Below, one piece after another: positions 1 to 64,000 of a DNA stretch of 64,000 nt. The position numbers were made by a program, and so were the translations under genes. This stretch comes from Gracilariopsis chorda. Taxonomy: Eukaryota > Rhodophyta > Florideophyceae > Gracilariales > Gracilariaceae. A model generated the notes under the pieces. The model was not told where the DNA came from. It saw nothing but the letters and a program-made list of their open reading frames with translations, and did not search any database. Every line of letters begins with the position of its first letter. The first letter of the stretch is position 1. The DNA is taken from contig NBIV01000004.1 of assembly GCA_003194525.1 (NCBI GenBank), positions 558,001 through 622,000 on the forward strand, in the 5' to 3' direction.

Positions 1-1220
1 GAACTGCACTCCTTTTTGCGGACGTTGCTAGTGCTGTACAGTTCATTTAGATAGGACGTTCCAAATTAAAAGCTCACTCACAGCGTTTCGGAAAGCAATT
101 TCCCATTTTTGCCGAGCACAGCTCGGAAGTAAGCTCGGAGGTAGTCTCAAATAATCTTGTAACCTTAATAACCATTTTTGCAGAAACGCCAACCATCAGA
201 ACTCGTCTCACTGAAAGTAAATTTCTCGATATGCAAACCTGGGATAAACGAAAGTGTGATAACCGCACGGAAAAACGGTTTGCACTTTTATTGATTTTTC
301 GAATGTTTTGGTAATGTACTCATTACATGAACTCGGATCTTTAGTACTCGATTCTAAAAGTAGGACAAAAAAGATTAAATTGGTGGTCAGCCGCAGTACT
401 AGGCACGAATGACTAATTTGATGTAGTTTTATCTACTTTTATTTATTATTATACACAAATTTGTGTAATGGTTAGTAATTAAGGCGCCAAAAAGTTGCCG
501 TTGCACCATTATGCCTTTACTAACCAGAGATTGTAATCTAAAAAATTGGCTCCAAACTTCTGCTCTTTTGCATTTTTCTCCTTTCTCTTGAAGAAAAGTA
601 ACGCAGTTTATGGAACGTCTTTGCTCCCTCCCCGTCTAAAGAACTCCAGTATTGATAAATTTGTTTACATTTTTTGCTGTTCGCGTTTTCATATGGGTTA
701 CTTACAGGCACTGCCGGTTACCTCCGTCATAAACGTCTTGAATCTCTTTTCTCCTTTTTTTCATCCCTTTGCAGGTTGGCTTTCCTACTGTCTGCAGTCC
801 ATGTTTGCACGTGCTATGTTAGGTGGGAAGCTTAATTTTCTTCAGGAAACGCACCCACACATACAGCGTTCGCAGATACCCAATTCTGTTTTCAACGTCT
901 CTGGGCAAGTCGTGACAGGCGGCTGTGGCATTATAGTCAGACTTAAGTGTGCCACATCTGGAAGGGCTCTAACTAACTGGTTTTGACTCTAAGAAGGATA
1001 TAATTAAACCTCTTTCGGTATTCTCCCGTTCACGGGAATTGCATCACAAAAGCAATCTCTACTTCTGCAACCAACCGGATCCATGTTCTTTCTAAAAGAT
1101 GATGACCATTCGTTACCCGGATCCTGTTCGTGAACCTTTTTCAAAAAACTTTCTTTCTCTCTTTTGTTCCTTATTTTCTTCCCTTTTCCTTCTTTTCTCT
1201 CTCTCCCGCTCGTGTAAAGT
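1..1220. other. Left flank, no gene recognised
   Basis: The short open frames here (for example 546-986 on the plus strand) show no recognisable domain and have composition typical of chance frames. The last 80 bases, about 1141-1210, are a strongly pyrimidine-rich tract that runs up to the Copia-A LTR. Nothing else can be supported. Confidence 0.5.
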
Positions 1221-1704
1221 TGTGGAAAAGTCCATGCCAGACATTGGTGGATAGCGGACAAAGTACAGTAGGCACAGTTCTACTCTACAGGCACGAAACA
1301 AAGCACAGGTGCTCGCAGAGGTCTTGCTTTTCTCTCTGCTGGTTCTCCCTTCTTTTATCCACTTCTATGTGTAAGCTATGGCTGTTCTTATACTACTTGC
1401 TCGCGCCTTTTGGGCGCGTAATGCCCAAGTGCGCTCGCTCTGCATTCTGTCTGCATTTTTTGTTGCTTGGGAGCGTTCTCGGGGACGAGCATTCGTCTCA
1501 TATGCATTATCCGTTTGTTGCTCGTTGCGTAGTCTGCTTTACGATGTGGTGATCGTAAAGGTTGCAAGTAGTAGCTTTACTTTGCATTAAGCATTCAAAG
1601 TAAGCAAAAGCAGTATTAAGTGAACTGGCATGTAGTAGCGTCATGTTGCATTAAGCGTTCATAGTAAGCAATATCAGTATTAAGTGAACTAGCATATTCT
1701 CACA
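1221..1704 (-). repeat. 3' LTR of Copia-A
   Basis: This 484-bp copy aligns base for base with 7245-7726 apart from scattered substitutions and small indels. Shared blocks include the GCGCC-TTTT-GGGCGC hairpin near 1405 and the AAGTGAACTGGCATGTAG stretch near the right end. Both copies begin TGTG and end CTCACA. Confidence 0.92.
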
Positions 1705-1713
1705 TCCCCCCCG
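1705..1713 (-). promoter_or_regulatory. Polypurine tract of Copia-A
   Basis: The plus strand reads T followed by eight C directly after the LTR. On the element's coding strand this is a G8A purine run touching the 3' LTR, the expected primer for plus-strand DNA synthesis. Confidence 0.75.
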
Positions 1714-1744
1714 GATCGCTTACAATTATGTTGAAGCGATCTAG

Positions 1745-3152
1745 TTATTGCCATAGTTCGTTATCGACGGCATAGCCAGATTCGACGCTGATGCATAGTA
1801 CGCCACTCGCAAGAATCTCGTTCCACAGTAGCCACGTCTTCCCGTTACGCTTGGTCAAAGCATCTGATGGGTTGCAGTCCCCTGGTATCCATCGCATATG
1901 GTTTAGCTCGTGGTAATCGAAACTGTTTCGGATACGTTGCACAGTTTAGCGGAGGCGATAGTCCCTTGCTTGGTGTAGCGTGCTCACCGTGTCGTGCAGA
2001 AATCGAGAGTCTGTGCAGAGCTCTTTCCGTACTTTCGTCGAGGGAAAGATTTAAATTAGCCCAGTCTTCAGGTAATATCCGCGGTCATCTGCCTCTGCGC
2101 ATGCCAACACCTCTGCGCCGTATGGTGAATATCTAACCCGTTTTTTTGCTGCTTGTTAAATCAAGAGCATGGTATAGGTCGATATCGTCTTTGCATTTGA
2201 TGCGCAGTCCAGTGATTAGCCCAGTTTGACCGTATCCGCTCGAGTCGGAGTGGTTGAACGACGCGTCTGAAAACGTAGAGACGATTACCTCTGTTATGTC
2301 GGATGATTGCGGTGGTGCCTTGAAGACAATCCTACACTTCATTGATAGGATATCCTTTAAGATTTCGTTCGCCATGACCAATTCCTCGACCTGGATCTTC
2401 GGCAACATTTGTTGCATGAGTGAGGTGGCGTATGCTGCGTGCGTTAGTACTGCATTTCCAAGATACATGAGTGTTGCCGCTAGAGAGCGGTATTGTTTCA
2501 CTTCTGCATCAGTTGCTGAGTCCAATCTTTGCTTGCGTCGTGCCCTGGATAAGTCAATTGGTGTTAGACGTTCTAGGTAGCGTGACATTGAGATAGTGAT
2601 GTTCCCGGCGTCATCCTGGGCAACCTCACACCCGTCGAAGTGTATCTTGTCGTCGATGATAATCTTGCCGACATCATAACGCTGTTTGAGTAGCTCTGTA
2701 AAGTTCTTCATTTTTGAACGTGTACCTCCGAGAAAGAAGTCATCCATGACCTTCACTATTAGCAGCTGTATGTTGCCGATTGTGTCGCGTTTGATAAATA
2801 GTTGCGAGATTACAAGTACCCTTTCTATTCCAGCTTGCTCGATCATCCATGTCTCGATGGTTCTCTGCCACTTCCGTCCTGCGTCTGCTATGCCATATGG
2901 CAGCTTGCATAGCTTCCATAGTGTACTGCGTTTGCTGTGCCACTCTCGCGGTGGCCTCACGAATATATCGCTTGTGATAGGTCCGCTCTGCAGGAAAGCA
3001 ACTTTGATATCTGCAGTACCGATCCTGTATCTCAAGAAAGTGACTAGCGATAGTAAGAGTCTTACAACAAAGAGTGAGGCATTTGATGAATCTTTCCTGA
3101 TCGTATCCTTCTCGTTGTCGTGATTGCCGTGTGGGACAATACGTGCCTTCAT
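1745..3152 (-). pseudogene. Copia-A reverse transcriptase and RNase H remnant
   Basis: Read right to left, 3152-2133 encodes a Ty1/copia-type reverse transcriptase (RVT_2). Visible parts are the DIKVAFLQ motif and a catalytic box reading VMDD where the family usually has YVDD. The RNase H part follows (FSDASF, SSGYGQTG), then a stop at 2133. The tail of RNase H resumes in another frame at 1942-1745, where MRWIPGDCNPSDALTK matches the usual end of copia polyproteins. The frame is broken at least twice, so no functional enzyme is expected. The 3' LTR lies 40 bp further on. Confidence 0.85.
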
Positions 3153-3742
3153 CTTCCGTGTGCCCTCTTCGTCGGTTTACACGTTGTACACGACGTGCGA
3201 GGTGATGAAGTTGGCGTAGCAGGGTACGTCGCATTCTAAGACCTCCTCATATGCTTCTGTCCAGTTGGAATCGTGTTCCTGTTTGAGCGCGTTCTGTAGG
3301 CTGAAAGGCGGTGCGAAGCTGAGTTGCGTTGCAGTGACTTGTTTGGATCCGATGACCTCGTATATGGTTTCCGATTTGCGTGATAGGTTGCGTTGCAGTA
3401 TCCTTCCGTTTATGTTCGGATCTTTGCTGCTATGAAGACTGATTGCGTATTCTCTGACATCACGGTCCCCCCCATCAGGACGATTAGTGAGCGATTGCGG
3501 AGTGGTAGCTAGAAGAAATGCTCGTTCACGGTGGTTTGAGACTGCTGTATTTTGCTAAAGTGGTTGCACATCAGATAGGAGCATGGCAGACTGCGTATTC
3601 GGAGCGTTTGGGGTTTCAGGGACTTCCTTTTCTGTCTCCTGCATGGCGAGCTCTTCTTCGAGCGAACAGAAGATTAGCTCGGCAGCAAGATTGCTCTGCG
3701 GTTTAGAGCGTAGTCTTCGTAAGTCACTCGCATAGGACGTCC

Positions 3743-4855
3743 TCAGAATGTCCGACGTACTTCTAAAAAGTGTGGATGAGCGGCGATGACGGTTGCCGCG
3801 ATCCACTGGACGTCTTCGTTCTGCTCGCTAGTCTTGTAGAATACCCACACACTGTCGCCGGGTGAGAAGAGGTGAGGTTGGTGTGGTTGGTGAGCTTTGG
3901 AGTGCAAAAGCCGCTGTAGCTTGCGGGTAGCCACTTGCTGTTTATGTGTTTCTAGAAGTGTTTCTGTAACGATTGTGCTTGGTATACCCAGGATCGAGGG
4001 CCGGTAGCCACGGACGAGTTCAAAAAAGCTGAGGAGTTTGCTGCCAGAGAACAGGTTTTACAAGAAGCCTGCACGCTTAAGTAGAATTTTGGTGTCAGCG
4101 TTGCTACGTTCATCGTCAAGTTTGCTGATGATTTTCTTAACAGTCGCGTTCTTTTGTTCCACAATTACCGTTTTGTTGTGGCACCGTGTCGGGCGTGGTT
4201 TGAAAGCAATATTATGCGTTCGAAGGAATTGACGAAGGTCAACGCAGTTATATTCATCGTCCGCGGACACGGCATCTGGCGCCCCATGGTGGTAGATCCA
4301 GATTGTTTCGATGGCGTGGATCATGGTTGTAGCTGAACGGTTTTCGCATAGTATCAATTCAGTGTCACTGGTCCCCGTATCTGTAATATTCATTACAGTG
4401 CGTTTCTGTCCCCTAATTTTGGGGAACACGAAATCGATTTGCAATTCGGTGTTGAAAGCTTGATTGAAGTGTGTGAGTGATACCTTTTTCGTTGGAAGCT
4501 GTCTGCCATTCTTCGCGCAGACGTTACAAGCGCTGTATACCTGTTCGATTGCGTTCTCGAGTTCACTGTCAAGCATATCAGCGTCTTGACACAGGAGCTT
4601 CATTTCTTCCGGGGTAGCATGTGTGTACCGATGTACCCTCTTGCAAAAGGCGAGTGGTTGGCGTTTACCCGTTGTCTTTATGTTTCCCAAGAGGGTCTGC
4701 TTTGTGACGAGAGGATGTGGGGCGATATCCATTCGAAGTCTGCCATCAGATGAGTCGATGTATGTGTACAGGTATCGGTCTGCGTCGTCCGTTGGTCTTT
4801 TCATCTCGATGTATTGCTGATCGGTGAAGTTAAAGGTAATGCAGTGCTCGCGCAC
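3743..4855 (-). pseudogene. Copia-A integrase remnant
   Basis: The frame 4855-4058 carries an HHCC-type zinc finger (HRYTH and CNVCAK) followed by an integrase core: first Asp in LQIDFVF, second in SADDEY, Glu in VIVEQKN. This matches the D,D-35-E retroviral integrase fold. After a frameshift, 3934-3743 encodes a tail with SPGDSVWVFYKTS, a motif typical of the region after a copia integrase. The domain order, integrase upstream of RT, defines the element as Ty1/copia rather than Gypsy. Stops and frame changes make it a pseudogene. Confidence 0.82.
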
Positions 4856-5319
4856 ATCTTGGCCAAGAATTAGCGGTGACCGGCCGCGTACAAGGTCGAA
4901 CGTGAATGCTGTTGGTCTCTTCTGTGTGTCATGGACAGTGATTGTCCAGGAGCAAACAATGATTCTTGCGCCTAGACATTGCTCTCTTCATCTGTGATAG
5001 TATTGTTCGAGTGGTGGCTCTATCTCAAAAGGGATGCCTAGGACGTCCCGTAACGTAATCGCGTTTTCGATGCCTTTTGTGGAGGTAGGGGCTCCTTCAT
5101 CGAGAATGGGGTTGGGATCAGGTAGGAGCGAATCTAATCCCTTCACCGAAAATATGAGTTGCTGAGTTTCGCGTTGCTTTTAGGAGTCGTCTCCGAACTA
5201 CCTTTGTTGTCGCTGATGATTGCTGTGATTTTGCTCACAGGAATCTTGGATAGGAAGTTCCCGTTCTCGTCTTAGAACAGATCACGTATCGTCGGTGACA
5301 TCTTTTCCACGACGTTTCT

Positions 5320-6247
5320 TTAAATTTCCTTGCCTTCCATAAGAGTCTTGATCAGGTTGTAGATACACTCAGGGTCGCAGTACCAGTGGTTCAGTTCATT
5401 ACAGTTGCGGCACCTCGAGACTGCCTTGGGACCTTGTCCATTCGGAATGTAGGACTTTTGTCTCTTGTCGCGGTTTGCATTGTTGTGGTTGCCTTGTTGT
5501 TCTTGATCGTTGTATTCGCGTTTGCCCAGCATCGTAGTGACGTGTTTGATGTCGGCATCCCTGTTCGATTTCTCTTCGTCTTCGACCTTCAAATCTTTTA
5601 GCACATCCACTGCGTCTTTAAGCCTAATACGGAATATGGTCCTATCCTGTTTGATGTGGAGCTCGTTTGCGTCGATCGTAGCCGTGACTCTGACGATGAT
5701 GTCTTCTGCAATGCAAACGTGGTTTTTCCCGACTTGTGGTTGGTTATAGGGGTTCTGGTCGATGTCCAGAATTTTCCTGTGCGCCGTTCTTGATGTGTTC
5801 CAGTCTTTTCTTGCTCACTACGAATATCTTGCTACCGTTGCCATCCGAGCGCGATGTGATTGTGGATACAAGTCTGGTGCTGATTGAGCTGTACAAAGAT
5901 GATGGGATTTTCGCGTTCTCGAGAAGCAACATCGCGAAGTTCTGTCTGTCTTGTTGTATGGTTGCCGTATCACAGTGATTAAGATAGTCGAGAGCTAGTG
6001 CTTGGAATCTTCTTGCGAGAATGTTCGGTGATTCACCGATTCTTTGCATGCAAGTGAAGACCTGGCGCATCATCTGGACCAGTCTACGAATGCCATCAGT
6101 CGGTGAATCCTTGGCGACAAGGGTAACGATGTCCTTGACGACATTTAGTTGCTTCTTGGTGTTTTCGGCTTCATCATCGTCTCCTTCAAGGTTGATGACG
6201 TCGGCTGCAATTGCTTGTTTTATCTGCGATGCGAATACATGGTCCAA
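5320..6247 (-). pseudogene. Copia-A gag remnant
   Basis: Frame 6247-5744 (167 residues from the first Met, MDHVFASQIKQ) and frame 5610-5320 lie where gag belongs, between the 5' leader and integrase. The second piece ends with CRNCNELNHWYCDPEC, resembling a zinc knuckle of nucleic-acid-binding Gag, preceded by an Asn/Gln/Lys-rich basic stretch. I assign it by position and by this knuckle; the N-terminal part shows no motif I can name. The two pieces are in different frames, so the gene is broken. Confidence 0.65.
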
Positions 6248-6319
6248 GACGTTGTATAATGCCAGTCCGAGTGCACTGAGAATTCCCTTTGCTCGTTTAT
6301 CGCCGCCCTCCGCAAAGCG

Positions 6320-7115
6320 TGTGTTGCAATGCCCGGAAGCGGGAGTGCACCGAAAGACGTTCGTGATCTGTCGTCGTTAGAGGTGAGCCCAGTTGGGCAG
6401 AGCCCTTCCAGGAGTGGCACGACTATGTTGGGTTGTAAGGCCGAGAACACCCGTGGCCACTTGCGCAGGGAGGTTGATGCAAGAATCGGGTATGCGCAGG
6501 AGTGGTGTATGGGGGTGGTCGTCCTCAAGAGAGGTGAGGTTTCCACGTTAGTGGCACGTGCGAACACGAGCCATGGGTAGCGGGAAAGCCACACTGTAAA
6601 GGGAAAAATAATGGGAAGCTGAGTCACGAGTTTCGTGACGAAGACTAACGGCAGTGCCGGTAAATAAATCTTATACAATGCGAACACCAGGAAAGCTGGA
6701 ATAACAGTCCGAATATTCGTGTCCTACAGATAGGCAAAGGGGTTAGACTTCTCGTATGCGATGGTGCTTCCCTGCAAAGAGGAGTAGATAACACGCGAAG
6801 GCGGTGAGTTCTAGAGGCAATGTCCCAGGTTAGGGTCCCTTCGTGGGGATGGTTTACTGGTGCGACGGCAATCTGCCGGCGCATTAAGGACTAACCATCC
6901 CAGAAATGGGTGTAAAAATAATAAATAGAATTAAATAAATTAATCTACTTTGGTGGTTCATGCCCACTACTGTGGCCAAAATCCAATTGACTCTTCCGCT
7001 TCCTACGTGTCAAATCCACTATTCGTGGTCGTAGTTCTTGCAATGACTACATTACCGAAACATTCGGGAAATCAACCAAGTACCAAGAATCCCTCTCTGA
7101 CGGCATTGCACTTCA
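6320..7115 (-). repeat. Solo LTR of the Gypsy-A family inside Copia-A
   Basis: The 796 bp from TGTGTTGCAATGCCC to GCATTGCACTTCA align end to end with the 827-bp Gypsy-A LTRs at 50420-51246 and 59509-60335, in the same orientation. There are many substitutions and a few small indels. No internal Gypsy sequence is attached, so this is a solo LTR left by LTR-LTR recombination, or a lone inserted end. It interrupts Copia-A between the 5' LTR and gag and is therefore younger than Copia-A. The flanks (AAGCG and ACCCG) do not form a clean target duplication. Several short hairpins of the LTR are kept here although their bases differ. Confidence 0.9.
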
Positions 7116-7228
7116 ACCCGCTTGACTGTTTTGATCCATAGAGACACTCTTTTTCTCCATTTGAACTTGTTTGTAGATGTATGTAAGCGCCGCAGAAGTA
7201 ACATACCGTATCCTGGAGTTGAACCAAT

Positions 7229-7244
7229 GCCTGAGTTTCATAAC
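7229..7244 (-). promoter_or_regulatory. Copia-A primer binding site, complementary to a CAU-anticodon tRNA half
   Basis: Immediately inside the 5' LTR the plus strand reads GCCTGAGTTTCATAAC. This looks like the 3' part of an anticodon arm with a CAU anticodon loop, as in methionine tRNA. The element RNA would carry its complement. Drosophila copia is known to prime from the cleaved anticodon half of initiator tRNA-Met. The match to a real tRNA here is inferred, not checked. Confidence 0.5.
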
Positions 7245-7726
7245 TGTGAAAAAGTCCATGCCAGACATTCGTGAATAGCGGACAAAGTACAGTAGGCACA
7301 GTTCTACTCTACAGGCACGAAATAGAGCAGAGGTGCTCGCAGAGGTCTTGTTTTTCTCTCTGCCGGTTCACCTTTTTTTTAAACTTCTATTTCTAGGCTA
7401 TGGCTGTTTTTATACTACTTGCTCGCGCCTCTTGGGCGCATAATGCCCAAGTGCGCTCGCTCTGCATTTCATCTGAATTGTTTGTTGCTTGGTAGCGTTA
7501 CCGGTGACGAGCATTCCTCTCATGTGCATTTGCAGTTTGTTGCTCGTTGCATAGTCTGCTTTACGATTTAGTGATCATGAGGGTTGCAAGTAGTAGCTTT
7601 ACTTTGCATTAAGCAATCACAGTAAGCAAAAGCAGTATTAAGTGAACTGGCATGTAGTAGCGTCATATTTCATTAAGCGTTCATAGTAAGCAATACCAAT
7701 ATTAAGTGAACTAAAATATTCTCACA
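7245..7726 (-). repeat. 5' LTR of Copia-A
   Basis: This 482-bp partner of 1221-1704 starts TGTGAAAAAGTCC and ends TTCTCACA on the plus strand. On the element's strand it is the upstream LTR and would carry the promoter. The two LTRs differ at several percent of positions, consistent with an old insertion. Confidence 0.92.
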
Positions 7727-9959
7727 ACAGTACCGAAGCTGCAACCCTCGCCCCTGCAGACCACTAATGCTGGCTTTTTTATCACGCGCACTTTCGACTC
7801 GGCTCGTGCTTTGCCCGTCTTGGCACAGTATCGACTTTCTTCTCGCTGCTACTGCTAGTATTTCACACCACCGACGCTGCCGGAACACCTCCATGCTCGT
7901 TCACAACTGACGATCTCTCTCGTTTTCTCGTATGCCCTATTCCCCAGTAGATATCCCTGCACTCACTCTGGTTGGCTTCTGCCTCAGTTTGTGCTGCAAG
8001 TTGTTACAGCGTACGCCATCTGAAACCGCCGGAGCTTTCACAAAACTGCACGTTTCTTCTCTACTTTCGCTTCTGGTACAAGGCTCGAACCTTGCGATTT
8101 TGTCATAACCCGTAACTAGATCCATTTTTCCTTCTCCTCCTTTCCCCTTAGCGTAGTTGCGCGTAGGCTACAGGCTTCTTGACCATACCCGTATCGTTGG
8201 ACAACCGTTGCTTTTGGCGTGGGGTCTGGATCGACCACCTGAAGCCTCTATGCTGTAATTTCTCACTACTACTACGCGATCTGCTTTCACGCGCCGAAGT
8301 AAGAACTGAATACCTTGGCCATTTTCATCTGTTTTGCGATACGGCTCTGCATCCCCAACATAAGCACTTGGGTTGAGAAGAGAGCCCCATAGCTCTACGA
8401 GAAGGTGCTTGGGCTCAAGCATTCACTGGATGGGAGGCTTGAGTCTGTGTTTAAGGGCCTCTGCTGCCATTAACTTTCGGAAGACGTTGGCAGTCTGACC
8501 GAAGATGTATTTCGCCACCTGATCACCGGCAGAGCCTCGAGTGGAGACTTGAACTAATCCTAGTGCTGGTACTTATACCGCCGAAGCAGCTCGGATGGTT
8601 CGTGCTCCACAAATTCTCGGAAGCGGCGTGTCTCATCGCTCAGCCCGGACTACATGGAGGTTTGTGATAGCAGAAGAACTCTTGCCGAGCAGGCATACGC
8701 AAGGAACAAGAAGAGGTTTACTGATAGAAACAAATCCCATCGTGTTGTAAAGCAATCGTCCGGGCTAGGTAGTCTACAGGTGCCTGAATCTCGGGGTGAA
8801 AGCTTACGTGTGACGAATTGGCGAGGTGGCTCGGCAGGAGGGAGTGTGCACTCGTGAGCTTCTGGGGCTCACACCATGACAGTCCCTGTTCTCAGTGGAG
8901 ACACAGAGCCGGTACCCTCGATGTTTAAGTACTTTTAGGAGCGCCGCAGTTAGAGCTAATACAAAGACAGTAGCATGCCATCCACAACCCATTTATGGCG
9001 CATCGCAGGTGTATCTCACGTACCGCCTCTCCCAAGCTGGCGGGCGTACACTTATGGGGCGTTCGGTGGGGTCCACAACCAACTAAAGGCAGGCACCACT
9101 GTACCGAACAGTCTGACATCTAGTTTTAGGCCACCACGCAGACCGCGTGGTAAATCGTGTAGCTATTCCCGCACGTTCAAATTTCATGGTGTCTGACTGT
9201 CAACACTCACTGTTTACGCACTGACCACGCCTGACATAGCTACCAGCTCAGTTCCTCTGCTTGCATTCGATCTGCCCTGACCCCCAGCCCCTCCAGATCC
9301 TTGAGCCATTTCTCTGCTCTGTTCATTCTCTTAACAATATAATTACCAGTTGCAGAGGTCAACACCATCCGACTGGCATCGCACACGTAAGGCAATACCT
9401 CTTACCAAACTCTGTGAGAAATCCCTCGTAGAGTTTCAGTAAGAAAGTGGGCATCACGTTCTGGTTTTTGCAGAACTTGATAGGCCGCAACAAATCATGA
9501 ATCACCGGGAGAGTCTAACCCGGAGTCAGAGGTCTGATTTTTAGGGCCTTCGGAGATAGCAATCTTGCCAGTGTCCCCGACAAAAAGAAACCCTTGCACG
9601 GTAGAGGACTGTGGGGGAACACAATGCTTTAGCACAAGATGCTGAGCCGTCGGACGTGCCTCAGCAGTCAGTAGAAAGATTTCCTAGAAAGCCCGGGCGG
9701 AAGATGGGCTCGGTGATCCGAACCGTAGAAGTCAGGAGACGCCCGTCGACTGCCGCGGAACCGGACGTGCAACTGCGTCAGGCGTGGTCAGGTAGCATGC
9801 ATAGAGTGTTGGCGGTCGTGTATCGCTCGTGTTTTACCGTGCGGAGTAGTAGTAAAAGCTAGTGGGCAGTCTGTATCGCCAAATATAACAAGAAACTAAT
9901 CTGTTTGTTGGGATGACGTCTGCTTTTACTCGTTCATGGAGGTCAGGGGTACTGTCATC
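7727..9959. other. Unassigned spacer
   Basis: No gene is recognised. The plus frame 8654-8857 includes a basic stretch (AYARNKKRFTDRNKSH) that faintly recalls the region after a Gypsy integrase core, but it is too short to assign. Confidence 0.4.
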
Positions 9960-10051
9960 CTAAGTAGACCCGCCGGCCCAGAGGTGCACCTCGGCGACGA
10001 AGCACCTCAGGAGATATGGGCCAATGGCGGGTCTGCGTACGCACTACTTAG
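9960..10051. ncRNA. Long bulged hairpin, possible structured RNA or miniature foldback element
   Basis: A continuous 28-nt left arm (9960-9987) pairs in four blocks with the right arm: 9960-9967 with 10044-10051 (8 bp), 9968-9974 with 10026-10032 (7 bp), 9975-9980 with 10017-10022 (6 bp), and 9981-9987 with 10002-10008 (7 bp). All 28 pairs are Watson-Crick. The bulges of 11, 3 and 8 nt are all on the right arm, and the terminal loop is 14 nt. This is far beyond chance. I cannot name the family; it could be an RNA gene, a miRNA-like precursor or a MITE. Confidence 0.45.
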
Positions 10052-10996
10052 AAATTAATTAAAAATTATCTAAGATCTTGCCGAAGATCCTGCACGCCTG
10101 CCCATCCTTCCGGTTGGACACGTGTATCCCGTCCCAATAGTCCCCAGGTGCACCGTGCCGGTCAGGTGCACTCCTGCCATCTGTCCACTGTCAGGTCTCC
10201 CACGTTATCGCCCATCGGTGTTTTTCGTCGTCCGTCATGATCTGACGCCGGTACGGTCATTCTACCACAAATTCCAAGAACGTTAGAACTTAAAAATGTG
10301 GTAAACTCGGACACATTCGCGCCGAATAAAGAGTAGAAGGAACGATGAACCGGGCAAGAAACCGACATCCTAAATACGGAGAAGAGCGCTTCTCCAATAG
10401 AAACAAAAACAAAAAGCAAGGACCATGGGACCCAGCCAGGCATGACAAAAACATGAATCAAAGCAATAGACGAAGACAGAACACTGAACACGAGCCACGA
10501 GTTTTCTTGGCAATAGCTAAGGTTTTGTCTTTCTGATTTCTTATCAAATACAGCACATGACTGGACTGTGGTGCGACACATATCTTTGTCAAAGACAAAC
10601 CAAAATTTTGGAACTGTCACAATACTCTTGCCCAAATAGTTCTCACATGTGACTGCGAGTCTAAGATTGAAGTAAACGTACATATACGACTCCCACTGGG
10701 ATATGAATTGAGTCTTTCCACAAAACACACACTATCATTTGACTCTAATTTCATTTCCCTCTCAGTCCTTGCACAGCATACTCGAGTAGAATTATCGAAC
10801 AACTCAGAGCCCATGTCCTTCATTATCAAACATTCGGACACCACTGGTGTACTCTACCAGTCACAACAGAGGGACAGAATATACCCGTTTCCGGAACACT
10901 GTTCCTCTGCCATGAGCACACACGGCAATTCTGCTCCCAGGGAATATTGCCAAAGACGGGAATGACAGAACTCGTCACAAAGGAAACGGTACACTA
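10052..10996. other. Unassigned spacer before Copia-B
   Basis: No domain is recognised in any frame. The minus frame 10728-10162 (188 residues) has hydrophobic stretches but no motif, and I do not call it. The region may include the lost 5' part of Copia-B. Confidence 0.35.
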
Positions 10997-13530
10997 TTGT
11001 GCTGTGCGGAACAATTAAAAGGGATCCCAAACCTTTTCAGATCTGAGATACACAAAATTCAATGCTCAGACTGTATTGAAGCTGCTACAAAATTGACTGC
11101 CCTAGAACACCCAGTTTCAGCCGCCCGGAAGCCCTACAACTGGTGCGTACAGTCTTTACTGGCCCTGTCACCCTTCCTACATTGCAAGGCTGGAGTTATG
11201 TGCTAGTTCTCCTTGACGACAACACAAAATGGTCATGTATCTACTTTATGGATACAAAACTGCAGGTCTTTCCTTCCATTCGATGGTACGAGGCACGTGC
11301 GAAAAATGAACTACCTGATTACACACTCTACCATGTTCGCCGTGACGGGGCGGGTGAGAACCGATCTGACGATGTCACCAAATACGCGTCAGAAACTGAA
11401 ATCGCCCTCGAATACACTCCGCCGTACGCCGACCAGTCAAATAGAGCAGCGGAGAAGCTTATCCGAGACCTTTGGAAAACTATGTGGAAGTTTCCGCATG
11501 CTTCACAAATTCCCCTAGAACGATGGGAAGGGGCAATATCCCACACGAACTGGATAAATACCCACATACTAAACTCACGTGTACGTATGGATAATCCCTA
11601 CGTATTGTGGTGCAAGAGAAAACCAGACTTCTCGACACTCGTGAAGTTTAGACAAAGCGGACATGCCCTCATCTGCAGCTCAGAGTCTTTTTTCGGGGTT
11701 CTTAGGGGATCAAAACCAAAAGCATCTACGTCGCGCGCTTCCTGGTCACTTTGTGGAAATGCAAAATCTACGTACCTTGTATCGAATCTACAATATTTCT
11801 TCATTACACAAAGTAGTTAAATGTAGACAACGGAACTTCATATTCACAAAGAAGAAAGCCCTGCAACCAATCAACTCATTGATTTCTCCTCATTGAGACC
11901 AGGTGAAGCCGAAAGCAAAATGTAAGATGCCGACGAGGAATATGTTGACGTATCTCTAGCTCAGACCTTGGTATCAAGGGCCAGCTCTGAATATGAGAAA
12001 CGCGGGTTCATGGCTCCGAAGTTCTTTAGAGAAGCATGCATCATTCCGGAATAGACTGATGCAATCGATGAAAAGTACGAGGCTCTAACCAGCAGGAAGA
12101 CATAGCACCTCGTACACCAGAAACTTGAAATGAACCCACTCCCATTTCTGTGGAAGTTCATTGCGAAGCCTATAAACAAAAAGTAGTTCTAGGTGCTACC
12201 AAAAGTTCAATGTTTGGTACGGGGACACAGGCAAGAACTTTACCTGGAATATAATCTGCAGAAACTGCATACCTCCGTAACGCAACTTCATACAAACCAC
12301 GTCGGGCTAGTCATGGCAGCTTTGCAAGTTGTGATAATGAAAATCATAGACATAAGTAACGCCTACTTATACGGAGACGTAGGCGAGCCATCAATAATGA
12401 AACAGCCTAACAGGCCATGGGGATTGTGATATAAACACGAAAAGTTCGCCTCCCACTGAAATCAATTCATGGTGCAAAAGATGTCAGACACATCTGGTGA
12501 TCCTTGTTCCTTTCAAATCTGATAATGCTGGAGGTTCTGCAGTCGAAAACTGATGGCCAATTCTACATCTATAACTCTTGTATTGGATTAAGTAAACTAC
12601 ATGTTGGATTTGACGACGCGCTAGTGCTTTTGAGGTCAGGTTCTCCCCTGGAATACCTTTAAGAAAAGAAAAAGAAACATTTGTAAGTGAAGTTTCTTGG
12701 TGAACCAAAGACTTTCATTGTAATGGACGTCGACAGGAACAACAAAAGACTTTGTGTATTACAAGAAATACGGGTCTTGAAGATGTTATTTAGTAAACTC
12801 CAATCCTGCGCAAACTGCGTTTCATACACCTTGCACCCTACTAGACCTAAACAAAGATGGACAGAACCTGGTAGGGCTTTGGAAGTACTAGGCCGTAAAT
12901 TCAAAGCCGGACATCACGTTTGCAGCTTCAATTCTCGTCATACAATTGCATGCGTTTTGATAGAGATATGCTGCACCTGCGAAAAGGATGTTTAAGTACC
13001 TAAAACGTACGAAAAACTATTGCACCTACTTCTTGCAAAGCGCCAATACGCCCATAAAATTATATTGCCATGCAGACTGGCCTGGGTGCACGAAGAACAC
13101 TTATTTTAGAGCTGCTTTACTCTGTAAGGTATTCGAAGTACCAATTCATTTTACATTTAAACAGAAGATTATTGCACAATGGTGTGGAAAAGCTGTATAT
13201 ATGACAATGTTTTACTGCAAAATAGCCTTGAAATTGCTAAAAGAATTATTTTAGAAAATGTTGAATGAAACCAATGTTGAAAATGAACCGGGAAACATGT
13301 GTCCCGCACCAACATTCAGTTCCAGATTCACCGTGTTCTCAAATGTCTAAACTCCAGGAGACCTGGGAGAAACAAACAAATTGCTCTGAAGCTTCACTAT
13401 TTGAAATAATCGGTGAGAAATGTAGTTGTTTGCATGAAATATATGCGATCATAAATGCAGTCTGCCAACTTGTTTACTAATTTGTTGACGCAAGATCACC
13501 CCCAAACATTGATTACGCGGTGTGGAGTAC
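10997..13530 (+). pseudogene. Copia-B polyprotein remnant (integrase, RT, RNase H)
   Basis: Pieces appear in Ty1/copia order. Frame 11143-11820 is an integrase core: ISDR-type start replaced by VLVLLDDNTKW, then RRDGAGENRSD (second Asp) and YADQSNRAAEKLIRDLWK (Glu). Near 12300-12430, KIIDISNAYLYGDVGEPSIMKQP is the copia RT motif. Frame 12988-13254 matches RNase H (YLKRTKNYC, CHADWPGC). Near 13458-13530, MQSANLFTNLLTQ matches the usual copia C-terminus. Many stops and frameshifts separate the pieces, so the copy is dead. I found no convincing LTR pair, so its outer limits are unknown. Confidence 0.8.
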
Positions 13531-13810
13531 ATCATCACTTCTAAATTATTTCAAAATTTTCTCTAAGGCTTTTATATCTCTTTATATTTTATTTTTTAAT
13601 TGTGTAACAAAACTAAAAACGCGAACTTCCATTATATGGTCGTGGTTAATATATGCAATCCAATACCTTTTTCATTCGTCCCATATTTTTCCTACAGGGT
13701 CTCGCTGTGCAGAAATGTTTTTAACGGTGGCACGCTGTGTAAATTTATCGACATAGATTCTAGTAGTACGCAATTATGATAATTTGTTCATAAGTGCAAG
13801 AGACGGTGTG

Positions 13811-13922
13811 AATGGCTGTGCCAGCCGTTCGTAAAACATGTGGACGTACATGTTTCACATAATCTGATAATTAAATTATCAATACTGCACCGCTGGCAGC
13901 TCTGGCTGACCTCGACGGTCAG
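13811..13922. other. Cluster of four adjacent hairpins
   Basis: Four stem-loops follow each other: 13811-13829 (8 bp with one G-T wobble, loop TGC), 13834-13855 (AAACATGT/ACATGTTT, loop 6), 13865-13881 (TGATAAT/ATTATCA, loop TAA) and 13906-13922 (CTGACC/GGTCAG, loop 5). They lie between the Copia-B remains and the Harbinger element. Their role is unknown; they could belong to the end of a lost element. Confidence 0.45.
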
Positions 13923-14105
13923 TCAAGCCGCCAGGTTCCAACCCCATGTTCTTCAACAATGAGTTTCTGATTCGAGTATACGGAGCAGTATCATATCGAT
14001 ATGCAGTGCAGTTATCATCACTGTAAGGTTTGACATTCAACCGAATACTAGGTTGTCGCAGACACGAAGCAACGTGTATAAAATGGCTACGGCTTTATCC
14101 CCTTA

Positions 14106-14133
14106 CTCAGGGTCGTCATATGACTCCTTGAAA
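14106..14133 (+). repeat. Left terminal inverted repeat of Harbinger
   Basis: CTCAGGGTCGTCATATGACT and the following bases match the reverse complement of 18535-18562 at about 21 of 28 positions, including an 11-base perfect core TCGTCATATGA. A second internal inverted pair, GAAATTTTGAAA and TTTCAAAATTTC, lies just inside (14130-14190) and may be a transposase-binding site. Confidence 0.7.
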
Positions 14134-14368
14134 TTTTGAAAACCGGAAATCATGAATCAGGACAAAGTCATGAATTTCAAAATTTCTACGACGATTCCGT
14201 TCTAGGTGTTGGTATGGTAAAAGTGAAATAATTATTTGAACTGCCCACTACGGTGCCAAAAAGTACCATTGCAAGGCATTTTGAGGATCTCAGGTTGTGA
14301 GCTCCTCCAGTTCATGCCCTTCCCCCGCGAAGTACGAGAAAGTTGTAACATTTACGCAGTCAAGAGAC

Positions 14369-15637
14369 ATGAACCGTGCTATCCGAAGGGTGGCAAAGCG
14401 ATCGCAAGCGATCAAGAAGGCAATGAAGTTTTCCTCGTCGAAGAAGAGAGCTCTGTATGCGTCGGCAATACTAGTTTCCTACAGCGTATTGGGGGCACGT
14501 TTTCCTGTGAAAGATCGAAGATCCGATAGAACAGTGAAACGAAGACATCCCTTCGATTTCATAAAACATGTGAATGATATTGGAGAAGAACTATTTCAAC
14601 GTCTTTACCGCGTCAGCATTGCACAATTTCATATATTGGTTTCGCTTTTAACGCGGAAACTTAAGCGGAAACAACTACGCAGAAACTGCCCAGCTTCTAC
14701 TCTAACAGTTGAACTTATGCTGTGTATCACATTGCGAATACTAGCTGGAGCAAGCTATCTGGATGTAGGTTGGCCATACGGTGTTGGTAGAAATACCCCT
14801 TTCTACATCTTCCAAGAAACATTAGACGCATTGAATGATATTCTTCCGAGGATTGCTTTTCCGGAGTCTGAAGAGGAATGTATACAGCGTTCTGAACAAT
14901 ATCAAAGAATGCGAAGGAGTCCCATTAAAGGGATTGTTGCAGCACTCGATGGAATAGCAATTGCTATTCAGCAACCAAAATTGACAGATGCCCCAGATCC
15001 CCGGAAGTATTACAATAGGAAGGGGTTCTACGCCATTTGCGTTCAAGCAGCTGTGTCCGCGAACTATAAGTTCCTATTCGTTTCAGCTAGGCACTCCGGC
15101 GCGACTCATGATTCCACTGCCTTTCAATCTTCATCGCTGCATACATTGGTTGAAAGTGGTAGGTTACCAGATTGGGCATGCATTGCAGCTGATGATGCTT
15201 ATGCATGCGGGAGCCACATATTAACGCCATATTCTGGGAACAATCTTTCTCAAGAGAAAGATACTTTTAACTTCTACCTTTCTTCTTGCCGAATCACCGT
15301 TGAGCAAGTCTTTGGTATGCTTGTCAACCGGTTTGGTATTTTTTGGTCACCGCTCAAACATCTTTTATCTAAGAGTACTCTTATCATCATGGTCGCATGT
15401 AAGCTTCACAATTTCATAATTGACAACTCTCCTAATGGCATGCATAACATATTGGGCATCGCGGAGGAGAACAATGTAATTGGAACACCAGTGGTTCACT
15501 TGCAGAATTTTCTCCATACGGAACAAGACGCACAGCGAACACGACAGCGGGGAAGAGAAAACTCAACTGTTAGAGACAGGGTAGCAAGGCGGTTAACAGA
15601 ACTGGGATATGCACGCCCGAGAACTAGGCGATGCTAG
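14369..15637 (+). CDS. PIF/Harbinger DDE transposase
   Basis: This intact frame of 422 residues from the first ATG (the frame stays open upstream to about 14297) encodes a DDE_Tnp_4/PIF nuclease that would cut and join transposon ends. The N-terminal third is basic and rich in Ser/Lys/Arg. The catalytic residues are visible: first Asp in AALDGIAIAI, second in AADDAYACGS and Glu in RITVEQVFGM. HSGATHDSTAF and ACKLHNFIID are also typical of the family. Its length is near the family norm of about 400 residues, and no stop or frameshift is seen. It ends 2 bp before the end of the convergent partner gene. It may still be functional if a partner protein is supplied. Confidence 0.9.
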   Translation: MNRAIRRVAKRSQAIKKAMKFSSSKKRALYASAILVSYSVLGARFPVKDRRSDRTVKRRHPFDFIKHVNDIGEELFQRLYRVSIAQFHILVSLLTRKLKRKQLRRNCPASTLTVELMLCITLRILAGASYLDVGWPYGVGRNTPFYIFQETLDALNDILPRIAFPESEEECIQRSEQYQRMRRSPIKGIVAALDGIAIAIQQPKLTDAPDPRKYYNRKGFYAICVQAAVSANYKFLFVSARHSGATHDSTAFQSSSLHTLVESGRLPDWACIAADDAYACGSHILTPYSGNNLSQEKDTFNFYLSSCRITVEQVFGMLVNRFGIFWSPLKHLLSKSTLIIMVACKLHNFIIDNSPNGMHNILGIAEENNVIGTPVVHLQNFLHTEQDAQRTRQRGRENSTVRDRVARRLTELGYARPRTRRC

Positions 15638-15639
15638 AT

Positions 15640-17106
15640 TTAAGTTGAAGGTTCTTGATTGCACAAATTCTTGAATAGCTCTTGTACCACTTTCGAATAC
15701 ATTTCTTTCTCTTCTGCCGAGTTGGCATTGGCCTCCATATCCTTGGCTTGAGAGATTGCGGAAAGAAGCGACTGTGCCGATCTCCCCCTAGCCTCAGCTG
15801 CTTCATACACTGCTTTATCCCTCTCAGCTTTTTCGGTTTCTCTCGCTACATCCACGGAGCAAGGCTTTAGGACCGAAGATAGAGCATCAATGCCTAAAAT
15901 GCTGATTTCTTGTGGTTCTCTTTTCCTTTTACGACCCGAGTCTCTCCCACTATCCCGGCGTGGTTCCAATCCTTCGCCGACGCCTTCTTCACGCTGCGCG
16001 TCCGATTGCAATGCGCGAGTAGCCAAAGGGCTAATAATAGGATACTTCTTCAAGAAGCAAAAGGCGTACATAATGTAGGTCTTTCCGGTGGCATAGAGAA
16101 CAAATGCGTCAGGGTCTCCTTGCCCTGACGATTCATGTTTGTTAAGGCATGCCCCATACAAGCTTTTGAACTCCGCAAACTTCCGTTTAAGAACACCAGC
16201 AGGCCTTTCATACCGTCGAATACGAGTGTCTATAGACGCGATATCACCTCGAGTCACTCCTCCAGCCAGCAATGTAACAGGTGGAGGTTGGAAGGTGTCA
16301 TCATTGAAAAGTGGAGTGATGTGATCAGACCAAGGGTCGATATTATCGGCATCAAGTTCTTCTCTAGTTCAGGGTTCCATAAGCTGGGCACGAGCAGTGG
16401 TCATGCGATCATCTGCGAGCACATGCAACAGCCTGCAATATTCATTGGCTTCGAAGTCTGGTTCCCTAACGACAGTCCCTGAATTCATATTGCTACCTTC
16501 CCCAACAAATGGCTGACCAACTTTAACATTGTCACCATCGAATAACGGAACGTCTCCTCGCATCCACTCCATATGCTCCTCGCCGGCTGCTGTTCTCTTC
16601 ACCTTGACAACTGTTGCTGCGATAGAATACATGCGAGATCGTTCCCCTTGTTCCCCTGCCTCAACAAAATCCAGAACCTGTATTGCATCGTTGATGCTGA
16701 ACTCCCTCTGAACCATTTTAACAATGAGCACATTCACCTTCGTTTTCATCTTACTATTTTGAGCACCAGTTATTTTTAGAGCCCGCAACAGAGCCTTGCA
16801 AGTGCTATTGTCAAGTGGATACTTCCTAAATAGTTCTTTCCCTTCCTCGACTGTACAGGGCACAACACATCTGGGATCTCTGTCTGCATCTTCAATCACG
16901 CGTGCCCCAGCAGGTGTTTGCTGAGAAGGAGCACCGGGTCTGCCAAAAAGAAAGTCTTCATGCGCATTTACATTACCGCTCTCACTCTCCCCAATGCCTT
17001 CTGAAGCATTGTGACGTGGTGCTATCTCAGACGCCAAACGTTCAGCAAAGTTTTGCTGCGGTGTGGACGGTTCCACATTAGATGCACCAGTGGACGGTAC
17101 TTTCAT
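15640..17106 (-). pseudogene. Harbinger partner protein (SANT/Myb-like), one in-frame stop
   Basis: The frame runs from ATG at 17106 to 15640 (489 codons) and is broken only by a TGA at 16371-16369, after which the same frame continues for about 240 codons. The second half has RKFAEFKSLYGACLNKHESSG and DAFVLYATGKTYIMYAFCFLKK, which resemble the SANT/Myb or trihelix-like domain of Harbinger helper proteins. A basic segment (GRDSGRKRKRE) that could be a nuclear signal and an Ala/Glu-rich helical tail follow. In known PIF/Harbinger elements this partner brings the transposase to the nucleus and the DNA ends. I infer that role from position and domain. The single stop suggests recent inactivation, readthrough or a sequence error. 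Confidence 0.7.
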
Positions 17107-17199
17107 TGGTACTGGAAAAGCGGAGGCAGAAGGTCAACGTTAGAAGCGGGTTGCTACTGAAAGGCCAGCCGCGCGAGTATCCCTGCGGCTTGCTGGCTT

Positions 17200-18390
17200 T
17201 GGAAACGTTTGTTTGCGGTTGCAGACGCAGTAGGACGGTGAGTGGATAGTAGAGCCGTGTTATGTCGTCTGTTTGGCCTCGGTGGGGGAGTTGGACGGCA
17301 CTGTGGATGATTGAGGCCGGTAGATAGTTGAGGTTGCGGACGGTAGATGGTTAGGGTGAGGATAGTGAATGGTTGAGAATGAGCACGGTTCAGCACGGTA
17401 GATGGTTGAGGATGATGGATAGGTGGGGTTGGGGACGGAGGATGATGAAGGCGGATTGTTGGGGTTGCGCACGGTGAATGGATGATGACGGCGTATGGTT
17501 GGCGTTGCAGATGATGAACGGTTAGGGACGGTCGATGATGACAGCGGATGGTTGAGTTTTGGGACGGGGGTTGGTGCGGCGGATGATTAGGGTTGATAAC
17601 GCTGGATGGTTCGGGTTGCAGCGGATGTTGGATGAGTCGGGGTGTGGAAGTTGGATAGTTGAGGTTGCGAAGGGTAGATGGTAAATAAAGTCGGAGAGAT
17701 GGGGCTGGGGACAGTGGATGTTGAAGGCGGATGGTTGGGGTTGCGGACAGGGGATCGATGATGACAACGAACGGTTGGGGTGATGACGCTGGATGGTTGG
17801 CGTTGCGATTGTTAGATTATTAGGACTGCCGACGTTAGGTGGCGAGGTTGTAGAAGGTAGATGGTTGATGACAACGGATAGTTTGTGTTGCGGAAAATGG
17901 AAAATAGATGACGCAGGATAGTTGCAGTTTTGGATAAGGAACGGTTGGGTTTAAGGATGGAAAATGATGACGGTGGATCGTTGGGTTTAGGGACGGTGGA
18001 TGGATGAGGACAGAACATGATTGGGATTGCGGACGGTGGATGATGACGGCGAATGATCGAGTTTGGGGATGGTGCATGGGTAATGACGGCAAATGGTTGT
18101 GGTTTCGGACAAAGGATGGTTGGGGGTGAGGAAGTTGGATGTCGACTGCGGTAGTTCGGCTGAGGGTGCGGACGATAGTCGGTAATAATGTGGAGGCGGA
18201 TAGTTGCAGCTGTGGGTGAATCTCGTGAGTGATGGGCGGACAGGTCTGGGGCGACCGTGGTAGAGGGATAAACTTGGAAAAAGCGCCATCCACGCGTGAA
18301 AGGTGTTGGCTAAGGCGAGGATGTGGGTGGTTGCGGTTTGGATGGTAATTGTGAGAGTATGTGGGTTGTTGGTGTCGGCCGCGAAAAATT
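17200..18390. repeat. Degenerate minisatellite inside the Harbinger element
   Basis: About 1.2 kb consists of imperfect tandem copies of a unit near 35 bp that can be written GGATGGTTGGGGTTGCGGAC followed by GGTGGATGATGACGGC. The plus strand is G/T-rich and nearly lacks C. Minus-strand frames through it read as Pro/Ser/His/Asn-rich chance peptides. It lies between the start of the partner gene and the right terminal repeat, where the partner's promoter would be expected. Confidence 0.85.
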
Positions 18391-18424
18391 GAAGCGAACC
18401 TGTCACTTTCATTGTTTCATTGCA

Positions 18425-18453
18425 TGTCGGGGAAATCCTAGATTTCCCCGACA
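18425..18453. repeat. Perfect 13-bp hairpin
   Basis: TGTCGGGGAAATC at 18425-18437 pairs perfectly with GATTTCCCCGACA at 18441-18453 around a 3-nt loop CTA. It sits at the right edge of the minisatellite, about 80 bp inside the right Harbinger terminal repeat. It could be a binding site, a terminator-like structure or a breakpoint scar. Confidence 0.75.
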
Positions 18454-18534
18454 GGCATGGAAGTTGGAAATCGGTCTGAAACAGGTGGACAATTTTTATT
18501 GGCTAGAAGGTTTTCATATTTTCCATATTTCCTG

Positions 18535-18562
18535 TTTCAAAAACTCATATGACGAGCCTCAA
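18535..18562 (-). repeat. Right terminal inverted repeat of Harbinger
   Basis: The plus strand contains TTTCAAAAACTCATATGACG, the reverse of the left terminus, with the perfect core TCATATGACGA. The repeat ends at about 18562. Confidence 0.68.
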
Positions 18563-20340
18563 TCCCTACGTGTTCTTGGGTTTGCATGGGTAGGACCGAT
18601 ACACGTCTTGGGGGCCAGAGATGGCATTTCCCCCGCCACATGTCCCCTTCTGTACATATGTTATGATGTACAGTTTGCAAAGAGCTCCAATCCCTCCGTG
18701 TAGGTGTCACTGTGTTTGGAAAGAGTTTCCATTCAGCCATAGAGACAACCCGAGTGGTAGATAGCCCACAGTTTCCAACCCGGGTTGTTTAATTCCTATG
18801 TTCCCGCAGGGACATTCACATCATGGCCCACATGTTGGCTCTAATATACTCAACCAACTCAGCGATACGCACAAGGCTCGTGCTATTTCTTCATCTGAAG
18901 TATCTCTTAGCGCTTTCTGGACAACCATAGCTCCCACTACCGCTGTTTTTTCCCAAGGCACACTTCGATATATTTAAAGTGTATGACACTTTCTTCTTGT
19001 GCGACCTTTAGGTCCGGCTTTATTGATATAATGGCGACAAGAGTTGGTGCAAATGTCATAATTGACGTTTCCACGACCATTCGACTCTTCTTGCATAGGA
19101 GAATTTTACATTTGGATCGACAGGTGTTCAAATACACCCGAAAGCCGATGTTGACAGTCTGAGAGCAGAACGTTGTAGCGTACGCTATGCTGTATTCTTT
19201 TCGCTCGGCGTCCATATTTTGCGTTTTATTTCAATGGCAAATTTAGCAAACACTTAAGGTTCGGCTATTTGTACAGGTTCTCTGTCGTGCACGCCCCCTG
19301 TGACAATTCCCATTCCACCGATCCATATCCCTTCTACATGCAAACAAGCCATGTGAGATCTGTTATTCTATCAAAACCGTTATCCATCTGACATATGTTT
19401 TATAGTGAACGCATGCATCGGCTTCCATGAACCTGACTCTATAATAAAAGTATTGTAAGACATCCGTCCCTATTTGTGTTTGAAATAATAGCTGCACATG
19501 TTTAAAAACGCCTCAACATTCACTAATGGATTTCTACCATAGTATAGAAGTAAGATCTCTATACGATTTAACATATTAGGGGGAGATAGATTGTGATTTC
19601 TTTGTAAAACGTTTTCCTAAGAGCCTACTCTTAAACATGCTCAACCGAAAAGAGCTCTCTGGGACGTCTGCAGATGTTATGGCAACTGTTCACCTGATCG
19701 TACAATGGCTTCTTTCCTACGAGGAGGCATCATCCTGTGAAGCCCTCCTTATAAAAATGAATCAGAGTCTCAGCTTATAGTCATCTGGCTGCACAAGCTT
19801 CATTTTGTGTTGTTTCTTCTCCAGAAGCGCGGAAGGAGAGGTTTGTTTCTTAGGACTTCAAGAGTAATCACTATTTGCACTTCCGATGGCATAAAATGCC
19901 TCTCTTTGAGAGCATTGTGTAGGAGAATGTTGTGATGCACATTCCAGTAACGTTGTGATCCCCTACGGAGGGTGCAGATGCGCTCACGGGCGCCATGTGG
20001 GATTCCTGAAGTTAGATGAAAATGTGCAAGCAGCAGTTTGTATGAAGCTCAAACCACAGGTAGTCTATTTAACATCACAGAGTTTGGATGGCAAACATCA
20101 CAGGTTGTCGCAGACTGGATATGAAGGTATGTAAGTGGATAAGACATGCCACCACGGATTAAGAGCAAACCGGATGAGCCCACCCTGTTTGCGGTGGTTC
20201 GACAAACACATCTTCTACATAAAAGAAGTACAATAACTTCGTAGAAGTATAAAAAAAGCGGCCTAAGCCTCAATAACCTTTTGTCCTACAACCTCTTTTC
20301 TACATTTGCTTGGCACTGATAACTGCCATAACAAGTTATG
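18563..20340. other. Unassigned spacer
   Basis: No domain is recognised. The longest plausible frame is 19215-18937 on the minus strand (92 residues, MDAERKEYSIAY...). It has no known motif and no clear expression signals; I leave it uncalled. Otherwise the region is AT-rich and featureless by eye. Confidence 0.35.
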
Positions 20341-20603
20341 TGCAACAGTTAAGGTTCAGACAGGACAGAAGAGCACGTCTAAAGTTCAGAAAGGAGGAAA
20401 CGGCACGTCTAAAAGGCTATGACATAACTGTAGGCAAATATGCTTGTAATTGTACGTAGAATCAGTCCAGTTAGCACTACCAGAACTGGGCGAAAGGGCG
20501 CACCGATGTACACTTATGTGCTGACGCTGCTGCAAAGCTTGGAGAGGGAGAAGGGGCATCGAACTGTCGGAGAAAAGCTCTATTAAGGACCCCCAGTGTT
20601 GCC
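20341..20603 (+). repeat. 5' LTR of Gypsy-B
   Basis: This 263-bp repeat matches 29622-29884 over its full length. It contains a tandem duplication near its start: two related units of about 30 bp built on GTTCAGA-AGGA-AG-GCACGTC. Confidence 0.9.
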
Positions 20604-20604
20604 C

Positions 20605-20622
20605 TGGTAGCATCGCTGCAAT
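20605..20622 (+). promoter_or_regulatory. Primer binding site of Gypsy-B
   Basis: TGGTAGCATCGCTGCAAT begins 1 nt after the 5' LTR. Its complement ends in CCA, as a mature tRNA 3' end would, which is the usual Gypsy priming mode. The tRNA species is not identified. Confidence 0.6.
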
Positions 20623-21366
20623 GAAAGCTCCGAATCTCTATCTGTCGATCAACGTAAAACCAAACAAGCCGGTGTGGTTGAATGGCAAGCGTGAGTTTCT
20701 TGTCATCAACACACGGCAGTACAAAGTTGAGCAGTATTTTAATCTGGTTCAGGTGGTCAGCGCAAGTGAGGTAGTCACCGATCCGAACCACAATTCCTTC
20801 ACTACAACCTGGTTAACAGGCACGGCTGCAATTTTGTGGTACAACTTGTTGAGATCGAGTGAAACCCCGGCCAGATGGGAAGGGTTAGTTGCTGCAATCT
20901 TTAAAGAGTTTGTACCAGACGATCACGAAGGTCAAGCCCGAGATTCGTTGAGATAGTGTAAACAGACCGGGTCTGTCGCAGAGTATCTGTCTAATTTCCG
21001 CAACATCGTACTCACTACTCCAAAAATGAGCAGTATTGAGATATGGCAAAAGATGTCAGTGGTCTAAAGCAAAAGGTTCAGTTTGAACTCAGAAAAGCCA
21101 ACTGTACTGCTTTTGAAGAAGCCATTAAGATGGCCATCGGTGTAGAGCCCGCATTTGCTGGGGTTTCGCTCCAGTCACTCTCAATAGCGTCTACGAGTTC
21201 TGTTTCGGTATCAATGGAAATTAACCATACCGCGTTTCGACGTTTAGGGCGTTCGAAGCAGTACTTGTCGGATATCCGCAACAAAACAATGCATGCTTCA
21301 AATGACACAAACCAGGCTGTCGTACTGCGAAGGAGAGCCACGCCAAGCCGCTGTTGCAAATATTGA
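20621..21366 (+). pseudogene. Gypsy-B gag remnant
   Basis: Frame 20621-20956 carries a retrotransposon Gag pattern: YKVEQYFNLV, then TTTWLTGTAAILWYN and WEGLVAAIFKEFVPDD, corresponding to the conserved Trp-rich core of the family. A stop at about 20954 is followed in frame by CKQTGSVAEYLSNFR, also Gag-like, and then the frame shifts to 21043-21366. No zinc knuckle is seen. The gene is broken. Confidence 0.75.
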
Positions 21367-21531
21367 AGCCATGATAGGTGTAGAGAATTGTGATGATATA
21401 TTAGTTCCTGATAGTTCGGAAAACTAAATTGTCCTTTCAAAACTAATAAGAGCACGTCGAAAGGACTTCTGTGTAATAACGTCTCGCCAAACGCTTGGAA
21501 TGAGATCATTCGTTGTGTCCCTTTCTTATTC

Positions 21532-24500
21532 ATGGAGAGACAGTTTGAAGGAATCCCTGCGCGTATACTTAGGGATGTCAGGTGTACATCAAACGTAATC
21601 TCATGTGACTTTGCGGAGAAACATATAGATAAGTTTGTATTCCGTCGGTTTTTGATGGATGTTTGCCATTCAAAGCAGGATTATTGTGAAATTGCTACTC
21701 AGATGGTGGCAACTGGGGAGGTTACGATTGGTACGTATATGTATCGTGGAAGTTGGATTGTGGCCAACGCAAAGTATGACCTATTATTGGGAATGCCATG
21801 GCATGTGGATTCTAGTCCTGAGACAAATTGTCAATCTCGTATTGTCAATGTCAAAGGTCACATGCTCTCTGCTGAGCTTGCCATGATTCGAGGACATGTG
21901 GTGAAGAAGATGGATTTCAAGCAGTTCCGCCGCCGACTTCAGCGCCTTACGATCGGTACACAAGTTTTTTGCCTTATTCAGGTTTGTACATGGGAGCTAG
22001 CATCAGCTTTTACAGCTACTACAGACCATAAAGCCCGGGTACTCGACAACGATGATAAGGAGTTACAAGCAATCTTACAGGAACACGAGGATGTTTTTAA
22101 ATCCGAGCTTACAAGAGAACTGCCCCCTGTACGGGACGTTGATCATGCTATCAAGACTGCATCTGATGCACAGCCCTTGCACTAGCCGCTGTCTTTCCTT
22201 CGCTGAGCTAATTCCTGCAAGTGATTATGTGGACAAGCTGCTGAAGTCTGGGAAACTTCGCCCAAGTAAGTCTACATATGGCGTCCCACACTTTTTCTTT
22301 AAGGATCTTCGTAGAGATTTACGGGGTGTGGTGGAGTACAGAGCTCTCAAGCCGATCACGAAGCGAAATAGTGCCCCTATACCACGTTGCGAGGATATAT
22401 TTGATCATCTAGGGCAGGCGCACTTCTTCTCCAAACTCGATTTGAAACCTAGGATCCACAAGATCCGCATTCTGCAGTCAGATATTGAAAAAACTGCGGT
22501 CAATACTAAGTAAGTACATTTCAAATACTTAGTGATGCCAATGGGGCTCGGTAGTGCACCAGCGACTTTCCAGTCATTGATGAACCGAGTGTTTTCTGGT
22601 TTCATATATCGCTTTGCAGTTGTTTATATCGATGATATCTTAATCTTCAGCCGCACGCGCAAAGAGCATCTCGAGCATATTGGGTCCGTTTCGTTCCACA
22701 TTGCAAGAACATTGGCTGTATGTTTCACCGAAGAAGTGTTTATATATGGCTTCTGACACTGAATTTCTCAGGTTGCGGACTCATCGTGATGGTATCTTCG
22801 TCCATCCAGGAAAGATTGACATAGTGAAGAACTATGCACGTCCTATTAACTTCACCGAGCTTCGCAGCTTCTTGGGTCTTGTGCAATTTTTTTGAAGATT
22901 TATCCCGCAGTTTTCCCTACATGCTGCTCCTTACAAAGACGAATGCAAGTATTCGAGATTGGAATGATGAGACGGCAGCAGCGTTGGAGGATCTGAAGCA
23001 GGCTGCTGATAGCGCCAGACTGGTCCCGGCCTTTTCGGGTTCACATCGATGCATCTCAACTAGATGTCCGGGCTACTCTAACCCAGTTTGACGCTGAGAA
23101 TCAGAAGCGTGTAATGGCCTATACGTCGCGCAAGTTGACTTCTGCTGACCCAAATTATACAGCTCATGAGCGGGAGCTTTTAGGTCTGGTTTTTTCCCTA
23201 CAGCGCTTCCGTTGCTACCTAGAAGGGTTTACTTTTAATATCTTTACTGACAATCAAGTTGTGGCCAATCTGTTCACGAAGAAGGTCTTGAACCGCCGTG
23301 AAGCGCGTTGGTTGAATTTATTAGCCTCATTCAACATCCAAGAGGTTAGTTTAGTTAGTGCCAAGCTGCACGTTCTTGGCGATTGTCTTTCTCGCATACC
23401 CGATCGTTCATGTATTCAGCAGATCCAGGTTCTTACTCCGTCTTTTTTGGAACTCGAAGGAATCATTGCTCAGTACGACTCTGACCTACTTTTTGGACCG
23501 ATTGTAGCTGCTCTTGACATCAGGTGGCCTGAGAATCCCAAGCAGCACAAACGTCTCGAGGTTCTTCTTCCTTCCTTTTCTAAGCACTTTTGGCGCTTTT
23601 TTTACAATAGAAAGCTTTGTATTCCCGCCCATTGTGGTCGCGTGGTTCTTGCGCTAGCTCATGATTCAAAGATCGGAGGGTATTTCGCGTTTTCGAAGAC
23701 TTTGGCTCGTCTGGCCGAATTCCAATGGAAGCACAAAGCTAAGCAAGCTAAGGAGAACTGTGACAGGTGTATTCTCTATCAGTAGCAGAAAGATTCTCAC
23801 GGGCAGGTTTTGAATTACCCTACACCTCTACCAGTTCCGACCCGCCACTGGGGTATTGTGGCTACGGATTTTATTGTGAAGCATCCCAGAACTGCGCGTG
23901 GGTCTGATTCGATTTCAACGTGCGTAGACCGGTTATGTAGGAGAGTTTGTTTTGTGGCTTGTGAGGAGACGGTTCAAGCGCCGGATATCGCACGTGCATT
24001 CTTTACGCACATTTTTCCCCACCATGGACTTCTTGATTCGATTGTTTCAGACCGTGACCCTCGGTTCGTCTCTGCATTCTGGTAAGCTCTTATGGACATT
24101 TGTGGCGTTCATACCAGAATATGTACTGCTTGTACCCCGCAAATCGATGTGGCTTCTGAATTTTATGAATCGAATAGTAGAGAACTACATTCGTTGGTTT
24201 TGTTCGTTCGAACAAACTGATTGGGATTTGCTTCTTCAGAGTGCGTAGTTTGCATAAAACTCTGCGGTTTCAGATGATCTTGGACTGTCACCATCTCAGG
24301 TTGACCTTGGGTGGCAACCAAAAGCACCCTTGGATACCTTGTTCCAGTCAACTACGTCTGTCGAGACCCTTACGGATTTCCGCGAGCGTATGAAAGCTGT
24401 CTTGGACAATGCAAAGTAGGCGCATGAGATAGCAAAACTCTCCAAGCTGCAGAAGCGAGTGTGCACTGCTGGGTTCCGACGTGTACAATAGGCGACCAGG

Positions 24501-24578
24501 TGTGGGACTCGCAAAAACTCTTTAGAGATTCCTATTATAAAGTCCAAGCTGCTTCTAAGCTATCATCGCGATTTGGAC
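21532..24578 (+). pseudogene. Gypsy-B pol remnant (RT, RNase H, integrase)
   Basis: Fragments in several frames give a Ty3/Gypsy pol. About 22170-22510 holds the RT N-terminal half (YGVPHFFFKD, FSKLDLK). About 22532-22756 has MGLGSAPATFQSLMNRVFSG and the catalytic VVYIDDILIFSR. RNase H lies at about 23114-23350 (YTSRKLTSADPNYTAHEREL, IFTDNQ). The integrase zinc finger is at about 23640-23785 (HCGRVVLALAHD, CDRCILYQ) and the core at 23810-24085 (IVATDFIVKHP, SIVSDRDPRFVSAFW). The third acidic residue is lost after a frameshift. The tail after integrase (VWDSQKLFRDSYYKVQ) is cut at about 24578 by Copia-C. Confidence 0.88.
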
Positions 24579-24791
24579 TGACATAGGTATTGAATTGCTT
24601 ACGTTAGTATCTACAGTCTACCAATTCTGTTTATAAGTTTACATATTACGAGTCATATTGAATTGTTCCATGAAGTAATAATATGTAGTAAATATTCTCT
24701 GTAAGCCCAAAGTACATCGACGTCTATATAAGAATAAGTCTGGTGCCACATGAGTAAAGAGTTAGTCAAGCTCATCGTTCGACCTGAAAGA
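24579..24791 (+). repeat. 5' LTR of Copia-C
   Basis: The right limit is set by the primer site starting at 24792. The left limit is set by loss of Gypsy-B coding similarity after ...SKLSSRFG. The last 88 bp match 29128-29215. TATATAAG at about 24725 may be its TATA box. Confidence 0.65.
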
Positions 24792-24810
24792 GGTCATGGG
24801 CCCAGACCTG
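24792..24810 (+). promoter_or_regulatory. Copia-C primer binding site, tRNA-Met half type
   Basis: GGTCATGGGCCCAGACCTG follows the LTR directly. Its complement contains CTGGGCCCATGACC, the anticodon arm (CAU) of an initiator methionine tRNA with one or two changes. The related fragment at 41048-41066 matches this tRNA arm more closely. Confidence 0.6.
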
Positions 24811-24956
24811 CTACAATTACCTCTGAGCGTCTGTTGTTGAAACCGCTTTTGTCAAATTCTCTGTTTCATTCGTTGTCATTAGTGTGAATCTAGTTTTCAT
24901 TCGTCATAAGTTTCTTTGGTGATCCCGATTCGTCTGCTGGGGTTGATATACAGAAG

Positions 24957-26893
24957 GTGCGCTTGCCTCTGTTAACGTCTTCGAGTTATTTCATGTGGTC
25001 TAAGAAGCTGGAAATCGTTTTGAAGAGCGAAGGTTTGTGGGCTATCGTGAACGGCACTGAGACTGAACCGGAACTGCAAGATAACGCCTATGACAAGTAT
25101 GCTCGTCGCAGGGACACTGCGTTGTCTACAATCCTTCTCTTGGTGCATGATTCTTGTGTAGCACCTGTCTCATAGATAACTGAGCCCTCTCACGTTTGGA
25201 AGGCCCTCAAAGAGTAGTACCAGAGTGCCAATCAAATTATTCGTGACGCTCTACTTGACGGGTATCAGAGCATGAAGATAGGTTCTGATGAGTCCGTACT
25301 GCAGTATTGTGCTCGTTTGGCGGAGCTAGAATCCACCCTAGTTGGCATTGGCTATTCTCTTGACGATGAAGGGAAACTGAGGGCATTACTTCGAGAACTT
25401 CGGGAGGAGTTTCAGGTCACTGCTAAAGTAATCCGCTGCATGGGAAAGAGTCTACCAGATGCACTCGTCCTTTTGATTTCGAAGAAAGCTTCTCTTCAGC
25501 AGGAAGTGGTCAATAAGGACAGTGCGAAAGCGTTGAATGTCAGAGGTAATACATCAAGAAGCAAGAAGTTCAAGTGCCACTACTGTGGTCGACCAAACCA
25601 TAAGAAGGCTGACTGCTATAAAAATCCAGCGAGCCCGAAGAATCGTCCCAAGAACCTGACAAATGTTACTTGGCGTGAGAAGCACGTGAGTGATTCTGGA
25701 GTTGAATCACGTGTAGCTCGAGCTCTTGTTGCTGGTATTTGGGGATCGTCAAGGAAGTGGCTTGTGGACTCTGGTGCTACTAAGCACATGTGTAATGATT
25801 CATCTGCCTTCGAAAACGCATGTTGAAATCGGTGATGGAACGAGACTTGATGTCATTGGAAAGGGCATTGTGCCGTGTATTGCAATTGGGTCTGGCAAAG
25901 AGATGAGTCTGAATCTCATGGAGGTACAGTTAGTGCCGAAGCTCAGATGTAACCTACTGTCAGTCAATGCTCTACAGAGGAAAAGGTACAGCGTTCTTTT
26001 GCAGTTGGATGAAGGAGGGCAGAGACTTTGTAAGGTGTGCGATTCGAAGAATAAGAAGATTATTCTTGTAGCTATTGGAAGGCGTAGAAATGGACTTTAT
26101 GAAGTGATTCTGCGTCCTAGTTCTGAACAAGATACAATAAAAGCGCTGGTTGCGGCATCCGAAAATGAGAAGTCGATAGTATGGCACAGTCGTCTTGGTC
26201 ATATTTGTGCATCCCATTTAAGAGCAACTGTTCCCTTAGTTAATGGAGTTGGCCTTACGAGTGTCTTTGACTGGGTTTCCTGTGAATCATGTCGAATGTC
26301 AAAGTCAATTAGTGATGTAAGACCGATAGTGACTCGTGAGCGATGCCATGCACCTGGTGACCTCGTATACACAGACGTCGTAGGTCCAGTGAAGTGCACA
26401 TCCATCGGTGGAGCAAAGTATTACGTTACACTGTACGCTGAGTTTACTGCATACTCTCTTGTTCGATTCTGGAGTCTTCGGTCAGACGTTCAACACGCTG
26501 TTAAGGAAATGACTGTACAGTTTGAAGCCGCAGCCCAGAAGCCTGTCAGAGTAGTTCGTATAGATAACGCTAAGGAATACATGTCTCAGGAGATGCAGAC
26601 TTGCCTTAAGCATAGGGGAACACTTTCTGAACCTGCTCCGCCATACAGCCCTCATTCGAACGATAAGGCGGAATGATTGAAAAAGACATGGAAAACCCCC
26701 GCCAGGGCAATGATTCACAACATAACAGAGCCTCGTTGTGAACAATTGTGGGTAGAAGCTGTCAGCACTGCTAATTTCTTGAGGAATCGAATGTATTTCA
26801 GCGTTATTACGACTAGAAAGACTCTTTTTGAAGATGTGTGGAGAAAAAGGCCAAATATGTCCCATGTCAGGATATTTGAATGTACTGCATACG
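24957..26893 (+). pseudogene. Copia-C gag, protease and integrase, first part
   Basis: Gag starts near 24957 (SSYFMWSKKLEIVLKSEGLW, as in UBN2-type copia Gag), is cut by stops near 25172 and 25216, and continues to a CCHC knuckle CHYCGRPNHKKADC at about 25570. The protease active site is WLVDSGATKHMCNDSSAF at about 25760, just before a frameshift. The next frame (to 26676) has the integrase zinc finger (WHSRLGHICASHL, CESCRMSKS) and core (VYTDVVGPVK, VVRIDNAKEY). A TGA at about 26674 falls at the expected Glu region. The frame continues to CTAYV at 26893, where a solo LTR interrupts it. Confidence 0.88.
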
Positions 26894-27545
26894 TGTTAGG
26901 ATTAGTTATTATTTACATTTCTTTGATTATAGTTGGCTCTAGCATCAGTTCTTACGTGAACAAAACAGCTAGTTTTATTCAACTCGATCTGCTGAAGAAA
27001 TCGGTTACCCCTTTTCCATACCAAACTGGCCTCAAAGCCGAGTTGATATCTTCGTGACACCCTGTAAGTATGACATGACAACATGTTTATGTGAAAGAAA
27101 TCTTGGTTGACAACGTGGAGATATTGGCTCTAAAGTACACGTTGCCTACTACTCAAAACGTTGACAGACACTTCTCACGGTAAAGCAGGGATCGAACGGT
27201 CATGGAAGATTCTGGAGGGAGTCGTGCCAAGTCATCACTGGCACCCTGGGTCCATGCTAGATGATCAAGACCTTGTCTGATGACAAGTCATCAGCATTGA
27301 TGAAATTTGCCAAGTCATCAAACGACTTGATTTGGCACTAAACCCGGTAAACCAGTCGCCTACGGAGGCCAGCACGAACATCAAGCATCATACCGTTTAG
27401 CTTGGACGAATTCTCATCGACTAGTGGCATTGATAGAACTAGACTAGAAACTCTATATAAACCCCGATGGATGTTACGAAATTCAAACTGGGATCATCAC
27501 CATCGACTTCCAACCAATTCACCCACTGCACTTCTGATCCTAACA
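26894..27545 (+). repeat. Solo LTR of another retrotransposon inside Copia-C
   Basis: This 652-bp block begins TGTTAGGAT and ends ATCCTAACA, a perfect 9-bp terminal inverted repeat typical of LTRs. It interrupts the Copia-C integrase tail: coding reads CTAYV before it and resumes afterwards towards a VSRDVTFDE motif. Flanks ATACG and ATATG agree at four of five positions, a probable target duplication. It has a TATA-like TATATAAA at 27454-27461. The family has no other copy in the window. It is the third nesting level. Confidence 0.85.
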
Positions 27546-29127
27546 ATATGTTCATATTCCTGAGAAGCAAAGAAGTGGAAAGTTCTCACCGACTCCAAGA
27601 AGGGGAGTGTTTGTCGGCTTTGAGAGAGTTAATACTTAGAAAATCTTCTACCCCGAGTCTAGAAGCCTTGGAATGTCTCGTGATGTGACTTTTGATGAAC
27701 TGTGCTTTGGCTGGAAGATTGTAAATGGAAAGAAAGAAGTTGTGGAACATTTGAACGTGGAAACCCTCTTCGATGATCTAAACTCTAGAATAGAAGAGCC
27801 CGAAATGGAAGACTCTGTGGCTGTAGGAGATTTGTATGAAGGTGGCAATGCTGTTGAAGCAAATGAAGACCCGTTTCCACTACCTGATGCTACCCATGAC
27901 CAACTTTCCAGACGGTCCACTCTCCAGCGTTTCCCTGCACAGCGGTATTGCCCAGAGACGTTTATGGCGAGCTGCATGTTAGGGGTGACTGAAGATAACT
28001 TGCCACAAACCTTTGAACAGGCTATGAACTCTTCTGAGCGCAAGGAATGGTGGGCAGCAATGAACAATGAAGTGAACAGTCTGATGAGTAGGGGTGTGGT
28101 CGAACTTGTTACGTGCCTTTCTAATGGTGTACTAATTGACTGCCGGTGGGTGTTTGATCGTAAGCATAACTAGAGTGGAGTCATCACGAGACACAGAGCC
28201 CGAATTGTGGCAAAGGGCTCTATGCAGCGACTCGGGATTGACTATGACGAAACCTTTTCCCCAGTTGTCAAGTATGCTACTGTGCGACTGGTTTTATCCA
28301 TAATTGTTGATCGACAAATGGAATTTATTCGCTTGGATATCAAAGCTGCATTTCTGTACGGACAACTTGAAGAACAGGTATACATGCATCAGTTCCCTGT
28401 TTTTGAAGTGCGTGAGCGAAACAAGAATGTGTACAGACTTAAGCGTGCTATTTATGTTATGGTTTGAAGCAGGCGTCAAGAGCTTTTCGTAACTTTATTC
28501 ATCCCATCTTGCTTCAATTTGGCTTTACGTGCTCTCAGGAAGATCCAGCACTCTACTTCATACGTAACGACTCCTACTTGTTGATATTGATCATTTATGT
28601 TGATTATGTGCTGGTTGCCTGTCGAAGAGCAGAAGAGCTGCAGAGGGTGGTTTCTTTCTTGGAGAATCATGTTTATCTTCGAGTAGAGACCAAAAATGAC
28701 AAGTTCCTCGGGATGACGTGGTCCGAAGCGAGATTGGTATAATGAAAGTTCACAATGCAGGCATGATCAGTCGTCTGTTGCACTAATTTGACATGGAATC
28801 TTGTACAGTCATTAGAACTCCCATGGTGCTTCACTGTTCTCTGAGCTTAAGCACATCTGAGGAGGAGAACTGCCACCCATTCAAAAAACTCGTCGGTGCA
28901 CTGATATACATCTCGAATACCTGCAAACCGGACATCTCTTTTGCTGTGAGTTACTTGAGCCACTTTATGGACAGGTTCATTCAAGACCATTGAAAGGCAG
29001 CGAAGCGAGTCTTGAGGAATTTGAAAGGAACGCAGAATGTCGGATAGGTGTTTTCAAAGCAGGGGAGCAACATGTTGGGGTTCTCAGATTCTGATTTTGC
29101 CGGTGATATAGTTGATCGGAAGTCTGC
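27546..29127 (+). pseudogene. Copia-C integrase tail, reverse transcriptase and RNase H remnant
   Basis: After the solo LTR the integrase tail resumes and reaches SRDVTFDELCFGWK at 27673. RT follows: WVFDRKHN with a stop at about 28171, then IDYDETFSPVVKYATVRL, FIRLDIKAAFLYGQLEEQVY and, after a frameshift near 28465, the catalytic box LIIYVDYVLVA at 28596-28607. The family reads YVDD; the second Asp is Tyr here, so the enzyme would be dead. Near 28790-29120, LVGALIYISNTCKPDISFAV and a degraded RNase H (DFAGDIVDRKSA) follow, and the sequence then jumps into the LTR remnant. Confidence 0.85.
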
Positions 29128-29215
29128 AGCCCAAATTATATCGACGTCTATATAAGAATAAGTCTGGTGCCCCATGAGTAAAGAGTTAGTCAAGCTCATC
29201 GTTCGACCTGGAAGA
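29128..29215 (+). repeat. Truncated 3' LTR of Copia-C
   Basis: These 88 bp match 24704-24791 closely. The upstream part of the LTR and the end of RNase H are missing. The junction shows short shared sequence (AGCCCAAA), suggesting deletion between similar short sequences. Confidence 0.75.
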
Positions 29216-29535
29216 TAGACCATTCCGAATCGTGGCTCTATTTGGGAAGAATGAAGTTTGTTTGGACTTCCCTGCACCTATTCCGACGCATCCAATTGTG
29301 CATGTCTCGCATACCAAGCCATATTGTCTACAACCCGATGGTATGCAGGAATCTACGTGTTGCACACCAGTGCCTGTTTCGGACTCGTCAGAACTGCTGT
29401 TTAAGGTTGATCGAATTTTGATTCATCGCAAGCAAAGGCGTGGTAATCAGTGGTTGACACTACTTGAGAAGTCAAATACCCTTGATGCGCAGTGGCAGAC
29501 CACCAGGGACTTGTTGACGCTGACGGTACTTTAAC
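29216..29535 (+). pseudogene. Gypsy-B pol tail with chromodomain-like end
   Basis: This is the continuation of Gypsy-B after the Copia-C insertion: RPFRIVALFGKNEVCLDFP, THPIVHVSHTKPYCL, then VDRILIHRKQRRGNQWLTLL and LDAQWQ. The order matches the end of chromodomain-bearing Gypsy polyproteins, where the chromodomain is thought to guide integration to certain chromatin. It stops at 29534, about 90 bp before the 3' LTR. Confidence 0.8.
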
Positions 29536-29621
29536 CAAGGCGTTTCGTAAGTACATTGTTCGCCATCAGTTACTATCACACTTACATGGACCTGGACGTC
29601 AATCCTGGAAGTTGACTATGG

Positions 29622-29884
29622 TGCAACAGTTAAGGTTCAGAGAGGACAGAAGAGCACGTCAAAAGTTCAGAGAGGACGAAACGGCACGTCTAAAAGGCCA
29701 TGACATAATAGTAAGGAAGTGTGCTTGTAATTATACGTGGTATCAGTCCAATTAATACTACCAGAACTGGGCGAAAGGGCGCAAGGATGTATACTAAAGT
29801 GCCGAAGCTTCTCCAAGGCTTAGAGAAGGGGGAGAGGCATCGACCTGTCAGAGAAAAGCTCTAGTGAAGACCCCCAGTGTTACA
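29622..29884 (+). repeat. 3' LTR of Gypsy-B
   Basis: This 263-bp partner of 20341-20603 starts TGCAACAG and ends TGTTACA. No clear purine tract precedes it, which may reflect decay. Confidence 0.9.
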
Positions 29885-31285
29885 GTAAACATTGCTTTGA
29901 ATGACAGGAGATGTGCGCTGCAACGTTTTATATGCGGCAAAGCTCTATGTAGCGCTGTCAAGATTTAAAGAAGGAGAAGACTTGCGGCCTCTTTATAAAA
30001 CAGAAAAAACGTCTTGAAATGCCTCAGTGATTCATGCGATGGAAACGCCTTCTTGCCCACCGAGTTTGCAACAAAGAATAGACTTTGCAATATCCTTACC
30101 AACTCTTAGTAAATGTACAGACAAATTCTGTTGCTTTCAATTCTATTTAACTTTAGCAAGGTGCCTCTTTGCCTTACGCTACTCTCTCTACATTGCCTCT
30201 TCTCGTTAAAAAAAATTCTCTACCGCAGCGTAAGATGGAAACTTTCGCAAACAGCTGCTTGATTCTGTCCAATCTACATACAAATTTTGCACGACAACCG
30301 CCTTTGCAGTTCTTAAAAAAGGAAAAATTGCACAACTAAGTTTTCTGTTGCAAACTGAGCTGGCACTCAAGAGAGTATTTCAAATCAATGTTTTGAGCTT
30401 TTAAGGTCTTTCAGATATTTGCATTAAGAGCAAATGTAGCAGTGCTCTATACTATAGACACCTATTCTTGAAAATAACCGTGACTGTAGCTTCGCAGACA
30501 GTGCGCAAATCTACCAGCCAATGCTATATGCATGAATACGAGCAGAAGCCACGTGTTTGACAGAAAACACCAGCCAACCATTTCAAACCTAAGAACGAGC
30601 TGTGCGAGGAATAAACAAATCGTGATGGATTCAATTGAACAGCTGTGCTCAATAGCCGCGGTTTCGATCGGGTGCTTTTTTTACCGCGTTCACCAAGTAC
30701 TTCCTAGAGAATCATGACCTCAATACGTAGAAACAGAAGGCACGTTTTCATCCGGAGCCACACAGCTGCAGTCGCTGCATATGTACCAGCTTCATCAAAG
30801 ATTCTCAAACCCCGTACAGCGAAAAGAAACGTAGAAAACTCGGTTCGAGAGACATTCCACGAGTACAAAGAATATGGATTGCCGGCTATCTCACTTCTAA
30901 TCCTCCTTATTCTTCGCGTTCTTTTAGGCGCTGGTCTCGCATTCCAGAAAAAAAGTTCACCAAGTTGGTCGTTAGTCTGACGTCTTTTTCCCACATATAT
31001 CGAAACAGAGCAAGAACGCATCAGTCCAGAAAGTCATTCCTCCTAAAATAAAGTTATTGACGTGCTTGAGAACTTTTTGGCACTGCTCGCTACTTCCAAG
31101 ATCTGGAAAATGGTTGTCAAGTGGGAGCAGAGACTATCAGTGTTTATTTCCACAACTTTTGTTATTCTATCTTAGAGCTATATGGAGACCACGTATCTAA
31201 ACCAACTACCAAAAAAAGGAGAACTACAATACACATCACACAGTTACGGCGAAGATGGTTTTAGAGAATGTATTTAAAGCATCGA
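29885..31285. other. Unassigned spacer
   Basis: No domain or repeat is recognised over 1.4 kb. Frames such as 31021-30704 (minus, 105 residues) and 30714-30980 (plus, 88 residues) overlap each other and show no motif. Confidence 0.4.
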
Positions 31286-31646
31286 TGTTGGTCGCGTACG
31301 ACGCGCAGAGGGAATGAATGGGAATCGCAGCTGTGCAAGAGCGGCCAGAAAACGGGCACAAGCCCTCAGAAGTCTGTCTGAGGTTCCCCCCTTCCTCCAA
31401 GGCCACTTCGTCTTGGAGATCGGGCTTTTATTCTGCGCTCCAGTTCCGCACAGAGCCTCTCGCAGTCTGCTGCGTAGGGTGCTCTGCGCGCTACCTTCTG
31501 AATGCCACCAACGACTGCGTAGATTGCCCGCGCATGCTCTATCAAATCAAAGTAATTCAATTCAATACTACATTGGGTAACGCTGGTTGCCCAATTGGCG
31601 TAGACTGCATCAACTAACGCTGTCGGATATTCTCGGTGCATCAACA
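31286..31646 (-). repeat. 3' LTR of Gypsy-C
   Basis: This 361-bp repeat matches 36328-36689 along its length. Next to it, 31647-31660 (GTCCCCCAAAGTCG on the plus strand) gives a minus-strand purine-rich tract CTTTGGGGGAC touching the LTR, the likely plus-strand primer. The frames within it are LTR sequence and not genes. Confidence 0.9.
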
Positions 31647-32318
31647 GTCCCCCAAAGTCGAACATCTTGTTCAATTATTCCAAATCGATGTTCCGAGCGA
31701 TTCGAAGTTGTCTTTGGGTCCCGGAATTACGGAGTTCTTCGATGTACTCCTTTAGTAGCACAGGTAGGTCTTGTTGTAACGAGTTTACAGATACACAGTC
31801 GGTTTCTTCTTCGCTGAATCCTTTCCCTTTCACGAGTAGCTGTAGTAATCCGGCGTTTCTTGAAATATCGTTGAGCTCTTAGATAGTTAAGAGTTCGTTT
31901 GCTTGATATACCAGATGTTCTTTGATCTCCTGCGTTAAATCGAAGTCTTTGTTACTGAAAATTTTCAGTCTGCCTCCGTGGACCCACTCTTTGTCGCCTG
32001 AAAGTAGATTTTCGACTTTGAATATGTAGTTGTCTCGACACAATGTAACACAAAAACGACCAAACCACTTAAAATTCAGCTTACTTCCACCAAGCCTTTA
32101 CAGAACACCGCGAAGAACGACATCTCCTTCTGTTAAGTTTGTCGGTCAGACTCCAGTCTTGCGGTTGTGAGCGTCGACGGCAGATTTCCTTTGCTTCTTA
32201 GCCCGCTCTGCGCAGTCTCTGTGCAGCTTGGAGAGAGAACTTTGTAGCCTTTCCACGTTTCTGAGAGACATTTTTAACTCCTTGTTGATTCCTTCCACAG
32301 TCTTCACATTCTTGTCCC

Positions 32319-33353
32319 TTAAGATTGCAGACAGAGGAGAGTCTCTTGGAAGCCTGGTGAAAATGGTTGGCGGACAGTTCCCATTCCGTCTTTGAGTTGG
32401 TGTATTCTTGAGGGCGGACTGGATGAGGGGTAAGATGGATGGTCATGCAGTGTGCTGCAGCTGGAATTCAGAAAAATAGCCCGTGCTGTCCTCAGTAGTT
32501 CGTGACATACAACTTCTACGGATCCGTTGCTCCACGGGCAGTACGTCAAAGTGAAGTGATGGTGCGCCTTCAGGGCCTCTGCGACTCGATTGATAAGTTG
32601 ATTTTTGAAATGACTACCCTGGTCCGATATCCAGCTCTTTGGTACGCCGATGGATGCGAACCAATCCAGGAGAATTGCTGCTGTAGTCTCGGCGTCGGCT
32701 TCTTCCGTGGCCTTTAACCACACGTATCCTGAGAGGTCGTCCTTAACAATGAGAACATAGAGTAGACCTCTTTCTCCCTTCTTCATGAAGAAAAAATCGA
32801 AGTAAATCATGTCGTTTGGCTTACTTGCATGTAAGGCTTGGCCGAGGGATCGCGGTACAACTGCGCCAGATCCAGTTGCTATGCAGTGGAAACAGGATTT
32901 GACGAACTGTGGAACGTCCTCTGTGAGCTTTTTCCACCAGAATAACTCAGCGATTGATGCTCTTGTTGGCTCGTATGCTCTGTGTCTCCCTCTAACGGTG
33001 TGCACTGCAATGAGAATTCGAAGGCGGAGATGGGAATCGCAGACGGAAATCCAGATTCGTCCAGAACGAAGTTTCCAAGGAGTGGTTGTTTTCAAGAGTT
33101 CCAGAGGGGCTTCTTTCTCGTGGTCGGACTGCGACCTGTCAATATCCATCTCTGTGGGCCATTCGAGGTCGTCGTTGAGAGTGGGGTTGATTGGGGCTAC
33201 CATTATAGCACTGAGTTGTGCTACACCAGTTGATGTCACGGTGTTCTTCGGTTGTACCGCCCATCTCGTTAACATGTCCGCCCAAAAGTTCTTCTTGCCT
33301 GGCGCATGCTCGATAATGTATCGGAACGCGCTCCACTTCGAAGCCCAGCGCAT
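32319..33353 (-). pseudogene. Gypsy-C integrase and end of RNase H
   Basis: This 344-residue frame begins within RNase H/linker (YIIEHAPGKKNFWADMLTRW). It continues with an integrase zinc finger (HRAYEPTRASIAELFWWKKL, CFHCIAT) and a core with first Asp in MIYFDFFFMKKGERG, second in SWISDQGSHFKN and Glu in CPWSNGSVEVVCHELLR. The spacing fits D,D-35-E. It is separated from the RT frame by a stop or shift near 33354-33404. The C-terminal 50 residues lose similarity, suggesting a frameshift near 32470. I call it a pseudogene because the polyprotein is interrupted on both sides. Confidence 0.85.
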
Positions 33354-33404
33354 AAGTTTGTTCGCCGTGTGTCGAGCAATGCTAGGGTTTTGGCCATAAG
33401 GGTG

Positions 33405-34662
33405 TTATATGTACACTAGATTTGCATGGTCTGTGTAGATCGAGGTGGTTCGTCCAGCTTTTAAGTAGTTCATGCAACACAATGCTTCGGAAATGGCATA
33501 TCCTTCCTTCTCGGAGACGCTCCATTGCTCCGAGGCTCCCTTAAATGCCCCAGAGAGAAAACACATAGGCTCGTGGTGCTGGTCCTCGACGGGTCTACCT
33601 TTTTCTTTTGCCGGAGATTGCGTGAGGATGGCGGAACAGTGGAAGTCGGAGGCGTCGGTGAATAGATAGGTCTGGTAGCCTTTTTTAGGGAGTGACAGTC
33701 TGGTAGCTGCGGCTACTTGCGATATCACCTTTTCAAATGCAATGGTGTGCTCGGTGCCCCACGACTCGCTAATGCGAATCTTCTCTACTGCTATTTTGGT
33801 CCTCTTGTCAGCCTTCCTGTACGCGTCCTCGAGGAGGTTGTGGAGCGGTTCGATTATCTTGGAAAAGTTCGGGATTGAAGTTCTCATCCAGTTCGCGGCA
33901 CAAATGAGTTGCTGCAGTTTGCTACCAATCTCGGGTTTCCGCATGTTCAGCAACGCATCGATAATGCGCGGATCAACACTGACGCCTTCCTTCGATATGA
34001 TACGGCCGCAGAACTTGATTTCTTTGCAATAGAAGCAAGATTTGGCGGGGTTGATCTTGAAACCCACTTCTTTGCAGACTTTTAGGAACGCTTCGATGTC
34101 TTCTAACAGCTCGGCTTCCGACTTCTCGTACATGGGAAAGTCATCCAGCCACTGTACCATGCGCTTCACCCTCTCGGTGAAGTGTTCGCCAGTCACGGAC
34201 TGAAAGTGATTACCGGACTCCGTTCCTCCCTGTAACGTTCGCGCTGGGCAGTAGATTCCATCTGGAGTTTGTATTGCCATAATGTCCTGGGACTCTGCGT
34301 CGAGGGGAGTTTGCCAATAGCCGTGTGTGAAATCGATAGTTTGAAAACACTCGCTCTCGCTGCAGTCTTGGAGTACTGACTGCAGATGCGGCATCGCTGA
34401 TTGCAGAGGAAGCGTTCTTGCGTTTGTCCCTCGGAGGTCGACTGTGAAACGAAGTTTGTCTGTTCCAGGTTTTGGTACAGCGAGTGCAGGGCTCGGCCAA
34501 CGTGCGCTAGAGTTCTTGTAGAGTGCTCCGATCTTCTCCAGTTGCTGAACCGTATGACGGATGAAGACTCTCTGGTTGGGCGCGTATCGTCTTTGTGCGC
34601 ATCGGAAGGGCTTTGCGTTCGGTTTAAGCTTGATTGAAAATGGTCGTACCTGCGCGGGGGGG
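33405..34662 (-). pseudogene. Gypsy-C reverse transcriptase and RNase H
   Basis: The frame is open from about 34660 to 33405. RT motifs are seen in order: KPNAKPFRCAQRRYAPNQ (thumb-proximal N-terminus), ARWPSPALAVPKPG, IDFTHGYWQTPLD and the catalytic box VQWLDDFPMYEKSEAELLED. Both Asp are present but the usual Tyr is Trp (WLDD). RNase H follows with YLFTDASDFHCSAIL, SVSEKEGYAISEAL and SIYTDHANL. Upstream, the frame joins the protease side only through a frameshift at an eight-G run (34656-34663). Apart from that shift, the RT domain looks intact. Confidence 0.88.
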
Positions 34663-35408
34663 GTCTGGACCGAGCTTGATCCGAAAACAGTTGCGATGTG
34701 TATTGAGTAGCAGCTTCAGTGTCTCTGCGCCTTTGGCTGACATGCCATTCTCCCTGGCGTTGGCGACTGCCTTCTCCATTGCTTCTTGGATAGATGATTT
34801 CGAGTTGATTCCGAATCCTGCTTCTAAGCAATCTTGAGGTTCCACTGGGTCGTCGTCGGCGCCACGGTAGCTCAACCCCTTGAAAGATGTCGAAGAAATT
34901 TGGATGGTATCTGCCCTTAGTTCCTCTTCTGACATCCCATCTATGGCCTCGCGTACCCTCTACAGGTGCTCCACGAGTTCGAATCACATGACTCTTAGCA
35001 ACGGACTTCCCAAAAGCACCTCTGGCATGTCTTCATCGAAGACGAGGAATTCTACGTCTCTGATGCGGACAGGCGGGCCGGTGTTTGGCAATACGATGGT
35101 CAGAGACAGTTTGGTCTTTCCCGAAGCTGTGGAAACAACTGTCAGTCCCTTTCCCTTAACTGCAGGCTCGAGGACCACTGGCCTCTCAAACCGATGGAAC
35201 GAGGTATCTGGGTACTTTAAACAGATTGCATCGAAAATATAAAGGAGATTGCGGATTTGTCGGCGCCAGAATCTCCGAGACCTACCGTTTGCACGTCGCT
35301 CAACAGCATAGAGTAACGGCCTTCTTCCTCGGTCGGGATTGCATTAAGTGCAGAACGGGGAGAGGCGAGCTTTGCATTCTTGTCGCGCTTCCTCTTCTTG
35401 CCGAACAA
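34663..35408 (-). pseudogene. Gypsy-C protease region
   Basis: Frame 35408-35217 contains VGLGDSGADKSAISF, an aspartic protease active site of the DSGA type. Frame 35178-34984 holds FLVFDEDMPEVLLGSPLL, which fits the second conserved protease motif. Frame 34935-34624 is the linker to RT (LLLNTHRNCFRIKLGPDPP). The three lie in different frames or are separated by stops, so the protease is broken. It would have processed the Gag-Pol polyprotein. Confidence 0.8.
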
Positions 35409-35507
35409 TTTTTCTAAGAGCTGGTTCTGCTTCTCTTTGGGCGTGACAGGACACTTCCTGATGGGGTGGAAGTCGTCGCACTATTCCATGTTTAGGCAGG
35501 GCTTGTC

Positions 35508-36286
35508 CTAGATATCGCTATTCCCCTTATTCCCTGGTGCAATCGACTCTTCACTCTTACACAGCCGCTCGTGAACTGAGCGGTAGGTCTTCTGGGTTTT
35601 CTTCGGTGGATGCTGCCTGCTGTTCTTCCTTTGTCCATGTCCGTGCTTGCGTTTTAGCTTCAGAGCTGCCAACTGGACAGCATGGACTTGGTCCACAAGT
35701 GTAGATAGAGTTTTGGCAAAGAACGTCAGATTCCCTTTTTGCTCGGCGGCCCACAATGCCATCTGATCTTGGAGTAGTTGCTTGAGCTCCGGAGGTTCGA
35801 CTTTGTGCACCAGCTTCGTGATCAGTTGCTTGCATCGATCCGTTTCCGTTAAAACTTCAGAGGCATTGTGCTCGTCTAGAGCGGAGATAATGTCCAGCAC
35901 AAACTGTTTGGCAGTTCCAGCGCGGTATGTAGGAAGCAGTTTGTATGTGACAAGAAGTTGGCCTCTTCAACTCGATCTTTCAGGTCTCTCGACGTATTTG
36001 CGAGGCGGGAGTCGAACCAATCCTTGACAGCTTCGTCTGTGGCCTCTTCTTCCTTCGATGCACAGGCAATCCTGCCCAAAATACACAGACTGTGCAAAAG
36101 CTTTGGCTTGATACACTGGCGGATAGACGTGGGTTTGATTTCCTGACTGGCTGGTCTGCCTGTGTTGATGTCTTCAACGCGTTCCTGATAGGAGGCGTCG
36201 ACTGTCTCGAAACGGATAAGCTCGGGTTGTATGCCTTTTTCCAGAGTAGGGGCCTGTATAGTGTTCACCAATCCGTACGCCGACAT
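35508..36286 (-). pseudogene. Gypsy-C gag region
   Basis: From the likely ATG at 36286 (MSAYGLVNTIQAPTLEKG), frame 36286-35876 and then frame 35900-35508 fill the gag position between the 5' LTR and protease. The pieces are rich in charged helices (SKEEEATDEAVKDWFDSRLA; ALWAAEQKGNLTFFAKTLST), with a basic stretch (KLKRKHGHGQRK) near the end as in nucleic-acid-binding Gag tails. I see no zinc knuckle in frame. Assignment rests on position and character. Confidence 0.65.
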
Positions 36287-36327
36287 TTTCTCGTTGCAAC
36301 GTCGCGATACGATTTGACAAAGCGCTT

Positions 36328-36689
36328 TGTTGGTCGCGTATGTCGCGCAGAGGGAATAAATAGGACTCGCAGCTGTGCAAGAACGGCAAGAAAACGGGCA
36401 CAAGCCCTTAGAAAACAGTCTGAGATTCCCACCTTCGTCCAAGGCCACTTCGTCTTGGAGGCCGGGCTTTTATTCTGCGCTCCAGTTCCACACAGAATCT
36501 CTCGCAGTCTGCTACGTAGGGTGCTCTGTGCGGTGCCTTCTGAAAGCCACCTACGACTGCGTAGGTTGCCCGCGCATGCTCTATCAAAATCAAAGTAATT
36601 CAATTCGATACTACATTGGGTAACGCTGGTTGCCCAATTGGCGTAGACTGCATCAACTAACGCTGTCGAATATTCTCGGTGCATCAACA
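36328..36689 (-). repeat. 5' LTR of Gypsy-C
   Basis: This 362-bp partner of 31286-31646 differs by scattered substitutions and single-base indels, under 10 percent by eye. The palindrome CAAAGCGCTTTG straddles its inner edge. I could not identify the tRNA for the primer site. Confidence 0.9.
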
Positions 36690-37279
36690 TTCGAAGGCTT
36701 TAAACTGCACTGATAAAACTGCCCTAGTTCTTTGAAAGTGCAATACTACAATACAAAAGAAGGAAAAATAGCCACAGTTGCTGTTAATGCGTTATGTTAC
36801 ACAAAAAACTGATTCGCATGAATCAGGAAGGCTGTTATGTTGAAGATTCGCACACTAATGGGCAGGATATAAACCTTATTACAGAGCTATACGATGAAGA
36901 ACATAGAAGTCTTCTGGAAAGACGACAGGAAAAACTTGACCAAGAACAGAAAACAGGGCAGGAAATCATGGTGGACGGCAGATGGGATGCAAAGGCATTG
37001 AGCATAAGAAAAGCGTTTTAACTTGGTCAATTGGCCTAGAAACGCTGCGCAGAGATCTAGTCAGGTGTGAAAGAACGAAGAGAGAGGTAGGCGATGTTTT
37101 GGTAGCTTTATGACAATTCTGTATTTGTACTAGTTAGGAGTAAATGGGACCTCTCAGAGTAGTTTAGCTGAAAGAATTCCCGCTCTATTTGCTGTGGTTT
37201 CATGCGCGCGATGGCGCAAACTGATATATCAAAGCAGTTTGTCGTTCACACAAGCAAGGCGATACGTCCTATGACGTTC
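36690..37279. other. Unassigned spacer with one small frame
   Basis: Frame 36794-37021 (plus, 75 residues, MLHKKLIRMNQEGCYVED...) is charged and probably helical (LLERRQEKLDQEQKTGQE). It has no domain I can name. It could be the start of a degraded gene or chance. Confidence 0.3.
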
Positions 37280-37606
37280 TCAGGCAGAGAAACTGACGCC
37301 ACCCTCGCCAAATGCGAGGGTTGTGGATGAAGGATATATTTTTGCTAACTCTACTCCAAAGGATTCCTTTTTACTGACAATGTACTCTATCGCATCTTCA
37401 TTGCCTCCATCATCATCGTCGTTGTTGTATGTTTCCGTGTTCTTTTGCCTCCCATATGTGAACCTCTTTCCCCTCCACCGCCTTTGGATAATTATGTACG
37501 CAATGACCTCCTTGAACTCAGACGATGTAGGATCCAGTATTTTAAATAGCTCAACGTCCCCTTGTTCTTGTCTTTCCACCTCCGACCGATCCTTTTTCTT
37601 CTTCAA
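37280..37606 (-). CDS. Hypothetical acidic protein or gene fragment
   Basis: This 108-residue frame starts MKKKKDRSEVERQEQGDVEL and contains FKEVIAYIIIQRRWRGKRF and an acidic tract NDDDDGGNEDAIEY. No known family is recognised. It lies downstream of, and on the same strand as, 38323-37736, and the two may be parts of one gene separated by a frameshift or intron. Both diverge from the pogo-like transposase at 38.57 kb, so they could be a partner gene of that element. Codon-like composition and length make chance less likely, but confidence is low. Confidence 0.35.
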   Translation of the reverse strand: MKKKKDRSEVERQEQGDVELFKILDPTSSEFKEVIAYIIIQRRWRGKRFTYGRQKNTETYNNDDDDGGNEDAIEYIVSKKESFGVELAKIYPSSTTLAFGEGGVSFSA

Positions 37607-37735
37607 GATTCGATTACCCTCTACAAGCCTCGCATGAATTCTCCTCGGCGTATCCGCTACCCTTCATTCCTCTTCTAGGTTTCTTTGTTCTAGCTTTTGC
37701 ATCTTTATTCCTTTTGGACGCACTTGCTCATTACT

Positions 37736-38323
37736 CTAAACCATTCCTCCTTCTTGTTCTTCTTTGCCTGCTGGTGCAGTATTACCGACGTCAGTCGAAG
37801 TTTGTTGTTTCCAATGATCCTCAGGGCATTCCTTTCCAACTGCATGGATACAGTTTGTTGAACTATATTTCGGCGATGCTGACTTGGTTTCCTTTTTATT
37901 CTCGTCATCGAAAGAGTTGTTCTGCAGAGGAAGGTAGTCTGCAGTAGAAGTCCATTTGAAAGGCGGAGTAAACACAATAATTCCATCCTTTGCCTTCTTG
38001 TCTGCCTGTTTACGATACTGCTCTTGAACAATGTTCTCCAATAAATCATCGCTCGCCACAGATATCTTCATTGATTGAAATGACATCCTAGCAGCAAGAA
38101 TGTGCTGCGTATGTCCTGCTAGTTGATGCCATGTGCTTCTCTTCGAGGAGAAGCTGCGTTGCATTCTATACTTTTTCCTGCAAATTTCCTGTATTCCAAG
38201 ACAGAATGTCTTGGCCCGCTGACTGCATCCCTGCGCTGATTCCTCAATCCACGAACAATGTCTCGACTTGTGTAAACCGTTTTTTCCTGCTGATATTGAT
38301 ATTGCATTGAGTACCCTTCTCAA
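37736..38323 (-). CDS. Hypothetical protein, possibly linked to the pogo-like element
   Basis: This 195-residue frame (MRRVLNAISISAGKNGLHKS...) is basic and hydrophilic in its N-terminal half. A helical charged stretch follows (DDLLENIVQEQYRKQADKKA), then IIVFTPPFKWTSTADYLPLQ and a Ser/Lys/Asn-rich tail. No domain is recognised. It starts about 245 bp upstream of, and divergent from, the plus-strand transposase. That arrangement would fit a shared promoter region at 38324-38567. It could equally be an unrelated host gene or a decayed frame. Confidence 0.35.
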   Translation of the reverse strand: MRRVLNAISISAGKNGLHKSRHCSWIEESAQGCSQRAKTFCLGIQEICRKKYRMQRSFSSKRSTWHQLAGHTQHILAARMSFQSMKISVASDDLLENIVQEQYRKQADKKAKDGIIVFTPPFKWTSTADYLPLQNNSFDDENKKETKSASPKYSSTNCIHAVGKECPEDHWKQQTSTDVGNTAPAGKEEQEGGMV

Positions 38324-38567
38324 GGGCTTAATTATGAACAGGGGGATATTTTGAACGATTTCCCGCCACTCTCTTCACACCCGAAATTCCTCACCCACAA
38401 CCGAAAGGCCAAAACAAGAAGGGTTTAAATGCCTCCCGCCAAATAAAGCATGCGCATGTGAGCCAGTTGTAGACGATAAACGCCACCAAGGCTCTGTAGA
38501 AGCTCAATCAGATGAGTAATGTAGTCAAAACACTCCACAGGACTCCCATAGCAGTCACGACACTACA

Positions 38568-40500
38568 ATGCCTCCCTCGATGCGCAAACAGGCAGCCGAC
38601 TACAAAAAGCGGATCCAGCGACTCTCAGCTCAAGCCGAAAACCGTCTTCGCGCCGTTAAGCTCCTTAAGGGAGGCCGAAACATTCGCACTACAGCAAGAG
38701 CAACACATGTCTCAACTGGAACCGTGCAACACCTTGGAAGGTGCCTTCTTTCTAAGAACGACAGCGAATTGTCTCGCCTGACAAGCACAACAATCTGTTC
38801 TGGTAGACCGCGCGTTATAAGACCTGAGGAGGCAGAACGGATTGATTCAAGACTGAAACTGGCAGCCAATCTAGGGTTTGCTGTTGGAAAACCTCAGCTT
38901 AAACAGTCTTCTCCCGAGTAGCAGCCGACGGACGAAAGGGATACAAAAATGGCTTCCAAGCGATGAAGTAATGATGAAGTAATTCGCACGTATCGTGCAC
39001 AAAACAAAGACATCTCCTACAAACGCATTAAGAACAAGGAGTTCGCAAAGCTAGGCGCCGAAAACTACGCTCACATCGAAACCTTCTTTGCTGCTCTAGA
39101 CGATTTGCAACGCGAGCACCCTGGCATTTTATTGAAAGCCCATCGCATGTGGAATCTCGATGAAACTGCAGATGCATGCACGCTTGGAAAATGGGAAAAT
39201 GGTTTCACTTCAAGTGAAACGAAGAATGGTGGACACAGAGGCGTTAAGTCCACGTATGGTGCGAGTAAGCACATAACTGCTGTAATTGCTGCGTCAGCCG
39301 CCGGGAAAATGACCCCTCCATACTTTATAATTGCAGGCAAACGGATGAAAGATGATTGGAATAGCCCAGTTTCAGGGCATCTATCGGTTCCGCCGTTTGG
39401 TATTATCAAACGATTTATACAGCCTGGCTGGTTCCCCTCTGACAGTTGTATTTCTCTAACAGAGAATGGGTCTATGAAAGGTCCCGTGTTACAGGCATTT
39501 GTGCAGCATGTTCATAACACCGCTCGAAATCAGATCACAGAGAAAGAAGCCTTGCTTCTTTTCTTTGATGGTCACTCGTCTCGCAAGCATCCAGGATGGA
39601 TAGATTACTGCTCTGATAATATCATGGAGGCTATAATTAATTCCGCCAATACGTCGCATATTCTCCAGCCGTGCAACAAACTTATAAACAAGCGCTTCCA
39701 TGAGCTTATTGGAGATATTCGAGATGAGTTCTGAAGACAGGGCGTCTTTGATGCAACAAAAGTGAACTTCAATCTGGCATGTGCTGTTTATGCCTGGGAA
39801 AACATTACTTCAGAACTGATCCAAGCCTCGTTTAAAGTTACTGGCACGTTTCCGTTCCAGCGGAAGTTTGCTGAAAATACAAGAAGTTTAAAAACGAGCA
39901 GAATGAGGTGGTGGATGCGAGAGAAAAACAACTGAATGGAGCCACAGTCGCCTCTACGCTTCCAGCAGTTCGCAAGCGCCACTCCGACCAAGCCGTTTTC
40001 AACCAGATGATGAAAATTATAGAAGGCAAAGAAGGTATGTCAATGAAACTTCAGAAGATTCAAACAATACTGAAGAAAGAGGAAACATTCAAAAGCATCT
40101 TAATGGAGAAGATAAAATGAAGAAGTAAAATGCAAAACAGTGACAACAGCCAGAGGCGTGAGCAAAATCTGTATGATGCTGGAACCCCAGCAGAGTAGGT
40201 AACGCGAGGGAACAATTACGTCGAAGAAAAGCCGCGGAGCAGGAGAAAGCAAGAGCAGGACCAGAGCGATTGGCGGAGAAAGTGCGCAAAACAAAAGAGC
40301 GAGTTGCTGCGCGTGAGAAAACGGAAGCAGCTGCCGAAAAACGGGCGGCCGAACGAGAGAGAAAACTTCTCCAAAAACTGGCAGACCGAGAGCAACGTCT
40401 TGTAAAAGTTCTGCAAAGACAGAAACATACAATTGAAAGAGAGCATATTAAGGAGCTTCGTCGGTGTGCACGTCAGTTTGGTCAGAAGTGGGCAAAATAG
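38568..40500 (+). pseudogene. pogo/Tigger-like (DDE_1) transposase, broken
   Basis: An N-terminal helix-turn-helix region (38568-38921: RKQAADYKKRIQRLSAQAEN, GGRNIRTTARATHVSTGTVQ) is followed after frame changes near 38922-39104 by a DDE_1 nuclease (39105-39734). This has first Asp in MWNLDETADACTL and second in LLLFFDGHSSRKHPG. The third position reads QPCNKLINKRF where the family has QPLD, so Asp is replaced by Asn. A TGA at 39732-39734 precedes in-frame continuation (GVFDATKVNF, VTGTFPFQRKF), also typical of the family. A coiled-coil tail, Lys/Glu/Arg-rich, occupies 39908-40500 in other frames. Terminal repeats were not found. The gene is inactive as written. Confidence 0.85.
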
Positions 40501-40859
40501 ATGCGTTCAAACAGTAATAAGTCGCATCACCGCAGCGGAAAGCCAAAGCACATACCTGTATCTTCGTTTTAGTATGCCACCCAGCTTGTTTTTGAGGTGG
40601 TTGGAGACGCTGTAGACGTTAGGAGCGAGGGGTTTACCGTGTTTCAAATTACTCCGCCCCGCTTTGATGGAGGTTCTGGGTGCACGGGAGAGATATTGAG
40701 GTTCTAGCCGTCATCATGAAGCTTGTGCAACGTTCTGCACACCGTCGTAATCAGCTCTCTAAGCTGCATTACTTGTGAGCTGTTTGGAAACGAACGGCTC
40801 AATAGAAAGTAATTTGTCATTTAAATTACCGTTAGCTGTTCCAAATTTAGCCTCTGAGA

Positions 40860-41622
40860 ATGGTACGTTAGTTTTTACATTCTTCAAATTTTGTTTACAG
40901 AGGACGAGTCTATGTAAATTGTTGCGTTAAGTAATGGAATCTAGTAGATATTTTGTAAGCCTGACGATTATCTTAGTCTATGTAAGAACGAATTTGATGC
41001 CCATGAGTAACGTGTAGAAAAATAAGCTCACGGTTTTAATTGTAGTAGGTTATGGGCCCAGCACGCCGACTACCTCTGAGCTTCAGCTGTTAAACTCTTC
41101 TTTGTCTTACCGTCTGTTCCATCGGCCATCGTTTGTCTGAATCGGCAATCAATGAGTTTTCCTAGTGATCCCGAGTCGTCTGTTGGGATTGATCTGCAAA
41201 AAGGTTTGCCTCTGCTCACATCGTCAAATTACTTCATGTGGTCGAAGAAGTTGGAACTTGTTTGGAAGAGTAAGAGCTTGTGGTAAATTGTAAACGGAAC
41301 TGAATCCGAAGCGGAACTGCGAGACGCTAGTTATGACAAGTATGCTGGTCGCAGAGACACTGCTCTCTCTACTATTCTCCTCTTGGTGCAAGACTCCTGT
41401 GTTGCACCTCTTCTAAAGATGACGAACCCCTCTGAAGTTTGGAAAAACCTGACTTCGCAATATCGGATTTTCAGTCATGCTAGTCGTGATGCGTTACTCG
41501 ACAAGTAACAGAGTATGCAGATGGCTCTCGATGAGTATATACTGGAGTATCGTGCTCGCTTGGCTGAGCTGGAATCCACCTCCATACGCATTGTAAATAG
41601 TGAAATATCTCGATGTTCCGAG
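40860..41622 (+). pseudogene. Copia-C-family 5' fragment (LTR end, primer site, gag start)
   Basis: From about 40976 the sequence parallels Copia-C: LTR end (AGAACGAATTTGATGCCCAT), primer site at 41048-41066 and a Gag start at ATG 41152. The Gag reads LLTSSNYFMWSKKLELVWKS, with TAA where Copia-C has Trp-Ala, and continues DTALSTILLLVQDSCVAP and EYRARLAELEST. Similarity to Gag ends at about 41600, just before a 31-bp tandem duplication. It is a truncated copy, not joined to integrase or RT. Confidence 0.85.
41048..41066 (+). promoter_or_regulatory. Primer binding site complementary to the anticodon arm of initiator tRNA-Met
   Basis: GGTTATGGGCCCAGCACGC is the exact complement of GCGTGCTGGGCCCATAACC, the anticodon stem-loop (CAU) typical of eukaryotic initiator tRNA-Met as I remember it. 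This is the half-tRNA priming mode known for Drosophila copia. Confidence 0.75.
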
Positions 41623-41692
41623 GAACTGGACTTGGTACGCACCCACCGCGCATGAACTGGACTTGGTACGCACCCACCGCGCATGAACTGGA
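41623..41692. repeat. 31-bp tandem duplication
   Basis: 41623-41653 and 41654-41684 are identical 31-bp copies (starting GAACTGGACTTGGTACGCAC), followed by a partial third (GAACTGGA). The array marks the right edge of the Copia-C-family fragment and may be a repair scar. Confidence 0.9.
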
Positions 41693-43721
41693 TTTTCAAG
41701 GGCACCGCAGAACTGGATTATTTGAGCCAATTTTGGTTGTGGGGAGCTACAGGACGTCTGGCCGATACCACTTTGGCGGAGGCGATCTTCGTTGTTGTTC
41801 GCTTGACCAACTGCAGTATGGATCGTGTTCGATATATGCTATCCTGTAGCATTTCAAGTTACTGGCCCACTACTCCCGGGAACAGGATATATCCTCTGGA
41901 TCATCCTGTGGGACCTCAGTTCTGCTGAGATCTTGGTGATGGTTTGTGAACCTCAACCTCTCCCTTTTCCAAAAGTAAAAGATCTGTCGCTTGGCAACAG
42001 CCTGAAGGCGAACAATAAATAAATATTGAAAGACTCACATTATAGCCACGAAGCCTTGAGCAATCTCCAAGAGCACTAGATTCCAATCTTTGAGTCGCTG
42101 TAATATCATCGAGGCATGGCCCTTAGTTATGGATTCAGACAGAATATGAAGCTCGGAAGACCAAACATATCAACCTCAACAAGGATAAACGTTGCTGGGT
42201 AGATTTAGACTCTTTCAGCCAATGTAAACCACCGAAGGTAAGTGCAACGTTGTGCTCAGCCAAAATTTCTTCTCCAAATACCAAGAGTATTATTTTTCTT
42301 CTGCAAATACCAAGAGTACTCTTTGTGTACAAATCAATCGTGCCATACAGTTTCAACGCCCGGATTGTTGTAGTGGGTGGCGCATTGGACTCCATTCTTC
42401 GACGAAAGAGATGTTTCATTGCAGGCGTGCAGGAAACTCTTTGAGAAATGCGGTACACAAGGAGATGCAGGGCCCGCGCACGAGCAGCATGGTGTGGCTA
42501 GTCTGACGGAGCTTAAATTGTAGTGTGGTCGTTCTGAATGTTGAATGCGTTGAAACGGTGCGAAATTGTTGAAGTGGGGTGCACGTTTGATGCAGCCAAT
42601 TAAATAACAGCAAGGCAAGAAAGCTCGAAGAATGAATAACGAAATCAAAGCATCGATATCGCATTCAAGGTTGTGCCGAATGAAATCGTCATCGATTGAG
42701 TGTGAGTTGGGAACCGAATTATCAACGGCACCATGGATCGCCTAGTACCTAAAAATAGGTTACTGTTCGTGTACTCCTCACTGGTCCGATGCGATGCCCT
42801 CGAAAGTTACCAAGCGGTCATCTCTGTAATCCTTGCTTGCTATGGGAGCCCAGATCGCAAAACCCAATTCGCTCCTGCTGCTTGGTCACGATTGGAGAGT
42901 CAGACGAATCATACAAATAGGTGCTGCGTTTGTTCTAAACTTCACATGGTCTTTACAACCCCTTCGCGTTCCGCAAACATCTAGGCGCCTAATGTTTTTT
43001 TCGAATCCAAGCGCCTCTGGTACGCGTTGACAATCTGGGAGCTTTCCACGCTCTTCTATCAAACGGAAAGTGTCATAGCGTTTCAAGCAATTCAGAGGAA
43101 TTCTTTGTTTTAATTACAGTGACGGTGAGGTAGGATATCCTCAGCAACCAGAAAATATGCAAAAGCATGATGGTGAGTCAGCAAGGCGTAGAATACCAAC
43201 GGTACCTTTTGTGCACTCCTGATACTGCTCGACGTTTACAGTCCGTGTGGTATCCTGCCACATATGCTACCAACGAGCATAACAAACACCTCACGTTTAC
43301 ACGCCTGGTACAGGAATGTCTGTCTGTGGTGTCGTCTCCGTTTCGCCCATCTGCAGCATCCCAGGACCTGTTAGCTGCCGACGAATGAATCGATATTTGT
43401 TCCTGCCAACAAAACCTCTTTTCTCCGCTTCTCGCCACTCCAGCATTATCTCAGTATAGCGACATGATGTCCTTGAAAATGAAGGCTCTTATCATACTCT
43501 TCTATCAGTCGAAATGTGTAATTGCTAGGTGGCCAGAGGTACTTATTCAACAATCAGGCAAAAACGAAAACATGTCACCAAACTCATGCAGCGCACGCAG
43601 CAGTCGCAGAATGTAAGCAAACTTCTTGATTGCTCTTCCAAAAGCCTCCACTCTCGGCTCGACCATATCTTATCCAGCCTTGCCAGCCGTAAGATTCCCT
43701 GAGGGCTAATTAGGCCCAAAA
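41693..43721. other. Unassigned spacer
   Basis: About 2 kb without a recognisable gene. There is a short tandem near 42277-42325 (two units of CAAATACCAAGAGTA). The frames are short and overlap on both strands. Confidence 0.4.
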
Positions 43722-44840
43722 ATGGTTCTGATTCCCCTAAAGTCCCAGTATGTGAGTCTCATCAACACCATCATTTCGCTGCTAACAGAGCTATCCCTCC
43801 TCAAGGCCCTTCTCCGTGTTAACAACTACTGCGAATGCCACGCACTGCAAAAAGGGCATCATGTTAGCGTCACTAGGCATCAAAACCGTGCCACCTGCCT
43901 CGTTCTCGTTACTACAGCTGCTTTCTTTGCTATTGAACTTCTCTTGTCGTTCTACAGTGACCCTGCCGTTAAACTCACGTTCCAAAGCCAGCCTTGTGTT
44001 GCCGTTGAAACACTAACACGTCGCTCTGGAGATCCCGGTACTTCTCTCGAGGAAATCGGAATCGTGCTCAGTTGCGTAAAGACCAACGAATCTAATATCT
44101 TTCTGCGGGTGGGAAACTATAGTATGGAAACTAGAAAAGTTGAATGTGCTGAATCTGCTACTCTAATGTTTACGTTGGAGCCGCACGTCAGCCTTCCAAT
44201 CGGCACAGCTGCCGCCGTTTCTTCAGAAAACCCCTTCCCCGATCCACTTCTGAAGTGCGCTGATGGTTTCTGCGTTGTGATTCAGACAGCAAGCTATCAA
44301 TCAAGCTCGAGCGACACAACCGTATGGTTTTCTGATGTTTTCTTCGCCGATGAAGTCAGCATGTTGCAAATCGACAACTCTCCGATTAAGTTTCTCAATA
44401 CAACAATATTCTCCGCACAGAACAATACAGAGCTTTTGCCCAAGTTCGCCGAGCGACTTCTACAGGCCTATGATGAGAACTTGAACGACCCTTTCGAGCT
44501 ACGCAGACTCATGTTTCTGGGTTCTGAAAGAGATACTTGCCAGTTCCAACGAACGTCAGAAGCAACAGAGGTACCGCCTTTTATCATTGTCTCTGTTTCC
44601 ACCGTCTGGGTTATTTCATTGGCGGCTTATGCTATGACTCTCTTGCTTTCACGTCGCGTATTCTACGACATTAGTAATCCAGTTCACTGGGCAAAGCGAA
44701 CCTACCGCAGAACTGATGAGCCAGTGCATGGTGACCCGTCAGTGAGCAGAGTACTTGAAAACGGACATCACGTTATGTATGTTTCAGGATCGAATCCAGA
44801 GGGAAATGGCAGCATAGATGACTTGAAAATCTCATTCTAA
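43722..44840 (+). CDS. Two-pass membrane protein with cysteine-rich loop, unknown function
   Basis: This 372-residue intronless frame starts at ATG 43722. Two strong membrane segments are visible, residues 58-77 (CLVLVTTAAFFAIELLLSFY) and 286-310 (FIIVSVSTVWVISLAAYAMT...). The 208-residue region between them has six cysteines (92, 118, 142, 179, 184, 273) and N-glycosylation sequons (near 122, 132, 226), suggesting a lumenal or extracellular domain. N- and C-terminal tails would be cytosolic. The C-tail is hydrophilic (residues 311-372). No known family is recognised. An AATAAA 13 bp after the stop supports a real transcript. There is no transposon similarity and the frame is undamaged, so this is probably a host gene. 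Confidence 0.7.
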   Translation: MVLIPLKSQYVSLINTIISLLTELSLLKALLRVNNYCECHALQKGHHVSVTRHQNRATCLVLVTTAAFFAIELLLSFYSDPAVKLTFQSQPCVAVETLTRRSGDPGTSLEEIGIVLSCVKTNESNIFLRVGNYSMETRKVECAESATLMFTLEPHVSLPIGTAAAVSSENPFPDPLLKCADGFCVVIQTASYQSSSSDTTVWFSDVFFADEVSMLQIDNSPIKFLNTTIFSAQNNTELLPKFAERLLQAYDENLNDPFELRRLMFLGSERDTCQFQRTSEATEVPPFIIVSVSTVWVISLAAYAMTLLLSRRVFYDISNPVHWAKRTYRRTDEPVHGDPSVSRVLENGHHVMYVSGSNPEGNGSIDDLKISF

Positions 44841-44852
44841 TACCAAGACGTT

Positions 44853-44858
44853 GAATAA
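44853..44858 (+). terminator. Polyadenylation signal AATAAA
   Basis: A canonical AATAAA begins 13 bp after the TAA of the membrane-protein gene, implying a very short 3' UTR as in compact genomes. Confidence 0.55.
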
Positions 44859-45308
44859 AGAGAAACTTACCAATTTTGATCTGTGAAAAAGATGTAGTGA
44901 ACGGAGGGGAGCAGCCGTGGCAGTGCTCGATCCCGGCTTCACGACCTTCTGTGAAAAGCATTCACGGTAGTGTTACCCGCTGAGCTGTGACCACTCATGT
45001 GCCCGTCCAGAGCCGGCTGGGGGTGTTGAATTACTGATAGAGTCTTCGAACTGCAGCTCGCTGACATTACAGAAGAGCGTGCGAATTGTTTTCTGATTCC
45101 ACACCGCTGGCCCTTTCTCCTTCTTTGCATTTCTCTGAACACGCTGTCTTTCGAACTTCGAACTTCAAGAAAGACTTTACCCTTTGTTTTAGTGCACGCC
45201 AGAATTTAACTATCTATTGCCAGGCTAATGGTTCAATGTTGCATAACTGAGGGCACTGACCGACTGGTTCAATACATGTAACTCGAATTGTGCGTCATCT
45301 TCGGTATG

Positions 45309-46277
45309 TTAGCTTTGCACTGTTCCAGCTGCCGTCCTATGCTGCAATGGTTCGGCCTCTGGGCACTTGAAAAGTTCTCTATGCCTCGACTCGAATTCCA
45401 AATAGGAATGGATAACGCGAGGACTCTTTCTCAACACCTGCCACATATCCTTATCACTGCTTTTGCACTGTTTTTGAAGATTTAGAAGAGCGGCTGCGAC
45501 ATTCCCTGCAACATCATGTGCTCCACGGCGATTATTTCTTTCACAGACTTTGGTCCAGAAGAAAGCCCACCCCTCATTAAAGGCGAAGCCCTCTGAGGTT
45601 TTGGTATTGCAATCATGGACCACGAACTTGTCTGAACCGTATTTTCTGGCATCTTCATCAAAATGTTCTTCATCATCGTCATATATGCCCCGAAGTACAT
45701 GTGCAAGCTCGTGTTTAGCAACTATTGAAGTCCAGTTATATTTTTTTGGGGACATCACTGCCCTATAAATGGTATATGGCCCGTGGAGAACGTACCCTTG
45801 GAGATTAATCGAAAAGGACCGATTTGCTTCTCCTACTCTGTCAAAGTAATCCACCACTGCATCGTGAAAGGCTGTGTACGCAAGGCAGCTTGTTGAATCA
45901 ATATTGACAGTTCCCATGTTCACCCTTGGTTCACCATCATATTCTATGGGCATACGAGAACCGCTCGTTACTCGAAATCTTCCTTCGTTTGAAGTGTGTT
46001 CATTCTCCAACCTTATCATTAGTTCTGGTTTATGTTGCCCAGGAAGGTAGAATGGAACTCCAGTTACCTCAAAGTATCCATTCTTATTTGTTCTGGCAAA
46101 GCTGAGTTCGTTATACATGAAACCGATTCGGTGCTCCATTATCACTGATGAATGAGGAATGCTTCTCCCGTAGCAGAGCAGTTTACCGGTAATCGTTACT
46201 GCAGCTCTCGAGGTACATTTTGATTGAGCACATCGCAAGTTGAGAAGAAGTAAGAATTGAACTACAGCCCAGAGCAT
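45309..46277 (-). CDS. Secreted transthyretin-like / zinc-metalloprotease-like protein
   Basis: I choose ATG 46277 (322 residues) because it opens directly into a signal peptide, MLWAVVQFLLLLNLRCAQS; the frame also extends 40 codons upstream to an ATG at 46397. Residues 25-95 resemble the transthyretin-like fold of nematode secreted proteins: VTITGKLLCYGRSIPHSSVI, ARTNKNGYFEVTGVPF and PELMIRLEN. Residues 185-200 read SIVAKHELAHVLRGIYD, with HELAH a zinc-binding HExxH motif, and 231-241 read FAFNEGWAFFW. An EGWA motif after HExxH fits a gluzincin whose Glu is the third zinc ligand. Acidic residues (YDDDEEHFDEDA) lie between them. About nine cysteines suggest disulfides. The combination is unusual. 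Function is inferred: an extracellular peptidase or peptidase-like binding protein. The frame is undamaged, so likely a host gene. Confidence 0.72.
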   Translation of the reverse strand: MLWAVVQFLLLLNLRCAQSKCTSRAAVTITGKLLCYGRSIPHSSVIMEHRIGFMYNELSFARTNKNGYFEVTGVPFYLPGQHKPELMIRLENEHTSNEGRFRVTSGSRMPIEYDGEPRVNMGTVNIDSTSCLAYTAFHDAVVDYFDRVGEANRSFSINLQGYVLHGPYTIYRAVMSPKKYNWTSIVAKHELAHVLRGIYDDDEEHFDEDARKYGSDKFVVHDCNTKTSEGFAFNEGWAFFWTKVCERNNRRGAHDVAGNVAAALLNLQKQCKSSDKDMWQVLRKSPRVIHSYLEFESRHRELFKCPEAEPLQHRTAAGTVQS

Positions 46278-46665
46278 TTTCAGGAAGTATTGGAAAGCAG
46301 AAGCACAGTTCGACGACGAGAGGGTAGGAGAGACTTTCGCTATCGTTGGCACCACCAAACGCGTCGAGAGGGATGGTTTCTCGAAAAGCTGTTTCACTTT
46401 CTGTCTGCCAGGCTTTTACGGTTGATTCTACAAATCAGGTATACCACCAGCAGTAGCTTTCGTGCGTCTCACAGCATCAACGCATGAATCTTTGTCAATT
46501 TAAAAAGGTACTATTGTTGCGAACAGCAAAGCACGCAAAGATTGACGCTTTGCTCGTCTCATAGCGTCGTAATTGTGTACATTTTCTAATGAACTACCTT
46601 CCGTATAACAGCGTGACTGTGAACATGTCAAGAAAGTATGTTCCTGCATTTTCTCAATGCTCCGA

Positions 46666-46700
46666 GTGCGATATACCGTGTGCGATATACCGTGTGCGAT
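46666..46700. repeat. 14-bp tandem repeat, 2.5 copies
   Basis: GTGCGATATACCGT occurs at 46666-46679 and 46680-46693, followed by GTGCGAT. It lies between the metalloprotease-like gene and the small secreted-protein gene. Confidence 0.85.
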
Positions 46701-46931
46701 CTTTTCTTCTTCGCCGCGTATTCTGCTACTGTCTCGTACTGTATACTGTATACCTATCAAGCACTGTTGATGCAGGCAACAAACATTCGTGGGCAAAACG
46801 ATGTGAACAAGGTGTGAAGTAAGTCGATGCTCTGAATAGTTTGGTGGAGGTTCGCAGCGACAGACTATTTAAGGAAATGATGGGCTGTAAAATGCTGCAC
46901 ACTACCTGGGGCCTACATCGCGATCAGCAGC

Positions 46932-47420
46932 ATGCAGAAAGAGAAAATGGTGTCGTATTGCTCTCCTACGATGTTATTACTGACATGGCTATTCATCGTT
47001 CAGCGTGCCTCAAGTTTGGCCGTCACCTGTATGTTTTCCGGAAGATCAAGGAGTTGCTACACGCAATATGGACATCATGCATCGTGCCTCGGACTATACC
47101 CCCATGGCTTTTCTGTAAGTTTTGCCACTGCAGTGATAATCGTAGAAGGCAATGAAAAACGTCGGATGACAGCGAGGGATGTAATGGTTATACAGGAACA
47201 AGGGTCACAGTCACAATGTTTTGGGGCTGGAGGCAAGGTAACCGTTGTACAGAATCTTGAGAAAAAAGTAAATGTTTCGAAGATTACATGCTCTATAGGT
47301 GGTTCTACTCCACGATCGGAAGACGAAGGTAGATATTCTCTTATTGGATCCTCGGGGGTGAATAAATGCGGACGGACGTGCGAAAGGTGTTGTAAACGTC
47401 TGAGCAATCGAAAGAAATAG
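46932..47420 (+). CDS. Small secreted cysteine-rich protein, unknown function
   Basis: This 162-residue intronless frame from ATG 46932 (an alternative Met at codon 6 is equally possible) has a clear signal-peptide pattern, MLLLTWLFIVQRASSLA, with likely cleavage before VTC. The mature part of about 132 residues has nine cysteines in VTC, RSC, ASC, SQC, ITC, NKC, RTC and ERCC, and a basic C-terminus (KRLSNRKK). The middle is Val/Lys-rich and polar (GGKVTVVQNLEKKVNVSK). No family is recognised. It is probably an extracellular or cell-wall protein. Its neighbours are also secreted or membrane proteins, which supports a host-gene island. An overlapping frame at 46841-47155 has no such signature. 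Confidence 0.5.
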   Translation: MQKEKMVSYCSPTMLLLTWLFIVQRASSLAVTCMFSGRSRSCYTQYGHHASCLGLYPHGFSVSFATAVIIVEGNEKRRMTARDVMVIQEQGSQSQCFGAGGKVTVVQNLEKKVNVSKITCSIGGSTPRSEDEGRYSLIGSSGVNKCGRTCERCCKRLSNRKK

Positions 47421-48658
47421 CACATGCGTCAAGAAATCTTGTTGGAGCCGCCGTTTTGTAATGAGTTTGAGATGTCGCGTGGCGCAGGAACCGTGCAGAC
47501 ATGCTACGAGGAGCTTTTAATGAGAATCCCCATAGCTCTCCATTAAAAATTTCAGTGCCGATCCTGTCTCCCAATAAGATGTAGCTTTGCACCGACTTCT
47601 TGTTCTGCTATGAAATATTGCAAAACTTCAATATGTTCGAGAAAGCTAGATCCCGAGTGAGATTCAGCGCGATAACCTGCCAAGCAAATACCACTCGCAG
47701 ATTAACGAATGAACTTTAGTTCTTGAGTTGTGACTTCCAAGATGTCTGCAGTTGTTCTCTTGCGCCGTGTCCTCCTGTGCCCCTGTGCCAAATCCTAAAG
47801 ACTATATTTTCGAGAAAACGAAGAAGTGGATTTTTTTGAGCAATTTTAGGGTGTGAAGTGCAGAAAGAGGCTTCGGACGAAGAGAAACCAGCAAAGCCGA
47901 TCTTGGTCAGACATTTTGTTGAGTGATGATCAATCTGTTGGTATCAGATCTTGTATTTCTTTGAGCACTTCAAACTCTCTGCTCGCCATCTGCAACATGA
48001 TAAAAAACCATACACTAAGTCCATCAGCAGAATCTATGCTCAAATCGTTTCATGAAGATCGCACGACAACTTGTCTTTCTCGATCGCGTTTCCCTTCAAT
48101 CATGACAGCACAGATGCGCGCGGCAAGTCCTAGTACTACCCCCTTTGCTCTTGGATCTTTGACGTAAGCCAGCTTTATTGAATCCGTACCAAACTGTGAC
48201 TTCCTACTCTCTGCTGAAATCTTCTTTGAAGGGACCCCTTTAATCTCTTTGACCATCAATCCATCGACACGGCAAAAGTACTTCGTAGCCTTAACAGCTT
48301 CCGTAGACGCTCCATTAAAATATTCTCAATGTCTCTCAGTAGACCGACAGTTGCCAATCTATATCTAGAACACCTATATGACCACTTCGCGCGCTAAGAA
48401 GAGACAAGAGGTAGCCAACCTCTTTTGTATGATCTTGTTAATGCTACCATCTTTAAATAACTTCCTTAGCTCTCACGGAAGTGCATGGCAGGATGGAAGC
48501 ATACCAAGACTTCATTGCGCTTTTTTCTCCTTACGAAACAAACAGTAATGGCCTCCTGTCAGTACTTGGCAGTGCAAGGAAACATCAAAGCAGCTGTCGC
48601 TCTGACAATTTCTTTCTGTGCATATTTGCGAGTATCAGAAGCGTAAACGATCCATTGG
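47421..48658. other. Spacer with a possible decayed coding stretch
   Basis: On the minus strand, about 48290-47853, one frame reads MVKEIKGVPSKKISAESRKS, then DSIKLAYVKDPRAKGVVLGL and MIEGKRDRERQVVV, broken by two stops and continuing SIDSADGLSVWFFIM. It reads like decayed coding sequence, but I cannot name a family. The remainder shows nothing. Confidence 0.3.
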
Positions 48659-49456
48659 TGAAGCGCAACGCTCTCTAGAAGGTATGTGTCGCACTTGGTC
48701 GATTTCCAGAATGTTTCAATAATGCACGCATTGCATGAACTACAACCATTTATAGAAATTTGGACACATTGGAAAATGAAGAGGAAATTTGCAGTTGGCC
48801 ACAGTAGTGACCATGAGCAACCAAGGTGGAGTAGTGTTGCTTAATTCTATTTATAATTTTGAATCCATTTCTGGGATTTTTAGTATATTGTGGGACGGCG
48901 AGCTGCCGTGGCAACAGTAAATCTTCTCCAACAAAACACCAAAACCTCGGAAACTGGCTCCAGATCTCGCTGCTGTGGCATGCTTTCCAGTACTTTTTTG
49001 GGGGAGGTGCTGTAGCCTACGAAATGTCTATCCCGCTAGTCCGTATAACATAATTTAGTATTCATACTGTTGTAGCAAGTACTTTGTTGTTCGCCTTTGT
49101 GTAAAATATATTTAGTATCACTGCCATTTACCTCTATCACTATACTCCGGACTCAGTTTCCCCTTTCTTTCTTTCCTTCAGCGGATGGCCTTTCCGCTAC
49201 CCGATGCCTATGATGGCGAGTGCTACTTACATGAACATCATATCTTTCTCTGAGACAATCACCCGAACACAGCGCTTCCAGGCATACCCTATTCTTCCCT
49301 CGCGCTCACTTTTCAAGTTGCAACGAGCGGCCTCGGCCTCAAAACCCGACATAGCTAAACCACCTCTGGACGTTCTCTACCCAACTTGGATCACTTCTAA
49401 CGAGGATATATCCTGAACTTCTTTTGGTTTTATCCCTTCCACCGGCTTTGCACGAA
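48659..49456 (+). repeat. Decayed 5' LTR of the old Gypsy-A copy
   Basis: Read on the plus strand this matches the reverse complement of the young LTRs. Landmarks are TGAAGCGCAACGC at the start, TTGGCCACAGTAGTG near 48795, CCATTTCTGGG near 48865, the ACGGC/GCCGT stem near 48893, CAGTAAA-CTTC-CCAACAA near 48915, CTACCCAACT near 49377, and CTTTGCACGAA at the end. Many indels separate the blocks. Confidence 0.8.
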
Positions 49457-49609
49457 AAAATTAATTTCCCAAACAAGACTTGGTTTCGTGTTTTGTTCTC
49501 TGTTTTGATATTGTGTTCCTTTTATCTGTTTTACGCTCGTTTTGTCGTTTTCCTGTCATACCGGTTCGCCCTTATGCCTTGGAAGGCCTCTTCTGCGGAC
49601 CCTTGGATA

Positions 49610-50419
49610 ACACGCAGCTGATCGCACAATGATAGAGATAATTTCAATTTTCGATTCGATTCTGGGGTCCTGACTAGGACCGATTCCAGCTGTGCTGGCG
49701 AGGCGTCGGCTAGTATTTCAAACTGAACCAGGAAACACCAAAACTCCATGCCTTTCCCAGATATGAAGGCCTCGGATTGTGGTCATTCACTTCCAGCCGT
49801 CCCCGCACATGAGCTTCGTTCAACGGTTGACAACATCCACTAGGAAACTTTCCTGGAATTTCAGGTTCGCACTTTTTGAGCCGTTCAAGACAACTTTTTA
49901 AGGATATTAGAAACCCTCCATGAGGTGGAAATGGAAACCTCTACAAAGTTAGTCGCAGGGTATTTCGGTATCTTACGGTACGATGCTAACTCCATGTTAG
50001 AGAGTTTGAGACAACCCTCCACCTTCATAGAAGTAGTTGAAGTTTGAGTCGATCGAGTTCGTGTCTGTCTGGAGAAGTTAGAGCTTTTTTTTCTGATGGA
50101 TAAACCTTCCACGAATGATCTGGCATAAGCTGTTTCACACCACGACCAGCATTTTGGAAGGGAATGGAATAGATATAAGCGAAGACACAAACGAGATCAC
50201 TCGGATTCTGATTCTACGACATCATCGGACTCGTCTCAAAACGTTCCAGACGGTTCTACTTCCTCAGAATCCGACTAGAAGGACGAGTGCCGAGGCCATT
50301 CTTCCCACCCCAAGCGGTCCTCTCCAAACGAAGATTTGATGCGCACCTGCTATAATGGGAGAAGACACCTTCGTCTCAAGGAACTAAAACCGACAAACCA
50401 GTGTTATCGGAAACTAATG
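49610..50419 (+). pseudogene. Old Gypsy-A gag, first part
   Basis: Plus-strand translation parallels the young Gag: MLESLRQPSTFIEVVE against VLESLGQPATFIEGVE, LMDKPSTND against LMDKPSPDD, HSDSDSTTSSDSSQN against YSDSDSSTSSDSSRN, and RLKELKPTN against GVRELKPTN. Stops and shifts are frequent. It ends abruptly at 50419, where the young element's 3' LTR begins. Confidence 0.85.
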
Positions 50420-51246
50420 TGTGGTGCAATGCCCCAAAGGGGAAAAGCACCGAAAGACGTTCGGGATCTTCCTCTCACGAGGTGAACCCAGTTGGGTAGA
50501 GCCCTCCCAGAGGTGTCACGGCGAAGCCGGTTTGTAAGACCAGGGACACCTGTCGCGACTCGCGCAGGGAGGTGAAGGCGAAGAAACGGTATCCGCGTGA
50601 GCGGTGTGTAATCCTCAGTAGAGGTATGTTTCCACGTAAGTGGGGGCGTGTGGGCGGATGCGCACACGAGGGCCGCGGATAGCGGGAGGTGCTACCCTAA
50701 AAAGGGGGAAAAGGAAGGGCCAAGAGGAGGAAGAGAGAACGACGTGAGTCGCGAGAGTGACGAACAGATACGGCAATGCCGGTGGACAGGACTCCCTATA
50801 CAGGGCGAAACACCAATATGATTGGAACGATTATACTCCCAAGGATGGGCTTCTTTAGATGTGCAAGGGGGTTAGATGTCCCGTGGTTTACGGCGTTTCC
50901 CTCCAAGGAGGAGTAGAGTACGCGCGCAAGCGGCAACAACTAGAGCCAATTCCCCAGGTTGGGGTCCCTTGTTGGGGAAGGTTTACTGGTGCGACGGCAG
51001 TGCGCCGTCGGACTAAGTACTAGCTTCCCAGAAATGGGTGTGAAAATAATAAATAATATTAACTAAAATACTCCACATTTCGTGGCAACATCCACTACTG
51101 TGGCCAACCGCCAATTGACCCAAAACCGTGTCCCACGTGTCCATATCCACCATAGTGGGGCGTAGTTCATATACACACTACACAACCGATAATATCGGGA
51201 AAACGATCAAGTACCAAGAATCCCTCCATGAGGGCGTTGCACTACA
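50420..51246 (-). repeat. 3' LTR of young Gypsy-A
   Basis: 827 bp beginning TGTGGTGCAATGC and ending GCGTTGCACTACA on the plus strand, so the ends are inverted copies. It carries many mini-hairpins, for example 50486-50497 (ACCCA-GT-TGGGT), 50952-50964 (CCCCA-GGT-TGGGG), 51186-51198 (CCGAT-AAT-ATCGG) and 51222-51234 (CCCTC-CAT-GAGGG). Confidence 0.95.
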
Positions 51247-51257
51247 TATCCCCCCCC
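51247..51257 (-). promoter_or_regulatory. Polypurine tract of young Gypsy-A
   Basis: The plus strand TATCCCCCCCT gives AGGGGGGGATA on the element strand directly before the 3' LTR, the expected plus-strand primer. Confidence 0.75.
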
Positions 51258-51502
51258 TAAGACGGGAAAACGACCGCGGACGCGGAGGGTTCCCAGACGA
51301 AAATGGGTGATAAAAGCGCGTACGCCGTCTCCGGTTCTTCTTTCCTGGCATAGCCGGCTATTGTAGTATAGTGTTGTGGCGGCCTAGCTGCTCCCTTGAA
51401 TAAACTTTCCCGTTTAGAACGGTGATTCTCGTTTGAGTTCCCCGTCTTCGACGGACCTTGCCTTGTTATCCTTTCCTATCGCTCTCCGCTCGCGCGGCAA
51501 CG

Positions 51503-54500
51503 TTACCCAACTTGGGCATTAACCAGCGTGGCTGGGGCTGCAGTTCCCGTTTGAGGGTGGTATCGCAGGACCTGCGACCGTGGGAGGTGTTCAATTGGCT
51601 CCCACGTATCCCCACTGGGTTCGTACCCGTACCAGCGGACGCAGTATTGTAGAATACCATCCTGGTCCCAGGGTTGTCCGACAAGTCGGTCTACTACGAA
51701 CTCTCGTTCGTAGACCTGCCGGCCGTGCCGGGTGGTGGTTGTACTTCCTTGCGGGGGCTGCCCGCTGTGCGGTATAATGTCCCTTAGCAGGGTGTTCGGC
51801 GATAACTCTGGCATTGCCGTGCGCGGTGATAGCGGCCGCTGCTCATGCAGGAAGATATCCCTCAAGAGGGTGTGTGGTGCCATGGTTTTCACCGGCAAGT
51901 CATTCCCCATTAGGGCAGGTTCATTTCCGCTTTCGCGGTATTGCGGGCGAACCGCCAGTCGGCGGGGGACTTGGGTTCCGCCTTCGCGGTTGAGCTCACG
52001 AACCGCGAGTTTGCGGGAAGATGACCGCTCCTGCGGAATCGGCATTTCCACAATCCCCTGGGGGGTCCCGTGCGACACGGTGATTGGGTGGCAAACCGCC
52101 TCCCTGCCAGGCGCACGGGCGCTCTGCACCATACGTTCCGGCAATGCCGTGGTGTCCCCGGCTACTGACGGGTTGCCTGGGGCTAACTCCGGTACATCGG
52201 TATTTTGGTCAAAATTCCCCTTTGGGGGGTTCTGGGCAGGTGCCGATGACACCCTTTTCAGGGGCTTGGCCGCTAGGTGCGGGGCACCGTCTCCACGCGG
52301 AGGAGCAGCGTCCGGTATGACCGGTTTCGAGCGTGCGATGGCGTGCGCTTTTTCCGAGTTCCTCGGTTCTTCGCCGCAGCGTTGCTGGAGGTGGCGCATA
52401 TTATTCCCCGGAACGGGGGCTTCAATTCCGTCGACGACGGGAGGCGTTTCCGGCGCTTGCGGGCCAGGGCCTGAAACTTCGGCTGCGGCTTGGCTGCCTT
52501 TTTCCCCAGGAGGGGTGTGGGGATTTCCCAGCGGCGCTGGTGTATCTGGGCGCCTCTTTTCCGCAGGGCGCGGGGCTGATCGACCTGATTGAACCGCTTC
52601 CGCGGGGAGTTCCGCCAACGGCGGCTTCGAGGCATCACCCTGCTCAGGGGATTGGGGGCAATCGTCACCATACTTCCTTGTCGGAGATCCTTCCCTGACA
52701 GGGGTGTGTGGTAGTTGCGCTTCAACTTCCCGTGTAGCACGGTATATTTTCCGCCTTTGTGGCGATGCCTCCGGGGATGGATCGGGCGATTGCCTTTCCG
52801 CTGCTGCGGTATTGGAGGGAGGCTTCCCGTTTTCCCGTGACAAACAGTGTATTTGCCGCTTTTGCGGGGCCTGCGCGTCTAGTTCCTGTTGCACAGCACT
52901 GCCCGGGGACGGGGGATTAGTGTCGCGTGACATACTCCGTGCTCCACGGTCAGTGTTCCGTATGTTACGGTGTGTTTCCCGTTGCGACGGCGATATCGTT
53001 CCTCGAAAACGAGTGTTCTCCTCCCCCTCCTTAGACGGAGCGGCGGGATAAGGGATAACATTCCCCGCCTGGCGGGTATAAATGCGCGCCAGTGGGGCAG
53101 ACGTGGTAGGGGCGGGCGCTGAGAGGCCCGAATTACCCGGCTGAGCCGGTGAGTCCGACAGAGTCGGTAGGTCTGAGAGTCCCCGGCTGGGGTGTGGTAG
53201 TACCGTAGGCCTAGTACTCCCGGATGATTCCGGTGTTGCAAAGTCCGTAGAAACGGGGTTGCCTAGATCCAGGACTACCTCTGACGAGGGAGGAGGGGCA
53301 AGGACAACACGATCACTGGAAATCCGTTCGTGCGTGTCGCCCATCTCTACCACGACAGTGTCGGTGTTAACAGAGATGACCTTGAAGGGTTCATCCGCCA
53401 CAGGCGAGAGTTTGTGACGCTTCTCCCGTTCCGGGTTGTAGTACCCCTTCCTGATGAAGACGTAGTTATTTGCCCGAATCGGGGGGGTCTTTCCTCGCAA
53501 GCGAGCGTCAAAATCCCGCTTGTAAGCGGCTTGGGCCCGTGCCATAGACTTCCGCGCAGCGGGGACCAGCTTGGAAAGCCATTGCTTCCATTGCTGCCGG
53601 TAGATACCCACAGATAGGAAATTTTCCAAGGTAGCTTGGGGTTCCAGCGCCACAGGCGGGGGTGTTCTAGATAGAACCAACTCGAATGGCGAAACTCCGG
53701 TAGTCCCATGTACCTGCGTATTGTACGCGTAGGTTACCGCATCAGCGTAGAGATCCCAATTCGTTGGGTGGTCAGCGACGTAGGAACGTAACGCCGCGAG
53801 TAACGTCCGGTTAAACCGTTCAACTTGCCCATTACACTGGGGGTGGTAGGTAGTCGTGAACAAGTTCTTGACATCCAGGATGCGACAAACATCCTGGAAG
53901 AACTTGCTCACGAACTGTTTCCCGTTATCAGAGAGCACCTCCACAGGGGGACCGTAGACAAAAATCCAGTGTGTCACCAGAGCCTGGGCCACCGTGAGAG
54001 CGGTTATCCTCCGAAGAAAGACAGCCCGTACCAGCTTAGAAAAGCGGTCGGTGATGACAAGTAGAAACTTGTTTCCACGTTTTGTGGTGAGTAGTGGTCC
54101 GAGAAGATCAATTGCGATAAACTCGAGTGGCGCCCTTGCGGGGAATAGTTTCATCTTCTTCGCACTTTTGCGGAGCTTGACGCGATTCTTCGCGCATTCG
54201 CTACAGAACAGCACAGTTGCGTAGCAATCCACCGCCATTGCGGGCCAATAGAAATCCCTTCGCAGGGTTAGGTAGAGTTTCCTCCCACCTGGGTGACCTC
54301 CAATGGGGGCGTAGTGTGATAGGTGTAACACCCGCGACTGCAGGGAATGAGGTACCACAATCTGTGGGCGGGCTTCGACCTTTCTTACGAGGTAGCCTTT
54401 GTCGTTTACCCCGAAAGGGAGATCTTCACCACCGTTAAGACGGGCACGAATCCTCGTACAGAATGGGTCGCCGAATTGTTCTCGGATCATTTCTTCCGGT

Positions 54501-56518
54501 GATACCGGTACAAAGTTTCCCGGTAACGGGTTCTCAGATTCATCTCGCGATGCGAGTAGTTCGTCAAAATCAGCATCCTCGTCCCAGCTTTCTGGCCCAG
54601 CCTCGAAGGCATATTCCGGATCATCCGGGTCTATGGCCATGAAACATGGGACTTCATCATCCTCCGTTGGGAGTGCTTCCCCACTTGTGGGTAACCGCGA
54701 CAAAGCGTCGGCCTGGGTGTTCTGCGTACCCTTTTTATAAATGACTTGAAAGTCATATTCCGCGAGACGGAGTCTCCAGCGCATGAGGCGTCCCGACGGG
54801 TCGGAGATATTCATTAAGCACCTCAATGAGGAATGATCCGTGTACACGGTGAAGTGAACTCCCATAAGGTAGGGGCGCAGAGTGGTCATCGCCCATACGA
54901 CGGCGAGGCACTCTTTCTCCGATACGGAGTAGTTCCGCTCATGAACATTGAGCGAGCGCGACCAATAACCAATTGGATGTCGTTCCCCCTCGGGGGTGGC
55001 TTGAAAAAGAGCACACCCGACTTGGTAGTCGCTCGAGTCCGTATCTACGGAGTATGGGAACCCAAGTTTTGGGAGATGTAGGATTGGTGCTGATGTGACA
55101 GCCTCCTTCAAGGAGTTAAAAGCTTTCGATTGCTCGGGCGTAAATGTTCCCAGTTTTGGGGGGTTCCCCTTTCGCAACAACGCGTTTAGGGGCGCCGCAG
55201 TATCCGAAAAGTTCGGGATAAACCGTCGATAGACGTTGACCAGCCCCAAAAAGGAGCGCAGTTCCGTTTGAGTACGGGGTTCTTTCGCCTCAACGAGGGA
55301 TTTGACTCGAGCTTTCTTGATCGCTAACCGTCCAGGACGGATAATGTGACCCAGATACTTCACAGTATCTGTGAAAAACTCGCATTTCCTCAACTTGAGG
55401 GTAATTCCCGCATCGCGGAGTACGGTCAGCACGTCTCGGACGTGAGTGAGATGGTCGTCCAACGAGTTGGAGAAGATGATAATATCATCAAGGTAGACCA
55501 GACAACTCCGCCACTTAAAGCGGTTGAGTAGAATATCTACTGCACGCTGAAAGGTGGCGGGGGCGTTGGTTAACCCAAATGGCATCCGCTTGAAGCGGTA
55601 CGTTCCTGCGTGGCAGGTGAATGCGGTTTTGTCGCGATCCTCCTGTCTGACAGGTACTTGCCAATATCCCCAATTTGCATCAAGGGCCGTGAACACGGTA
55701 GCGTCTCCCAGGGAGTCAATACACTCGTCCATACGAGGGAGAGGGTACGTGTCCCTAACAGTCACGGCATTGAGCCGGCGGTAGTCGACACAGAACCTCC
55801 AGGTTCCGTCGGCCTTTAAAGCCAGTACAACTGGGGATGCCCAGGGTGATTGAGCGGGCTCAATCACACCTGCGCGGAGCATCTTGTCCACTTGGGACTG
55901 CTCCTCTTCCCGAGCTTTCGGACCTGCCCTGTAAGGGGGTTGTGCAACCGGTCGCGCACCGGGGATTAAATCGATCCGGTGTTCCGTTGCATTAATCTCG
56001 CCAAGCGAGCCATCCCACATTTTGGTGAATTCCCGTAACATAGTACGGAGTTTGTCGCGGTGCGATTCTGGCACGTGGCTGAAGTCCCGCGCTTCAAGTG
56101 CTTTTTCCGGATCAATCCGGTCGTTGCTCGACGGAGCATTGTCCTGTGGAACAGGTGTGGTTCGCAATTCCGAGTTACTCGGTATGTTCGACGCTGAAGT
56201 AGCGGTTTCCTCCCCCTCCTTAGACTTGACGTCTTCGGGCGGCGGGGCGAACTCCTCAGAAGAGGTGGTAACTCCGAGTACATCGGCGGCTGTCATCCTT
56301 GTTGGCAGCATTCCCATAGGATGTGGGGTTACACTCCCAATTACTTGGTGTTTTACCAGATACTGGGGGTGTTTGCCAAGGTTGGCAAACAATATCCGGA
56401 AAGGAACATCCGGGGAAATGGAGACAATTCCATTAGCCAGCGCCAGCTGGGATTTCTCGTACAACGAGGCGAGGGGTTGTATAACCCGAAGACCGTGTTG
56501 ACGGGAATTTACCTGCAC
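51503..56518 (-). CDS. Gypsy-A pol: RT, RNase H, integrase, proline-rich linker, chromodomain
   Basis: A 1671-residue open frame. RT lies at about 200-390, with LKADGTWRFCVDYRRLN, FKRMPFGLTNAPATFQ and the catalytic LVYLDDIIIFS near 341. RNase H has YSVDTDSSDYQVGCALF near 490, SVSEKECLAVVWAM and FTVYTDHSSLRCL. The integrase zinc finger HLSHYAPIGGHPGG with CSECAKNR is near 735-775; the core has FIAIDLLGP (about 805), VLSDNGKQF (about 862) and QCNGQVERFNRTL (about 897). A Pro/Arg/Glu-rich linker of about 500 residues follows. A C-terminal chromodomain lies at about 1595-1655 (YEREFVVDRLVGQ, YCVRWYGYEPSGDTWEP). All catalytic acids are present. It is cut from the protease by one TAA upstream. Expression would be as a Gag-Pol fusion. 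Confidence 0.93.
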   Translation of the reverse strand: MQVNSRQHGLRVIQPLASLYEKSQLALANGIVSISPDVPFRILFANLGKHPQYLVKHQVIGSVTPHPMGMLPTRMTAADVLGVTTSSEEFAPPPEDVKSKEGEETATSASNIPSNSELRTTPVPQDNAPSSNDRIDPEKALEARDFSHVPESHRDKLRTMLREFTKMWDGSLGEINATEHRIDLIPGARPVAQPPYRAGPKAREEEQSQVDKMLRAGVIEPAQSPWASPVVLALKADGTWRFCVDYRRLNAVTVRDTYPLPRMDECIDSLGDATVFTALDANWGYWQVPVRQEDRDKTAFTCHAGTYRFKRMPFGLTNAPATFQRAVDILLNRFKWRSCLVYLDDIIIFSNSLDDHLTHVRDVLTVLRDAGITLKLRKCEFFTDTVKYLGHIIRPGRLAIKKARVKSLVEAKEPRTQTELRSFLGLVNVYRRFIPNFSDTAAPLNALLRKGNPPKLGTFTPEQSKAFNSLKEAVTSAPILHLPKLGFPYSVDTDSSDYQVGCALFQATPEGERHPIGYWSRSLNVHERNYSVSEKECLAVVWAMTTLRPYLMGVHFTVYTDHSSLRCLMNISDPSGRLMRWRLRLAEYDFQVIYKKGTQNTQADALSRLPTSGEALPTEDDEVPCFMAIDPDDPEYAFEAGPESWDEDADFDELLASRDESENPLPGNFVPVSPEEMIREQFGDPFCTRIRARLNGGEDLPFGVNDKGYLVRKVEARPQIVVPHSLQSRVLHLSHYAPIGGHPGGRKLYLTLRRDFYWPAMAVDCYATVLFCSECAKNRVKLRKSAKKMKLFPARAPLEFIAIDLLGPLLTTKRGNKFLLVITDRFSKLVRAVFLRRITALTVAQALVTHWIFVYGPPVEVLSDNGKQFVSKFFQDVCRILDVKNLFTTTYHPQCNGQVERFNRTLLAALRSYVADHPTNWDLYADAVTYAYNTQVHGTTGVSPFELVLSRTPPPVALEPQATLENFLSVGIYRQQWKQWLSKLVPAARKSMARAQAAYKRDFDARLRGKTPPIRANNYVFIRKGYYNPEREKRHKLSPVADEPFKVISVNTDTVVVEMGDTHERISSDRVVLAPPPSSEVVLDLGNPVSTDFATPESSGSTRPTVLPHPSRGLSDLPTLSDSPAQPGNSGLSAPAPTTSAPLARIYTRQAGNVIPYPAAPSKEGEENTRFRGTISPSQRETHRNIRNTDRGARSMSRDTNPPSPGSAVQQELDAQAPQKRQIHCLSRENGKPPSNTAAAERQSPDPSPEASPQRRKIYRATREVEAQLPHTPVREGSPTRKYGDDCPQSPEQGDASKPPLAELPAEAVQSGRSAPRPAEKRRPDTPAPLGNPHTPPGEKGSQAAAEVSGPGPQAPETPPVVDGIEAPVPGNNMRHLQQRCGEEPRNSEKAHAIARSKPVIPDAAPPRGDGAPHLAAKPLKRVSSAPAQNPPKGNFDQNTDVPELAPGNPSVAGDTTALPERMVQSARAPGREAVCHPITVSHGTPQGIVEMPIPQERSSSRKLAVRELNREGGTQVPRRLAVRPQYRESGNEPALMGNDLPVKTMAPHTLLRDIFLHEQRPLSPRTAMPELSPNTLLRDIIPHSGQPPQGSTTTTRHGRQVYEREFVVDRLVGQPWDQDGILQYCVRWYGYEPSGDTWEPIEHLPRSQVLRYHPQTGTAAPATLVNAQVG

Positions 56519-56731
56519 CCAGACTTGGGACTCAGCCGGTATAGAAACCGAGGCAGCGACGCGGAGCTTGGTGGACTCGCGGGACGCGGGCGGTGGTTCC
56601 TGCGCAGCAGGGAGCGGAACTTGTTTCCGAGAGGACCGCTTTAGCGGGCGGCGAACAATCGGAACCGACGATCCGTCGTCAAGTTCTACACGCCTGAGGC
56701 GGGGCCTGATTGCGTCGACAAATCTATTGCA

Positions 56732-57228
56732 TTAATCACATCCCAGTATCACTGGTGCTGCCAATGAACGGCAAACGATGAAGTCCAACTTCACCACAGA
56801 GGTACCAAGTCTCATGACGAGGTACACTGTGCCCACCGTTTGTAACGGATTGTTGTTCGCATCCGAAATGTCGGGGACCGCGTCAGAGCGGATACGAGAC
56901 CGCACAGGCGGGGGTAACAATGATTCCACAACAAAGTTGGGGTCTGCACCTGTATCCAGGACGGTGAGAAACCTCACCATAAACTGGGGGTCAAGGCCAA
57001 GGTCGGCATAGACCTTATAATTGCGTTTGGCCAAGACCAAGACTCTACCGGGAATCCGGGGATTTTTACTCCGTATCCACGGGCGACGCAACACACCGAG
57101 GTGCGCAGAGTCCGCGTCAGCGGTGTCTTTCCTCGAGAGGACTTTCACCGGGGAGCGAGGCGAGGACGCCTCGGGCGCCAACAGCCTCGTTTTTGAGGAC
57201 GCCTCTCCCAAAGGGGAGACTCCCTCAG
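56732..57228 (-). pseudogene. Gypsy-A aspartic protease, start of pol, ended by a premature stop
   Basis: The pol frame opens beside the gag stop and includes the retropepsin site FLTVLDTGADPNFVVESLLP and the later motif LDFIVCRSLAAPVILGC. At 56732-56734 it meets TAA, after which the same frame continues without break into the RT frame (CNRFVDAIRPRLRRVELDDG). The old copy has TAC (Tyr) at this codon (61.. kb region, CGYCERFVD), so the stop is a single-base change in this copy. With it, RT and integrase would not be made unless the stop is read through. Confidence 0.82.
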
Positions 57229-57260
57229 TTAGTTTTCCGCCTTCGGCGGTGGATTGGTTT
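57229..57260 (-). promoter_or_regulatory. Candidate -1 ribosomal frameshift site between gag and pol
   Basis: On the element strand gag ends GCG GAA AAC TAA. The pol frame is -1 relative to gag and is open across this point. The heptamer G-GAA-AAC (57232-57238) resembles relaxed -1 slippery sites with an AAAC A-site, and a hairpin CTCCC-CTTT-GGGAG follows within about 10 nt. A -1 slip here would make a Gag-Pol fusion and fits the usual 5:1-20:1 Gag to Pol strategy. It is inferred from sequence only. Confidence 0.45.
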
Positions 57261-59403
57261 CCTCGAAAACGAGTGCTTCATCCCGTTGACGGGGGTTTCT
57301 ATCCGCATAAGCGGGGGTTGCAACGGATGGTTGCGTGATCTCCCGAATCGGGGTGTATGAAGCTTGCCGCGCACGCGGGATCTGAGGTAGGGCATGGGAA
57401 AAGTCCGTTTTAGCACGGAGGTAGGAAGCCGTCGGGACGGAACGTTTCTCCTGTGGAGTGAGGGCCTCATAATTTGCCACCACCCTGGCCATATCCTTCA
57501 GTGAACAAATACAATGAGGTGAGGTATGGCCATGGGCATAGCACAGGTGGCAAATCAGAGCCAATACCGCGACACGCGGATTATTATTCCGAGTATCGGA
57601 GAAGCGAACCGCAGGGCGGGTGTCAGTCCATCCAAGCCGTTGATAACGGGATTGACCGTTTGAAAACGGGAGTCGTTGGGGTTGAACCCGACTGTTACCA
57701 CTGTACAAAACGGGGTCTTCCGTTCCCGTATCACGGGTCATCTCCGTCGTTGACGGTAAATCACTGGTGGGTATCGACACACCATCCTCCTGCACCAAAT
57801 GCACGGTATCAAATCCCTGTGCAGGGTTCCCATCCGCGGTGAGCGGGAGTGAGGAAGCTTCGCTTTCCAGCAACAACGCCTTGGCGGACTTAGACCGATT
57901 GTTCGGAGTTCTTGCACGAAGTGCATCCCCTCCCGCTCGGGCGTGTTGAACCAGCTCGAGGTAGGTGATCCTCCGCTTGTCCTTCCGATAACGGGTAACT
58001 AAACTCCGGATTGCCGGGTCAAGACCATCGATGAACATGGTACTGCGCTCCCCAGAGGGGTAAACGTTACCACATCTGTGGAAAGCCTTGTTAAGGCGCA
58101 CCGAGTAATCGGTCTCGGTCTCTCCAGCACGCTGGCGTGTATCTCGCAAAGCGAGGATAGCCTGCTGAATAGCGGTGTTTGTGGCGTATGAGCGCAGAAA
58201 ATACTGCACAGCCTCCGGCCAGCAAGTAACTCCTCCCTCGGAGGCACGAGAAGATTCTCTGACAGATTTGTATTGGTCCTCCGCCACTCCCCGTAAGAAA
58301 TACGGTAAAGCCAAATAGGCTTGTCCCTCATTCATACCGAGGATATCGGCCTCCGCTACAAAGCGGGATAGGAAATCCAGTACTAGGACTGGGTCCTCTC
58401 CAGTAAAATACTGGTTGCGGAGCGAGAGCTGCATTCGGTTAATGCATTCTCGCACCTTTCCCGTACCACGGGGCGTACGTCCAAATGACGAGTCTTCGAG
58501 CCGGTAGCACTGGTATGATAAAAGCTTCCGGTAATCCGAGTTTGTCGGTTTCAATTCGCGGACACCGGGGTGTCTTCTCCCCTTCTGGCGGGTTCGGACC
58601 ACACCTTCCGTGGCCAATGACCGCTTCGAGCGGGAGGAGTAGCCTCGCTTCTCGTCCTCAGAGTCGGAGTCCGAGGAGCTCGAGCTAACCGAATGGTTTC
58701 GGGATGAGTCCGACGATGTCGAAGAATCGGAGTCCGAATATTTTCGGTGGTGTTTCCGTCGATGACGGCGTTTCTTCTTCCCAGCAACCTGGTCGTTGTG
58801 CGAGGCCTCGTTTACCGGATCATCCGGGGATGGTTTGTCCATGAGGACGAACTGCTCCAGCGTCTCCAGGCGGGCACCAATCCGATCAAATCGGGCTTCA
58901 ACTCCTTCAATGAAGGTGGCGGGTTGTCCCAAACTCTCCAACACGGAGTTGACGTCAGACCGTAAAATACGGAGTTCCTCGGCGACCTCCTTTACGGGGG
59001 TTGCCAAGACCACCTCTTGGAGGGATTTTTGTTCCCCTACAAGGGTGTCATGGGCGGTCCACAGAGCGCGGACCTGGGATTCCAGGGAATTCCCCTGGGG
59101 GTTGTTATCGCCCGTTCCACGGGGGCTTGAAGCCGCGACAGCGGGAGCAGGCCGGGGTGCCTGGGGCACTGCGGCAACAGCCGGAGCCGATGCTGCATTC
59201 CCCTGCGGGGGTGATAACGAGGGCAAAAGGAGGTTCCGGGGTTCCCGGTCGGGGGTATCATTCCGCGATGAAGCGGCGCCAGTACGGCTGGAACTTGTCC
59301 GTATAGGGATACGGGTTACGAACCGAACTTCGGAAGTGTCGGCGTTGTCGCGGGAGCGACTACGCGTAACCACTGGCTCCGCATCGGAGGGATTTCTCGA
59401 CAT
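57229..59403 (-). CDS. Gypsy-A Gag
   Basis: An intact 724-residue frame starting at ATG 59403 (MSRNPSDAEPVVTRSRSRDN), about 105 bp after the 5' LTR. The N-terminal 110 residues are Pro/Ala/Ser/Arg-rich. A helical stretch follows (LRILRSDVNSVLESLGQPAT), then a basic and Ser/Asp-rich segment (KKKRRHRRKHHRKYSDSDSS). The Gag core is at about 320-480 (YFTGEDPVLVLDFLSRFVAE, YFLRGVAEDQYKSVRE, TDYSVRLNKAFHRCGNVYPS). Near the C-terminus LALICHLCYAHGHTSPHCIC is a zinc-knuckle-like C-x2-C-x4-H-x4-HC arrangement. It would assemble the cytoplasmic particle and bind RNA. It ends just before the -1 frame of pol. Confidence 0.9.
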   Translation of the reverse strand: MSRNPSDAEPVVTRSRSRDNADTSEVRFVTRIPIRTSSSRTGAASSRNDTPDREPRNLLLPSLSPPQGNAASAPAVAAVPQAPRPAPAVAASSPRGTGDNNPQGNSLESQVRALWTAHDTLVGEQKSLQEVVLATPVKEVAEELRILRSDVNSVLESLGQPATFIEGVEARFDRIGARLETLEQFVLMDKPSPDDPVNEASHNDQVAGKKKRRHRRKHHRKYSDSDSSTSSDSSRNHSVSSSSSDSDSEDEKRGYSSRSKRSLATEGVVRTRQKGRRHPGVRELKPTNSDYRKLLSYQCYRLEDSSFGRTPRGTGKVRECINRMQLSLRNQYFTGEDPVLVLDFLSRFVAEADILGMNEGQAYLALPYFLRGVAEDQYKSVRESSRASEGGVTCWPEAVQYFLRSYATNTAIQQAILALRDTRQRAGETETDYSVRLNKAFHRCGNVYPSGERSTMFIDGLDPAIRSLVTRYRKDKRRITYLELVQHARAGGDALRARTPNNRSKSAKALLLESEASSLPLTADGNPAQGFDTVHLVQEDGVSIPTSDLPSTTEMTRDTGTEDPVLYSGNSRVQPQRLPFSNGQSRYQRLGWTDTRPAVRFSDTRNNNPRVAVLALICHLCYAHGHTSPHCICSLKDMARVVANYEALTPQEKRSVPTASYLRAKTDFSHALPQIPRARQASYTPIREITQPSVATPAYADRNPRQRDEALVFEETNPPPKAEN

Positions 59404-59492
59404 GAGAAAATACCGTTACGACGGGAAACGATCACGGAACTTCCGGTAAACAAAAACAAACGTCGTAAGAGGGAAAACAAAAACCGATTCTA

Positions 59493-59505
59493 GGTCGGGA
59501 GACCA
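59493..59505 (-). promoter_or_regulatory. Primer binding site of young Gypsy-A
   Basis: The plus strand reads GGTCGGGAGACCA, ending in CCA like a mature tRNA 3' end; the element RNA carries TGGTCTCCCGACC starting 3 nt after the 5' LTR. This is classic 3'-end tRNA priming, in contrast to the half-tRNA type in the Copia elements. I did not identify the tRNA. Confidence 0.75.
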
Positions 59506-59508
59506 CTT

Positions 59509-60335
59509 TGTGGTGCAATGCCCCAAAGGGGAAAAACACCGAAAGACGTTCGGGATCTTCCTCTCACGAGTTGAACCCAGTTGGGTAGAGCCCTCCCAGA
59601 GGTGTCATGGCGAAGCCGGTTTGTAAGACCAGGGACACCTGTCGCGACTCACGCAGGGAGGGGAAGGCGAAGAATCGGTATCCGCGTGAGCGGGGTGTGA
59701 TCCTCAGTAGAGGTATGTTTCCACGTAAGTGGGGGCGTGTGGGCGGATGCGGACACGAGGGCTGCGGATAGCGGGAGGTGCTACCCTAAAAAGGGGGAAA
59801 AGGAAGGGCCAAGAGGAGGAAGAGAGGACGATGTGAGTCGCGAGAGCGACGAACAGATACGGCAATGCCGGTGGACAGGACTCCCTATACAGGGCGAAAC
59901 ACCAATATGATTGGAACGATTATACTCCCAAGGATGGGCTTCTTTAGATGTGCAAGGGGGTTAGATGTCCCGTGGTTTACGGCGTTTCCCTCCAAGGAGG
60001 AGTAGAGTACGCGCGCAAGCGGCAACAACTAGAGCCAATTCCCCAGGTTGGGGTCCCTTGTTGGGGAAGGTTTACTGGTGCGACGGCAGTGCGCCGTCGG
60101 ACTAAGTACTAGCTTCCCAGAAATGGGTGTGAAAATAATAAATAATATTAACTAAAATACTCCACATTTCGTGGCAACATCCACTACTGTGGCCAACCGC
60201 CAATTGACCCAAAACCGTGTCCCACGTGTCCATATCCACCATAGTGGGGCGTAGTTCATATACACACTACACAACCGATAATATCGGGAAAACGATCATG
60301 TACCAAGAATCCCTCCCTGAGAGCGTTGCACTACA
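59509..60335 (-). repeat. 5' LTR of young Gypsy-A
   Basis: 827 bp, same length as 50420-51246. By eye the differences are 13 substitutions in the first 345 bases, none in roughly the next 450 and 3 in the last 40. The internal hairpin CCCTC-CAT-GAGGG of the other LTR is broken here (CCCTC-CCT-GAGAG). Confidence 0.95.
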
Positions 60336-61500
60336 TAATTTCATACCGGCATTACCGGCTCGAATATTCCTCTTTAGGACGTACACCTCTGATACGAGGA
60401 AGGTGGAAAAATGCATAAAAAGTATACAACTCTCCCTGCGTAACCAGTGTTTTACTGGAGAATACCCAATTGCGGTGTTGGAATTTCTTTCTCGTGGTTT
60501 TTTGGAAGCCAATATAATCGGAATGAATGAAAGACAAGCCTATTTGTAATTACCGTTGTTTTTAAGGGGACTGGCGGAGGACCATTACACTTCTGTAAGA
60601 AGATCATCTCCTGACTCAGAGAGAGAAAAGACCTGCTGGTCGGAGGAGGTGCAATATTTGTTGCGCTCCTGTGCCACAAATACCGCCATTCAGGGGGAAA
60701 TCCTCGCTGTTCGAGATAACCCTCAGTGTTTGGGCGATACTGAAACCGAGTACTCGGTGCTTTTTAACAAGGCCTTCCACCGTTGTAGGATTGTATACCC
60801 CGCAGCCAAGCGTTGTAACATTTTCATTTATGGCCTTCATCAGGCAATCCAGAGTTTTGCCACCGGTTCCCGCGAAGACAAGCGCAGAAGTATTTAACTC
60901 GAGCTTGTCCAACACATTCGAGCCGAAGGGGACGCCCTTTTTGCTAGAACTCCGAATCATCAGTCTAAAACCGCCAAGGTGTTGATGATGGAAAGTGAGT
61001 CCGCATCGCCATCGCTTCTAGCGGATAGAACTCCCCAATAGAGATACGACGCTGTGCATTTAGCACAGTGAAATGGTGTGTCTATACCAACCACGAACTT
61101 TCTGGCAACGACGGAGGACATGTTCGAAGTCGTGCACCAAAACCACGACTTGTACGTGGGGAACAACCGCTTTCAGCCACCATGAGTCCCTTTAATGAAC
61201 GGTTAATCCCCTTATAAACTGTCTGGATGGAATGACACCCACCCTGCGGTACGCTTCTCCGATGCTCAAGATACTAATCGTGGCGTCGCGATGCTGGCTC
61301 TAGTTTGGCTCCTTGGCTACCCCCTGGCTATACCTCCCTTCAGTGTCTTTGGACACTGAAGGATATGGCCAAGGTGGTGGAAGATTACGAGGCCCTCACT
61401 CCCGAGGAGAAACGTTCCGTCCCAACCGCATCCTAACTCCATGCTGTAAGGGACTTCTTACATGGAGTGCTGCATAATCCGCGTGTGTGACTAGCTTCAA
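60336..61500 (+). pseudogene. Old Gypsy-A gag, second part
   Basis: Coding similarity resumes at the first base after the young LTR: ISYRHYRLEYS against LLSYQCYRLEDSS, then KCIKSIQLSLRNQCFTGEYP against ECINRMQLSLRNQYFTGEDP, and SVLFNKAFHRCRIVYPAAKR against SVRLNKAFHRCGNVYPSGER. Later pieces include LEDMAKVVEDYEALTPEEKR-like sequence near 61360-61430. Stops and shifts are common. Confidence 0.88.
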
Positions 61501-61505
61501 ATACC

Positions 61506-62640
61506 ATGGCTCGGGAAACCGCGCAACCGTCCGACGCAACCACCGCTTACACAGATAAGAACCTCGGCCTCCGGAATGAAGCTCTAGTGTTCAATGATCC
61601 TAGACTATCGCCTGAGGTGGTACTCTCAGGAAAACAAACTGAGAGAGTCTTCCCTTCGAGAGAAGCGTCCCCAGAAATGAGGCTGTTGGCGCCCAAACCG
61701 GCGCTGCCCGGCTCGTTGGTGAAAGACCTCTCGAGACAGGACACCACTCACGCGAACTCTGCACAATTTTCCGTTCTGCATCGTCCATGTATATGGATAA
61801 AAAAACCCTAATCCCTGATAGAGTCTTGGTCACCGCCAAGCGCAATTACAAGGCTTAGGCCGACCTTGGCCTTCACACCCATTTTATGGTGAGATTTTTA
61901 AAAGTCCTGGACACAGGTGCAAACCCCAAGTTCGTCGTGAAGATGCTGCTACTCAAGCAGATGCGGTATCGTATCCTGTCCAAGATGGTCCCCGACGTCG
62001 CAGATGCGAAACATAATCCATTGAAAACGGCTGGTACCGTTGACTTAGTCGTGCGGTTGGGCTCCTCCGTAGCGAAGCTCGACTTTATTGTTTGTTCGTC
62101 ATTGGCCGCTCCAGGTATACTGAGATGTGGTTACTGCGAAAGATTTGTCGACACAATCCGGCCCTTTCTTAAGCGTAGGAAACTCGACGCAGATCGTCAG
62201 TCCCGATCCCCGGTCACTCGCTGAAGCGTGCTTCGCAGAAGCACGTCCAAATACCGCGCAGGACCCACCACTCGCGTCCCACGATTCCATCGAACTATTT
62301 TTATACCGCTGAAGTCCAAAATCTGGGTGCAAGTCAACTGCCGCCAACACCGTCTTCGGGTCATTCAATCCATGTCCCCTTTATACAAGAAATACCAGCT
62401 TTCTTTGGGGTTCGGAAGTGTTCACGTTACCCCGAACGCTTCTTTCCGGATACTCGCTGCCAATCTTGGTCAATGCATCCCGTATCTGGTAAAAAACCAA
62501 GTAATTGGCAGCGTTAATACGTATTCTCTTGGGATGCTCCCGACGAAGATGACGACAGCCAAAGTTCTCGCAATGGCCCCCGATTTTGGGGAAGTCGCCC
62601 ATACCCGCGATGAATTTTCGCGAAAGTAGGGGGATGGAAT
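61506..62640 (+). pseudogene. Old Gypsy-A gag end, protease and linker
   Basis: 61506-61811 fuses the end of Gag and the start of Pol in one frame (ALVFNDPRLS, GKQTERVFPS, MRLLAPKPALPGS), with the slip-site bases GGAAAAC still present but without the gag stop. The protease site FLKVLDTGANPKFV lies near 61886-61930, and the DFIVCSSLAAPGILRCGYCE motif near 62090-62130. 62228-62629 matches the start of the young RT frame (VQVNCRQHRLRVIQ, SFRILAANLGQ). Interrupted by stops. Confidence 0.85.
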
Positions 62641-64000
62641 CGTTGTTTTAACGTCGAATACCCCGAATAACCCAGAACCAATGGCCTCAACTGTATCCAA
62701 GGACAATTCTCCAATGAGATCTGACCGAGTAGACCTCTTCACGCTTGAGGAGATAGACCTCAGCCACGTGCTGGGGTTACATCCCCATAAGCTCCGTGAA
62801 ATATTACTGGAATTTACTACATGTGGGATGGCTCTATCGGCTAGATTAATGCTACGGAACACCGGATTGATTTGTTACCGGGTGCACGTCCGATGGCATA
62901 ACCCCCTTACAGGACAGGGTTGAAATCTTGGTAAGATGAGCAGTTTCAAGTAGAAAAATGCTCCGCGCAGGTGGGATAGGGCCCGTTGAATCATTCTGGG
63001 CATTCCCAGTTGTACCGGCTCTAAAGGCCGATGGAACCTGGAGGTTCTGCGTCGACTATTGCCGGCTCAATGCCGTGACTGTTACGGACACATATACCAT
63101 CTCTCATATGTACGAGTGCATCGAATCCCTCGGAGACGCCACTGTGCTCACTGCATTGGCTGCCGATTGTGGATATTGGCAAGTAACTATTAGACAGGAA
63201 ATTCGCAACAAAACTGCGTTCCCCTACTATGCAGAATCATACCGCTTTAAGCGGATAGCGTTTGGTTCGAGAAAATCCCCCAGTACCTTCCAGCGTGCAA
63301 TAGATATCCTATTGAACCGCTTCAAGTGGCGGAGCTGCTTGGTCTACCTAGATGGTATTATAATATCCTCCAATAACGTGAACGACCATCTCCCCCATGT
63401 CATGGACGTTTTGACCGTACTCCGCGATGCAGTAATTAATCTTAACCTGAGAAAATGCCAGTTTTCACGGATACGGTGAAGTATCTGGGACGTATTATTC
63501 GTCCCGGACGGTTGATGATCGAGAAAGCTCCAGTCCAATACCTAGTTGACGCCAAGGAACCCGTACCCAAACGGAACTTAGCTCCTTCTTGGGGCTGGTC
63601 AACGTGTATCGACGGTTTATCCCGAACTTTTAAGATATCGTGGCATCTTTCAACGTGTTGCTACGCAAAGTAAATCGCCCATAACTGGGACAATTCACGC
63701 CCAAGCAAGCGAAATCGTTTAACTCCTTAAAGGAGTCTGTCATGTCTGCAACCATCTCACTCTCATGCAAACTGGGACTTCCGTACTCAGTGGTCAGGAA
63801 CTCGAGCGACTACTAATTTGTTTGTGCTCTTTTCCAAACAACCCTAGATGGGCACCGAAGGCCAATTGGTTACTGGTCACGCTCACTCAATGTGCACGAG
63901 CGGAATTATTCTATGTCGAAGAAAGAGTTTCTTGCCATCATGTGAAAACTTTCCACCCTACCTCTCTCTCATGGGAGTTCTTCTCACCATGTACACTGGT
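62641..64000 (+). pseudogene. Old Gypsy-A reverse transcriptase and RNase H, cut by the window edge
   Basis: Frame 62958-63479 keeps a long RT stretch: ALKADGTWRFCVDYCRLN, GYWQVTIRQEIRNKTAF, YRFKRIAFGSRKSPSTFQ. The catalytic box reads LVYLDGIIISS at 63345-63365, where the second Asp of YLDD is Gly, which would abolish activity. Beyond 63480 broken frames continue into RNase H (near 63880: RSLNVHERNYSMSKKEFLAI-like) up to the end of the window. Confidence 0.87.

What the first reader, a model, noticed from the sequence alone, without database searches (positions are those of the whole stretch)
50420..60335. Whole retrotransposon saturated with short perfect hairpins, in coding and non-coding parts alike
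Seen directly: in 55328-55654 (327 nt of the RT gene) I find ten perfect palindromes with stems of 5 bp or more: 55328-55340, 55352-55371, 55388-55400, 55430-55444, 55458-55471, 55475-55489, 55528-55540, 55586-55598, 55605-55617, 55642-55654. Eight can be read as a 5-bp stem with a 3-nt loop, where about 0.3 would be expected by chance. In gag, 57637-57756 has five in 120 nt; the LTRs and the 500-residue linker look the same. Other retroelements in the window do not show this density. Residues such as R-F-K-R (CGCTTCAAGCGG) suggest that codons or even amino acids follow the hairpin pattern. Possible meanings (inference): RNA packaging or stability scaffold, protection from or exposure to small-RNA silencing, protein-binding sites for Gag, or a mutational process such as template switching that perfects near-palindromes. 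I know of no described element with this property.
Basis: seen in the sequence. Interest (0 to 1): 0.92.

Follow-up and report, generated by a model that had tools for sequence, protein, structure and literature searches.

The report
Retrotransposon genome built of tiny hairpins
A jumping gene in a red seaweed carries about two hundred mini-hairpins of one design along its whole length, apparently kept by selection, which looks like a code in its RNA that some protein, perhaps the element's own shell protein, reads.

Summary
Host: the red alga Gracilariopsis chorda. The element (50420-60335, minus strand, Ty3/Gypsy with chromodomain) holds 206 non-overlapping hairpins of one design, 5'-CC-stem-loop-stem-GG-3', 9-14 nt, often followed by A; shuffles give 24.2+-4.2. 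They fill both ORFs, LTRs and spacers; neighbours favour 6-9-nt gaps. Codon shuffles give 27 instead of 125 in pol. In 14 copies of a linker piece, shared variants hit 9 of 324 stem, 29 of 127 loop and 129 of 853 other sites, while private ones hit all alike; an RT piece agrees, a third piece shows no difference. Six related families also carry excess hairpins, with differing end-pair preferences; some hairpins covary. The flanking A follows the genomic RNA strand, in LTRs and under an antisense ORF too. Best explanation: dispersed recognition signals on genomic RNA, probably for Gag packaging (inferred, no binding data). RNAi shielding is the main rival. Eight literature searches listed nothing like it.

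The parts
50420..60335 (-). Ty3/Gypsy-type LTR retrotransposon carrying the hairpin array (206 non-overlapping CC...GG hairpins); ends TG...CA, 5-bp target duplication with one mismatch at 50415-50419 (TAATG) and 60336-60340 (TAATT)
   Evidence: LTR repeat and Pfam domains; hairpin count and ends
50420..51246 (-). 3' LTR, hairpin-rich (21 CC hairpins counted in 50414-51248)
   Evidence: 97.6% identical to the 5' LTR over the 840 aligned bases; count
59509..60335 (-). 5' LTR, hairpin-rich (19 CC hairpins counted in 59502-60336)
51503..56518 (-). pol ORF: reverse transcriptase, RNase H, integrase, long linker, chromodomain; 98 non-overlapping CC hairpins
   Evidence: Pfam RVT_1, RT_RNaseH, Integrase_H2C2, rve, Chromo; count
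56732..57211 (-). frame with the protease-like sequence AKRNYKV...LDTGA, separated from RT by a stop in this copy (protease by motif, recalled; no Pfam match)
   Evidence: translation; same sequence start in L041-L046
57229..59403 (-). gag ORF, 724 aa: N-terminal helices (102-188), Ser/Arg-rich basic stretch, capsid-like domain (about 297-500), CCHC knuckle with helical extension (about 609-671); 49 CC hairpins
   Evidence: homologues, AlphaFold model, Foldseek capsid matches, count
55586..55598 (-). example hairpin (R-F-K-R), paired in five of seven families in four different sequences
60341..63996 (+). older, inverted, decayed relative (gag-pol part), 72.8% identical, most hairpins decayed or absent
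49822..50415 (+). gag part of the same older relative, split off by the insertion
6319..7115 (-). related LTR (about 70% identical) with 11 CC hairpins, some with compensated inner pairs

Best explanation
The genomic RNA of this Gypsy clade is written as a string of mini-hairpins of one design (5'-CC-NN(N)-loop-N'N'(N')-GG-3', often followed by A, about one per 48 nt, neighbours preferably 6-9 nt apart) that a protein reads by stem and end pairs. Shown: the array, its polarity, its spacing, its conservation in two of three regions, some covariation, and the strand on which its flanks are asymmetric. The family differences in preferred end pair would be a coevolving lock and key.
For: Design and polarity: 56 of 82 (5 bp, 3 nt) hairpins begin CC, 2 begin GG; 206 against 24.2+-4.2 in shuffles. 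Whole-element coverage including LTRs, no clear reading-frame preference. Spacing: gaps of 6-9 nt 42 observed, 18.3+-3.9 expected; 0-2 nt 1 observed, 13.8 expected; in subfamily L009 40 against 21.0 and 1 against 15.9. Strand: A directly 3' of the hairpin 103 of 206, T directly 5' 33 of 206; same direction in the LTRs (12 v 3, 10 v 3) and where the long open frame runs antisense (17 v 5 in L009, 14 v 4 in L015), so it follows the genomic RNA and not the coding strand. Selection: shared polymorphism stem 9/324, loop 29/127, elsewhere 129/853 in the linker piece; stem 16/575, loop 25/193, elsewhere 194/2557 in the RT piece; private variants in the linker piece 34/324, 15/127, 89/853. Covariation: in eight LTRs 6 cells changed on both sides, 1.5+-1.0 in shuffles, 0 of 500 reach it; the S-V-S/P-E hairpin is paired in six of seven families with four different wobble pairs. 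Family differences: L045 TCC...GGA 18 against 2.2 expected; L041 and L044 CC; L042 TC, CG, CC; L046 CG, CC, GG. Gag has a capsid-like domain and a CCHC knuckle.
Against: No binding, packaging or structure-probing data. G-U pairs are not favoured over A-C in near-perfect stems (77 and 109 of 1241; at distances of 30-34 nt 104 and 124 of 856); among shared variants G-U and A-C are 6 and 3; selection on RNA folding alone should tolerate G-U clearly more. Sense and antisense strands fold about equally well (mean z -4.01 and -3.75). The third region shows no protection of stems (shared 4/212 against 18/772, p = 1; little divergence). In the RT piece private variants too are fewer in stems (27/575) than elsewhere (176/2557). 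In the LTR test the structure was taken from the aligned sequences themselves, and sliding the partners by -2 gives nearly as much covariation (4 pairs, 4 cells, score 0.035 against 4, 6, 0.039); further pair types do not exceed shuffles (152 of 500 reach it). Between families compensated changes exceed isolated pairs only slightly (0.425 against 0.346). The flanking-A bias is absent in the 710 nt between the ORFs (5 v 5) and not consistent in the other families. Family end preferences rest on 2.7-kb pieces. Nothing here singles out Gag over a host RNA-binding protein.
Confidence: 0.42

Rival explanations
1. Generic RNA-structure shield: closely spaced short stems deny Argonaute guides or nucleases a free target, without a dedicated reader protein.
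For: The host encodes two long Argonaute-like ORFs and two ORFs with paired RNase III domains. Counting hairpins with any ends (350), 14.3% of 21-nt windows are free of hairpin bases (no shuffle control made). Local folding energy is far below shuffles.
Against: Does not explain CC...GG polarity, the following A or the family end preferences (GG...CC ends are as stable by nearest-neighbour rules, recalled). CC hairpins alone leave 42.2% of 21-nt windows free, and 20 of 205 gaps exceed 80 nt. G-U pairs are not tolerated more than A-C.
Confidence: 0.22
2. A host RNA-binding protein (export, translation or granule factor) reads the hairpins, and the element exploits it.
For: Same sequence evidence as the best explanation; the array also covers the LTRs and the antisense-ORF region.
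Against: Families in one host differ in preferred end pair; sequence outside clade matches stays low in the 20-locus sample (1.70 against 9.9 per kb).
Confidence: 0.15
3. The signal acts on the minus-strand cDNA during or after reverse transcription (folding, pausing, strand transfer, nuclease protection), not on RNA.
For: Near-strict Watson-Crick pairing without G-U preference; the A/T asymmetry fits the complementary strand equally; copies look mosaic, several hairpins being broken together in the same three of nine copies at alignment columns 2824-3368.
Against: No known need for about 200 sequence-biased hairpins in cDNA (recalled); family end preferences would need a DNA-reading protein.
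Confidence: 0.1
4. Mutational artefact: template switching in reverse transcription perfects near-palindromes, with no function.
For: Palindromes are near-perfect; one hairpin is exactly inverted between el and L009 (CCCTGCGAAGGG and CCCTTCGCAGGG); the third region shows no stem conservation.
Against: Such a process would copy mutations into the other arm and let stems drift; instead stems vary less in two of three regions and compensated changes are 6 of 623 stem pairs at 8% divergence. Polarity 56 CC to 2 GG, spacing and hairpin positions shared between families remain unexplained.
Confidence: 0.06
5. Base composition, codon usage or chance.
For: The element is GC-richer (0.52-0.62 per 1-kb bin) than most of the window.
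Against: Codon and dinucleotide shuffles; GG...CC hairpins, equal in composition, are not enriched likewise.
Confidence: 0.01

Closest known systems
Multiple dispersed RNA packaging signals of single-stranded RNA viruses (MS2 and others; review PMC6281560, passages seen)
   Same: Many stem-loops along the genome sharing a recognition feature and varying otherwise, proposed to bind the shell protein and promote assembly.
   Different: For MS2 the passages place the shared feature in the loop and a bulge; here loops are free and the shared feature is the end pairs, often with a following A. Here the array also fills LTRs and an antisense frame and belongs to an LTR retrotransposon, and no binding has been shown.
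Genome-scale ordered RNA structure in RNA viruses (recalled; search listing only)
   Same: Whole-genome excess of RNA folding beyond shuffles.
   Different: Here excess pairing is local (7-13 nt among the distances tested), uniform in size and polar in sequence.
Ty3, Ty1 and HIV-1 genomic RNA structure (PMC11381356, abstract, outline and section 29 read)
   Same: Same replication type; structured regions dispersed along the RNA.
   Different: Described there as a mosaic of stable and dynamic regions, adenosine-rich RNA (Ty3 about 36% A), with tRNA annealing, dimerization, cyclization and packaging sequences at the 5' end; no uniform hairpin array in the section read.
Palindromic mini-elements of organelle genomes (PstI palindromes, GC clusters; recalled, no call)
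   Same: Short GC-rich palindromes in many places, some beginning CC and ending GG.
   Different: Those are inserted copies of one sequence; here the inner sequences differ widely and hairpins sit inside conserved codons.

Membership tests
Ty3/Gypsy LTR retrotransposon with chromodomain (chromovirus-like) | LTR pair; RT, RNase H, integrase in that order; chromodomain at the Pol C-terminus | tested here: met
   LTRs 97.6% identical; Pfam order RVT_1, RT_RNaseH, Integrase_H2C2, rve, Chromo
Ty3/Gypsy LTR retrotransposon with chromodomain (chromovirus-like) | Gag with retroviral-type capsid fold and CCHC knuckle | tested here: met
   Foldseek top matches dARC1, PNMA2, Arc and HIV capsids, prob 0.98-1.00 but best E only 2.6e-3 and none at or below 0.001; model mean pLDDT 61.7, blocks of 321-500 at 76-96; C-x2-C-x4-H-x4-C in the translation. 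No Pfam match for Gag
Ty3/Gypsy LTR retrotransposon with chromodomain (chromovirus-like) | primer-binding site and phylogenetic place in the chromovirus clade | not tested
   no PBS search and no tree made
Dispersed RNA packaging signals | many stem-loops along the genome with a shared recognition feature | tested here: met
   206 CC...GG hairpins; that the shared feature is recognised is not shown
Dispersed RNA packaging signals | stem-loops conserved or covarying between relatives | tested here: met
   LTR covariation modest with one slid control close; no conservation in one of three regions
Dispersed RNA packaging signals | sequence-specific binding by the shell protein and effect on assembly | not testable with these tools
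   needs binding and packaging assays
Genome-scale ordered RNA structure | pairing at all ranges, G-U tolerated, no fixed sequence | tested here: not met
   pair excess at 7-13 nt only among distances 1-25, 40, 60 and 100; G-U not favoured; CC...GG polarity
Mutational palindrome correction | arm-to-arm copying, hence stems drifting by double changes | tested here: not met
   6 compensated pairs of 623 at 8% divergence; stems vary less than surroundings in two of three regions

The most novel reading that the evidence does not exclude
Red-algal Gypsy families carry a hairpin code over their entire RNA, each family with its own preferred end pair, read by its own Gag so that each family packages its own RNA: a self/non-self recognition system spread over about 200 sites and imposed even on codons, LTRs and an antisense frame.
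Probability: 0.3. Interest if true: 0.95.

Novelty: new variant of a known kind. Interest (0 to 1): 0.85.

Why it matters
Genome-wide RNA signals are hard to see in RNA viruses because each site is weak and variable. Here the sites are uniform, numerous, present in many copies per genome and apparently held by selection, with natural family variants in one host, so the question whether shell proteins read many dispersed hairpins becomes directly testable. It also shows codons, and at times perhaps amino acids, bending to a pairing constraint over a 10-kb selfish genome.

Tried and rejected
Mutational origin, DNA-level action and chance were considered and ranked down (see rivals). Pairwise stem conservation is not used as main evidence, because hairpins found in one copy are by choice unmutated there; the multi-copy counts replace it. 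These carry a milder bias: pseudo-hairpins chosen likewise give 0.051 (RT) and 0.100 (linker) against 0.028 and 0.028 observed, and counting every hairpin seen in any row gives 25/635 (0.039) for RT and 9/324 for the linker. Compensation between families is only slightly above isolated pairs. Insertion into hairpins as landing pads: the one insertion examined lies beside, not in, a CC hairpin; not pursued. The viral-contig search confirmed no relative. DNA of the metagenome relatives and of the Agarophyton chilense Gag relatives was not available, so the pattern outside G. chorda is untested. Literature searches. Seen: listings (a capped part of the hits) with abstract starts, passages of PMC6281560, and abstract, outline and one section of PMC11381356; one search returned nothing; none of what was listed describes such an array.
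Full report
WHAT IT IS. The window lies in the genome of the red alga Gracilariopsis chorda: an HSP90 gene of the same assembly is 100% identical to the G. chorda protein (and, over the part compared, to one of Gracilaria vermiculophylla), and the contig length listed for the G. chorda protein, 261561 bases, is that of contig C102 (lineage). The element at 50420-60335 on the minus strand is a Ty3/Gypsy-type retrotransposon: LTRs 97.6% identical, TG...CA ends and a 5-bp target duplication with one mismatch, gag ORF 57229-59403, a protease-like frame at 56732-57211 cut off from RT by a stop in this copy, and pol 51503-56518 with RT, RNase H, integrase, a long linker and a chromodomain. It is inserted, in reverse, in an older relative. 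The clade is large: matches to pieces of this element cover 20.7% of 20 arbitrarily chosen loci of 10 kb.

THE OBSERVATION. All ten palindromes of the finding exist as described. Counting perfect stems by loop length shows the excess at loops of 1-6 nt, with peaks at 3 and 4, and none at loop 0. The excess of complementary base pairs lies at distances of 7-13 nt (of 1-25, 40, 60 and 100 tested). The letters give the main new fact: the hairpins share a design. Of 82 hairpins with a 5-bp stem and 3-nt loop (both LTRs counted), 56 begin CC and end GG, 2 begin GG and end CC; inner pairs and loops vary. Non-overlapping CC...GG hairpins of 9-14 nt number 206, one per 48 nt, against 24.2+-4.2 in 30 dinucleotide shuffles. 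Codon-preserving shuffles give 26.6+-5.5 for 125 in pol and 10.3+-3.5 for 65 in gag; starts fall 38, 38 and 49 over the three codon positions in pol and 17, 21 and 27 in gag. LTR, linker, spacers and domains are all dense (19.7-32.1 per kb; the 94-nt gap before gag has one).

ARRANGEMENT. Gaps between neighbours are not random: 42 of 205 are 6-9 nt (18.3+-3.9 expected), 1 is 0-2 nt (13.8 expected), 8 are 14-18 nt (18.2 expected); subfamily L009, about 92% identical over 6.9 kb, shows the same. The base after GG is A in 103 of 206 and the base before CC is T in 33 of 206; a signal equal on both DNA strands would make these alike. The bias keeps its direction in the LTRs, where T exceeds A overall (12 v 3 and 10 v 3), and in a region where the long open frame runs antisense (17 v 5 and 14 v 4), but not in the 710 nt between the ORFs (5 v 5), and it is not consistent in the other families. 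So in this family it follows the genomic RNA or its complement, not the coding strand.

SELECTION. In 14 copies of a 1.3-kb linker piece, sites with variants shared by two or more copies are 9 of 324 in stems, 29 of 127 in loops and 129 of 853 elsewhere, while variants private to one copy number 34, 15 and 89. In nine copies of the RT piece: shared 16/575, 25/193, 194/2557; private 27, 18 and 176, so there stems are somewhat poorer in private variants too. Part of this is due to how hairpins were picked: pseudo-hairpins chosen in the same way give 0.100 (linker) and 0.051 (RT) against 0.028 and 0.028 observed, or 0.039 for RT if every hairpin seen in any copy is counted. A third piece, the 3' region of nine copies, shows no difference (4/212 against 18/772), with little divergence to judge by. 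The linker piece thus looks like selection during the active life of elements and neutral decay after insertion. Compensated changes occur: T-A in 8 and C-G in 6 of 14 copies at one pair. In eight LTRs, 6 cells changed on both sides against 1.5+-1.0 (0 of 500 shuffles reach it) and 89.7% of cells paired against 32-47% for slid partners; but the structure came from these sequences, one slid version (-2) comes close in covariation (score 0.035 against 0.039), and the number of further pair types is as in shuffles.

OTHER FAMILIES. Eight further loci (L041-L048, RT pieces of about 2.7 kb, six families, 57-73% identical to each other and to this element in a codon alignment of one piece each) have 28-46 stems of 5 bp or more against about 14-17 in mononucleotide shuffles; two control stretches of the window have 21 and 18 against about 14-15. 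The weakest, L043 (28), is therefore only moderately above background. Preferred ends differ: CC in this element, L041 and L044; TCC and CC in L045; TC, CG and CC in L042; CG, CC and GG in L046; CC and CG in L043. Hairpin positions are shared between families above an offset control in most pairs, to which plain sequence similarity contributes. Over all pairs of families, however, compensated changes exceed isolated pairs only slightly (0.425 against 0.346). In the 20-locus sample, 410 CC hairpins (9.9 per kb) lie in stretches matching this element and 269 (1.70 per kb) elsewhere; of 26 kilobases with 8 or more, 22 overlap a match and 4 do not (L013, L015, L016, L025), of which the one in L015 lies in the 3' region described under Noticed in passing.

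MECHANISM. Shown: a polar, spaced hairpin array of one design over the whole element, conserved in two of three regions and in part covarying, asymmetric on the genomic RNA strand, with family-specific ends. Inferred: it works on genomic RNA and is read by a protein, because base pairing alone would not fix CC...GG over GG...CC nor differ between families in one host. The likeliest reader is the element's own Gag, which has a capsid-like domain and a CCHC knuckle followed by predicted helices. This resembles dispersed packaging signals proposed for RNA viruses (PMC6281560, passages). Against it stand the lack of preference for G-U pairs, equal folding of both strands and the absence of binding data. 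RNAi shielding is the main rival: the host has two Argonaute-like and two Dicer-like ORFs, but CC hairpins leave 42% of 21-nt windows free.

NOVELTY. Eight literature searches listed no described retrotransposon with such an array; only listings and parts of two papers were seen. The kind of thing it works like, genome-wide RNA signals, is known from RNA viruses; a polar array with family end preferences in LTR retrotransposons would be a new variant.

Noticed in passing
L015 2787-4560 (and L009 1-1685; parts in L010, L031-L033, L035-L037, L039): Ten of the family copies held carry, in whole or part, about 1.7 kb between pol and the 3' LTR that is missing in the window copy and L034 and mostly missing in L040; in L015 it has a 540-codon antisense open frame (longest same-direction frame in L009 358 codons), with no Pfam match above threshold. 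It is hairpin-rich too (13.5-20.6 per kb).
   Followed up: partly
genome contigs C483, C648, C777, C944, C882, C626 and others: 44 partial Piwi-domain matches on both strands, several about 8.0 kb apart: apparently a repeat family carrying decayed Argonaute-like sequence.
   Followed up: no
window 49822-50415 and 60341-63996: The element sits inside an older inverted relative, a nested insertion within its own clade.
   Followed up: partly
alignment of RT pieces of nine copies, columns 2824-3368: Several hairpins are broken together in the same number (three) of nine copies; the 40 copies scored show 100% (rounded) identity in 327 nt of RT, while seven of them compared over about 3.3 kb are 92.5-98.2% identical to the window copy. 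Copies look like mosaics of subfamilies.
   Followed up: no
L013 8000-9000: A hairpin-rich kilobase (8 CC hairpins) without match to this element.
   Followed up: no
el and L009, hairpin CCCTGCGAAGGG / CCCTTCGCAGGG: A hairpin exactly inverted between two subfamilies.
   Followed up: no
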